The notes beneath the pieces are model-generated. The model worked only from the letters and a program-made list of their open reading frames with translations, was not told the origin of the DNA and did not search any database. From a virus: a stretch of DNA of 38,190 nt. The DNA lies in the IMG/VR virus record IMGVR_UViG_3300009527_000002, positions 1 through 38,190 of that record, one strand, 5' to 3'. The translations under genes and the position numbers were made by a program. This document shows positions 1-38,190 of the stretch, in pieces. Numbering within the stretch: the stretch's first letter is position 1; each line of letters begins with the position of its first letter.

Positions 1-113
1 CATCGGCTGCCCCAGCAGGTCCTCGTCATGTGGCGCGGGCCTTGTGTCCGGTCGGGGAGAGCGATGGAATGCGAAGCCGCCGGGGCTGGGTGTTCAGGGG
101 GATGCACTGGGGC
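1..113. repeat. 113-bp terminal direct repeat, left copy
   Basis: These bases are repeated exactly at 38078-38190. The contig therefore closes into a circle of about 38,077 bp. This is either an assembly overlap of a circular or concatemeric genome or a genuine terminal redundancy. It lies between hicA and the first gene of the leftward operon and contains no convincing gene. Confidence 0.95.
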
Positions 114-126
114 AACCGATGGGCGA

Positions 127-155
127 ACGATAGCCATAAGCGGATAGCTTGTCAA
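127..155 (-). promoter_or_regulatory. Leftward early promoter (PL-like)
   Basis: On the minus strand a perfect -35 TTGACA (150-155) is followed after 17 bases by TATCGT (127-132). It points across the contig junction toward the leftward gene block that begins at 37979, which makes it the likely promoter of that operon. A 14-bp dyad (155-168) that resembles one beside the repressor/cro region touches its -35 box. This suggests repressor control. Confidence 0.65.
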
Positions 156-168
156 GGCATATGTGGCT
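155..168. promoter_or_regulatory. Putative repressor operator OL
   Basis: AGGCATATGTGGCT is an imperfect 14-bp palindrome abutting the -35 box of the leftward promoter. It matches AGCCACGTGCGGCT at 2569-2582 at 10 of 14 positions, and the flanking bases (TAT-like) also agree. Two related dyads at the two divergent early promoters are what a phage repressor/Cro pair would use. The assignment is inference. Confidence 0.4.
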
Positions 169-180
169 ATTTTCGGACAA

Positions 181-208
181 AAGAAAACCGCCTCGGGGGC
201 GGCTGGTT
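181..208 (-). terminator. Rho-independent terminator after hicA
   Basis: On the minus strand CCGCC and GGCGG form a stem around a 5-base loop, followed by TTTTCTTTT. It lies 21 bases past the hicA stop. Its core is nearly the same as the terminator at 871-895 upstream of hicB, so the toxin-antitoxin cassette sits between two similar terminators. Confidence 0.75.
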
Positions 209-228
209 GTGATGTCTCGGTGGATGCG

Positions 229-465
229 TTACCTGGTCAAAGCGTCGTAGAACTCCTTGACGCTGACGCCGGCCTGGCTGGCCATGAAACTGATCAGCGT
301 GTGGTGGAACGGATGCTTTGGCGGGTCGAGTGTGACCTTGCGAAAAGGCGGGCCGGCCTTGATCCACTGTTCGTGCGACCCCGATGTGTTGCGGTAGTCG
401 AACCCGAGGTTCCTGAGAATGGTGCGGACTTCGCGAGCATCAAGCGGGCGCTTCCATCGGCTCAT
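229..465 (-). CDS. hicA: HicA-family mRNA interferase toxin
   Basis: This 78-residue protein fits the HicA (YcfA-like) family of small double-stranded-RNA-binding-fold toxins that cleave mRNA. The invariant GSH signature is present as SGSHEQW near residue 29, where the histidine is the expected catalytic residue. A basic beta-strand (RKVTLDPPKHPFHH) follows, then a C-terminal helix ending EFYDALTR. The start ATG overlaps the stop of the upstream hicB-like gene in the sequence ATGA, so the two are translationally coupled in the order antitoxin then toxin. The product would be held inactive by its partner and could stabilise the prophage or abort infection by other phages. The family call is good. 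Toxicity is not demonstrated. Confidence 0.8.
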   Translation of the reverse strand: MSRWKRPLDAREVRTILRNLGFDYRNTSGSHEQWIKAGPPFRKVTLDPPKHPFHHTLISFMASQAGVSVKEFYDALTR

Positions 466-782
466 GCCGGCACAAGCGGTATCGGGCTGCTGTACTCGCG
501 CGCGCAGGGCGTGCGAATGCGCAGCGCGTGCCGAGCGGCGAGGAAATAGTACGCCAACCAGTAGCGCAGGGGTGCCCGGCGCCGGAGAAGGTAGCGAGCA
601 TGCGTCTGGTCCTTGCCAGCGAGAGCATCCATGAGGTAGCTGTGGATCTGCGCGTTCAGTCTGTCTCTGACGTCTTCAAAGCAATCGTCTTGCGCCGCCA
701 GGTTGAAGTCCAGGCACACCGCTACCCACTGGTCGCCTTCTCGCCACGCCATGCAGCTCAGCATCAATTCTGTCGATTTCAT
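462..782 (-). CDS. hicB: HicB-like antitoxin
   Basis: The 106-residue protein begins with a HicB-like fold: a short strand ending in the WVAVCLDFNL motif (about residues 18-27), then an acidic helix rich in D and E (DDCFEDVRDRL). This is the degenerate RNase H-like domain that binds HicA. Many HicB proteins carry a C-terminal HTH or ribbon-helix-helix domain for autoregulation. Here the C-terminal part (LRYWLAYYFLAARHAL) is aromatic, basic and hydrophobic, and no DNA-binding domain is visible. It is directly coupled to hicA by a 4-base overlap. The role is inferred from the partner and from the N-terminal motif. Confidence 0.7.
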   Translation of the reverse strand: MKSTELMLSCMAWREGDQWVAVCLDFNLAAQDDCFEDVRDRLNAQIHSYLMDALAGKDQTHARYLLRRRAPLRYWLAYYFLAARHALRIRTPCAREYSSPIPLVPA

Positions 783-832
783 GTTTGCCCCGATCCGAGA
801 TCCGCCTGGTGGACGGTCTTGTGTTCGACCGC

Positions 833-838
833 AGTATA
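833..838 (-). promoter_or_regulatory. Possible -10 box of the hicBA promoter
   Basis: The 145-base gap between hicB and the HNH gene holds a terminator (871-895) and, between that terminator and hicB, a minus-strand TATACT at 833-838 with no clear -35. A 9-bp palindrome AGGATTCCT (845-853) lies just upstream and could be an operator. Because a terminator precedes it, hicBA needs its own promoter, and this is the best candidate seen. Confidence 0.3.
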
Positions 839-870
839 GCTTTCAGGATTCCTAGATAGACTCCTGTGGA

Positions 871-895
871 AAAATAAAACCGCCTCGTGGGCGGT
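871..895 (-). terminator. Rho-independent terminator after the secreted HNH gene
   Basis: On the minus strand ACCGCC pairs with GGCGGT around a 5-base loop, followed by TTTATTTT. It lies 33 bases after the stop of the HNH gene. It would end the leftward transcript of the repressor/immunity genes before hicBA. Confidence 0.75.
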
Positions 896-927
896 CATGG
901 GATTCCTGGGATAGATGAGGATCGAGC

Positions 928-1215
928 TTATGCTTTCTTCCCCGCGCACTGTCGGCGCTCGTCCCGGTCCTTGGACTTTGCATTCTCGACGGTCTGCCAC
1001 TGCATGTTTTCCGGGTGATCAGGCCCGCCGGCGCACAGCGGAATGATGTGGTCGACGATGTAGCCAGGACACGGGCCGCGGCGCTGATCGTTGGCCGGGC
1101 ATGGGGTGACGCGCTGGAATTCTGCGCGGGCAGCGTGGCTCCGTTCAGTTGCCCAGACCGTACAGGCAACGATCATCAGGACTGTGGCAATAGCTTGCAA
1201 CCGCAGTGCTTGCAT
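928..1215 (-). CDS. Secreted HNH nuclease-like protein
   Basis: The 95-residue product begins with a signal-peptide-like segment (a hydrophobic core LQAIATVLMIVACTVWA ending in ATERSHA), so it is probably exported to the periplasm. The mature part has the HNH core: a CPA...GPCPGY segment, then VDHIIPLCAGG, then N...MQWQT and a lysine/aspartate-rich tail. The DH of DHIIPL and the later asparagine are the expected metal and catalytic residues. I chose the ATG at 1215 because AAGGA lies 9 bases upstream and the signal peptide then begins correctly. It overlaps the end of the preceding immunity-like gene by 40 bases. Similar small secreted HNH proteins occur in many proteobacterial phages. The target here is unknown, and a role against incoming DNA is only a hypothesis. 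Confidence 0.7.
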   Translation of the reverse strand: MQALRLQAIATVLMIVACTVWATERSHAARAEFQRVTPCPANDQRRGPCPGYIVDHIIPLCAGGPDHPENMQWQTVENAKSKDRDERRQCAGKKA

Positions 1216-1472
1216 ACCTTGGCATCCTTGAGGATCAGTTCGGCGCAGTCGGGGCACTTGATGTGCGTTCGTGGAGATGGTGCGGCAGGATCATCACGAG
1301 CGCTGCCAGCCGACCAGGCAAGCGCGATCAGCCAACCCACTAGTGTCCAGCCAAGAAACAGATTGAGAACCAGAATCATCGCCCGGCTTCGGTGGCGCTT
1401 CGAATAGCCGTTTGCGGCCGGAATGAAATAGACGATGACCATGACGATGGCCAAAATAGTAGGATCAGGCAT
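1176..1472 (-). CDS. Superinfection immunity-like membrane protein with zinc ribbon
   Basis: The 98-residue protein has two hydrophobic segments, about residues 5-22 (ILAIVMVIVYFIPAANGY) and 30-52. The second contains the NLFLGWTLVGWLIALAW pattern typical of the superinfection immunity (T4 Imm-like) family. A C-terminal zinc ribbon follows: CPDC at about residue 73 and CKHC at about residue 90. Imm-type proteins sit in the inner membrane and block DNA entry of related phages. The gene lies 2 bases after the stop of the upstream two-helix membrane protein and overlaps the HNH gene downstream, so the three are probably one lysogenic operon with the repressor. The family assignment rests on the WTLVGW motif and topology. 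Confidence 0.7.
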   Translation of the reverse strand: MPDPTILAIVMVIVYFIPAANGYSKRHRSRAMILVLNLFLGWTLVGWLIALAWSAGSARDDPAAPSPRTHIKCPDCAELILKDAKVCKHCGCKLLPQS

Positions 1473-1474
1473 GG

Positions 1475-1939
1475 CTACGCAATCGCTCTCAGCATCCGCT
1501 CAGTCATGGACAGCGGAATATTCTGGTCTTCCCGGTTGATCTCGCGCAGCATGTCGTTGTAGGCAACGTTGCGCAGCAGTTCGACTTCCGGGGCGTCTCC
1601 TTGATGCGCCTCTTCCAGCGCAAGGGCGAGCTGCTCGAACGTCATGCCGAAAGATTTGGCCATCAGCGCCTGATAGCGACGCACATCGGATTCGTTCTGC
1701 GCGGCCTTGTCGGCTGGTCGAATGGCCACTAGCGCAGAGCCGGCTACCGCAAGCAGGGCGCTCCCGGATATGGAAACCCATGCGGGCAACTGTCCAGCGG
1801 CGCCGCTGACGGCCGCACTGCCGCCGACGAGTGAAAAAAACGTCCCTGCCGCCTGTATGCGGCGGTACAGCCGTGCGGTGCGCTCGCACAGCCGGATCGC
1901 GTAGCGGATATCCCCTCTCAGTTGCTCAATAGTTTTCAT
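1475..1939 (-). CDS. Two-helix membrane protein of unknown function
   Basis: The product is 154 residues from the ATG at 1939, which has AAGGG 7 bases upstream. An N-terminal amphipathic helix (about 1-28) is followed by two hydrophobic segments (about 30-50 and 54-73) and a long helical cytoplasmic tail with many charged residues. The layout of helix, two membrane spans and helical tail resembles the SLATT/2TM class of membrane proteins linked to defence, but I see no diagnostic motif, so this is only a suggestion. Its position between the repressor and the superinfection immunity gene supports a role in prophage-encoded exclusion. Function unknown. Confidence 0.6.
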   Translation of the reverse strand: MKTIEQLRGDIRYAIRLCERTARLYRRIQAAGTFFSLVGGSAAVSGAAGQLPAWVSISGSALLAVAGSALVAIRPADKAAQNESDVRRYQALMAKSFGMTFEQLALALEEAHQGDAPEVELLRNVAYNDMLREINREDQNIPLSMTERMLRAIA

Positions 1940-2081
1940 GGGCAAGCCCTTTCGGTGGAGGCGGCGGCGGCAACGGTTGTGGCGTCTGTTTGGGGGGTAC
2001 ATGGGATTTCTGCTCGATCATTCTAAACCTTTCCCGCGCAAATGTTTTCCCGTGACTTCCTTCCTCGCGCCGATTGCTCAT
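1926..2081 (-). CDS. Short proline-rich ORF
   Basis: This is a 51-codon reading frame from an ATG at 2081 with AGGA about 7 bases upstream. A second possible start at 2021 (31 codons) has AAAGG 6 bases upstream. The C-terminal half is proline-rich (QPLPPPPPPKG). It begins 37 bases after the repressor stop and overlaps the next gene by 14 bases, so it fits an operon, but the composition is low-complexity and I recognise no family. It may be a coupling leader rather than a functional protein. Confidence 0.35.
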   Translation of the reverse strand: MSNRREEGSHGKTFARERFRMIEQKSHVPPKQTPQPLPPPPPPKGLAHENY

Positions 2082-2118
2082 CGGAGCATCCTGACGCTGC
2101 GGTACTCCGCGAAGTCGA

Positions 2119-2544
2119 TCACCGGACACCGTTTGCTTTGCGTTGGAACTGGCCGCCCTCAACGAGGCCCTGCGTGTAAGCGGCGACGCGCCCTTTCCCC
2201 TCGTGGGTCAAGCGGCGCATCATGTCCACCACGCGCGCAATGTCCCGATCTTCGGGGACGATGGCGGAAGGTAGCGAGCGTTCGGTCACGCCAATGGACG
2301 GCAAGTCAGGGGCCGCGGGGTAGCCGGTGCAATCGTCCAGCAGCAGATCGCGCGCCGAGCGGCGGAACGCATGGGCGAGTAACTCGAGATTTGCAACCGT
2401 GAGGTTGCCATCCCCATTTTTAGCGCGGCGAACGGTTCCGAATCCAACCCCTGCGGCTTTGGATACCTTTATTAAGGTGTCCCTTTCCGGGTCAGCAGCC
2501 ATCAGCGTGCTTAAGTTTTTGGCGATCACCTGTGCAATGTCCAT
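2119..2544 (-). CDS. CI-type HTH repressor (short form)
   Basis: The 141-residue protein has an N-terminal HTH of the XRE/lambda-repressor type: TLIKVSKAAGVGFGTVRRA (about residues 23-41) followed by LTVANLELLAHAF. A linker and a helical C-terminal segment with no S24 peptidase Ser/Lys pair follow. It is therefore probably not RecA-cleaved, which fits the BRO-type antirepressor elsewhere in the genome as the induction route. It is divergent from the cro-like gene, the usual immunity-region arrangement. A four-codon mini-ORF (2560-2546, minus) ends one base before its start and could couple or dampen translation. It is the likely binder of the dyads at 2569-2582 and 155-168. Confidence 0.8.
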   Translation of the reverse strand: MDIAQVIAKNLSTLMAADPERDTLIKVSKAAGVGFGTVRRAKNGDGNLTVANLELLAHAFRRSARDLLLDDCTGYPAAPDLPSIGVTERSLPSAIVPEDRDIARVVDMMRRLTHEGKGRVAAYTQGLVEGGQFQRKANGVR

Positions 2545-2568
2545 ATCAGGATTCTTTCATTTAACGAA

Positions 2569-2582
2569 AGCCACGTGCGGCT
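2569..2582. promoter_or_regulatory. Putative repressor/Cro operator OR
   Basis: AGCCACGTGCGGCT is an imperfect palindrome with perfect 4-bp outer arms in the 75-base gap between the divergent repressor and cro genes. It resembles the dyad at 155-168. A CTTTC/GAAAG inverted pair (2554-2570) and the palindrome CCTATAGG (2603-2610) lie close by. Operator function is inferred. Confidence 0.45.
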
Positions 2583-2583
2583 A

Positions 2584-2610
2584 TTGCAAAAATCCATAAG
2601 TGCCTATAGG
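2584..2610 (+). promoter_or_regulatory. Rightward early promoter (PR-like)
   Basis: TTGCAA (2584-2589) and TATAGG (2605-2610) are separated by 15 bases, shorter than the ideal 17, upstream of the cro-like start. The operator-like dyad at 2569-2582 adjoins the -35. This is the only plausible promoter for the rightward early operon, but the match is moderate. Confidence 0.4.
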
Positions 2611-2619
2611 ATGTGGCGC

Positions 2620-2853
2620 ATGAACACCTCGCCCACCCTCTACGAACACGTGATGACCCACCTGCGCGCGAGAACCATCCCGCAGCGTCGGGTGGCGCGC
2701 GAAAGCGGCGTGCCGTTCTCGACGCTCTGCAAGATCGCCCAGGGCGCCGTGAAGGAACCCAGCGTGCACACGATTCAGCGCCTGGCCGACTATTTCGATC
2801 GGGTGTCGAACGCCGATCAGATGGCTGAGCAGCAGGAAAACGAAGCCGCATGA
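2620..2853 (+). CDS. Cro-like HTH regulator
   Basis: The 77-residue protein starts at the third in-frame ATG (2620), chosen because AGGA lies 9 bases upstream. It is almost only an HTH domain: IPQRRVARESGVPFSTLCKIAQG (about residues 20-42), then TIQRLADYF. A single small HTH transcribed divergently from the repressor is the standard Cro arrangement that turns down the repressor and early promoters during lytic growth. It heads the rightward early operon. Confidence 0.75.
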   Translation: MNTSPTLYEHVMTHLRARTIPQRRVARESGVPFSTLCKIAQGAVKEPSVHTIQRLADYFDRVSNADQMAEQQENEAA

Positions 2854-2946
2854 CCAAGCCATCCCTCCTTCGCATCGGTTCGTTTTCATACCCCGCACTC
2901 TGAACCGCCGAGCGGAAATGGCTACAGGAAACTACCGGAAACAATC

Positions 2947-3330
2947 ATGACGGCACTTTCCGGTAGCACGCGCCAGATGACGCTCGACTTCACGCCCGGA
3001 CTGACGGAGCGGCACGAGACGCTGCTGGCCTGCCTGCGGGAATGCGCCCACACGCAACGGGCGCCGATGAAGGCGATTGCGGCGGACATGGACCTGTCGC
3101 TGTCGGAGCTGTCGCGAAAGCTGGCCGGGAATCCAGAAGACACGCGGCGGTTCTCAGTCGAGGACCTGGAACGATTCATTCAGGCGACAGGGGACGTGAC
3201 GCCGATCTACTACCTGATCGAGCGATTTCTCGAGGATGCGGACGTCCGGCAACGCCGGGCCCTGGGCGAGCTGGTGAAGCTGGCGCCGCAGCTGGCCGCG
3301 CTGATCAAGCAGGCGGGCGTCGGCCTGTGA
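2947..3330 (+). CDS. CII-like phage regulatory protein
   Basis: The 127-residue protein resembles the phage CII/CP76-type regulator family. An HTH (MKAIAADMDLSLSELSRKL, about residues 41-59) is followed by the segment FSVEDLERFIQATGDVTPI and a C-terminal helical tail (about 95-127) suited to oligomerisation. Its order after Cro and before the replication gene matches lambdoid-style phages, where CII promotes the lysogenic choice. The stop overlaps the start of the replication gene (GTGA), so the two are coupled. Confidence 0.6.
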   Translation: MTALSGSTRQMTLDFTPGLTERHETLLACLRECAHTQRAPMKAIAADMDLSLSELSRKLAGNPEDTRRFSVEDLERFIQATGDVTPIYYLIERFLEDADVRQRRALGELVKLAPQLAALIKQAGVGL

Positions 3331-5759
3331 TCGATTTCTCGGCGATTTCCACGGCGGCGCTTGATCGCGCCGAGTCGCTGCTCTCGCAATGGTTGCCGGC
3401 GGGCAAGCGTTCGGGCCATGAGTGGGTGTCGGTCAATCCAATGCGCTCGGATGCCAATCCGGGGTCTTTCTCGGTGTCGCTCACTACCGGCTCCTGGGCG
3501 GACTTCGCTACCGACGACAAGGGTGGCGACCTGGTAGCGCTGTACGCCTATCTCTTCACAGCAGGCGATCAGGGCGCGGCAGCGCGCGATCTGGCCGATC
3601 AGCTTGGCATCGCGCCGGCGGCTGGCGGTGAGCAAGCACGCCCGACGAAGCGCGGTGAGACGAAGCGCCCGGAGGCCGAGACGACGGCGGCGAAAGCCGA
3701 GACGCCAGCTTCCTCGGCGGAAACGAAGCCGCCGACGCGGCGAACGCTGTGGGCGCCGGTGCTGCCGGTACCGGACGAGGCAGAGTATCCGCCGAAAGCG
3801 CACGTGGTGCGCGGGGCGCCGGAAGCGCAGTGGGCGTATCGCGATGGTGGCGGGCGGCTGCTTGGCTACATCTGCCGATTCCGCACGTCGGACGGCGGCA
3901 AGGAAGTGTTGCCGCTGACATGGTGCCGGCATGACACTTCCGGAAAGCACGGCTGGCGCTGGATTTCGTTCGCTGCGCCGCGCCCGCTGTACGGTCTTGA
4001 TCGCCTGGCGGAACGGCCCGAGGCGACGGTGCTGCTGGTCGAGGGCGAGAAGTGCGCCGATGCGGCGCGCGATGCGCTGCCCGATCTGGTCAGTGTGGCG
4101 TGGCCGGGCGGCAGCAAGGCGGTCGACAAGGCGGACTGGTCGCCACTGGCCGGCCGCAAGGTGGTGCTGTGGCCGGATGCGGATGCGCAGACGCACAAGC
4201 ACACGGGGGAGCTGTTGCCGGAGAGCCTGCAGCCTGGATCGCTGGCGATGCAGCGGATTGCGGTCATTCTGGCCGGCCTGGGCGGCAAGCTGTGGCGGGT
4301 GCGCATTCCGCCGCCAGGAGAGAAGCCGGGCGGCTGGGACGTGGCCGATGCGATCGCCGAGGGGATGGCTGGCGAGGCCCTGGCGACCTGGGTTCGCGAG
4401 CGGCTGGAGGTATGTGCGGGCGAGAGCGCGCCGGCGGCGAAGGCGGATCACCGGTCAGCGGTTGGGGAAGAGTGCACCGAGAGGGAAGGCGAGGCGCCGC
4501 CGAACTGGCGACTGGCGTTGTTGCGGACGCAGAAGGGCGAGATTGCGGCGTGCCTGTCGAATGTGCACGATATCCTGCTGAATTCTCCGGAGTGGTCCGG
4601 CGTGCTGGGGTTCGACGAATTCGCGGCGCGGACGATGAAGCGGGCACCGGCGCCGTACTTCGGCGGCGAGGTCGGCGAGTGGACGGGTGTGGATGATTCT
4701 CGCACGGGGATGTGGCTGACGCGGAAGTTTCGGTTCTCGGCGCCTACGGCGCTGGTGGCGGAAGCGGTCGAGACGCTGGCGATGGGGTTTGCGTATCACC
4801 CGGTGCGGATGTGGCTGCAGGGCCTGCCGCGCTGGGACGGGACGGACCGGCTGGAGTTCTGGCTGTGCGATTGCGTCGGGGTGGCCGATACGCCCTATGC
4901 GCGCCTGGTGGCGAAGTGGTTTTTCATCGGGATGATCGCGCGGGTGATGCGGCCGGGGGTGAAGTTCGACTACTGCCTGGTGCTCGAAGGATCGCAGGGG
5001 AAGCGCAAGTCGTCGGTGGCGGCGACGCTCGGAGGGCCGTGGTTTGGAGATACCGACCTCGATCTGCACAATAAGGATTCGATGTCGGCCTTGCGGGGCA
5101 AGCTGGTCTATGAGTTCCCGGAGATGGGCTCCGTGACGCGGGTGGAAGCGAGCCGGCAGAAGTCGTTTCTGTCGCGCCAGTTCGACGAGTTCCGGCCGGT
5201 GTATGGACGGCGGGAAATTCGGCTGTCCCGGCAGTGCGTGTTCATCGGGACGACGAACGAATGGGAGTGGAACAAGGACCCCACGGGCGGCCGGCGGTTC
5301 TGGCCGGTGGAGGTGGGCGACATCGACATCGATGCGCTGGCGGCGATTCGCGAGCAGCTGTTCGCGGAAGCGCTGCAGCGCTTTGAGGCGGGGGAGAAGT
5401 TCTGGCCGGATGCTGCGCAGCAGAAAGCGCTGTTCGACCCGGAGCAGCTGGCCCGCGAGCAGCAGGAGAGCTTGATCGATGCGCTGCATGACTGGGTGTG
5501 GACGCAGGTGGCGGACTTCTCGGTGGCGGATGCGGTGATGGACGGGCTCAAGCTCGATGCGTCGAAGCTGACGCGGGACTTGACGACGCGCGTTGGCATC
5601 GCTCTGCGCAAGCTTGGCTGCGAGAAGGTCGAGCGAAGGAATGGAATGATTCGGTTCTGGTACAAGCCTCCCGTGCGAAAGGAGGCCACGTCGACGGCCG
5701 TGGATTCGTCTTCGCAGCTCGCGCAGCCTGTCTCGGGAGGTCGTCATGTCCCGTTTTGA
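3327..5759 (+). CDS. Primase-helicase with TOPRIM and VapE domains
   Basis: The 810-residue replication protein starts at GTG 3327, overlapping the preceding stop by 4 bases. Residues 1-95 look like a primase N-terminal domain (SVNPMRSDANPGSF, then FATDDKGGDLVALY) but without zinc cysteines. After an Ala/Glu/Thr-rich linker (about 95-140), a TOPRIM-like region has VLLVEGEKCADAA near 234 and VVLWPDAD near 281. From about 490 the VapE (virulence-associated E) superfamily-3-type ATPase follows. Its Walker A is LEGSQGKRKSS (about 552), with arginine where the second glycycl position of GxxGxGKS is usual, then VYEFPEM near 592, GTTNEW near 641 and the arginine pair GGRRFWPV near 654. It probably primes and unwinds DNA at the repeat array just downstream. 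Confidence 0.85.
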   Translation: MIDFSAISTAALDRAESLLSQWLPAGKRSGHEWVSVNPMRSDANPGSFSVSLTTGSWADFATDDKGGDLVALYAYLFTAGDQGAAARDLADQLGIAPAAGGEQARPTKRGETKRPEAETTAAKAETPASSAETKPPTRRTLWAPVLPVPDEAEYPPKAHVVRGAPEAQWAYRDGGGRLLGYICRFRTSDGGKEVLPLTWCRHDTSGKHGWRWISFAAPRPLYGLDRLAERPEATVLLVEGEKCADAARDALPDLVSVAWPGGSKAVDKADWSPLAGRKVVLWPDADAQTHKHTGELLPESLQPGSLAMQRIAVILAGLGGKLWRVRIPPPGEKPGGWDVADAIAEGMAGEALATWVRERLEVCAGESAPAAKADHRSAVGEECTEREGEAPPNWRLALLRTQKGEIAACLSNVHDILLNSPEWSGVLGFDEFAARTMKRAPAPYFGGEVGEWTGVDDSRTGMWLTRKFRFSAPTALVAEAVETLAMGFAYHPVRMWLQGLPRWDGTDRLEFWLCDCVGVADTPYARLVAKWFFIGMIARVMRPGVKFDYCLVLEGSQGKRKSSVAATLGGPWFGDTDLDLHNKDSMSALRGKLVYEFPEMGSVTRVEASRQKSFLSRQFDEFRPVYGRREIRLSRQCVFIGTTNEWEWNKDPTGGRRFWPVEVGDIDIDALAAIREQLFAEALQRFEAGEKFWPDAAQQKALFDPEQLAREQQESLIDALHDWVWTQVADFSVADAVMDGLKLDASKLTRDLTTRVGIALRKLGCEKVERRNGMIRFWYKPPVRKEATSTAVDSSSQLAQPVSGGRHVPF

Positions 5760-5768
5760 GCAGTTTTT

Positions 5769-6025
5769 TTCCATACCTGTTCCATACCTCTGGCGCAGGT
5801 ATGGAACCCTGCAGGCCTTGCGCAGCAAGGGGGTTCCATACCTTCCATACCTTCCATACCGTTTTCCTCGCCCGCGTGCACACGTGTGTACACGTGCACG
5901 TGTGTACCTGTACGTGCACGCAGCCGTAAAAACCAGTATGGAAGGTATGGAAGGTATGGAAGAGCAAGGCGCAGCAAGGGTTTCAGGGTTCCATACCTCG
6001 TGTGCAAGGTGTGGAAGGTATGGAA
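5769..6025. repeat. Palindromic array of 12 GGTATGGAA repeats; candidate replication origin
   Basis: Twelve 9-bp units (two with one mismatch) lie in mirrored order. Reverse units are at 5769, 5780, 5834, 5843, 5852 and 5989. Forward units are at 5798, 5935, 5944, 5953, 6008 and 6017. The triplets are separated from the single units by exactly 27 bases on each side. The centre (about 5897) is a GTGCAC/CACGTG-rich stretch in which 5873-5907 is strictly alternating pyrimidine-purine. The 305-base gap between the replication gene (ends 5759) and the next gene (starts 6065) holds nothing else. Tandem and inverted short repeats directly after a phage replication gene suggest iterons of an origin. 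A giant RNA hairpin or cruciform is the alternative. Confidence 0.9.
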
Positions 6026-6064
6026 CGTAGACAGACAACCGGTACCGGGGAAGGAGTGGCTAGC

Positions 6065-6352
6065 GTGGATCAACTGATTGCGAAGATGCGGGCGGATTGG
6101 CTGGTAGTCGCGGAGTCCAGGCGATCCAGCGGCGATTGGACCGAAGAGGACGAGCGCGACATCGCGCAGGCGATCAAGGCGGCGATCGAGGCGAAGGATC
6201 GGAATGCGCTGGCGTGCTGGTCGCGGTGGCTGGCGGATTTGTCGGCCTGGGTGACGGCCTGGAATCTGATCTGTCGGGGGTCGGAAGCGAGCATGAAGTC
6301 GGCGGCACGCGCGGAACGGTTGCGGCAGAAAGGGGAAGCGGTCAATGGATGA
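6065..6352 (+). CDS. Small early protein of unknown function
   Basis: The 95-residue helical protein starts at GTG 6065, chosen because a perfect AAGGAG lies 8 bases upstream (6051-6056) and the upstream codons in this frame run into the repeat array. It is rich in Trp and Ala (RADWLVVAE, ALACWSRWLADLSAWVTAWNLI). I do not recognise a family. It lies between the putative origin and the antitermination-like gene, whose start it overlaps by 8 bases, so a role in replication or late regulation is possible. Confidence 0.65.
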   Translation: MDQLIAKMRADWLVVAESRRSSGDWTEEDERDIAQAIKAAIEAKDRNALACWSRWLADLSAWVTAWNLICRGSEASMKSAARAERLRQKGEAVNG

Positions 6353-6815
6353 TCTGGTGCGGGTCGAGGGCGCGGTATCGGCGACGGCATCGGGCAATCT
6401 GACGTATGGACTGTGGCCTTACGACTCGGCCTTGGCGATGGGGATGGCGGGGCATCGTTGCCCGATTGGGTTTGCTGTCGTGCGGTATCTGTCGGGCGGC
6501 GGAACGGTGGGGCTGTTGGGGCTGGTGCTGGTGCTGACGACGCGGCTAATGCAGGCAGGCATCGAGGGTCCCCGCGCGGCCGCCGCATCGCTGCGGGCCA
6601 TTGAGCTGTGGAACGATCGGCTGTGTCACGGGTGTGACGGGTCCGGTACCGTCGGCCTGTGGCAAAGCTCCGGGCAATGCACGGTCTGCGGCGGTACGGG
6701 AGAGCGCCGAATGGATGAGGAGGCCGCAGAGGTCAGGCGTGCGTATGACCTGCTGGTGGAGGCTGAGCAGCAGTTCGAGGGGCTGATGCGTGTGCGTCTG
6801 TCTAAAGGGGGTTGA
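6345..6815 (+). CDS. Antitermination Q-like zinc-finger protein
   Basis: The 156-residue protein contains a DnaJ-type double zinc motif: CHGCDGSGTVG near residue 94 and CTVCGGTGERR near 112. It is followed by a charged helix. This pair of CxxCxGxG motifs late in a 130-250-residue phage protein is typical of one class of Q-type late antiterminators. The position, last before the packaging genes, fits. The N-terminal half includes a hydrophobic stretch (GGTVGLLGLVLVLTT). AGGGGAAG upstream is a good ribosome site. The Q role is inferred from motif and position. A generic zinc protein cannot be excluded. Confidence 0.55.
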   Translation: MDDLVRVEGAVSATASGNLTYGLWPYDSALAMGMAGHRCPIGFAVVRYLSGGGTVGLLGLVLVLTTRLMQAGIEGPRAAAASLRAIELWNDRLCHGCDGSGTVGLWQSSGQCTVCGGTGERRMDEEAAEVRRAYDLLVEAEQQFEGLMRVRLSKGG

Positions 6816-6845
6816 CAGGGTGCGTATAGTGGGTAGAAGGGGTGA

Positions 6846-7229
6846 ATGATGCCGATGGCAGCCCCAAGACCCTGCCGGCACGCTGCTTGCGGGAAGCTGG
6901 TACGCGATGGATCGGGATACTGCCAGGCGCATCAAGAAGACCGCAAGACGGGATTCGCCGACCAGAAGCGCGGCAGCCGACAAGAGCGCGGATACGGCGC
7001 CGACTGGGACAGGATTCGGAAGCTGGTGCTGGCCCGCGATCAAGGACTTTGCCAGGTATGCCTGACAGCAGGCCGGTACCGCCCAGCCAAGCACGTGGAC
7101 CACATCATTCCGCGCGCAGAAGGTGGGACCGAGGAAGCAAGCAACCTGCAGTCGATCTGCGTCACATGCCACCAGGCAAAGACGCAGGACGAATCGTCGC
7201 GAGCAATCCAACGAAGGAGGGGGCCCTGA
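6846..7229 (+). CDS. HNH endonuclease beside terminase
   Basis: The 127-residue protein has an N-terminal zinc knuckle (C-x4-C, later C-x2-H around residues 10-29) and a classical HNH core: CQVC near 69, then VDHIIPRAEGG, then NLQSICVTCHQAK. Such HNH proteins lie immediately upstream of P27-type small terminases in HK97-like phages and are needed for specific cos cleavage and packaging in phages where this was tested. Two adjacent ATGs (6846, 6849) are possible starts behind AAGGGG. The product probably acts with the two terminase subunits downstream. Confidence 0.85.
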   Translation: MMPMAAPRPCRHAACGKLVRDGSGYCQAHQEDRKTGFADQKRGSRQERGYGADWDRIRKLVLARDQGLCQVCLTAGRYRPAKHVDHIIPRAEGGTEEASNLQSICVTCHQAKTQDESSRAIQRRRGP

Positions 7230-7310
7230 AATCTTCCCGCCAATTCGCCTCGGGACCGGTCAGGTAGCTCTATTTTTACGGGCGCAAGTTTTCAGCTTTT
7301 TTTTTGTGAA
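7230..7310. other. Non-coding gap before terminase; possible cos region
   Basis: This 81-base gap between HNH and small terminase includes the palindrome GACCGGTC (7254-7261) and a run of nine T just before the terminase start. In HNH/P27-type phages the cos site often lies here. No cohesive-end sequence can be proven by eye. Confidence 0.3.
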
Positions 7311-7832
7311 ATGGGACAAAGAGGACCAAAGCCACAATCGAACGTGATCAAGCTGCTGCGGGGGAATCCGGGGCGTCGCACTCTTGATCTGTCCGATGGC
7401 GTACAGCCGGAAGTGGCCATCCCTGATGTTCCCGCACATCTGTCGCTTGACGCCCGCAAGGAATGGCGCAGGATCACCGTCGAACTCGAGGTAGTAGGAC
7501 TGATCAGCTGCCTCGATCGCGCTGCTCTTTCCATCTACTGCCAGACCTGGGGTCGCTTGGTCCTTGCGGAGAAAGCCTTTGCAGCCAAGCAGAAGATGGC
7601 CAAAGACAGCGGGAATGATGAAGCTGATGCCGTCTTCACCCAGATGACGCCAACCGGCTTCCAACGCGAGTCCGCCCTCTTCCGAGTGATCGGGAAGCTG
7701 CAGCAGGACTGCGACCGATACCTGGCCAGCTTCGGCATGTCTCCATCTTCCCGATCGCGAGTCAAGGCCTCTGAAAATCGCCAGGGAGATCTCTTCGGAG
7801 AGGCACAAGGAGACGCATGGAACAGCCTGTAG
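7311..7832 (+). CDS. terS: Terminase small subunit, P27 family
   Basis: The 173-residue protein opens with the P27-family hallmark MGQRGPKPQ...LLRGNPGRR, which also fixes the start despite no clear Shine-Dalgarno sequence: a T-rich stretch precedes it. The middle has DARKEWRRITVELEVVGLI and D-R-AAL helices typical of the DNA-recognition domain. It recognises the packaging site and recruits the large subunit, whose gene overlaps its end by 16 bases. Confidence 0.92.
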   Translation: MGQRGPKPQSNVIKLLRGNPGRRTLDLSDGVQPEVAIPDVPAHLSLDARKEWRRITVELEVVGLISCLDRAALSIYCQTWGRLVLAEKAFAAKQKMAKDSGNDEADAVFTQMTPTGFQRESALFRVIGKLQQDCDRYLASFGMSPSSRSRVKASENRQGDLFGEAQGDAWNSL

Positions 7833-9541
7833 ACCAGCCCTTTTCCGACACCGCGACCAGGTACGCGAGCGACGTCGTCGACGGGAAAATCGTGTCTTGC
7901 AGGTGGCACTTCCTCGCCTGTCGTCGTCATCTGCAAGACCTGCAGCGATCCGACTCCGATCCGTCCTGGCCATACGTGTTCAACCCGTTGCTCACCGACT
8001 CCACCGGAAAGGAATACCGGCCTGCCGAGCGCATCTGCCGTTTTCTGGAACTCATGCCGCACATCAAGGGCGACTGGGCAGCGCGCCGGCAGCTCATAAA
8101 GCTCGAGGCGTGGCAGACGTTTGTTCTGGCGAGCATCTTCGGCTGGTCACATCGAGAGACTGGAAAGCGCCGCTTTCGTGTCGCTGACTTGTTCATCCCC
8201 AGGAAGAACGCTAAATCCACCCTGGCAGCCGGGATCGGTCTCTACATGCTGGCCGTCGACGACGAGTTCGGCGCCGAAGTCTATTCCGGAGCGACCACGC
8301 AGGACCAGGCCATGGAGGTATTCCGGCCAGCGCTCCTGATGGCCAGGGCCACGCCTCGTTACCTGCAGGCCTTCGGCGTGACCGTCAACGCCAGCAATCT
8401 CTCGGTCGGGGCAAAAAACGCCAAGTTTGAGCCAGTCATCGGCAATCCAGGAGATGGCGCCTCACCTTCCTGCGCGCTGATCGACGAGTTCCATGAACAC
8501 AAGACATCGGCCCTCTATGAGACCATGCAGACCGGCATGGGCGCCCGTTCGCAGCCGCTGATTGGCGTAATCACCACCGCCGGGTCAAACATTTCCGGAC
8601 CCTGCTATCTCCACCAGGTGGAGCTACAGAAGATTCTCGAAGGGGTCATCGAAAACGATCAGCGCTTTGGCATCATCTTCGGGGTCGATGAGTCCGACGA
8701 CTGGACCAGCGAAACAACCTTGCGAAAGGCCAACCCGAACTACGGCGTTTCCATCGACCCCGACTTCCTCAAGCTTCAGCAGCGCGACGCCATCGCTGAT
8801 CCACGCAAGCAAGCCACGTTCAAGACCAAACACCTGAACGTGTGGGTAGCCGCCGCCAGTCCATGGCTCAACCTGTACAACCTGCAGAGTGCCGGCGATT
8901 CCGCGCGGACGATCCGGGGCGAGAAGTGGGACGGCTGCATCGTTGGACTAGACCTGGCCAGCACGCAGGACATCGCCAGTGCCGTCTGGCTGTGTTGGAA
9001 AGAGAAGCAGGGAAAACGCCACTACTGCGCATTTTCCCGCAACTACGTTCCGGAATCCGCCGTCGATAAGCCAGAAAACGCCCATTACCGATCCTGGTGG
9101 ATCACCGGTCACCTCATCGTCACGCCAGGCAACATGATCGACCTGTCGCAGATCGAAAAAGACGTGCTGGAATCGGCCGATAGCGTCCACATCCTCGAAA
9201 TTGCCAAGGACCCCTGGGGCGGTCAGCAGCTGGGCGCCAACCTTGCCACTCAGGGATTCACCGTCGTCGACATCCCACAGCAAACGCGCTACCTCAGTCA
9301 GCCCATGAAAGAGATGCAAGCGCTTGTCGATGACGGACGCTTCCAGCACGACGCCAACCCGGCCTACATCTGGCAGCTCAGCAATGTCGAGTGCAAGGCC
9401 GACAACAACGACAACCTCTTCCCGCGCAAGCAGCGCTTTGCCAATAAGATCGATGCGGCGGTCGCCACCATCATCGCGATGTCCCGCGCCACGGCGCCCC
9501 GCGAAGAAGAAGCCTCATTTTGGGAACAGGAAGCCGCGTGA
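7817..9541 (+). CDS. terL: Terminase large subunit, HK97-like
   Basis: The 574-residue packaging motor has an N-terminal ATPase and a C-terminal nuclease. The Walker A variant is FIPRKNAKS near residues 127-135, Walker B is CALIDEF near 221, and the coupling motif follows. The RNase H-like nuclease has VGLDLAST near 377 and AKDPWGG near 464, supplying the acidic metal ligands. Length and motif order match Terminase_1 of HK97-type phages. The start has AAGGAG 4 bases upstream. It translocates DNA through the portal encoded next. Confidence 0.95.
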   Translation: MEQPVDQPFSDTATRYASDVVDGKIVSCRWHFLACRRHLQDLQRSDSDPSWPYVFNPLLTDSTGKEYRPAERICRFLELMPHIKGDWAARRQLIKLEAWQTFVLASIFGWSHRETGKRRFRVADLFIPRKNAKSTLAAGIGLYMLAVDDEFGAEVYSGATTQDQAMEVFRPALLMARATPRYLQAFGVTVNASNLSVGAKNAKFEPVIGNPGDGASPSCALIDEFHEHKTSALYETMQTGMGARSQPLIGVITTAGSNISGPCYLHQVELQKILEGVIENDQRFGIIFGVDESDDWTSETTLRKANPNYGVSIDPDFLKLQQRDAIADPRKQATFKTKHLNVWVAAASPWLNLYNLQSAGDSARTIRGEKWDGCIVGLDLASTQDIASAVWLCWKEKQGKRHYCAFSRNYVPESAVDKPENAHYRSWWITGHLIVTPGNMIDLSQIEKDVLESADSVHILEIAKDPWGGQQLGANLATQGFTVVDIPQQTRYLSQPMKEMQALVDDGRFQHDANPAYIWQLSNVECKADNNDNLFPRKQRFANKIDAAVATIIAMSRATAPREEEASFWEQEAA

Positions 9542-10758
9542 AATTCTTCCAACGATTCTTCTCGCGCAAGGCCACCGAGCTGACCTACGATCAGATCGCC
9601 TCGCTGATCGATGGCGCAGGAAACTCGACGATCGCCGGCGTCACGGTGACCGAAAAAACTGCTCTTCAGGTAGCTACCGTACTCGCCTGCGTCAAGGTCA
9701 TTGCTGACGGTTGCGCCACGCCAAAACTCGGAGTATTCCGCGAGACCAAGGAGGGTCGCCGCGAACGAGCCGACAACATCCCCGAATGGCGCCTTCTGTC
9801 GGCCCGCCCGAACGAATGGCAAACCTCCTTCGAATGGCGCCGGCAGATGACCCTGCATGCCGCTCTCACCGGTTCTGGCCTGTCCATCAAGGTACGCGGC
9901 GATAACCGGCGGGTGCGTGAGCTGATTCCCGTCATGCCGGGCAGATGGGACGTGCGAAAGATCAGTCGGTACGAACTCCGCTATCGATGCTGGGACGATT
10001 TCGGAATGATCGGCGACTTCTCCAGCGACGACGTATTCATCCTCAACGGCGTGCAATGGGACTGGATCGGCAGCATGAATGCCGTCGTGCTCGCAAAATC
10101 CGCCGTTGGCCTGGCCATCGCCACCGAACGCAGCCAGGCATCCATGCACGCCAACGGGTTGCGGCCGAGCGGCACGTATTCCGTCGAAGGAACCCTGAAC
10201 CAGGAGCAGCACGAGCGGCTAGCCTCCTTCCTGAAGCGCAAATCCGGCCCGGAAAACGCCGGCACGCCGCTGGTGCTCGATCGCAACGCCAAGTGGCTGA
10301 ATACGTCCATTTCTGGCGTAGATGCGCAGCACGTCGAAACGCGCCGCCTGCAGATTGAAGAGATTTGCCGCGCCTACGGCGTCTTCCCGATCATGGTCGG
10401 TCATTCCGACAAATCGGCCACCTTCGCCAGCAGCGAAGCCTTCTTTGCCGCGCACGTCAAGCATACCCTGGCTCCCTGGCATCGCGCCTGGGAGCAGCGC
10501 ATCGACGAAATGCTGCTCGATGGCGCTGGCCCGCTGTACTGCGAATTCGACGTGCGCTACCTGATGGCCGGAGCCATGCGTGACCGCTCGATCTGGGCGC
10601 GCACCATGGCTGAAATGGGCATCTACACGCGCAACGAAATCCGCGACGAAGAAGGCAAAGACCCGCTCCCGGGCCTCGATGAGCCGCTGACTCCCATGAA
10701 CATGACCCAAGGACAACCGAATGCAGATCCCACCGATGCCGCACAGGCAACCGCTTGA
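9538..10758 (+). CDS. Phage portal protein, HK97 family
   Basis: The 406-residue portal starts at GTG 9538 (AGGAA 6 bases upstream), overlapping the terminase stop as GTGA. A TTG at 9520 is less likely. Family features include TVTEKTALQVATVLACVKVIAD near residue 35 and GVFRET, then VRELIPVMPGRW, and ICRAYGVFPIMVG followed by the SEAFFAAHVKHTLAPW stretch. It forms the dodecameric ring at the capsid vertex through which DNA enters. A polar tail (MTQGQPNADPTDAAQ) ends the protein and overlaps the protease gene. Confidence 0.95.
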   Translation: MKFFQRFFSRKATELTYDQIASLIDGAGNSTIAGVTVTEKTALQVATVLACVKVIADGCATPKLGVFRETKEGRRERADNIPEWRLLSARPNEWQTSFEWRRQMTLHAALTGSGLSIKVRGDNRRVRELIPVMPGRWDVRKISRYELRYRCWDDFGMIGDFSSDDVFILNGVQWDWIGSMNAVVLAKSAVGLAIATERSQASMHANGLRPSGTYSVEGTLNQEQHERLASFLKRKSGPENAGTPLVLDRNAKWLNTSISGVDAQHVETRRLQIEEICRAYGVFPIMVGHSDKSATFASSEAFFAAHVKHTLAPWHRAWEQRIDEMLLDGAGPLYCEFDVRYLMAGAMRDRSIWARTMAEMGIYTRNEIRDEEGKDPLPGLDEPLTPMNMTQGQPNADPTDAAQATA

Positions 10759-11497
10759 AAAGCAGGCCATGAAGTCGCCAACCATTCCCGCCAGAACATC
10801 CGCCAGACCGATGCAATCGCCGGAACGCAAATCGAGCCAGATGGACAGAGCCACCCGTACCTGTCCGCTGCAGATCAAGGCCGTTGGTGAAGACGGCACC
10901 ATCGAAGGCTACGCCTCGGTGTTCGGCGTGGTCGACACCTGGGACGACGTAATCGTGTCGGGCGCATTCGCCGCAACCATCGCCGAGCACAAGGCCGAGG
11001 GAACTATGCCGGCGATGCTCTGGCAGCACGACAGTGACGACCCGATCGGCGTCTGGTCCGAAATGGCCGAAGACGCCAAGGGCCTGCGCGTCAATGGAAA
11101 GCTCTGCCTCGATACCAATTGCGGCAAGGAAGCGTATGCCCTCCTCAAGGCGGGCGCCATCAGCGGGCTCTCTGTCGGCTACGTGACCAAGGCCTACGAG
11201 TACGACACCGAGACCGAAATACGCACTCTCACCGCGGTTGATCTGTGGGAGGTCTCCCTAGTCACCTTCCCGGCCAACGGGAAAGCGCGCGTCACCAACA
11301 TCAAGAGCGCGGACGAAATTCGCGCCCCGAAAGAAGCCGAAAGAATCCTGCGCGATGCCGGATTCAGCAAGTCCGACGCGACGGCCTATGTGTCGCGCGT
11401 CATGCGCATGGGAGAAGACCGGCGAGACGCTGCGAAATCTACCGCCATCGCACTCCAAGCCGCCAACCGGCTCCTCGAATCCCTGAGAAAGGACTGA
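10721..11497 (+). CDS. HK97-type prohead protease
   Basis: The 258-residue U35-family serine protease cleaves capsid scaffolding domains during head maturation. The domain begins at about residue 50 (LQIKAVGEDGTIEGYASVF). The catalytic histidine is in MLWQHDSDDPIG near 104 and the serine in AGAISGLSVGY near 147. VDLWEVSLVTFPAN is a diagnostic family segment. The start at 10721 has AAGGA 6-7 bases upstream and overlaps the portal by 38 bases. An internal ATG at 10769 is possible. The C-terminal third is helical and may act as an assembly factor. Confidence 0.92.
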   Translation: MQIPPMPHRQPLEKQAMKSPTIPARTSARPMQSPERKSSQMDRATRTCPLQIKAVGEDGTIEGYASVFGVVDTWDDVIVSGAFAATIAEHKAEGTMPAMLWQHDSDDPIGVWSEMAEDAKGLRVNGKLCLDTNCGKEAYALLKAGAISGLSVGYVTKAYEYDTETEIRTLTAVDLWEVSLVTFPANGKARVTNIKSADEIRAPKEAERILRDAGFSKSDATAYVSRVMRMGEDRRDAAKSTAIALQAANRLLESLRKD

Positions 11498-11500
11498 AAA

Positions 11501-12871
11501 ATGAATCCGATGCAAAAGAACTTTGCGGCCTTCCGCGCCAAGCTGGCCGTTTGCGTGATCCTTGCCGCGTGCTACGAAAAGAAGGACGACGCGAGCATCA
11601 GGAACGTTGCCGACGCCATCGACAAGATCTCCGTTGCCTTCGACGAGTACAAGAAGACCAACGATGCCCGCATCGAAGCCATCAAGAAAGGCTGTTCGAC
11701 CGAATCGCTCGACGCGAAGCTGGCCAGGATGGATGAGCACATCGACGCGCTCACCGAATCCAAGACTCGCCTCGAACGCCTCGAGACCAAGCTCGCCCGG
11801 CCGAACGCCCATGGTGGCCATGAAAACTCCGTCGAGTCGCGCGAATCGGTCGACTACAAGAATGCGGTCATCTCCTGGATGCGCAGCCCCTCCGACAGCG
11901 AGCGCAAGAACGCGGTGCAGCTGGCGCACAAGGCGCTGCAGGCCAAGGACCGCGAGACCAAGGCGAGCGCCGTTGCCACGCTCACCGGTGCCGCTGGTGG
12001 ATTTGCGCTCCCGGAGCAGATCGAGCAAACCATTGCGCGCCTGTCGGTCGACATCTCTCCGATTCGCCAGATTTCGACTGTTCGCATGGTTGGCACCAGC
12101 GATTACAAGGAGCTTTTCGACATCAACGGTGCCGGTTTCGAGTGGCTTGGCGAAACGGATACCCGCAACCAGACCAATACCTCGGACCTCGCTGAAGTTG
12201 CGCCGACGTTCGGCATGGCATCGGCCAAGCCGCAGGCATCGGAAGAGTCGCTTGATGACCTGTTCTTCAACGTCGAGAACTGGCTGACCATGAGCGTAGC
12301 AGAAACGCTGGCTGCCGGCGAAGGCGCCGCCTACGTCTCTGGCAACGGCACCAAGAAGCCAACCGGTTTCCTTGCCGGACCGACTCCGGTGACGACCGTC
12401 GACGCCTCGCGCGCGTTCGGCACCCTGCAGTATGTCGCCAGCGGCCAGGCGGCGGCGATGCCCACCAGCCTCGACACGTTCATCGACCTGATTTACTCCC
12501 TGCGCGCCAGGTATCGCAACAATGCGCAATGGGTCACGAACAAACTCGTGCTGTCGGCGTTGCGCAAGTACAAGGAGGCAACCACCAATGCCTACATGTG
12601 GGCCGGGCCAACTGCGGCCGGCCAGCCGTCGACTTTCTTCGGCTACCCGATCACCGAGGCCGAAGACATGCCTGCTGTTGGCGCCGGCGCATTCCCGCTG
12701 GCATTCGGCGACTTCCGCGAGGGTTACCTGATCGTCGATCGGATCGGAATGCGCATCACCCGCGACGAGATCACCACGCCAGGCTACGTCAAGTTCTACG
12801 TTCGGAAGCGTACCGGCGGCAAATTGCGGAACACGCAGGCAATCAAGCTGCTCAAGATCGCCGCGTCCTGA
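11501..12871 (+). CDS. Major capsid protein, HK97 fold
   Basis: The 456-residue capsid protein has an N-terminal coiled-coil delta/scaffold domain (about 20-105; charged heptads such as LARMDEHIDAL and RLERLETKLAR). It is followed by the mature HK97 fold: ATLTGAAGGFALPEQIEQTI near 162, VRMVGTSDYKELFDINGAGFEWLGE near 200 and the conserved P-domain LTMSVAETLAAGEGAAYVSGNGTKKPTGF near 263-291. The protease upstream probably removes the delta domain near residues 105-120. AAGGA lies 7 bases before the start. Confidence 0.95.
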   Translation: MNPMQKNFAAFRAKLAVCVILAACYEKKDDASIRNVADAIDKISVAFDEYKKTNDARIEAIKKGCSTESLDAKLARMDEHIDALTESKTRLERLETKLARPNAHGGHENSVESRESVDYKNAVISWMRSPSDSERKNAVQLAHKALQAKDRETKASAVATLTGAAGGFALPEQIEQTIARLSVDISPIRQISTVRMVGTSDYKELFDINGAGFEWLGETDTRNQTNTSDLAEVAPTFGMASAKPQASEESLDDLFFNVENWLTMSVAETLAAGEGAAYVSGNGTKKPTGFLAGPTPVTTVDASRAFGTLQYVASGQAAAMPTSLDTFIDLIYSLRARYRNNAQWVTNKLVLSALRKYKEATTNAYMWAGPTAAGQPSTFFGYPITEAEDMPAVGAGAFPLAFGDFREGYLIVDRIGMRITRDEITTPGYVKFYVRKRTGGKLRNTQAIKLLKIAAS

Positions 12872-12890
12872 TCGAAGCGAGTAGACAACA

Positions 12891-12917
12891 GACGCCCTCT
12901 TAGCAGGGTGTCTTTTT
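12891..12917 (+). terminator. Rho-independent terminator after the capsid gene
   Basis: GACGCCCT (12891-12898) pairs with AGGGTGTC (12905-12912) with one G-T pair, a 6-base loop and a following T5 run. It lies 20 bases after the major capsid stop. It probably lowers read-through so that capsid protein is made in excess over connectors. Confidence 0.85.
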
Positions 12918-12941
12918 CACATCCCGAAAAAGGACTCAGCA

Positions 12942-13829
12942 ATGGCAGACAAGCGCGTCAAATACATCGCCGACGATGGCCCGTTTTGCGAGGTCGGCAT
13001 CACCGGCAAGCAGACCTCGTGGCGCCGCAATCAATCCGGATTTGTAACCGAGGCGAACGCGCAATTGCTCATCGCATCGGGCAAGTTCGTTTTGTCATCG
13101 ACCGATTTTGGAGCGGATCAAGACGGCCTTGACTCGCATTTGTCGCAGCACTCGGATATCTGCGTTCCTCTATCTCTTGGTCTTGTGCCGTCCATCATGC
13201 CGTCGCTCGTCACCAGTACGACCGCATCACAGTCCGGAAATGTGGTTACCGTGTCCGCAACGGCGCACGGAATCCCCGCAACCGTATTTGATGGATGGCG
13301 CGTATGGTATCCGGGTAGCGCTTCCATTCCTGCCGGATGGTATCTGGATTTCTCCCGCACATCTGCAGACGCATTCACTTTTTCCAATCCGACATCGCAA
13401 ACCGTGGCCAGCGAATCAGTGAATGCCGGGGCTTTTGTCTCCGCATTTGTCGAGGTCTGTCGCGGCACTATTCCCGGGGGATTGCTTGGGAAAAATGGCC
13501 GTGGAGAAGCCCGGCTGATTCTGCATGGTGGAACAACCGCAGCGGTTAAGTATGCTCGTCTGAATATTGGATCGTCATTGATCAGTCACGGTAGTGGAAC
13601 ATCAGTGGCCAGCGGAGTGCACTCGTTCTCTTTCAGCAATCTGGGAAATGAATCTAAACAGCGAGGATTCCAGTCGCGAGACGGAACACAGCTTGGATCG
13701 GCATCTGTATATTTAACCAACGTTGACCTTTCCGTTGATCAGCCCGTCTACATCACCGTATCCGCAAACGCGGCAGGTGACTATGTGGCCGTTCAAAACG
13801 CCTTGTTTTTTGGATACAACCAACCATGA
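12942..13829 (+). CDS. Virion structural protein, possible head decoration or fibre
   Basis: The 295-residue protein has an N-terminal module (VKYIADDGPFCEVGITGKQ...FVTEANAQLLIASGKFV, residues 5-50) of the kind found in small proteins coded after phage major capsids. A beta-rich, Ser/Thr/Gly/Val-rich remainder suggests a surface domain. It contains VSATAHGIPATVFDGWRVWYPG and ends VAVQNALFFGYNQP. Base composition is visibly less GC-rich than in neighbours, which fits an exchangeable surface module. AAGGA precedes the start. It sits between capsid and connector genes, so a capsid decoration or head-fibre role is likely but not proven. Confidence 0.55.
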   Translation: MADKRVKYIADDGPFCEVGITGKQTSWRRNQSGFVTEANAQLLIASGKFVLSSTDFGADQDGLDSHLSQHSDICVPLSLGLVPSIMPSLVTSTTASQSGNVVTVSATAHGIPATVFDGWRVWYPGSASIPAGWYLDFSRTSADAFTFSNPTSQTVASESVNAGAFVSAFVEVCRGTIPGGLLGKNGRGEARLILHGGTTAAVKYARLNIGSSLISHGSGTSVASGVHSFSFSNLGNESKQRGFQSRDGTQLGSASVYLTNVDLSVDQPVYITVSANAAGDYVAVQNALFFGYNQP

Positions 13830-14236
13830 TAACCACCTTTCCAAACACCGTAGCGGGCCGCGCAGCGGCCTACGCCATCCCGCCAGTCGACGGCAAAAAG
13901 GAGATCACGTGCACGCGCGAGACGGTTACAGTCGCCACCGGCGTGGACGTTCCTGACCCGATTCCAGCGGCTGCAATCACGCTCAACACGTTCCAGCTCT
14001 ACCAGGCGGCATTCCTAGTCGGAGGCCAGCCGTTGCTGGTTGCGATAGAGGCATGGGTAGCCGATAAACGGGCCAACGGCACGCCAGTGCAGCGTATCTA
14101 CTGGACCTATGGACTGACCTACGCGCGCCCCGATCCGCATATCAACCAGCTTCGACTCGGCATCATCGGCGCCAAGACGAACGCGGCCAGCCTGGCGGAA
14201 ATGGACGCAATTTTCACTACCGGGCAAAACCTTTAA
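13826..14236 (+). CDS. Conserved-looking phage protein, unknown
   Basis: The 136-residue protein starts by a 4-base ATGA overlap with the upstream structural gene. It contains LNTFQLYQAAFLVGGQPLLVAIEAWVADK and a C-terminal segment IGAKTNAASLAEMDAIFTTG. No catalytic motif or membrane segment is evident. It lies between capsid-surface and connector genes, so it may be a minor virion component. I do not recognise the family. Confidence 0.6.
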   Translation: MITTFPNTVAGRAAAYAIPPVDGKKEITCTRETVTVATGVDVPDPIPAAAITLNTFQLYQAAFLVGGQPLLVAIEAWVADKRANGTPVQRIYWTYGLTYARPDPHINQLRLGIIGAKTNAASLAEMDAIFTTGQNL

Positions 14237-14244
14237 CCGCGACA

Positions 14245-14817
14245 ATGCCGACGATCCAGATTACCCAGCCAGCCGTCGAGCCGGTATCGTCCGCAGACGT
14301 CAAGGCGGCGGCACGCATTGACGATACCTCTCTCGATGCGCAGATAGCCGCACTCATCCCAGCCTTCCGCGTCACGGCAGAGCATGAGACCGGGCGGCGC
14401 TTTGTCACGCAGACCGTGGAGCTTGTGCTCGACGCGTTCCCGCCATCGCACATCGATCTGACGTTACCGGATGCGCTGTCGATCACCAGTATCAAGCACC
14501 TCGATGGCGAGGGAGCAGAGCAAACACTGTCCGTTGACGTCTACCAGCTCGACGCCGACAGCATGCCGAGCAGAGCATTGCTCAAGCCAGGGCAGTCGTG
14601 GCCGGCGACTCAGGATGTTCCGAATGCCGTTCGCGTCCGCTTCACGGTTGGCTACGGCCCGGCTGCTGCCGACGTGCCTAGCAACATCCGGATGTGGATC
14701 ACCGCGCATGTGTGCCAGGCGCTCGACAATCCAAGCGCGCTTGATGCGCAGTCGGTGCAGACGCTGCCGTACCTCGATCGCCTGCTGGACTCTGAGCGAT
14801 TCTGGGCCGCATCCTGA
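14245..14817 (+). CDS. Head-tail connector protein (gp6-like adaptor)
   Basis: The 190-residue protein matches the phage head-tail connector/adaptor family (HK97 gp6-like). The opening is PVSSADVKAAARIDDTSLDAQIAALIPAF, then TAEHETGRRFVTQTVELVL, then a beta hairpin with DLTLPDALSITSIKHLDG and VRFTVGYGPAAADVPSNIR, and a final helix ALDNPSALDAQ. It stacks under the portal as the first adaptor ring. It precedes the head-closure gene with a 1-base overlap, the usual order. Confidence 0.85.
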   Translation: MPTIQITQPAVEPVSSADVKAAARIDDTSLDAQIAALIPAFRVTAEHETGRRFVTQTVELVLDAFPPSHIDLTLPDALSITSIKHLDGEGAEQTLSVDVYQLDADSMPSRALLKPGQSWPATQDVPNAVRVRFTVGYGPAAADVPSNIRMWITAHVCQALDNPSALDAQSVQTLPYLDRLLDSERFWAAS

Positions 14818-15179
14818 TGCTAAAAGATCAATTCCCGGCAGGCAGGGCGCGCGAGCGCATCAAGCTGCAATCCAAGTCTGTCGCTAAAAATGACATAGGC
14901 GAGGAGATTGTTACCTGGGCGGATGTGGTCACGGACACCGACGACCATTGCCTGTGGGCTGAGGTGTGGCCGCTGAAAGGGCGTGAGTTTTTCGCGGCGC
15001 AATCTACGCAGTACGCTGCGGATGTTCGATTTCGCCTTCGCTACCGGGCCGGCCTGACGCGCGAAATGCGCGTGCTGTGGAACGGCGAGCCATACGACAT
15101 CGTGCAAATCCTCGACGTTGGAGCAGGGCGCCAGACGACTGAAATCCTCGCTGTGAATGGAGTGAGAAATGGCCGTTAG
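14817..15179 (+). CDS. Head closure protein
   Basis: The 120-residue protein fits the phage head-closure/stopper family (SPP1 gp16/HI1506-like). It opens FPAGRARERIKLQSKSVAKNDIGEEIVTW, then has WAEVWPLKGREFFAAQ and FRLRYRAGLTREMRVLWNGEPYDIVQILDVG. It is a small beta-barrel that seals the connector after packaging. Its ATG overlaps the preceding stop by one base and its end overlaps the next gene by 11 bases. Confidence 0.85.
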   Translation: MLKDQFPAGRARERIKLQSKSVAKNDIGEEIVTWADVVTDTDDHCLWAEVWPLKGREFFAAQSTQYAADVRFRLRYRAGLTREMRVLWNGEPYDIVQILDVGAGRQTTEILAVNGVRNGR

Positions 15180-15699
15180 CCGGAACGGGGATGGAATTAC
15201 TGCCGCGGTAGAAGGGCTGGACAGGCTCAAAGCGGAGCTAAGCGGGCTGCCAGACAAGCTGCGCAAGAAAGCGCTGCTGGTCGCGCTGCGAAAGGCTGCG
15301 GCCGTGGTCAGAACTGCTGCAAGGCAGGCCGTGCCAGTGCTGAAGATGTCGACGCCGTACAGAACAAAGGGCCTGCTGAAAAGGCGGTTGATGGTCCGCG
15401 TTTCGCGCGTGTCGAAGGCTGCCGGGAATGTCGGAGTTTTCGTCAACGTCAGGCCGGCCGACGGAACAAAGTACGTCAAGCACAACATCAATGGGATCGC
15501 GTACCGGACCGTCAAGCGCGCATCGCAGCGCGGCGCCCGTAGTCCGACCGATCCGTTCTACTGGCGATTCGTCGCGTTCGGCACCCGGAAAATGCCCGCG
15601 CGCAATTTCCTGCAGGCCGGTGCCAACGCGCTCCCGCAGGCGCTGGAGGTATTCGAGAGCGAAATCGTCCCGGCTATTCAGAGGTTCGACAATCCATGA
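15169..15699 (+). CDS. HK97 gp10-like tail completion protein
   Basis: The 176-residue protein matches the HK97-gp10 family: GLDRLKAELSGLPDKLRKKALLVALRKAAAVVRTAARQAVP at residues 15-55, then a beta-rich middle and a C-terminal FVAFGTRKMPARNFLQAGANALPQAL. The family joins tail to the head connector. GGAG lies 6 bases before the start. An insertion around residues 95-130 (KHNINGIAYRTVKRASQRG) makes it somewhat longer than the commonest members. Confidence 0.85.
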   Translation: MAVSRNGDGITAAVEGLDRLKAELSGLPDKLRKKALLVALRKAAAVVRTAARQAVPVLKMSTPYRTKGLLKRRLMVRVSRVSKAAGNVGVFVNVRPADGTKYVKHNINGIAYRTVKRASQRGARSPTDPFYWRFVAFGTRKMPARNFLQAGANALPQALEVFESEIVPAIQRFDNP

Positions 15700-16055
15700 G
15701 CAGCGAATCAGAGCTTTACTCCGCCCTGTCCGGTCGCGCAGGGCTAACCGCTCTTGTCGGCACGCGAATTGATCCGGACGCAATTCCGGAAGGATCTGCG
15801 CTACCGGCAGTCGTCTACCAGCGGTCGAGCACATCCCCGGTGACCACCATTGGCAGCGTCACCGTGGCCGAAGACGTCCGCTTTGCCATCACCGCCTGGG
15901 CCGAAACGCGCACCGCAGCGGATGCGGTTGCCGACCAGATTGACGCGGCAGTCGCGGCGGCAGGCAATCCGTCTGCAGACCGATCAAGCGGCTATGACCC
16001 AGAGTGCGGGCTCTACGCCTGCACCATCGAGTGCCAATGGTGGCACGCATTCTGA
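15696..16055 (+). CDS. DUF3168 tail completion protein
   Basis: The 119-residue protein fits the DUF3168 (gp17-like) tail-to-head joining family. It opens ELYSALSGRAGLTALVGTRIDPDAIPEG, followed by LPAVVYQRSSTSPV and VRFAITAWAETRTAADAVADQIDAAV. It overlaps the gp10-like gene by ATGA. It probably forms the terminator ring of the tail tube, with the tail tube gene next downstream. Confidence 0.85.
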   Translation: MSSESELYSALSGRAGLTALVGTRIDPDAIPEGSALPAVVYQRSSTSPVTTIGSVTVAEDVRFAITAWAETRTAADAVADQIDAAVAAAGNPSADRSSGYDPECGLYACTIECQWWHAF

Positions 16056-16109
16056 CCTGATTTTCCGCAGCACAACCAGCCGCTTCGGCGATTTTTTGGA
16101 GTCACACAA

Positions 16110-16751
16110 ATGAGCACTGCCCGCAAATGGTCCAATGTCGCTGTTGCCATGCAAAGCGCACTCGCGGCCGACATCACGATCACCGGTATCAGCAAGGCGG
16201 CGGAAGGCGTTGTCACCGCCACGAACACCCTGGTAAACGGCGATTTCGTCTCCCTGACGGTTCAAGGAATGTTTCAGCTAAACGACCGCGTGGCGCGCGT
16301 CAAATCGGCGTCCGGCGCGAACTTCACCCTCGAAGGCGTCGACACCACGCTGTTCGACACCTTCAGCAGCGGCACGGCCAACAAGATCACCTTCGGTACT
16401 TCGATCACCACCGCCACCAGCATCAGCTCGTCGGGTGGAGATTTCGATTTCATCGACACGACGACGATCCACGGTAACGCCAAGTCGCAAATGCCTGGCT
16501 TGCCGAATCCGGCATCGTTTTCCTTCGACAACATCTGGGACGTCGCCGACGCCGGCCTTCTGGCGATCAAGCTGGCCAGCGACGGCCAGGCCAAACGCGC
16601 CTTCAAGTTCACGTTTGGGACGGGTGGCCAGATCATGGCGTTCAATGGCTACGTTGGCGGCAATCTTCTCCCGGCAGGGCAGGCGCAGGGGCTGGTCACG
16701 ACGCAGACCGTGATCACCATGAACGGATCGCCCACGTACTACAGCTCCTGA
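16110..16751 (+). CDS. Major tail tube protein
   Basis: The 213-residue protein stands where the tail tube is expected and has a beta-rich, Thr/Ser/Gly-rich composition. An early repeat-like insert (TITGISKAAEGVVTATNT...FVSLTVQGMF, residues 22-60) resembles a small Ig/adhesin-type domain. The tube-like C-terminal half includes FDFIDTTTIHGNAKSQMPGL and FKFTFGTGGQIMAFNGYVG. GGAG lies upstream of the start. Its stop overlaps the chaperone start. The assignment rests on position and fold-like pattern. Confidence 0.75.
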   Translation: MSTARKWSNVAVAMQSALAADITITGISKAAEGVVTATNTLVNGDFVSLTVQGMFQLNDRVARVKSASGANFTLEGVDTTLFDTFSSGTANKITFGTSITTATSISSSGGDFDFIDTTTIHGNAKSQMPGLPNPASFSFDNIWDVADAGLLAIKLASDGQAKRAFKFTFGTGGQIMAFNGYVGGNLLPAGQAQGLVTTQTVITMNGSPTYYSS

Positions 16752-17086
16752 TGAGTGCCCTATCGGAAAAAATCCGCAAGGCGCGCGAGATCCGCGTGCC
16801 GGTCGGTGGAAAGATCTTCATTCTCCTGCGTCCCACGACGCTCGACATGATCGATCTGCAGGGCAAATCGGCGGCCCGCGCGATCATGCCGCACATCATT
16901 GGATGGGAAGGGGTGACCAGCCTCGATCTGTACCCTGGTGGCGATGCCGGGCCGGTGCCATTTGACGCAGACGCTTGTGCAGAGTGGCTGTCGGACCGGG
17001 TGGATTTTCTCGGCCCGATCGCGCAGGCGGCGGTGGACGCGTACGACGCGCACCGGCGGCTTATCGAGGGCGACGAAAAAAACTGA
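16751..17086 (+). CDS. Tail assembly chaperone (short form, G-like)
   Basis: The 111-residue protein is of the phage tail assembly chaperone type: SEKIRKAREIRVPVGGKIFILLRPTTLDMIDLQGKSA, then DADACAEWLSDRVDFLGPIAQAAVDAYDA. It binds the tape measure during tail assembly. It ends just after a classic -1 slippery heptamer A AAA AAC (17077-17083), and an open -1 frame continues to 17298, so a longer fusion is also made. A Shine-Dalgarno-like GAGGG lies 6 bases before the slippery site. Confidence 0.85.
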   Translation: MSALSEKIRKAREIRVPVGGKIFILLRPTTLDMIDLQGKSAARAIMPHIIGWEGVTSLDLYPGGDAGPVPFDADACAEWLSDRVDFLGPIAQAAVDAYDAHRRLIEGDEKN

Positions 17087-17298
17087 GAGGCTGGCTTGAG
17101 CAGCAGGATTTACCAGATCAGCTCCGGCCAGCCGCTCGACCGACAAACGACATTGCCCTTGCCGTGCGCGCCTGGAATCTCTGCGGCGGGATGGAATGGG
17201 CAGCAATCCCGGTAATCGCTGATCTTCTAGGCGTCCGGGACATTGAGCGACTGATCTACCAGATGACCATCATTCGTGACCACCAAAGGCCAGACTAA
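16751..17298 (+). CDS. Tail assembly chaperone, -1 frameshift fusion (GT-like)
   Basis: Ribosomes slipping -1 at A AAA AAC (17077-17083) read on as LRGWLEQQDLPDQLRP to the stop at 17296-17298, giving about 182 residues. A 7-bp stem (17089-17095 with 17127-17133, GGCTGGC/GCCAGCC) begins 5 bases after the heptamer, the usual spacing for a stimulatory hairpin. The extension (WNLCGGMEWAAIPVIADLLGVRDIERL) has no start codon of its own outside the upstream gene. The stop overlaps the tape-measure start. This matches the lambda G/GT arrangement, in which the extension contacts the tail tube. Direct proof of frameshifting is lacking. Confidence 0.8.
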
Positions 17299-18083
17299 TG
17301 CCCATTGCCAAGCTGTCGATTGACCTCGAAGCGCGCCTGACCAAATTCGAGGCCGGGCTGAACCAAGCAACCCGCGCAGCAGAGCGGTCGGCGAGCCAGA
17401 TGGAGCGCACGTTTGCCGGCGTTGGCGACACGATCAAGGGCGTGTTTGCCGGGCTTGCTGTCGGCGCGTCTGTCGCGTGGATTTCCAATCTGGTCACCAG
17501 TTCGATTGACGCCCAAGACGCGCTGTCCGACCTCAACAAGTCGACCGGCGTCTCGATCGATCTGCTGGCCGGGCTCAAGGGCGCTGCGAGTAGCGCCGGG
17601 ACGGACATTGAAGGCGTTGCGGCGGCCGTCAATAAGCTCTCGGTCAACATGGCGAAAGACCCTGCGAAGTTCGCAGCGATCGGCATTGATGCGAAGGAGC
17701 CGCTTGAAGCGCTCAAGCAGCTTGCCGATGTCTTCGCATCGATCGAGGACCCGCAGAAGCGCGCCGCCGTGGCGGCCGAGGCAGTTGGCAAGTCGTGGTC
17801 AAGCCTGGCCCCGCTGCTGTCCGACGGAGGCGAGGCGCTCGGGTCGCTGGTAGGAAAGTTTCAGGAAACGTCTGGCGTAACCGAAGAATCGGCGCGCGCC
17901 GCCGCGGATCTGAACGACAAGCTGGACCTGCTGAAGTCGTCTATCTCGGCGATCGGAATCGCCGCGGCAATAGCCTCGTGCCGATCTTGGATGCTATGGT
18001 GCCGGCGTTGTCCGACAGCGCAAGGGAGGCCAAAAGGGCAAGCCAGGAGTTTTCCCCGCTGGCCGAGACCATGCGCGCGATAA
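17298..18083 (+). CDS. Tape measure protein, N-terminal part (frame disrupted)
   Basis: This frame encodes the first about 223 residues of the tape measure: LSIDLEARLTKFEAGLNQATRAAERSA and a hydrophobic start of the tail-length domain, then KSTGVSIDLLAGLKGAA, DAKEPLEALKQLADVF and AAEAVGKSWSSLAPLLSDGG. After GIAA (about 17966) the frame departs into Cys/Trp/Arg-rich sequence, while the -1 frame continues with GNSLVPILDAMVPAL. Inserting one G near 17966 would restore a single 697-residue protein, giving a tail of about 105 nm at 1.5 angstrom per residue. A sequencing or assembly error is likelier than a real break. Confidence 0.85.
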   Translation: MPIAKLSIDLEARLTKFEAGLNQATRAAERSASQMERTFAGVGDTIKGVFAGLAVGASVAWISNLVTSSIDAQDALSDLNKSTGVSIDLLAGLKGAASSAGTDIEGVAAAVNKLSVNMAKDPAKFAAIGIDAKEPLEALKQLADVFASIEDPQKRAAVAAEAVGKSWSSLAPLLSDGGEALGSLVGKFQETSGVTEESARAAADLNDKLDLLKSSISAIGIAAAIASCRSWMLWCRRCPTAQGRPKGQARSFPRWPRPCAR

Positions 18084-19390
18084 TCGTTGTCGGCGGCAAT
18101 GTCAATTACGAAATGCAGACGCTCGGCATTACGATTGCCGGAACAGCGGCGCAAATAAGGGCTTTGGCTACACTCGATTTCTCCGCATTCTCCGGCATTC
18201 GCGAGGCATTCTCGGAAGACCTCGATAAAGGCCGGAAGTCGTTCGACGCCTGGGAAAAGTCAATTATGACCGCCGGGCAAAAATTCAGCGACTACAGCAA
18301 CGAGGGGCGCGGGCGCGCGACCACTACGGACAAGCAAGCCGCGCCTGCAACTGCTGCGATCAACAAGTTTATCGGCCCTGCCGGGGCGGGCGGTGGCGGG
18401 CGTAGCAGCGGGGGATCCTCAAAGTCCGTTGACGACGGCGCGCGGCTCGTCGCAAGCCTGCGCGACCAGATCAGGAACACGCAGGAATTGACCGTCCTCG
18501 AGCGTCTGAATCTCGACATTCAAGATGGAAAATACAAGACGGCGACCGCGGCGAATCTCGAAATTGCTCGCGGCTATGCGGCGACTCTCGACGGCATCAA
18601 GGCCAACACGGCCGCGGTGCAGGAAGAGCTGGATGCGCAGAGAAAGCGGCTTGAGGTGTTCGCCGATGGCGCGCGGGTGTTCGAGTCTGTCCGCACCCCG
18701 ATCGAAGCGCTAGACGCGGAGATTTTGCGCCTCATGACCTTGATGGATGCAGGGGCGATCAGCATGGAAACATTCGGTCGCGCCGCGCAGCAGGCCGGCG
18801 AGCAAATGCAAGTTCTTGAGGATAATGCGAAGACGGCCGTGGACGGGATCGACGTCTTTGCCAAGTCGGCGGCAAAGAACATGCAAACAGCCTTTGCAGA
18901 ATTCCTATTCGATCCATTCGATAAAGGCACCAAGAGCATGCTTGAATCATTCGGCATGACGGTGCGCAAGATGATAGCCAACGCGGTGTCGGCAGACCTA
19001 GAGAAGAAACTGTTCGGAGATGGCAAGGGCGGCCTCGGTGGGCTCGTTGGAAAAGGCCTGGATTGGCTAAAAGGTATCATTTCTCCAAGCGCCGATGGAA
19101 ACGTATTTGATTCTCGTGGCTTGTCTGCATATTCCGGAAGCATCGTGTCAAGGCCGACGATTTTCCCGTTTGCACGAGGCATCGGGCTAATGGGCGAGTC
19201 CGGCCCGGAGGCCATTCTCCCTTTGTCGAGAGACGGAAATGGAAAGCTTGGGGTGCGAGGGGGCGGCCATTCGGTAGTCGTCAATATCAGTATGGGTGCT
19301 GGATCGAACGCATCGGAAGTTCGCCGCGCCGGTGGAGCCGCCGCCAGAGAGATCCTTGGCGTTCTATCCTCCGCCAGGAGGTACGCCTGA
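17966..19390 (+). CDS. Tape measure protein, C-terminal part (frame disrupted)
   Basis: This is the continuation of the tape measure in the -1 frame, about 474 residues. It has no natural start at the break; in-frame GTG 17978 and ATG 17996 have no good ribosome site. It contains VPILDAMVPALSDSAREAK, a Gly/Ser-rich linker (GPAGAGGGGRSSGGSS), coiled-coil stretches (VQEELDAQRKRLEVFADGARVFE) and the conserved tape-measure C-terminus with FDPFDKGTKSMLESFGMTV and LMGESGPEAILPLSRDGNGKLGV. The last motif is common in tape measures of phages with this tail-tip type. It ends overlapping the DUF2460 gene. Confidence 0.85.
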   Translation, partial: GNSLVPILDAMVPALSDSAREAKRASQEFSPLAETMRAIIVVGGNVNYEMQTLGITIAGTAAQIRALATLDFSAFSGIREAFSEDLDKGRKSFDAWEKSIMTAGQKFSDYSNEGRGRATTTDKQAAPATAAINKFIGPAGAGGGGRSSGGSSKSVDDGARLVASLRDQIRNTQELTVLERLNLDIQDGKYKTATAANLEIARGYAATLDGIKANTAAVQEELDAQRKRLEVFADGARVFESVRTPIEALDAEILRLMTLMDAGAISMETFGRAAQQAGEQMQVLEDNAKTAVDGIDVFAKSAAKNMQTAFAEFLFDPFDKGTKSMLESFGMTVRKMIANAVSADLEKKLFGDGKGGLGGLVGKGLDWLKGIISPSADGNVFDSRGLSAYSGSIVSRPTIFPFARGIGLMGESGPEAILPLSRDGNGKLGVRGGGHSVVVNISMGAGSNASEVRRAGGAAAREILGVLSSARRYA

Positions 19391-20031
19391 TGGCCGAGTT
19401 CCTCGAAGAGCGCCTGCCGATCGACATTCGCATGGGCGCGAGTCATTCTGACGACTACGCGGTGACCATCACCCGGACGGCTGGTGGCGCCGAGTACCGC
19501 AAACTCGTGCACCAATATCCGATGCGCCGCTGGACCATCAACTTTACCCTCTTGCGCGATGACCTAGCCGCTCGCGTGCTGGCGCTCTATCACCGGGCCT
19601 ATGGCAGCTTCGCCGGCTTCCGAGTCCGCGATGTCGATGATTTCAACACCAGCGCCAGCGGGCGAGGCGCCATCACCACGCTCGATCAGACGCTGACGCG
19701 CCTTTCCGCCGGCGTCTACCAGCTACGCAAGGAATACGGTGCGGGAGCGACTCCGCTGGGCATCGGCCGGCCTGCACGCACCATCTACAAGCCGGTTGCT
19801 GGAACGCTCATCGCGGCGAAGAATGGCGTCACCATTGCCTCGGGAATCAGCGTCGACACCGCCACCGGACTGATCACGATCACGCCGGCACCGTTGAGCG
19901 GCGACACGATCACGGCCGGCTTTGAATTCGATATCCCGGCCCGCTTCGACTCGGCGATGAATGTGTCGTCACTCTCTCGAGACATTCGCGACTGCGGATC
20001 GATCGACGTGGTCGAATTGCTGCAGCCATGA
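19390..20031 (+). CDS. DUF2460 distal tail protein
   Basis: The 213-residue protein matches the DUF2460 family, the counterpart of the gene transfer agent distal tail protein: FLEERLPIDIRMGAS near the start, then TAGGAEYRKLVHQYPMRRW, ALYHRAYGSFAGFRVRDVDDF and a C-terminal AGFEFDIPARFDSAMNVS. It forms the ring joining tail tube and hub. A GGAGG lies about 9 bases upstream and the ATG overlaps the tape-measure stop by one base. It is the first of four genes in the GTA order. Confidence 0.92.
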   Translation: MAEFLEERLPIDIRMGASHSDDYAVTITRTAGGAEYRKLVHQYPMRRWTINFTLLRDDLAARVLALYHRAYGSFAGFRVRDVDDFNTSASGRGAITTLDQTLTRLSAGVYQLRKEYGAGATPLGIGRPARTIYKPVAGTLIAAKNGVTIASGISVDTATGLITITPAPLSGDTITAGFEFDIPARFDSAMNVSSLSRDIRDCGSIDVVELLQP

Positions 20032-20882
20032 AAACCACCGTCGCCGACTATCGCTACCGGGTAATGTGCCTGCGCATCGTGCCGGTGTCCGGATCGCCGA
20101 TCTACCTGACCGACTACCCGCATAACCTGGTGATCGGCGGACACACCTATCTGTCGACGGCAGGCTACCAATTCACCGGGTACGCCGGGACCGATGGATT
20201 TTCCCCGGCATCCATCGACACGGAAGGCATTGCCGGAGCTTCCGGGGTCAGCCGCGCGGCCGTCGGCAGCGGCTTGTTCGATGGCGCGCGCTGCTACGTC
20301 TTCGCCACGTCCTGGGCGGCGCCCGTAGAGGATCAGGAGCCAATCGTCGCCGGCATCTTCGGCAAGGCGACGCTGCTCGATGACCGGTTCCAGATCGGCG
20401 GTGTGTCGCTCATCGACGCGCTCAATCAGACCGTCGGCGAGACCTACGGCGCGCAGTGCCCGAAGACGTTCTGCGGCACTGAGTACGCCGGCTGCATGGT
20501 ATCTCTCGCCGCTAATACCATCACCGGCACGCTCACCAGCGTCACCAGCTCGTCTGTGTTTCGCGATGCCGCGCGGTCCGAAGCCAATGACACGTTCGGC
20601 GCTGGAACCATCGCCTTCACGTCCGGGGCCAACGGCGGCCTGAAGCCGCTGGAGATCAAGCAGTACGATGTCAACGGCACCGTGACGACGTTCGAGCCTT
20701 TCTACTACCTGCCGGCCATCGGAGACGCGTACACCATGGTGCGCGGATGCAGGAAGCGACTATCGGACTGCCAGGCCAGATGGAACGGAACGACGACGTT
20801 CTCGAACGTGGCGAACTTCGGCGGCTTCCTATGGATCCCCGCTGGCAGCACGTATGCGCACATCGGGCAGGGTGGAGGATGA
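20028..20882 (+). CDS. DUF2163 tail hub protein with cysteine cluster
   Basis: The 284-residue protein matches DUF2163/TIGR02218, equivalent to the hub protein of the Rhodobacter gene transfer agent. The N-terminal part has YLTDYPHNLVIGGHTYLS. The C-terminal part carries cysteines in QCPKTFCGTEYAGC (near residue 141) and GCRKRLSDCQARWN (near 240), then NFGGFLWIP. In the GTA hub such cysteines hold an iron-sulfur cluster. That cluster here is inferred from motif spacing. It is coupled by ATGA overlaps on both sides. Confidence 0.92.
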   Translation: MKTTVADYRYRVMCLRIVPVSGSPIYLTDYPHNLVIGGHTYLSTAGYQFTGYAGTDGFSPASIDTEGIAGASGVSRAAVGSGLFDGARCYVFATSWAAPVEDQEPIVAGIFGKATLLDDRFQIGGVSLIDALNQTVGETYGAQCPKTFCGTEYAGCMVSLAANTITGTLTSVTSSSVFRDAARSEANDTFGAGTIAFTSGANGGLKPLEIKQYDVNGTVTTFEPFYYLPAIGDAYTMVRGCRKRLSDCQARWNGTTTFSNVANFGGFLWIPAGSTYAHIGQGGG

Positions 20883-21106
20883 GCGACGAAGAATACTCCG
20901 GACTGGCTTTGCAGCGCCGGATTTCCGGCGATCGAACGCGGTGGCGTACCGTGGTCCGTCTGCTGGCCGGCCAGGTAGAGCGCGCGAAGCATCGCCTTGC
21001 ATTGCTCGACGCATGCACTGAGCCTGCCGACTGGCGGATAGTGACTGACGACCGATTGCAGCAGCCTGTCTACACATTCTCTCGTCTAACAGGGTGGAGC
21101 GCATGA
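20879..21106 (+). CDS. Small tail-region protein, unknown
   Basis: The 75-residue protein starts at ATG 20879 (GGTGGAGG just upstream) in a 4-base overlap and ends in another with the NlpC/P60 gene. It is helical and charged: LALQRRISGDRTRWRTVVRLLAGQVERAKHRLALLDAC, followed by a Trp-containing tail. Position between the hub and peptidase genes suggests a tail-assembly role. In canonical GTA-type clusters these two genes are usually adjacent, so this looks like an added small gene. Family not recognised. Confidence 0.65.
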   Translation: MSDEEYSGLALQRRISGDRTRWRTVVRLLAGQVERAKHRLALLDACTEPADWRIVTDDRLQQPVYTFSRLTGWSA

Positions 21107-21516
21107 CTATTGACGACATTCTCTCCGCCGCTCGGCAGTGCATCGGTACTCCTTTCCGACATCAGGGCCGGCTGATCGGTTTTGGTCTGGACTGCGCCGG
21201 GGTAGCGATCCACGTGGCTCGCCAGATCGGCGTCGCGCATCTCGACGTTTCCGGTTATGGGCGCACGCCGGCCAATGGCCATCTAGAAAGGTCGCTCGAT
21301 TCGCAGCCGTGCCTGGAACGGGTCGCGCTTGGTGACCGCAAGTCCGGCGACCTGCTGCTGATGCGTTTTGCTAGTGATCCGCAGCACCTGGCGATCTGTG
21401 CCGGTGACACGATCATCCATGCCTACGAATCGGTCGGCCAGTGCTGCGAGCACCGGCTGTCTAGTATGTGGGCCGCGCGTATCGTGCGAGTCTATCGATT
21501 CCGGGGGGTCGAATGA
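21103..21516 (+). CDS. NlpC/P60 family tail peptidase
   Basis: The 137-residue cysteine peptidase of the tail tip (TIGR02219 type, GTA counterpart) cuts cell-wall peptides during DNA entry. The catalytic cysteine is in FGLDCAGVAIHVAR (about residue 28). The histidines are in PQHLAICAGDTIIHAYES (about 90-103). The start at ATG 21103 is chosen from GGAG just upstream and the ATGA overlap with the preceding gene. It is the only recognisable peptidoglycan hydrolase in the window. Confidence 0.9.
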   Translation: MTIDDILSAARQCIGTPFRHQGRLIGFGLDCAGVAIHVARQIGVAHLDVSGYGRTPANGHLERSLDSQPCLERVALGDRKSGDLLLMRFASDPQHLAICAGDTIIHAYESVGQCCEHRLSSMWAARIVRVYRFRGVE

Positions 21517-24500
21517 GCACCGCCGGTGGTGCCGTTGGCGGACTGGTAGGTGGAATCGCCGGATTCTTCCTCGGAGGGCCGACCGGTGCGCTGTACGGTG
21601 CGCAGCTTGGGATGATGGTCGGCGGATACCTCGATCCGCCCAAGGGCCCGACCGTGAACGGACCTCGCCTCAACGACCTCACCGTGCAGACCAGCACGTA
21701 CGGAGCCGTCATCCCGCGTGTGTACGGCACGGTAACGGTAAACGGCAACGTCCTGTGGCTCGAAAACAACACGATCAAGGAAACCATCACCAAGAAGAAG
21801 AGCGGCGGCAAAGGTGGCGGCAGCAAGACGACCACACGCAACTATACCTACTCGGCAACCTTCGCCGTCGGCCTGTGCAAGGGGCCAATCGTCGGCATTC
21901 GTCGCCTGTGGGTGGGTGCTGATCTGATCTACGATGCGGGCTCGACGGACCCGGACACCATCGTCGCCAGCAACCAGTCTGCGGATGGATGGACGCTGTA
22001 CACCGGTACCGATATTCAGAGCGCAGACGCCAGGATGCAGGCGACACTTGGAGCAGGAAATACGCCAGCCTGGCGTGGATTGGCGTATCTGGTCTTTGAG
22101 GACCTGCCGTTGGAGAAGTACGGCAACAGCCTGATGGGAGCGCAGGTGCGGGCGGAAGTATTCACCGCCGGCACACTGGCTGCGTCTGCTTCGGCGAGAA
22201 CATTGCCACTATCTGATTCCTGGGGCGCCATTGCCTGTTCACCAACAAAAGCTGTTTCCATCGTCACGGCCTATACGAGCAGCCAGTACGTTACCAGCGC
22301 AGATGGCGATACATGGACTGCGCGCAGCGTGAGCAGCTCTACGTATTACGATATCTGCTACGGCGGAGGCATGTTTCTCATGGTGTCTTCGTTCAACTCG
22401 TGCCAGCTATCGACCGACGACGGCCTGACGTTTTCAGTTCTTGGTGGAGTGCCGTTTTCTGGATCATCGTACAAGTGCGCTGCGTATGGTGGCGGAAAAT
22501 TCACGATGTTGCCATCATCAGGGACCGTGTGTTGCACATCGTCGAATGGCACGGTGTGGACATCTGGAACACTTCCAAATAGTCGAACCTGGTCGAGTGT
22601 GTGTCACAACGGGACCTTTTTTTGTGCGGTTGCTCAAGGTACAAACATCTGTGCCACGTCAACAGACGGTCTATCGTGGACAGAGCACACGATGGCGAAC
22701 AGCGCGACCTGGAAGAAGATCATCTGGAACGGGACGATTTTCTGCGCAGTTGGAAACACTGTTTGCAATACCTCTCCGGATGGCATCAGTTGGACGACCA
22801 GAACGTTTCCGAATGCCTACTCGTATTATGAGGTCGCTGCCTATGGCGGATACTTCCTGTTTGTAGGTTTTGCCACCCAGGCGCTGTTTTCGGCCGACTG
22901 CATCACCTGGCAAACCTTCAACATGCCCGCTTATGGCGAGTGGGATGGATTATGTGTTTTCCAAAGCGGCTTCCTGGCGGTCTTGTCTGGATCGTCGACT
23001 GCCGCAAAAATCGTCATTTCCGCATCTGGGGTTGCGGTTACGCTGTCGAGCATCATTTCTTCGGAGTGCGTGCAATCTGGCCTGCTGACCAGCGGCGATA
23101 TCGACGTGACTGCGCTGACGCAATCGGTTCGGGGATACCGAATAGGCAGCGTCGGCGCCATCCGCTCGGCGCTCAAACCGCTACAGGCGGCATGGCCGTT
23201 CGATGTTCGCCAGCACGGCTACAAGATTCAGTTTGTGGCCCGTGGCGGCGTGTCCGTCGTCACGATTCCGGCCGCGGACCTCGATGCACGTGGCCCCGGC
23301 GATTCTCCCGGCGTGCAGATCACGACCAGCCGGGAGATGGACAGCCAGATGCCGAGCCGGGTTACCGTGCAGCACCTGGACTACGATCGGGAGTACAACA
23401 CAGGCTCGCAGTACGCGGAGCGGCTGAACACGGCGGCGATCAACGCGCAACTTCTCGACTTGCCAATTGTTCTGACGGCAACCGAGGCAGCCGGCAAGGC
23501 CGAGGTGCTGCTCTATCTCTACTGGCTGGAACGCTACGACGTGGCGATCATCCTTCCGCCGACCTATCTGCAGCTCGAGCCTGGCGATGTGGTGACGCTT
23601 GTCACGCCCGAGGGCAATGTCTCTCTGCGCCTGGTGGGTGTGACGCTGACCAGCGACGGGCGAGTCGAGGGCAAGGCCAAGTATGCCAGCGCGGCGATCT
23701 ACACGCCGACCGCCGTAGGAGCTTCGCCAGCGGTCACTGGTCCGGTCACTCTGACCCCTGTTGGGGCATCCGTCTATGTCCTGCTGGATATTCCAGAGGT
23801 CAGCAGTGCGCAGAACACTCCCTGCTTCCTGGCAGCAATGACCGGCGCGCTCACAGGCTGGCGCGGTGGCGCACTGATGCAATCGACCGATTCAGGCGGC
23901 ACATGGAATGACCTGCACGATTTCGGCGCCCCAGGCTGCACGATTGGCACCGCGACCAACGCTATCGGCGCCGTCGATACCGGCATCATGGACAATTCCA
24001 GCCAGCTGTCTGTTACGCTGTCGCAGGGCTCGCTATACAGCGTCACCCAGCTCGCGATGTTCGGTGGCGCCAACTACTTCGCTTATGGAGCATCCGGAAG
24101 ATGGGAAATTGTCGCTGCGATGACGGCGACTTTTGTCAGCGGGTCAAGTTACACGCTGTCCAATTTCCTGCGCGGTCGCGTCGGGACTGAGCAATACATG
24201 GCGGCGCATGTGGCAGGTGACTCGATCGTCTTGCTTGATACGCTCGACGTCGCACTCATCGAGATGGGATACGGCACGATCGGTCTCTCGTATCTCTACC
24301 GGGGAATAACCGTCGATCGCGATATCAGCACCGACAGCGACCGTGCATTTTCGTACCAGGGTGTCAATCTCAGGCCGCTGTCACCGATTTACCTGACCGG
24401 AAACCGCGACTCCTCAAACGACTGGGTATTGACCTGGATTCGCCGCACGCGTGACGGAGGAGAGTGGAGGGATAACGTCGACGCTGCACTGGGTGAGGCC

Positions 24501-24710
24501 AGCGAGGCATACCAGATCGACATCTATACCGATGGCACATACGCCACCGTCAAGCGCACCATCAGCACAACCGAGCCTTCCGCAGCCTACACCGCTGCGG
24601 ACCAGACAGCCGATTTTGGCAGCACACAGGCGACGCTGTACCTCAAGATTTATCAAATCTCGGCCATCATTGGCCGGGGATACCCGCTCACGCAATCCAT
24701 CACGAGGTAG
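21513..24710 (+). CDS. Tail hub/host-specificity protein with inserted Asp-box beta-propeller
   Basis: The 1065-residue tail-tip protein starts at ATG 21513 in an ATGA overlap. The N-terminus is glycine-rich and hydrophobic (GGLVGGIAGFFLGGPTGALYG), then RLNDLTVQTSTYGAVIPRVYGTV, and later the GTA-type hub domain (DIDVTALTQSVRGYRI and EVLLYLYWLERYDVAI). The C-terminus has LSNFLRGRVGTEQYM and RRTRDGGEWRDNVDA, typical of this family. Between about residues 226 and 506 an insert carries six Asp-box-like repeats (for example SADGDTWT, SSNGTVWT, STDGLSWT, SPDGISWT), indicating a sialidase-like beta-propeller, probably a receptor or glycan-binding module. The insert is less GC-rich than its surroundings. 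Confidence 0.92.
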   Translation: MSTAGGAVGGLVGGIAGFFLGGPTGALYGAQLGMMVGGYLDPPKGPTVNGPRLNDLTVQTSTYGAVIPRVYGTVTVNGNVLWLENNTIKETITKKKSGGKGGGSKTTTRNYTYSATFAVGLCKGPIVGIRRLWVGADLIYDAGSTDPDTIVASNQSADGWTLYTGTDIQSADARMQATLGAGNTPAWRGLAYLVFEDLPLEKYGNSLMGAQVRAEVFTAGTLAASASARTLPLSDSWGAIACSPTKAVSIVTAYTSSQYVTSADGDTWTARSVSSSTYYDICYGGGMFLMVSSFNSCQLSTDDGLTFSVLGGVPFSGSSYKCAAYGGGKFTMLPSSGTVCCTSSNGTVWTSGTLPNSRTWSSVCHNGTFFCAVAQGTNICATSTDGLSWTEHTMANSATWKKIIWNGTIFCAVGNTVCNTSPDGISWTTRTFPNAYSYYEVAAYGGYFLFVGFATQALFSADCITWQTFNMPAYGEWDGLCVFQSGFLAVLSGSSTAAKIVISASGVAVTLSSIISSECVQSGLLTSGDIDVTALTQSVRGYRIGSVGAIRSALKPLQAAWPFDVRQHGYKIQFVARGGVSVVTIPAADLDARGPGDSPGVQITTSREMDSQMPSRVTVQHLDYDREYNTGSQYAERLNTAAINAQLLDLPIVLTATEAAGKAEVLLYLYWLERYDVAIILPPTYLQLEPGDVVTLVTPEGNVSLRLVGVTLTSDGRVEGKAKYASAAIYTPTAVGASPAVTGPVTLTPVGASVYVLLDIPEVSSAQNTPCFLAAMTGALTGWRGGALMQSTDSGGTWNDLHDFGAPGCTIGTATNAIGAVDTGIMDNSSQLSVTLSQGSLYSVTQLAMFGGANYFAYGASGRWEIVAAMTATFVSGSSYTLSNFLRGRVGTEQYMAAHVAGDSIVLLDTLDVALIEMGYGTIGLSYLYRGITVDRDISTDSDRAFSYQGVNLRPLSPIYLTGNRDSSNDWVLTWIRRTRDGGEWRDNVDAALGEASEAYQIDIYTDGTYATVKRTISTTEPSAAYTAADQTADFGSTQATLYLKIYQISAIIGRGYPLTQSITR

Positions 24711-24714
24711 CCAA

Positions 24715-25383
24715 ATGTCCGGGTCCACCAGCCTGCTAGACGTCATCGTGCAATCGCAGCCGTCGAAAGAAGTCACCGCAAACGACCTATTCAACGCCGC
24801 CAGCCCATCGATGCTGTTCGCGCGCCGTGGCGCGTTGTGCTCTGGTCTCAACTGGTTTTTCTACGGCGGCACGATGCTGGTCGATGGGGTGCTCACCGCG
24901 ATCGCAAACAATGCCGCCGCGATCGCTCTGTCGGCATCGGCCACCAACTACATTGAGGCCACGCGCGCCGGCGTAGTCTCGAAAAACACCACCGGCTTTA
25001 CCCCCGGAAGCATCCCGCTGTACACCGCCGTCACCGGGGCATCGTCAGTCACCAGCTATACCGACAATCGCGCTTGGGTGCGGCCGGCCGGGGTGGCGCA
25101 GCGATCCGCGATCGTCATGGGATCCGACGCCAATATCACCCTTAGCCAGGCGCAGGCCGTTGCCGCCATCCTGTCGGTCACCAGTTCCGTGTCGCTCACC
25201 ACCACACGCAATGTCGTCGTGCCCCTGGCGGCGCAGCAATGGACCGTCTACAACGGCACCACAGGCGCGCAGAGCCTGCAATTCATCGGCCCCAGCGGAA
25301 CCGGCATCACGGTCGCCAATGGCAAGCGAGCGATCCTCTACGCCGATGGAACCAACATTGTGCGCGTCACTGCCGACGTATGA
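24715..25383 (+). CDS. Tail fibre-like/minor tail protein
   Basis: The 222-residue protein follows the hub with GAGG before its ATG. The N-terminal part (DVIVQSQPSKEVTANDLFNAASPSMLFARR) resembles anchoring segments of small tail proteins. The middle has NNAAAIALSASATNYIEATRAG and the C-terminal part is beta-rich with VVPLAAQQWTVYNGTTGAQSLQF, typical of tail-fibre tip or DUF2793-like modules. It may be an additional adsorption protein. Confidence 0.6.
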   Translation: MSGSTSLLDVIVQSQPSKEVTANDLFNAASPSMLFARRGALCSGLNWFFYGGTMLVDGVLTAIANNAAAIALSASATNYIEATRAGVVSKNTTGFTPGSIPLYTAVTGASSVTSYTDNRAWVRPAGVAQRSAIVMGSDANITLSQAQAVAAILSVTSSVSLTTTRNVVVPLAAQQWTVYNGTTGAQSLQFIGPSGTGITVANGKRAILYADGTNIVRVTADV

Positions 25384-25395
25384 CCGGAGATCAAA

Positions 25396-25776
25396 TTGGC
25401 TGAACCGACCACGACCAGCGCGGCATGGATCATCCTTTCCGCATCCGGGATAACGATTTTCGGCCTGGCCATTGGCCTACGGCCTGAACTGATGCTGGCC
25501 GGACTGTGGGGCGCCTTCTGGGCATTGTCCTACGCCGAACCAATGCCCCTACTGCGCCGCATCACGCTGTCTATCACCGCATCGATCCTGGCCGGCTACG
25601 GAACGCCGGCGGCGATGTGTATCCTCGACAACACAATCCTGCGCAGCTCATCCGAAGTGCTTCTGGATCGAGTACAGTACCCGGTCGCCGTAGGATTCGG
25701 CTTCCTCTCGCACCGCATTCTCGGGCCATTCTTGTTGCGGCTGGCCAAGAAGAAAACTGACGAGGTCGCGCCATGA
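25396..25776 (+). CDS. Putative holin (membrane protein, TTG start)
   Basis: The 126-residue protein starts at TTG 25396, supported by GGAG 6 bases upstream (25386-25389). It has three or four hydrophobic segments: about 10-27, 32-47, 56-74 and a weaker one at about 95-110. It has a lysine-rich C-terminus (LRLAKKKTDEVAP). Size, topology, rare start codon and position at the end of the late region fit a phage holin that opens the inner membrane at lysis. No sequence family was recognised with certainty. Confidence 0.6.
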   Translation: MAEPTTTSAAWIILSASGITIFGLAIGLRPELMLAGLWGAFWALSYAEPMPLLRRITLSITASILAGYGTPAAMCILDNTILRSSSEVLLDRVQYPVAVGFGFLSHRILGPFLLRLAKKKTDEVAP

Positions 25777-26099
25777 CCGTTTATCAGCTCGTCGGCATCG
25801 CCGAAGCCCTGACCATCCTGATGCTGGCCGAGCCGACGCTCAACCGGATGAGCCCCTGCGCTCCTCTATTCGTCCGCATGGCGTTTCACGCGATCGCGAT
25901 CGGCAGCGCGTTGCGCCTGTATCACCTGCTCTCCGGCCATGAGCCAAGCTGGTCCGCCCTAGTGCAAATGGCCGGTTTTGCCGCCTTGTTGGTTCTCGAT
26001 CAGCTGCGGAGGAAGGACAAGCGGGCGGATCGAAGACGGCAGAAGCACTACGAGTGCCGACCGCAGGACCTATCCCATCCGCCGACCGATACGGCATAA
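25773..26099 (+). CDS. Second small membrane protein, holin/antiholin-like
   Basis: The 108-residue protein is coupled to the previous gene by an ATGA overlap. It has three hydrophobic segments: about 3-20, 34-52 and 62-78. A strongly basic tail follows (LRRKDKRADRRRQKHYE). The pair could be a holin and antiholin or a two-component holin. It is the last gene of the rightward late region and faces the integrase. No endolysin gene follows. Confidence 0.55.
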   Translation: MTVYQLVGIAEALTILMLAEPTLNRMSPCAPLFVRMAFHAIAIGSALRLYHLLSGHEPSWSALVQMAGFAALLVLDQLRRKDKRADRRRQKHYECRPQDLSHPPTDTA

Positions 26100-26113
26100 T
26101 GAAAAAAGACTGA

Positions 26114-27730
26114 TTACCCCGCTCCGTACTCCTGCGCCATCCACGCCCCGGTCTTGCGGTCAATCCGCAGCATTCTCGGCGTGCCCCCCTTGGCCATCAG
26201 CACCAGGTCGATATGCCGGCTGCCCGCCTCGATCGTGATACCGTAGTGATAGATCACGATGCGTGAAAACGTCTCCGCCACGAGATCGCGTATCTGCATC
26301 CTCGCGTCGTAGTCGAGCGCCATGGCGCCAGTGACCAGGTGTCGCCATTGTTCGGCGATCGCCGGCAGATCGCGCCGACTTCTGCGCGCCAGGTCCGCTT
26401 CGGCAAGCGATTCCTCCTTTTGTGTGGCCACGATCTGGGCTTCGAGGTCGCGCGCCGCGCGGACAAAAGAAATCGGCGTGGCGCCGCCATCGCCGGCGAT
26501 CAGTGCGGCCGTCACGCGCTCCAACTGGTCGCCAAGATCACTGCCACGTTGCCGCGCTGCCGCGATCGCCGCCCGACCCGCGGCTAGATGATCGCCGGAT
26601 CCCTGCAGCGAAGAAAGATTTAGTTGGTCGCTGCAGAAAGCTAGGAGGGCTCTCTCGATCGGGGCGACCGACACGCTTCCGCCCACTTCGCAGCCGATCC
26701 TCGTCCTGGTGCCGCTACAGAGAAGACGCCGATGCCCGTCCTGTGGCGTCCCGTCCGCTTTCCTATTCCTGCCGAGAAGCGTCTGTCCCACGACGGCCGC
26801 GCCGCAGTATCCGCAGTGCAAGAGGCCTAGCCCGGTGATCAGGCCGGGATACTCGCCCTTGCCCTTGCGCTTGACTCTGCCCAAATTGGCCGCCTGCAAC
26901 TGCTGATACTCGGCTGGGCTGAGCAGGGCAGGGTAGTAGCCGTCCAGTGCCCATTCCTCGCCATCGATCGAGAGCGTCTTGGTGCCTATCAAGTCCGGCC
27001 GCTTGAGCGCCTTGTACAGCGTCCCAGACGTCGTCGGCACTTGGTCCGCCTGGTATCCCTGTTCGCGCAGCGCGCGCATGACGCGATAGCCGCCATGGCC
27101 GGCGAGAAACAGTGCGATCGCCGCGCGCATCGGTTCGGCACGCTCCGGAATCAGTTCGAATCCGGTCCCCGTCCATCGCACCCACTTCGGATCCTTTCCA
27201 TTGCGAATCACACCGCGAAAGGTGCCCGCCTGCCAAGCCAGGCACTGCCGCCGGATCGCCGCCCGCACGCGCTTGCTCTTGGTGTCCGACTCTTCGTGCG
27301 CGCGAATCATCACCAGCAGCGAATACACTAGGTCCATGGGCTGCGCCTTGAGGCTCGCGCGGTTGTACTCCCGGCCGTCGCTGGCGGTGACCACCGTGAT
27401 GCCGGCGTTGATGACCTGCGCCAGTTGCGCCTGGGCCAGCACCGGCTCTGCGCGCGACAGCCGGTCAAGCCCTTCGACGACCAGCACCGATCCGGGAGCG
27501 ATCAGCTTGGCGTCGACAGCGCGCAGGAAAGCGCCCAGTGCGCCCTGGGTGATGTGCCGCTGGTGGTAGGCGGATAGCCCCTCGTCGCGCAACGAAAGCG
27601 CCTCATCGAGCACCATTCCGCGGTCCGCCGCCCAGCGCTGCGCGTAAGCTGTCTGGCGATCGGCCGAACTGCTAGCCGCCTGCTTCGGGTCGGAGAATCG
27701 GAGATAGCTGTATACTTTCGGATTGTCCAT
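26114..27730 (-). CDS. int: Large serine recombinase (phage integrase)
   Basis: The 538-residue enzyme has an N-terminal resolvase catalytic domain with YSYLRFSDPKQ (Ser13 the nucleophile) and EGLDRLSRAEPVLAQ near 115. A recombinase domain follows (VIRNGKDPKW, RAEPMRAAIALFLAGHGGYRV), then a zinc ribbon with cysteines in LHCGYCGAAVVG (about 305) and LLCSGTRTRIGCEV (about 340), then a coiled-coil region. It inserts the phage at an attB site and, with a directionality factor not identified here, excises it. No strong Shine-Dalgarno is present. An inverted repeat (27711-27765) spans its start codon region. Confidence 0.95.
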   Translation of the reverse strand: MDNPKVYSYLRFSDPKQAASSSADRQTAYAQRWAADRGMVLDEALSLRDEGLSAYHQRHITQGALGAFLRAVDAKLIAPGSVLVVEGLDRLSRAEPVLAQAQLAQVINAGITVVTASDGREYNRASLKAQPMDLVYSLLVMIRAHEESDTKSKRVRAAIRRQCLAWQAGTFRGVIRNGKDPKWVRWTGTGFELIPERAEPMRAAIALFLAGHGGYRVMRALREQGYQADQVPTTSGTLYKALKRPDLIGTKTLSIDGEEWALDGYYPALLSPAEYQQLQAANLGRVKRKGKGEYPGLITGLGLLHCGYCGAAVVGQTLLGRNRKADGTPQDGHRRLLCSGTRTRIGCEVGGSVSVAPIERALLAFCSDQLNLSSLQGSGDHLAAGRAAIAAARQRGSDLGDQLERVTAALIAGDGGATPISFVRAARDLEAQIVATQKEESLAEADLARRSRRDLPAIAEQWRHLVTGAMALDYDARMQIRDLVAETFSRIVIYHYGITIEAGSRHIDLVLMAKGGTPRMLRIDRKTGAWMAQEYGAG

Positions 27731-27765
27731 TCAGGCAGTTTGTCATGTCGAGTCCGAAAAGTATA
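27711..27765. repeat. Inverted repeat over the integrase start; possible attP or control site
   Basis: TATACTTTCGGA (27711-27722, inside integrase codons 3-6) is repeated in inverted form as TCCGAAAAGTATA (27753-27765) with one extra base, separated by 30 bases. The upstream arm is outside the gene. Phage attachment sites for serine integrases commonly lie beside int. This arrangement could be attP, an autoregulatory site or both. Confidence 0.5.
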
Positions 27766-27810
27766 GGTATAGTGTCGTTAGGATGCCCGAATTAGTCTGT
27801 AAATATACTA

Positions 27811-27838
27811 TTGCAATTGCGCCCATTGGGCGTATAAT
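27811..27838 (+). promoter_or_regulatory. Sigma-70 promoter of the AcrVA2-like operon
   Basis: TTGCAA (27811-27816), a 16-base spacer and a perfect TATAAT (27833-27838) point rightward into the gene at 27901. It is among the best promoter matches in the window. The spacer contains a perfect inverted repeat, so expression is probably repressed from within the promoter. A strong AAGGAG (27889-27894) sits 6 bases before the first gene. Confidence 0.75.
27820..27832. promoter_or_regulatory. Operator inside the accessory promoter
   Basis: CGCCC-ATT-GGGCG is a perfect inverted repeat with 5-bp arms, lying between the -35 and -10 boxes, where a bound protein would block RNA polymerase. The last gene of the operon (29627-29836) encodes a small HTH protein, a natural candidate for binding here in the manner of anti-CRISPR-associated (Aca) repressors. 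This is inference. Confidence 0.55.
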
Positions 27839-27900
27839 TTGATTGTAGGAATCAATCTCCCGAGCCGGCGGAACCCGGTAAATCTCGGAAGGAGATCGTT

Positions 27901-28638
27901 ATGAGCCACTGGACAATCGTACAGGACTATCACGCAGCCAACGCCATTGAGTGCTTCGAGCACAATGGAGTTCCCGTCGTAATCCGTCGTGTCGGCACCT
28001 ATGCCGAGGCTACAGACGGACAGCGCAGTACACGCGACTGCCCACACATCACGATCAACATCGGAGCAGGATACCCCACGCAAGGAGATGGCGGCTGGAA
28101 CAGTACGTCGTCGGTCGTCGCTGTTGGGGAGCGAGGGGAAGACGGCCGATCGCGGACACTGCAAATCCCGTTCGCGCCCACCCCGAGAGCATCCGAGGCG
28201 CAAATGGTAGACGAGGCCAAGCAAATGCTCGATCAAGCGCTATCCTCACTGCGCGGCCTCGACGCTGCGTATGCGACGGCCAGCGAGCGATGCGCTGGAC
28301 TGGCTCAGTACCAAGAGCCGCTATCCCGCAGCGGATATGAGGACGCCTGCGCGGCGATGGGCGTCAGTCCTCTGTCCGATGCAGACTGCCAAAGCTACGG
28401 CGTGAGGTACGGGGATTTCAGCTTCCCGGAGTACGCCCCGGAATACATTGTCCTCATGTCGCTCTCGCACAGCAGGCTGCTCACGCTCGATGCAGAGGAA
28501 GCCATCAAGACGACGCGGCCGGCTGCAGTGAATCGCGCCCCGCAGAAACAAGGCCAGCTTTGGGAGCCTTGCCAGTGCGGACGCGAACCGATTTACATGC
28601 CACTGCATCTGTGCGCCAACTGCTGGCCGCAAGCATGA
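27901..28638 (+). CDS. Unknown protein with C-terminal zinc ribbon, first gene of acr-like operon
   Basis: The 245-residue protein has a beta-rich N-terminus (NGVPVVIRRVGTYAEA and CPHITINIGAGYPTQGDGG), a helical middle (ASEAQMVDEAKQMLDQALSSLRGLD) and a C-terminal zinc ribbon-like segment with cysteines in EPCQCG and LCANCW. It lies directly behind a strong promoter and ribosome site and is coupled by ATGA to the AcrVA2-like gene. I do not recognise it. Its company makes it a candidate for another anti-defence protein or an mRNA/ribosome-binding partner. This is guilt by association only. Confidence 0.75.
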   Translation: MSHWTIVQDYHAANAIECFEHNGVPVVIRRVGTYAEATDGQRSTRDCPHITINIGAGYPTQGDGGWNSTSSVVAVGERGEDGRSRTLQIPFAPTPRASEAQMVDEAKQMLDQALSSLRGLDAAYATASERCAGLAQYQEPLSRSGYEDACAAMGVSPLSDADCQSYGVRYGDFSFPEYAPEYIVLMSLSHSRLLTLDAEEAIKTTRPAAVNRAPQKQGQLWEPCQCGREPIYMPLHLCANCWPQA

Positions 28639-29630
28639 TGGATCTCCCGCGCCCCAAACACCACCTGGTCACCGCCGGGAAGCTCTACCCCGGCGCGTGG
28701 CGCCAGTACGATGCGTTCCGACAAGATCGCGGGCGTGATGGACTTCCGGACTGGCCGGAGTGGTGCTACTGCCCGATGGCCGGGTCCTACGCGATTGTCT
28801 CCGGAGGGGGGGCTAACCGGGTACCGCCTCACCTCATCGGCGACGTCGCTCGCCTGTCTGCCATCGCCGCATGGCGTCCGACGCAGGGCGTCTACCGGTT
28901 TGATGCAGACCTGCTGTCTAGCCTGCTCGACACGCCGCTGACCGGCGATCTTCCGTGCGATGTGCTGCATCGCCTGCCGGAGTGGTGCGTGTACGTCGAG
29001 ACACCAGGGCGGCAGTGGGGAAGCCAGTCCATGCACGGATTTTTCGCGCACCTGGAGTGCGATGCCAACACCGGCCGCGAGGAGCTGCGGCTGCTGGTCG
29101 ACGCAGAGGACAGCCTGGTGCCGATTCCAATCCACCTCGGATCATGGCCGCTCGGCGAAGCAGTGGCGCGAGCACTGGACGTCTCGCGAGTCCATGCCGT
29201 GGCCGCCGGCACGACACTGCCGGCCGGGATCAACCGCGACGTTCTGGAAACCGCAGAGCCGCTGGTATCCGTCCTGCTTTATCTTTGCGCCGACGATGCT
29301 GAGATCGGCGACGGAACCGCCAGGCCAACCATCCCGAAGGCCAAGCGAACGAAGCAGGGATGGCGGCTGTTCCCAGCTGACAAACTGACGGTGTGGGATG
29401 TCGGCGTCAGGCTTGGCGCCGCTCTGCGGAAATCGCAGGATCGATCGCAAGGCGATGGAGAAGGCACACACGCGCGGCCGCGTGCGCACATCCGCAGAGC
29501 GCACTGGCACACGTTTCTTGCAGGAGCAGGTAGACAGGAGCGTCGTGTGAAGTGGCTACCGCCTATCCCGGTCAATGTCGAAGATCAGGAGAAGTTGCCG
29601 GCGGTAATTCGGTCGGTAAAAGAAAAATGA
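28635..29630 (+). CDS. AcrVA2-like anti-CRISPR family protein
   Basis: The 331-residue protein shares, by memory comparison, the landmarks of the Cas12a inhibitor AcrVA2 of Moraxella bovoculi mobile elements. These are a segment AAWRPTQGVYRFD (about 78; AWRNTLGIY in AcrVA2), PEWCVYVE (about 115; PDWCVYVD) and C-terminal HIRRAHWHTF (about 284; HIRRGHWHGY), followed by a VKWLP segment. Spacing and total length (about 322 in AcrVA2) also agree. AcrVA2 is reported to lower Cas12a production, not just to bind the enzyme. The gene is in an operon with ATGA overlaps on both sides and ends beside an HTH gene, as acr genes often do. Homology is likely; the target in this host is unknown. Confidence 0.75.
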   Translation: MMDLPRPKHHLVTAGKLYPGAWRQYDAFRQDRGRDGLPDWPEWCYCPMAGSYAIVSGGGANRVPPHLIGDVARLSAIAAWRPTQGVYRFDADLLSSLLDTPLTGDLPCDVLHRLPEWCVYVETPGRQWGSQSMHGFFAHLECDANTGREELRLLVDAEDSLVPIPIHLGSWPLGEAVARALDVSRVHAVAAGTTLPAGINRDVLETAEPLVSVLLYLCADDAEIGDGTARPTIPKAKRTKQGWRLFPADKLTVWDVGVRLGAALRKSQDRSQGDGEGTHARPRAHIRRAHWHTFLAGAGRQERRVKWLPPIPVNVEDQEKLPAVIRSVKEK

Positions 29631-29836
29631 ACATACCTGATCCGCCGAAACCTGAGCAAATACGAATCGCTCGGAACGCCGCAAATATTTCACAAACTGC
29701 CGCAGCAAATCTTGTGTATAGCAGATTGCGGACCTGGCAGCATTGGGAAAATGGAGACCGGGAAATGCACCCTGCGATTTGGGAGCTGTTCAATATTAAA
29801 TGCTCAGCGATTGAAAAAACCGCTGATTGCAAATGA
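29627..29836 (+). CDS. Small HTH protein, Aca-like
   Basis: The 69-residue protein has an XRE-type HTH: PEQIRIARNAANISQTAAANLV (about residues 9-30) followed by TWQHWENGDREMHPAIWELF. It overlaps the AcrVA2-like stop by ATGA. Small HTH proteins encoded right after anti-CRISPR genes are typically autorepressors of the acr promoter, and a perfect inverted repeat sits inside the promoter at 27820-27832. It is less GC-rich than its surroundings. The specific Aca family is not identified. Confidence 0.7.
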   Translation: MNIPDPPKPEQIRIARNAANISQTAAANLVYSRLRTWQHWENGDREMHPAIWELFNIKCSAIEKTADCK

Positions 29837-29843
29837 TATTGAA

Positions 29844-30125
29844 CTATCGGGATTCCGCCGTCGGTGACTCGCTGGCAATGCCGGGGATCGGCCCGGAGAG
29901 CACCACCAGGTGTCCTTGACCAATCAGGAAATTCTTGTAGCTGGCGATGGCCACCAGCCACGCCTCGCGCGCCACGTCCGGAGAGGCGTCGACCACGGCT
30001 CCGACGTCGTCGACGATCGCAAGCTTTCCAGGTCGACCGTCTGCAAGCTTGACCGTCAAACCGCTGTGGATCCTGGCGCTGATTTGCGCGGTCGCCAGGG
30101 TGCCGGTTTTAATTGGGCCGATCAT
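29844..30125 (-). CDS. Small unknown protein, end of leftward operon
   Basis: The 93-residue protein starts at ATG 30125 (AAGGA about 6 bases upstream; ATGA overlap with the gene before). It has LTVKLADGRPGKLAIVDDVGAVVD and AREAWLVAIASYKNFLIGQGHLVVL. No known motif was seen. It is the last gene of the leftward operon and converges on the HTH gene with only 7 bases between. Confidence 0.6.
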   Translation of the reverse strand: MIGPIKTGTLATAQISARIHSGLTVKLADGRPGKLAIVDDVGAVVDASPDVAREAWLVAIASYKNFLIGQGHLVVLSGPIPGIASESPTAESR

Positions 30126-30508
30126 GTTTGTCCTTCCGTTGCGGCATTCTTCGGCCACTTCATGTCGTCAAAGACTCCTAATCCTCGTGACGACAGGCGC
30201 CAGCCATTCTTTTTCGATCTTAGCTCGTATGGCTCCACACAGAATTCCGGTACCGGCAGCCAATACTTTGTCGGAAGGATGCACGCTGTTAGCTTTCCGA
30301 TCAGCTCATCATTGAAAAACTCAACGGCTAGTTTGCCGTTGGATGCGGAGAGTATCTTGCCGATCCTCCCGGCATCCGGATGCTCTTTCCCGTCGCTGGA
30401 AACGAGGTAGATCGGGAGCATGACAAATTTGCCGATCGCGAACAGGATGGCAGCGCGATCCTGAAGTTTGACCCGCTGTGCAGTATTCTTGTGACCAGGC
30501 ATATTCAC
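30122..30508 (-). CDS. Unknown phage protein
   Basis: The 128-residue protein opens with a basic segment (HKNTAQRVKLQDRAAIL), then MLPIYLVSSDGKEHPDAGRIGKIL and LAVEFFNDELIGKL, and ends with charged residues. A second ATG two codons in is an equally good start. It is coupled by ATGA to the following gene and overlaps the preceding one by 4 bases. Function unknown. Confidence 0.6.
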   Translation of the reverse strand: MNMPGHKNTAQRVKLQDRAAILFAIGKFVMLPIYLVSSDGKEHPDAGRIGKILSASNGKLAVEFFNDELIGKLTACILPTKYWLPVPEFCVEPYELRSKKNGWRLSSRGLGVFDDMKWPKNAATEGQT

Positions 30509-30867
30509 CGCATCTTGTGAGTGATTACCCGACCGCCCGGCATACTGACGATGCTCTGCGCGCCCGTTCCGGTATCAATCGGGGTTGTTTTCGCGGGCAA
30601 TCTGCCGTCGTCTTGCTCGATCTGGTTTGTTTTAGCGGGCTCACTGCCGTCGTCTTGCTCGTCTCGAATTCGAATGAAACCACTTCCGAAATTCTTTCCG
30701 GTGGTCCGCATAAACTCGACTTCGACCCGGGCTGTGTCAGTGATCCGTCCCGCAATCTCACTGATGGCGCGCATGCGAGAAACGTCAAGAGGTTTGGTTG
30801 TGTCTTTGGCTTCGTCAAGCGCCGCAAACAGCACGGCCCGCAGATCGTCGATACTCTTCTTGCTCAT
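30505..30867 (-). CDS. Unknown phage protein with an internal 14-residue duplication
   Basis: The 120-residue protein has an N-terminal helical domain (LRAVLFAALDEAKDTTKPLDV, then MRAISEIAGRITDTARVEVEFM) of a kind I recall from several proteobacterial phages without an assigned function. It is followed by GKNFGSGFIRIR. The segment EQDDGSEPAKTNQI is then repeated as EQDDGRLPAKTTPI, coded by a 42-bp tandem duplication. ATGA overlaps join it to neighbours on both sides. Confidence 0.6.
   Translation of the reverse strand: MSKKSIDDLRAVLFAALDEAKDTTKPLDVSRMRAISEIAGRITDTARVEVEFMRTTGKNFGSGFIRIRDEQDDGSEPAKTNQIEQDDGRLPAKTTPIDTGTGAQSIVSMPGGRVITHKMR
30583..30666. repeat. 42-bp imperfect tandem repeat inside a gene
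   Basis: Two 42-base units share the 16-base block beginning at 30604 and 30646 and differ at several other positions. They code the duplicated 14-residue segment of the gene at 30505-30867. The in-frame length keeps the gene intact. Confidence 0.8.
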
Positions 30868-31514
30868 GCTTCCATCCTTCGTTTGATGACACGATTCAGG
30901 GCGCCTCGTAGCTGCGAGGCCATGCGGATTTCTGGGCCGTGCCGATGCACAGAGTTCCGGACCATCAGCTCTTTGCGGCTGATCAGTTCGAGATTCTCCA
31001 GTGCAAAATTGCGTTTGTTCCGATCACGGAAGACGAGCGCCTCCGACCTCTTCGGACGCGGATTGCCGGCTTCCATCCACACGATGTGGTGCACTGGGAC
31101 CCAGTCGGCCGGACCGTAGCCGGTATCGGTAAGTTTGCGCTGAAGGTATCCTTCCTTGCTCAGCCGCTCGCTACCGATCGGCGCGTAGCTGTGCGGCTTG
31201 GATCCGGACTTGAACTGTGTTTCCGCCGATCGCCCGCGTGCCTCGAATGGCTTCCCCTTGTTCCATGTCGAGTGGCCTGGCTGAAATCGATTCTTTTTCA
31301 CCGATTCCGGAGCTTTCGCCGCCATGGCCTGGCCAACAGCGCGCAAGAACTCCTTGGTCTTGCGGATGCCGAGGGAGCTGGCTTTGATGTAGGCCTGATC
31401 AGGTGTCACGCCGATCTGCTTCGCGATTTCTGCGGTGTCTTCCGTGGCATAACGCGCCTTCAGAATCTCCTCCTCGGAGGTTGTCCAGATGTGACGAGGA
31501 CGATACGTGGCCAT
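30864..31514 (-). CDS. HNH endonuclease with N-terminal SANT/HTH-like domain
   Basis: The 216-residue protein opens with a small helical DNA-binding-like region (WTTSEEEILKARYATEDTAEIAKQIGVTPDQAYIKAS). After a linker, an HNH_3-type core follows: VPVHHIVWMEAGN near 140, then LVFRDRNKRNFALENLELISRKELM. Such proteins occur as free-standing homing-type nucleases or as phage nucleases. It sits between the ParB-like gene (2-base gap) and a small unknown gene (ATGA overlap), so it is part of the operon. Confidence 0.8.
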   Translation of the reverse strand: MATYRPRHIWTTSEEEILKARYATEDTAEIAKQIGVTPDQAYIKASSLGIRKTKEFLRAVGQAMAAKAPESVKKNRFQPGHSTWNKGKPFEARGRSAETQFKSGSKPHSYAPIGSERLSKEGYLQRKLTDTGYGPADWVPVHHIVWMEAGNPRPKRSEALVFRDRNKRNFALENLELISRKELMVRNSVHRHGPEIRMASQLRGALNRVIKRRMEA

Positions 31515-31516
31515 CG

Positions 31517-33331
31517 CTACACTCCTTCCTCGCCCAAATTGGGCAGTGCTTCGGTGACTGGTTCTGCCACCGGCGCGGTGCTGGCGTCAGACTCGATGGA
31601 TTCGAGCGTATTGCCACGATCGATCCACGCCTTGACCCAGTTGGGCATTCGTCCTCGTCCAGTCCAGGACTCTCCGAGCGGGCTGCGGTACTTCACCTGG
31701 CGGGCCGAAGTCGCTGGCTTCTCCTTCGTCGATATCGTTTCGAGCGGTCGCCCCGTCTTTTCTGCCGCAATCTCTCGGCGCACGTGGGATGGGACGATGC
31801 CCAGGTGTTCGGCCATATGCGTTAGCACCAAGGGTGGAGCATTGACGGAGAATTCGTCGACCTGCAAATCAGTGGAAACCGCCATTTCGATCGAGAGCAG
31901 GAACAGTTCGGCCCGATGGGCTATTGCAATGCGTTCGGACATGGCGTGGCACTTCTCTTGATACGACTTGCCGGGGCCGTCCTGGATCATTTGCAGGCGA
32001 GCTAGATAAGGCAGGTTGCCCCACATCGTGTCGACGATGAGGCGGTCGATCGCCATCCTGGAAGCCGAGTAAGCCAGCGTCTCGGGCGCGATGTCGTTGG
32101 CGCGGCGAAAGACGTTCGCCCACAGCCGATTGCGGAAGCAGGTCTCCTCGGCGACCTTCTCGGCTATTTTGGAGCGCTCGTTTTGCCGGTTCTCGGAAAC
32201 GTTCGGACTCGGCAGGGCCCCGGCCGCGACCAGGGCATCCCGCAGGGCGTATCCGCGCATCGATTCCACCAGCTTGCCGCTGCGCGTGTCCTCGACAAGG
32301 GTGACTTGCAGCCGGTCGCCAAGGGCTTCCCGGAAGGTCTTGCCGATGTGGTCACCTTCGTAGATCCGGCTATCGACATCGACGTAGTCGTCTCCGACAA
32401 GGGTATGTCGTGGACCGTTGGGCGCTATCTTCTTCGCGGCATCTCCGTAAATCACTTCCATCCCATTCGCGCGGCCCGCATCGGCCAGGCGTTCCAGGTG
32501 CGCTTTCTTCTTGAGCGCGAAGCAGTCGAGGTCCGTGCAGATGTCCGATTCCGATGGGTCGTCAAAAATCTCCGGCTGATTCCCTGTGCGCTTTGGGCAG
32601 CCGTAGCAGCTTCCGGCAGCCGGTAGCAATGCCGGGTCGTCGGGTGGGAAAGGAGCTTTGTACAGGTCGAGCATGTAGCCGGTGCGGATACGATACTGCA
32701 CGTGACGCACGGTGACCGACTCCGCCTCCGTCTGGCCCGGTGGGAGTAATTCGTGAATCAGTCTGGCCTGCAGCTGGTGCGTTGCCACACGGGCGACCAG
32801 CAGCGCTACCGACGCAGTGATTCGGCAGGAGAGGAAAGCGTCGCGCGCATCGCTGCCAAGATCGGAGAGCTTGAGCCTGCCATACACGTAGGCCTTGCTC
32901 TTGCCGATCTTTTCCGCCACCTCCTCCGCGGAGTATCCGTGTGTGCGCATCATCTGGCGGTAGCCATCAGCTTCTTCGAGCGGGTGCAGATCGGCCCGCT
33001 GCAAGTTTTCGATGATCTGCAGTTCCAGGGCTTCGCGGTCGCTGAGGTCCGCAATCTTGACGTCGATCCATTCGAGGCCGGCAGCTTTGGCGGCGCGCCA
33101 GCGGCGTTCTCCGGCGACGATCTCGTAACTCGGAGATTCCGCCCGGCGCGCCTCCTCGGGCGACATGCTTGCATGTCGCACCAGAATTGGCTGCAGTACG
33201 CCGTGCTGCTTGATGCTGTCCGAAAGCTCGCACAACGCCACCGGGTCGAAATGCTTGCGGGGGTTCGTTTGGCTCGGGCGGATGCTGCTGACCGGAACGC
33301 TGCGGGTGTTGGAAATCGTATGCGTTGTCAT
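31517..33331 (-). CDS. ParB-like protein fused to an H-NS DNA-binding domain
   Basis: The 604-residue protein starts with a ParB/Spo0J domain: VSSIRPSQTNPRKHF, GERRWRAAKAAG near 72, ENLQRADLHPLEEADGY near 113 and an HTH region SAEEVAEKIGKSKAYVYGRL near 133. A zinc-like segment follows (CYGCPKRTG near 243; CTDLDCFALKKK near 266). Near residue 545-575 the H-NS C-terminal signature appears: VKYRSPLGESWTGRGRMPNW. ParB proteins bind parS-like sites and slide on DNA using CTP. H-NS domains bind AT-rich DNA. No ParA gene is present, and the phage has an integrase, so a regulatory or DNA-organising role is likelier than plasmid partition. Confidence 0.85.
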   Translation of the reverse strand: MTTHTISNTRSVPVSSIRPSQTNPRKHFDPVALCELSDSIKQHGVLQPILVRHASMSPEEARRAESPSYEIVAGERRWRAAKAAGLEWIDVKIADLSDREALELQIIENLQRADLHPLEEADGYRQMMRTHGYSAEEVAEKIGKSKAYVYGRLKLSDLGSDARDAFLSCRITASVALLVARVATHQLQARLIHELLPPGQTEAESVTVRHVQYRIRTGYMLDLYKAPFPPDDPALLPAAGSCYGCPKRTGNQPEIFDDPSESDICTDLDCFALKKKAHLERLADAGRANGMEVIYGDAAKKIAPNGPRHTLVGDDYVDVDSRIYEGDHIGKTFREALGDRLQVTLVEDTRSGKLVESMRGYALRDALVAAGALPSPNVSENRQNERSKIAEKVAEETCFRNRLWANVFRRANDIAPETLAYSASRMAIDRLIVDTMWGNLPYLARLQMIQDGPGKSYQEKCHAMSERIAIAHRAELFLLSIEMAVSTDLQVDEFSVNAPPLVLTHMAEHLGIVPSHVRREIAAEKTGRPLETISTKEKPATSARQVKYRSPLGESWTGRGRMPNWVKAWIDRGNTLESIESDASTAPVAEPVTEALPNLGEEGV

Positions 33332-33381
33332 TCGGGGGCCCCAATCTTTGCCGCCAGGTGAAGAAGAAAGTCCGTATCGCT

Positions 33382-33720
33382 CTATCCGCTGGGTGTCGGT
33401 GGGCGATCCTCAACGCGCTGCACCGTCCATCCCCACAGCTCAACCGCCTCGCCGGTCTTGCGGCTGCGAAAGCTGCTCAGCATCCGCCAGCCGGCGGTTT
33501 GCAGCACCTGCTTCTGAGCGGTGTTGGTGCTGCACACGGTGCAGGTGGCATAGTCGTAGCCGAGTTCGAACAACATGTTGGCCTGGTGTCGTTTGAGCGC
33601 GTGAGCAAGACCCTTCCCGCGCTGTTCGACATGGACAAACAGGCCGTGACAATGCGCGACCTGTGGCTGGCTCGGCAGCGAGTCGATTTCGTAGGCGCCG
33701 AAGGAGGAGGCAAATCTCAT
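33382..33720 (-). CDS. GNAT-family acetyltransferase-like protein
   Basis: The 112-residue protein starts at ATG 33720 (ATGA overlap with the DHH gene). It has the acetyl-CoA-binding GNAT motif A in LFVHVEQRGKGLAHALKRH (about 32-50), then TCTVCSTNTAQKQVLQTAGWRML, the typical motif B region. It is short for a GNAT and may be a minimal form. The substrate is unknown. In phages such enzymes can modify nucleotides, host proteins or toxins. It ends 50 bases before the ParB-like gene. Confidence 0.7.
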   Translation of the reverse strand: MRFASSFGAYEIDSLPSQPQVAHCHGLFVHVEQRGKGLAHALKRHQANMLFELGYDYATCTVCSTNTAQKQVLQTAGWRMLSSFRSRKTGEAVELWGWTVQRVEDRPPTPSG

Positions 33721-34538
33721 TGCCCCTCCTCGTTCCACAGGCCGCCGGGGATCAGGAATCCTCCCGCGTGCCGGTGACCGCCTCCGCCCAAGGTCTGCGC
33801 GATCGCCGCCACATCGTCACCGTCGGGAGACGTGGAGCGCAGACTGAAATGGCGGCCCTTTGGGCTATCCCAGTAAATGGCGGCAAAGGGCTGGCCAATC
33901 GCGAGGCGCGCGCCGGCGTCACTGGCCAGGATGTGCGGGAGATTGGCCACCGGGACCGTCTTGCCGCCGATCTGCAGGCGTTGGGTGAGGATCGGCAGCA
34001 GCTGGTCGAGGTCCTGCTGCTGTTTGCGCAGGATCGCCGCGCCGTCGGCGGCCAGGCCGTCGAGGCGATCGCTGTCCATCCACTGGTCGTACAGCGCGAA
34101 GTCGTAGGGGTAGGAAAACAGACCGGCCATGATCTCGCGCGTCGCGTCGAGGTGGAACAGCCACAGATCCCGGTCCTGGATGTGCTGCAGTAGCCTGGGT
34201 GGCGTTGCGTCGTGGAAAAAATACTTCCAGGCGAGCATGGCGCCCGAAAGGCCAAGGGAGAAGCGGACAATGGCGCCGGGAAGATTCTCCAGCGCGGCTT
34301 GCGCGCTCTGGTGGTGGTCGAGAATCGTCAGGCTTTCGGCCTCGCCGATCATCCGCAGCAGGTATCCCCGCGGGTAGGAAAAATCGACGATGAAGACGTC
34401 GCGGCCTTTGACGTCTGGTGGCAGGTCGCCATAAACGCCGGCGTGAAAATCGACCTGCCCGAGGAAGGCTTTCCGGACGACCCAGGCGGCGGCGAATCCA
34501 TCGGCGCATCCGCCGTGGTAGATGCACAAGGGATTCAT
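33717..34538 (-). CDS. DHH/DHHA1-family phosphoesterase
   Basis: The 273-residue protein has a DHH phosphoesterase layout. The first aspartates are in YHGGCADGFAAAWVV (about 7-21), VFIVDFSY follows near 48, the DHH triad is in ILDHHQSAQ near 74, and the DHHA1 glycine-histidine motif LGGGGHRHAGGF is near 250. Family members cleave short oligonucleotides, cyclic dinucleotide products or pAp using Mn2+. A phage enzyme of this type could recycle nanoRNA or degrade defence second messengers; which one cannot be told. It is coupled by ATGA overlaps to the wHTH gene before and the GNAT gene after. Confidence 0.82.
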   Translation of the reverse strand: MNPLCIYHGGCADGFAAAWVVRKAFLGQVDFHAGVYGDLPPDVKGRDVFIVDFSYPRGYLLRMIGEAESLTILDHHQSAQAALENLPGAIVRFSLGLSGAMLAWKYFFHDATPPRLLQHIQDRDLWLFHLDATREIMAGLFSYPYDFALYDQWMDSDRLDGLAADGAAILRKQQQDLDQLLPILTQRLQIGGKTVPVANLPHILASDAGARLAIGQPFAAIYWDSPKGRHFSLRSTSPDGDDVAAIAQTLGGGGHRHAGGFLIPGGLWNEEGQ

Positions 34539-35149
34539 GCCGGATCCTCGACGAATTCGATCGTAGTGCGAGTCTCGCCGATCTTGACCAGGCGGTAGAC
34601 AGGGCTCTCCGCTCTATCGTGTTCCGAGATTTCTTTCGCGGCTGCAATGGCCTCCTCCAGCGTTTTGCAGACGTGCAAGCCTCCTTCCAAGCCTACGGCG
34701 GCGTAGCGGGTATTGGCGCCGGCGGCCTCTGGCAGGCTGGTGGTCTCCTCCTTGTCGATTGGAATGGTCAACGGCGTTGGTGCCTTCAGTTCGATGGGAT
34801 CTACTGGAGGGGAAAGCACCAGAATTTCCGCCGGTTCAACGGACACAAATCTCGTGTCAGTTGGGGTAACCACGTCGTGCTCGCCTTTCAGGAAATTGGG
34901 CCTTTCCTCAACCCACTTTTTCCCGGCGGCCGTGATCTTGTAGGAGCAGCCGCCGGTCACGTCGTCGCGTTCGGCCGACAGCAGGCCTTCAACACGTGCC
35001 TGGCAGACGTTGTCTCGGGCTTGCTTGCCGGTGAGGCCGCATTGCTCGGAGATTTCCACGATGGGCAACATGCCGTGCTGGTAGATGGCGCGTAGAATCT
35101 TGGCGCGGGCGCCGTTGTTGGTGTTGGGTGATTTCACGTTGGTGGTCAT
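34535..35149 (-). CDS. Winged-helix phage protein
   Basis: The 204-residue protein has an N-terminal winged helix (AKILRAIYQHGMLPIVEISEQCGLTGKQARDNVCQARVEGLL, then GGCSYKITAAGKKWVEER). A Pro/Thr/Glu-rich linker (about 95-140) and a C-terminal domain follow (RYAAVGLEGGLHVCKTLEEAIAAAKEI). It may be a DNA-binding regulator of the leftward operon. It overlaps its upstream neighbour by 1 base and its downstream neighbour by 4. Confidence 0.65.
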   Translation of the reverse strand: MTTNVKSPNTNNGARAKILRAIYQHGMLPIVEISEQCGLTGKQARDNVCQARVEGLLSAERDDVTGGCSYKITAAGKKWVEERPNFLKGEHDVVTPTDTRFVSVEPAEILVLSPPVDPIELKAPTPLTIPIDKEETTSLPEAAGANTRYAAVGLEGGLHVCKTLEEAIAAAKEISEHDRAESPVYRLVKIGETRTTIEFVEDPA

Positions 35150-35439
35150 TACAGGTCCTCTATGGGTTGGGTGGGCGCCGGCGTCCGCAGGCGGTGTCGA
35201 GTTTCGTCCAGGTGATCCATCTCGGCACGCTGCAGAGCGATCGCGTTGTCAAGTCGGTGCAGTTCGCCGATCAGCGAGGGCGCCTGCTCGATGGATTGCC
35301 GCACCTGGTCGGCGATCCGCTCGCGCTCGGCAAGTAAGTCATGCTGCCGGATGCTGGCGGCAGGCCGCCGCACGCCAAGACCGATCAGCAGGGCGACCCG
35401 ACAGGCGGATCGGATGGCGGTACCGATCAGGCGGCGCAT
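35149..35439 (-). CDS. Small coiled-coil protein with hydrophobic N-terminus
   Basis: The 96-residue protein starts at ATG 35439, with AAAGGAG 9 bases upstream. The N-terminal segment (RLIGTAIRSACRVALLIGLGV) is hydrophobic and basic and could insert in or touch the membrane. The rest is a helical, charged coiled coil (LLAERERIADQVRQSIEQ, LHRLDNAIALQRAEMDHLDE). Function unknown. It overlaps the previous gene by 13 bases. Confidence 0.6.
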   Translation of the reverse strand: MRRLIGTAIRSACRVALLIGLGVRRPAASIRQHDLLAERERIADQVRQSIEQAPSLIGELHRLDNAIALQRAEMDHLDETRHRLRTPAPTQPIEDL

Positions 35440-35627
35440 GAGATTGGCTCCTTTGGCGATTGGCGACGAGGCTTGAGCAGGACGCTTACCTTGCACCACC
35501 CAGGTATCGGTACCGGGCTGATGCAGGTCTGGCGGCCGTTGCACAGCAGGTGGTGCCCGGCGTTCCGGGCTTCGGTGGCCGCGTCGAGAACGCTGGTTTC
35601 CTCGGGAACGATGCGTGCGGTAGTCAT
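35427..35627 (-). CDS. Small cysteine-containing phage protein
   Basis: The 66-residue protein has GHHLLCNGRQTCISPVPIPGWCKVSVLLKPRRQ, with three cysteines and basic residues that could bind zinc or nucleic acid. ATGA overlap with the gene before. It resembles small early proteins of phages but I cannot name a family. Confidence 0.5.
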   Translation of the reverse strand: MTTARIVPEETSVLDAATEARNAGHHLLCNGRQTCISPVPIPGWCKVSVLLKPRRQSPKEPISCAA

Positions 35628-35833
35628 TCGGCGGACTCCAGTGCGGAGGCGTCGAAGGTCTGTCTGCGCGTGGCCTGGCCGGCGTTCCCGTACGGGCGAT
35701 CGACCAGCACGCGCTCCTTCCCGTTCGGGCCGACGTGGGGATACCCGATGACGGTTCCGATTTCACGGGTATCCAGGATGCGGACCTTGCTGCCGATCGG
35801 GAACGGCAGTGCGGGCTGGGTTTCGGCGGTCAT
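35624..35833 (-). CDS. Small SH3/KOW-like protein
   Basis: The 69-residue protein begins at ATG 35833 (ATGA overlap with the BRO gene). The segment FPIGSKVRILDTREIGTVIGYPHVGPNGKERVLV is a small beta-barrel pattern of the KOW/SH3 type, often found in nucleic-acid-binding phage proteins. No catalytic residues. Role unknown. Confidence 0.55.
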   Translation of the reverse strand: MTAETQPALPFPIGSKVRILDTREIGTVIGYPHVGPNGKERVLVDRPYGNAGQATRRQTFDASALESAE

Positions 35834-36624
35834 GCGGCGCTCCTTTTCGATTCGCTCTCGTGCTTCCGGACCGCCTCGAATACCGTCTTGCAAAGCGAGT
35901 CTGGAAGTCCGGCCACGTCGATCCGTTGGTAGAGCTGCAGCCCGGTGTGCGTCTCCAGACGGTGGACGACCGCGAGCGCCTCGCCGGCTTTGTCAAGCAG
36001 GCCCGTGGTCTGGCGGGCCAGTTGGTACAGGTCGTAGGTATTCACCAGCGTGACGCCGCCCATGTTCGATCCGAAGCGCTCGATGTAGTCTTCGCAGTCG
36101 GATTCGCTGGCGTTGCAGCGCAGGTTGCTGGTGACCAGGTCTTCGAGCAGGTCCTGCAGGGTGTCGTACTGATCGAGTGCCAGCGCGTGCGCTTTGCGAT
36201 TGATGCGGCGGCGCAGGTTGGGCGTGATGCGGTCGGGGGGCGGCAGGGCGTTGGCCGGTGACGGTAGCGCGGCGGATTCGTAGCGGCCGGTCTTGCGGAT
36301 GGCCGGCAGGATGACTTCCATCACCTCTTGCTCAAAGGTTTGCGCCTCTGGCTTGCGGGACTTGACGATCAGGCGGTAGAGGTTGCCTTCGTTGATGAAG
36401 GTCATTTCCTGACTGCCCGAGTCGGTAGGGGTGTCCCGTTTCAGGACACCCTTATCGCGGCAATGATTGGCGATCGCCGTGCGTGGATTGCGATATCCGA
36501 GCACGGCGCACACATCGGCAGCGCAAAACCACGGTTCGCCGGCATCGTCGGCGAAGGCGCGAACATCGATGGACTGGAAATTGAAAACGGTGGGCGCGGA
36601 CGCGCCGATAGCGGGGCTGGTCAT
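35830..36624 (-). CDS. BRO-family antirepressor
   Basis: The 264-residue protein has an N-terminal Bro-N domain: VRAFADDAGEPWFCAADVCAVLGY, NHCRDKGVLKRDTPTDSGSQEMTFINEGNLYRLIVKS and ILPAIRKTGRY. A C-terminal helical domain follows (LRRRINRKAHALALDQYDTLQDLLEDL). Such proteins act as phage antirepressors. This suits a genome whose repressor lacks a self-cleavage domain. I chose ATG 36624 because GGAG lies 8 bases upstream. The frame is open up to ATG 36900, which overlaps the previous stop, so an N-terminally extended 356-residue form is possible. The intervening leader contains two terminator-like hairpins. Confidence 0.82.
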   Translation of the reverse strand: MTSPAIGASAPTVFNFQSIDVRAFADDAGEPWFCAADVCAVLGYRNPRTAIANHCRDKGVLKRDTPTDSGSQEMTFINEGNLYRLIVKSRKPEAQTFEQEVMEVILPAIRKTGRYESAALPSPANALPPPDRITPNLRRRINRKAHALALDQYDTLQDLLEDLVTSNLRCNASESDCEDYIERFGSNMGGVTLVNTYDLYQLARQTTGLLDKAGEALAVVHRLETHTGLQLYQRIDVAGLPDSLCKTVFEAVRKHESESKRSAA

Positions 36625-36774
36625 GGCAAGACTCCAACGAAGCGTTTTGTCATCCGCTTCCCCGCTGCAAAACGGGTGGGCGGAACCGTGCGGGTTTGCA
36701 GACCGGTCGTTGGCACCGGCAGGGCTCGCGCCCTCCCACACGGCCCGCCCATAGGGCTTGCCATGCGACGGACG

Positions 36775-36798
36775 AAAAAATACCGCACTGGGGGCGGT
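36775..36798 (-). terminator. Terminator-like hairpin in the antirepressor leader
   Basis: On the minus strand ACCGC pairs with GCGGT around a 7-base loop, followed by ATTTTTT. It is the second of two such structures in the leader and ends about 150 bases before the antirepressor ATG. Confidence 0.6.
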
Positions 36799-36823
36799 TC
36801 GTCCGCCAACGAATTCCGGGCTG

Positions 36824-36858
36824 CAAAACCCGCGTCGCTGATGTGCAGCGACAGCGGG
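36824..36858 (-). terminator. Long hairpin with T-run in the antirepressor leader
   Basis: CCCGC-T-GTCGCTG and CAGCGAC-GCGGG form a 12-bp stem with a single bulge and a 5-base loop, followed on the minus strand by TTTTG. It is the strongest hairpin I found in this operon. Confidence 0.6.
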
Positions 36859-36896
36859 AGCATACGCCCGGCCATTCGGGAAAGTCAAGACCTGCT

Positions 36897-37205
36897 TCAT
36901 GCGATCTCCTTGAACGTGGGATGGCAAACAGTGGATGGCGATTCGCCGCGAATCACGTTGGTTTCCATGGTCACGCGCAGTGGCAGGTGTGGGTCTGTCC
37001 CATGGTAATCGGCGGCTTCCATGCCTCCGCAGGGCAGGAGCGTTGGCGCATCCATCATGGCTAGCGTGCTGTTTCTCTGGATGCTGCAGGGTTCGTCGGA
37101 TATCCGACCGAGCAGCCCGTAGACGCACCGCTGTTCTTGCGCCACGCCGACGTGGATGACCGAGATCTCCGCTTTGACACGCACGGATTGTGGTGAGGCG
37201 ATCAT
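36897..37205 (-). CDS. Unknown small phage protein upstream of leader
   Basis: The 102-residue protein starts at 37205 in an ATGA overlap with the gene before and ends in another with the alternative start at 36900. It contains SVIHVGVAQEQRCVYGLLGRI and LPCGGMEAADYHGTDPHLPLRVTM. I recall similar proteins before antirepressors in prophages but know no function. It might be part of the immunity/attenuation leader rather than a normal enzyme. Confidence 0.5.
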   Translation of the reverse strand: MIASPQSVRVKAEISVIHVGVAQEQRCVYGLLGRISDEPCSIQRNSTLAMMDAPTLLPCGGMEAADYHGTDPHLPLRVTMETNVIRGESPSTVCHPTFKEIA

Positions 37206-37468
37206 GGCTTACGGATCCCTGCGCGGCGGAGCGTTGGGCGGTATGGCGCAATCTCCGTCGTGCCGGCCTCATGGAATCCGAATCGGAAGGCTTCGAACTT
37301 GGGCCGGCCTGGCTTGTAGGGATTGCTCGTCAGGTATCCGGTGATCCGCAGCAGGAACCTGGAGTGCAGGCCAGCGCGGTAGGCTTTGGAGGTCGGATAC
37401 CGCGCCTGGCGACAGAGCTTCTGGATCGCTTCGTCGACGTGCTTGACTTTGGATTGGTGGGTGTTCAT
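37202..37468 (-). CDS. Unknown small basic protein
   Basis: The 88-residue protein starts at ATG 37468, overlapping the gene before. It is basic and aromatic (RQARYPTSKAYRAGLHSRFLLR, PYKPGRPKFEAFRFGFHEAG), which suggests nucleic-acid or membrane binding, but it has no known motif. It overlaps its downstream neighbour by ATGA. Confidence 0.55.
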   Translation of the reverse strand: MNTHQSKVKHVDEAIQKLCRQARYPTSKAYRAGLHSRFLLRITGYLTSNPYKPGRPKFEAFRFGFHEAGTTEIAPYRPTLRRAGIRKP

Positions 37469-37740
37469 CTTCTCCTCTGCTCGAGTCGTTGGGTAATGGT
37501 GGTGATGGCTTCCCAGGCGCTTCCGGCGTAGAACACTTGACGCGCGCGCGCTCGGTATTCGGAGATCGAGATGCGCTCGTCCAGGCCGACCCGTGGGGCC
37601 TGTTCGATTTCCAGCCACAGGCCATCCTTCGGGCGGCACACGGAAACGGTTTCGCTGCCCTCGCAGTACATCAGGTCGCTCTGGAGGGCTACCATCTCTT
37701 TGCAGACCGTCGAGATGCGCTGGAGAGACGGGGTAAGCAT
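37465..37740 (-). CDS. Unknown small protein
   Basis: The 91-residue protein is chosen from ATG 37740. Its ribosome site is weak, but translation could be coupled because the previous gene ends 5 bases upstream. It contains a helical start (SLQRISTVCKEMVALQSDLMYC) and ISEYRARARQVFYAGSAWEAI. No family recognised. Confidence 0.5.
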   Translation of the reverse strand: MLTPSLQRISTVCKEMVALQSDLMYCEGSETVSVCRPKDGLWLEIEQAPRVGLDERISISEYRARARQVFYAGSAWEAITTITQRLEQRRR

Positions 37741-37745
37741 GGCGA

Positions 37746-37979
37746 TCACTGGGCAGGAGAGCACGGCCGAATTTCCGGGCGGGTGACTTCGCACCCGATC
37801 GTCTCGCGCAGTGTGATTTCGTACTGCTGCAGCTCGGCTTCCGCGTCGAAGTACGCGACGCCTTGGTGGGATACGTGCTGCTTGTTCTTGGTAGCCTGCA
37901 CGTTCGCGGCCAGCAGCCGCAGGGTTTTCTGTGCGCTGTCAGGTAGGGGGAAAGGCAAGGCTTTGTAAGTGATGTCCAT
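37746..37979 (-). CDS. First gene of the leftward operon, unknown
   Basis: The 77-residue protein starts at ATG 37979 with AGGAG 6 bases upstream. It contains AQKTLRLLAANVQATKNKQ and FDAEAELQQYEITLRETIG, ending with a Pro/Cys-rich tail. It is the first gene after the leftward promoter at 127-155 (across the contig junction), with a leader of about 225 bases. Function unknown. Confidence 0.55.
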   Translation of the reverse strand: MDITYKALPFPLPDSAQKTLRLLAANVQATKNKQHVSHQGVAYFDAEAELQQYEITLRETIGCEVTRPEIRPCSPAQ

Positions 37980-38077
37980 GTCGGCTCCTGTGTTTGGCGA
38001 TCTGGCTGGTGAGGCTGCTGGCGGATGTCTCGGTCTCGTGTTGCCACCCGAGTCACCTACTCCAACAACCTCGCCGG

Positions 38078-38190
38078 CATCGGCTGCCCCAGCAGGTCCT
38101 CGTCATGTGGCGCGGGCCTTGTGTCCGGTCGGGGAGAGCGATGGAATGCGAAGCCGCCGGGGCTGGGTGTTCAGGGGGATGCACTGGGGC
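38078..38190. repeat. 113-bp terminal direct repeat, right copy
   Basis: This is an exact copy of bases 1-113; see the left copy. The real genome unit is therefore 1-38077. The 98 bases from 37980 to 38077 show no gene and belong to the leader of the leftward operon. Confidence 0.95.

Follow-up and report, generated by a model that had tools for sequence, protein, structure and literature searches.

The gene at positions 28635 to 29630 (plus strand) of the viral record IMGVR_UViG_3300009527_000002 encodes a new AcrVA2-family protein, and it is carried as mobile-element cargo inserted beside a serine integrase. The whole 38,190-nucleotide stretch of this record that was analysed is referred to here as the window. 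Judged by sequence, FinQ of the IncI1 plasmids belongs to the same family. The best explanation of the locus, which we hold with about even confidence, is that an AcrVA2/FinQ-family cargo protein, expressed from an auto-regulated operon, silences the mRNA of one rival gene.

The gene is read in one open frame from ATG to TGA, and its product has 331 residues. An earlier note on this DNA had taken the product for an AcrVA2-like anti-CRISPR homologue, based on three spaced landmarks. All three are present where they had been placed (AWRPTQGVY at residues 79-87, LPEWCVYVE at 114-122 and HIRRAHWH at 285-292), and the corresponding signatures (W-R, P-x-W-x-x-Y and HxRRxHWH) are near-invariant columns among 151 family members, all kept in the window protein. 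The proposed homology was then borne out by sequence, profile and predicted structure. PHROG_6160, whose PHROGs entry reads unknown function and names neither AcrVA2 nor FinQ, matched residues 19-316 (E=9.5e-51), and a single-sequence phmmer search of the PDB returned AcrVA2 (7ci1_A/7ci2) as the sole meaningful protein (E=1.3e-21, residues 61-314 of 331). An AlphaFold2 model of the window protein, for which an alignment of 127 relatives served as input, had a pLDDT of 92.3 and a pTM of 0.90. It retrieved 7ci2 in Foldseek (E=1.3e-17) and was aligned to 7CI2 by VIA-align with Z 24.3 and an rmsd of 3.4 over 281 residues, and besides AcrVA2 there was no other match of note for the model with either program. 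Ribosome hibernation factor protein Y, with a Foldseek E of 0.1 and a TM of 0.35 or less, was not significant and was not used. Low-complexity matching was not involved in the profile and structure comparisons, and no model in Pfam, NCBIfam or PADLOC matched the protein.

AcrVA2 of Moraxella bovoculi (7CI1, 7CI2) is thus alike in fold, in the three motifs, in its near full-length alignment and in size (about 322 aa), whereas the two proteins are only about 20-28% identical and AcrVA2 lies on a distant branch of the tree. Another putative homologue of AcrVA2 has already been published from a phage that infects a proteobacterium, namely ORF43 of the Shewanella phage vB_SbaS_Y11, which we liken to the window protein by its description; that phage has no integrase genes, and a type I-E system was noted in a Shewanella genome (PMC10846135).

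Since the window has a direct terminal repeat of 113 bp, it represents a complete phage genome. The phage is temperate, with genes for terminase, portal, protease, capsid, tail, serine integrase, ParB-like, HNH and anti-repressor proteins. The large serine integrase (26114 to 27730, minus strand; Resolvase/Recombinase Pfam domains, phrog_95) adjoins the cargo. The cargo slot itself extends from 27791 to 29906, between the integrase and the gene at 29844-30158, and is absent in a related phage (L280), which has 142 bp at the empty site as opposed to 2,116 bp in the window; the two phages share 69-70% DNA identity on both flanks and no homology inside the slot. Because the prophage contigs of integrase relatives typically end near the integrase start codon, the cassette would be located at the prophage edge. 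In 18 of the 55 viral contigs longer than 25 kb, the family member is no more than 4 kb from a contig end, with 9.4 expected (P=0.003). The family gene also adjoins the integrase in the isolated phages JCL1032 (Lactobacillus) and CFP3 (Pasteurella).

No near DNA match to the window phage was found among phages. A related phage is a prophage of Azoarcus indigens (L002, L024, L207), whose TerL is 73% identical and which carries a family member as well. The proteobacterial host that had been presumed in the earlier note is likely. Elsewhere in the window, a C4 antisense RNA and its a1/b1 target (36672-36756 and 36813-36865, minus strand) were matched at the Rfam gathering thresholds within the anti-repressor gene region, an arrangement like the immunity region of P1/P7, and a ParB-like protein encoded at 31517-33331 (minus strand) bears a C-terminal H-NS domain (PF00816).

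Three tightly overlapping genes form one operon in the slot, with the acrVA2-like gene in the middle. The first, orf245 (27901 to 28638, plus strand), has no assigned function, contains a C-terminal CxC..CxxC motif and gave no match in Pfam, PHROG or PADLOC; its stop overlaps the start of the acrVA2-like gene. The third gene (29627 to 29836, plus strand) encodes a 69-aa helix-turn-helix (HTH) protein, and its start overlaps the acrVA2-like stop (ATGA). This small protein matched NF040522 (VC1465/XafT family) weakly, with E=8.7e-8 and under the model's own cut-off, and it is a candidate Aca-like autoregulator related to VC1465/XafT. Upstream of the operon lies a sigma-70-like promoter (27811 to 27838, plus strand; TTGCAA-16-TATAAT) that matches 10 of 12 consensus positions. 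Its spacer contains the perfect palindrome CGCCCATTGGGCG (CGCCCA-T-TGGGCG; 27820 to 27832, plus strand), a candidate operator, and is followed by a second inverted repeat, TTGATT/AATCAA (27839-27855). The HTH protein probably represses the operon at the promoter palindrome.

This layout resembles acr-aca operons, in which a small DNA-binding gene shares the operon with the acr gene, in that the small HTH gene overlaps the acr-like gene and a palindrome lies in the promoter. The regulators differ within the family, that of the window being VC1465/XafT-like and those of other members ribbon-helix-helix-like or other HTH proteins. The same cassette is found in Vreelandella rituensis (L092), where the AcrVA2-like gene is preceded by a homologue of orf245 (36%), and a homologue of the HTH gene (52%) is placed as in the window. 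Among 46 small ORFs downstream of other members, Pfam matches were most often to HTH-type families (HTH_31 in 10, HTH_3 in 8), and several further small downstream proteins resemble ribbon-helix-helix proteins by eye. Overlapping small downstream genes were counted in 17 of 146 cases at family loci and in 37 of 592 in the background; this enrichment is modest, about twofold, and the overlap alone was rejected as evidence for an acr-aca operon.

Between the promoter and orf245 lies a conserved leader of about 47 nt (27857 to 27903, plus strand) that includes the ribosome-binding site of orf245. Its core, GGCGGAACCCGGTAAATCTCGGAAGGAGAT (27867-27896), starts the operon and stops just before the orf245 start. 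The family loci were searched with a model, R1, built from 11 leaders; the window leader, itself a training sequence, scored 59.5 bits (E=1.4e-11). Altogether, R1 detected 26 copies in 22 AcrVA2-family loci, the window and 21 others. Besides the window, leaders linked to AcrVA2-family operons were noted at L001, L002, L004, L005, L006, L008, L016, L020, L022, L023, L036, L043, L049, L060, L077, L092, L103 and L384, and some loci carry two copies. At least a dozen of the R1 copies lie outside the training set (47 bits in L005 and 41 bits in L103, for example). All 26 are on the same strand as the family gene and end at a start codon, and the first genes behind them are mostly unrelated to each other. 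In L023, near-identical promoter-plus-leader copies at 4276 and 6133 are located on either side of the AcrVA2-family gene unit; such paired copies could possibly serve as a substrate for cassette exchange by recombination.

The leader was largely confined to loci of this family. When R1 was run on 1.53 Mb of phage DNA from elsewhere (terminase and integrase relatives, plus F tra), its top match had E=0.017, and in 25 whole carrier genomes, with 150 candidates per genome scored, at least 8 matches were found in 6 genomes, all at the family locus. An exact 18-mer of the window leader type occurred in one other viral contig, that of an AcrVA2-family phage, and four contigs contain an exact 20-mer of a second leader type; three of them are AcrVA2-family phages and the fourth is L383. 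In L383, a short phage fragment, the second-type leader (about 4368-4460, reverse complement) heads a different gene near a putative integrase, and this gene is a candidate for counter-defence cargo. When 72,556 plasmids were searched blindly by BLAST with the second-type leader, the top match was a plasmid of Ahniella affigens (E=0.2, not significant alone), in which the leader runs up to the start of a gene; 1.4 kb downstream, the plasmid encodes the C-terminal part of a protein of the AcrVA2 family. No R1 match was found at the AcrVA2 locus (L181) or at the FinQ locus (L019); in L181, a viral contig locus in which the AcrVA2 region is identical, no overlapping HTH gene was seen either.

The second leader type, the GGTGAGTA variant, contains a CCGGC/GCCGG stem whose pairing holds in every sequence; 3 of its 5 pairs show compensatory changes, a level that 0 of 500 shuffles reached. 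This covariation suggests that the GGTGAGTA variant of the leader is structured. The folding energy of single leaders was no lower than that of shuffled sequences (z about 0 to -1.5), and a second stem around the Shine-Dalgarno sequence was discarded, with 3 pairs and little covariation. The leader had no meaningful match in Rfam. It may have a part in the control of the operon that it heads.

FinQ is a fertility inhibitor that was sequenced in 1989 and whose mechanism is poorly understood. FinQ of the IncI1 plasmid R621a (WP_275542888) was reached from the window protein by tblastn (E=6e-10), matched the family profile (E=3.9e-50) and was aligned to that profile by hhalign with E=4e-39. FinQ in turn retrieved AcrVA2 (7ci1) from the PDB (E=1.8e-16), and BLASTP between AcrVA2 and FinQ gave 2e-19 (74 bits, 25% over about 300 residues). 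Forty-nine positions are conserved in at least 80% of the 151 members; AcrVA2 keeps 31 of these and FinQ 31, and the 24 kept in both include the HxRRxHWH block. FinQ retains W..R, P..W..Y and HIRRGHWH..WLPPVPVN; it differs in a longer N-terminus and in the segment LPSWSIYVS, which is without the acidic residues of PEWCVYVE. Its gene lies beside trbABC of a conjugative plasmid, and FinQ has been reported to target the F tra operon. No open-access paper that treats FinQ and anti-CRISPR together was found; the key AcrVA2 papers were outside this search, so the link may have been noted already.

AcrVA2 has been reported to cause translation-dependent decay of cas12a mRNA via the nascent LSKT peptide (review PMC13131331; meeting report PMC12908700), and FinQ to cut short the transcripts of the F tra operon at several sites, which was described as Rho-independent transcription termination and not mRNA decay (PMC8744291). 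By these reports, both proteins lower a specific transcript. LSKT was rejected as the recognition peptide of FinQ, being absent from the first 35 residues of all F tra proteins; if FinQ is AcrVA2-like in mechanism, it should therefore read another peptide. The tree places the window protein among relatives from proteobacteria, with that of L022 as its closest neighbour, and AcrVA2 and FinQ form long, separate branches. The three proteins are about 3.6-5.3 substitutions per site apart, and because of this divergence the mechanism may have changed among them.

The reading that we favour is as follows. The cargo operon would be expressed from its own promoter next to the integrase, with the HTH protein probably repressing its own synthesis. 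The window protein would recognise one specific nascent chain as it is made on the ribosome, in the way described for AcrVA2 and Cas12a, and would thereby lower the mRNA of one particular rival gene, belonging either to a host defence or to a competing element. This target need not be Cas12a. The suggestion in the earlier note that another effector or nuclease might be targeted gains strength from the kinship with FinQ, an inhibitor of F-plasmid transfer, and widens beyond nucleases.

The CRISPR content of the bacterial genomes that carry relatives bears on which rival gene this could be. Cas12a was found in 0 of 74 such genomes, which are the hosts of relatives and not the window phage's own host; the same search recovered Cas12a from 7 of 395 Bacteroidia, which served as the positive control, and from 1 of 369 Gammaproteobacteria. 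Clostridia (0 of 196) were unusable as a control. As Cas12a is rare, the result indicates that carriers need not have Cas12a, and not that they avoid it. The gene cas1 was detected in 30 of 50 carrier genomes, and Azoarcus indigens, the host of the related phage, has a type I-C locus and no Cas12a. That the window protein counters a different host defence or CRISPR type, such as type I-C in Azoarcus, is accordingly a possibility to which we give perhaps one chance in a few; the acr-aca-like operon also agrees with it, while the 20 carriers in which cas1 was undetected, many of them metagenome-assembled and possibly incomplete, speak against it.

Relatives were found across many phyla, at 80 or more loci in bacterial genomes, and also in about 80 viral contigs; in sampled gammaproteobacterial genomes a member was present in 3 of 369, one of these being the carrier used as centre. 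The plasmid search gave 533 records, mostly from E. coli, Salmonella and Shigella, and among the matches listed the enterobacterial plasmid records are annotated FinQ. Non-FinQ relatives also reside on conjugative plasmids, one of them near transfer genes. On a plasmid of Thioflavicoccus mobilis (L021, 1538-5014), brxL of a BREX system is followed by a small overlapping gene and then by an AcrVA2-family gene. Inhibition of a competing plasmid's conjugation in the manner of FinQ would fit these plasmid-borne members, but many members are in phages, where host defence is the main pressure, and the window has no transfer genes; we consider this reading unlikely. Similarly improbable is a lysogeny or superinfection-exclusion gene that acts on the transcripts of other phages: the prophage-edge position beside the integrase would suit it, and FinQ illustrates that the family can act against competing elements, yet the family is common to plasmids and diverse bacterial genomes. 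Finally, a working anti-Cas12a protein, which would block Cas12a production as AcrVA2 does in a true host with type V-A CRISPR, is quite doubtful and in its specific form unsupported, for despite the homology to AcrVA2, the reported activity of AcrVA2 on diverse Cas12a orthologues (PMC13131331) and the partial impairment of Cas12a2 by AcrVA2.1, the known target is absent from the genomes carrying relatives, Azoarcus indigens included, and the Moraxella protein sits on a distant branch; of the earlier note's claim of kinship with an inhibitor of Cas12a production, the kinship stands and the anti-Cas12a function is improbable.

Given the presence of FinQ in the family and of leader-headed operons in many mobile elements, the AcrVA2/FinQ family looks like a general toolset for silencing rival genes and not an inhibitor of Cas12a only. 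More tentatively, AcrVA2 and FinQ might constitute one superfamily of sequence-specific, nascent-peptide-guided mRNA silencers that phages and plasmids direct against many rival genes; the 'termination' ascribed to FinQ would then be translation-coupled mRNA decay, and a large branch would be controlled by an RNA leader that is dedicated, structured and not described before, and that heads neighbouring cargo genes as well. Since the family occurs in genomes without Cas12a, the targets of most members are probably different ones still to be discovered, among which there may be new defence systems. Among the defence-related proteins of prokaryotes, AcrVA2 is reported to be the first that destroys an mRNA through recognition of the nascent protein. 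The place of FinQ in its family allows FinQ to be tested for the same nascent-peptide mechanism, and many such silencers may be present in bacteria and their elements. With the conserved leader, further operons of this kind can be sought, and it suggests that counter-defence cargo is under shared control.
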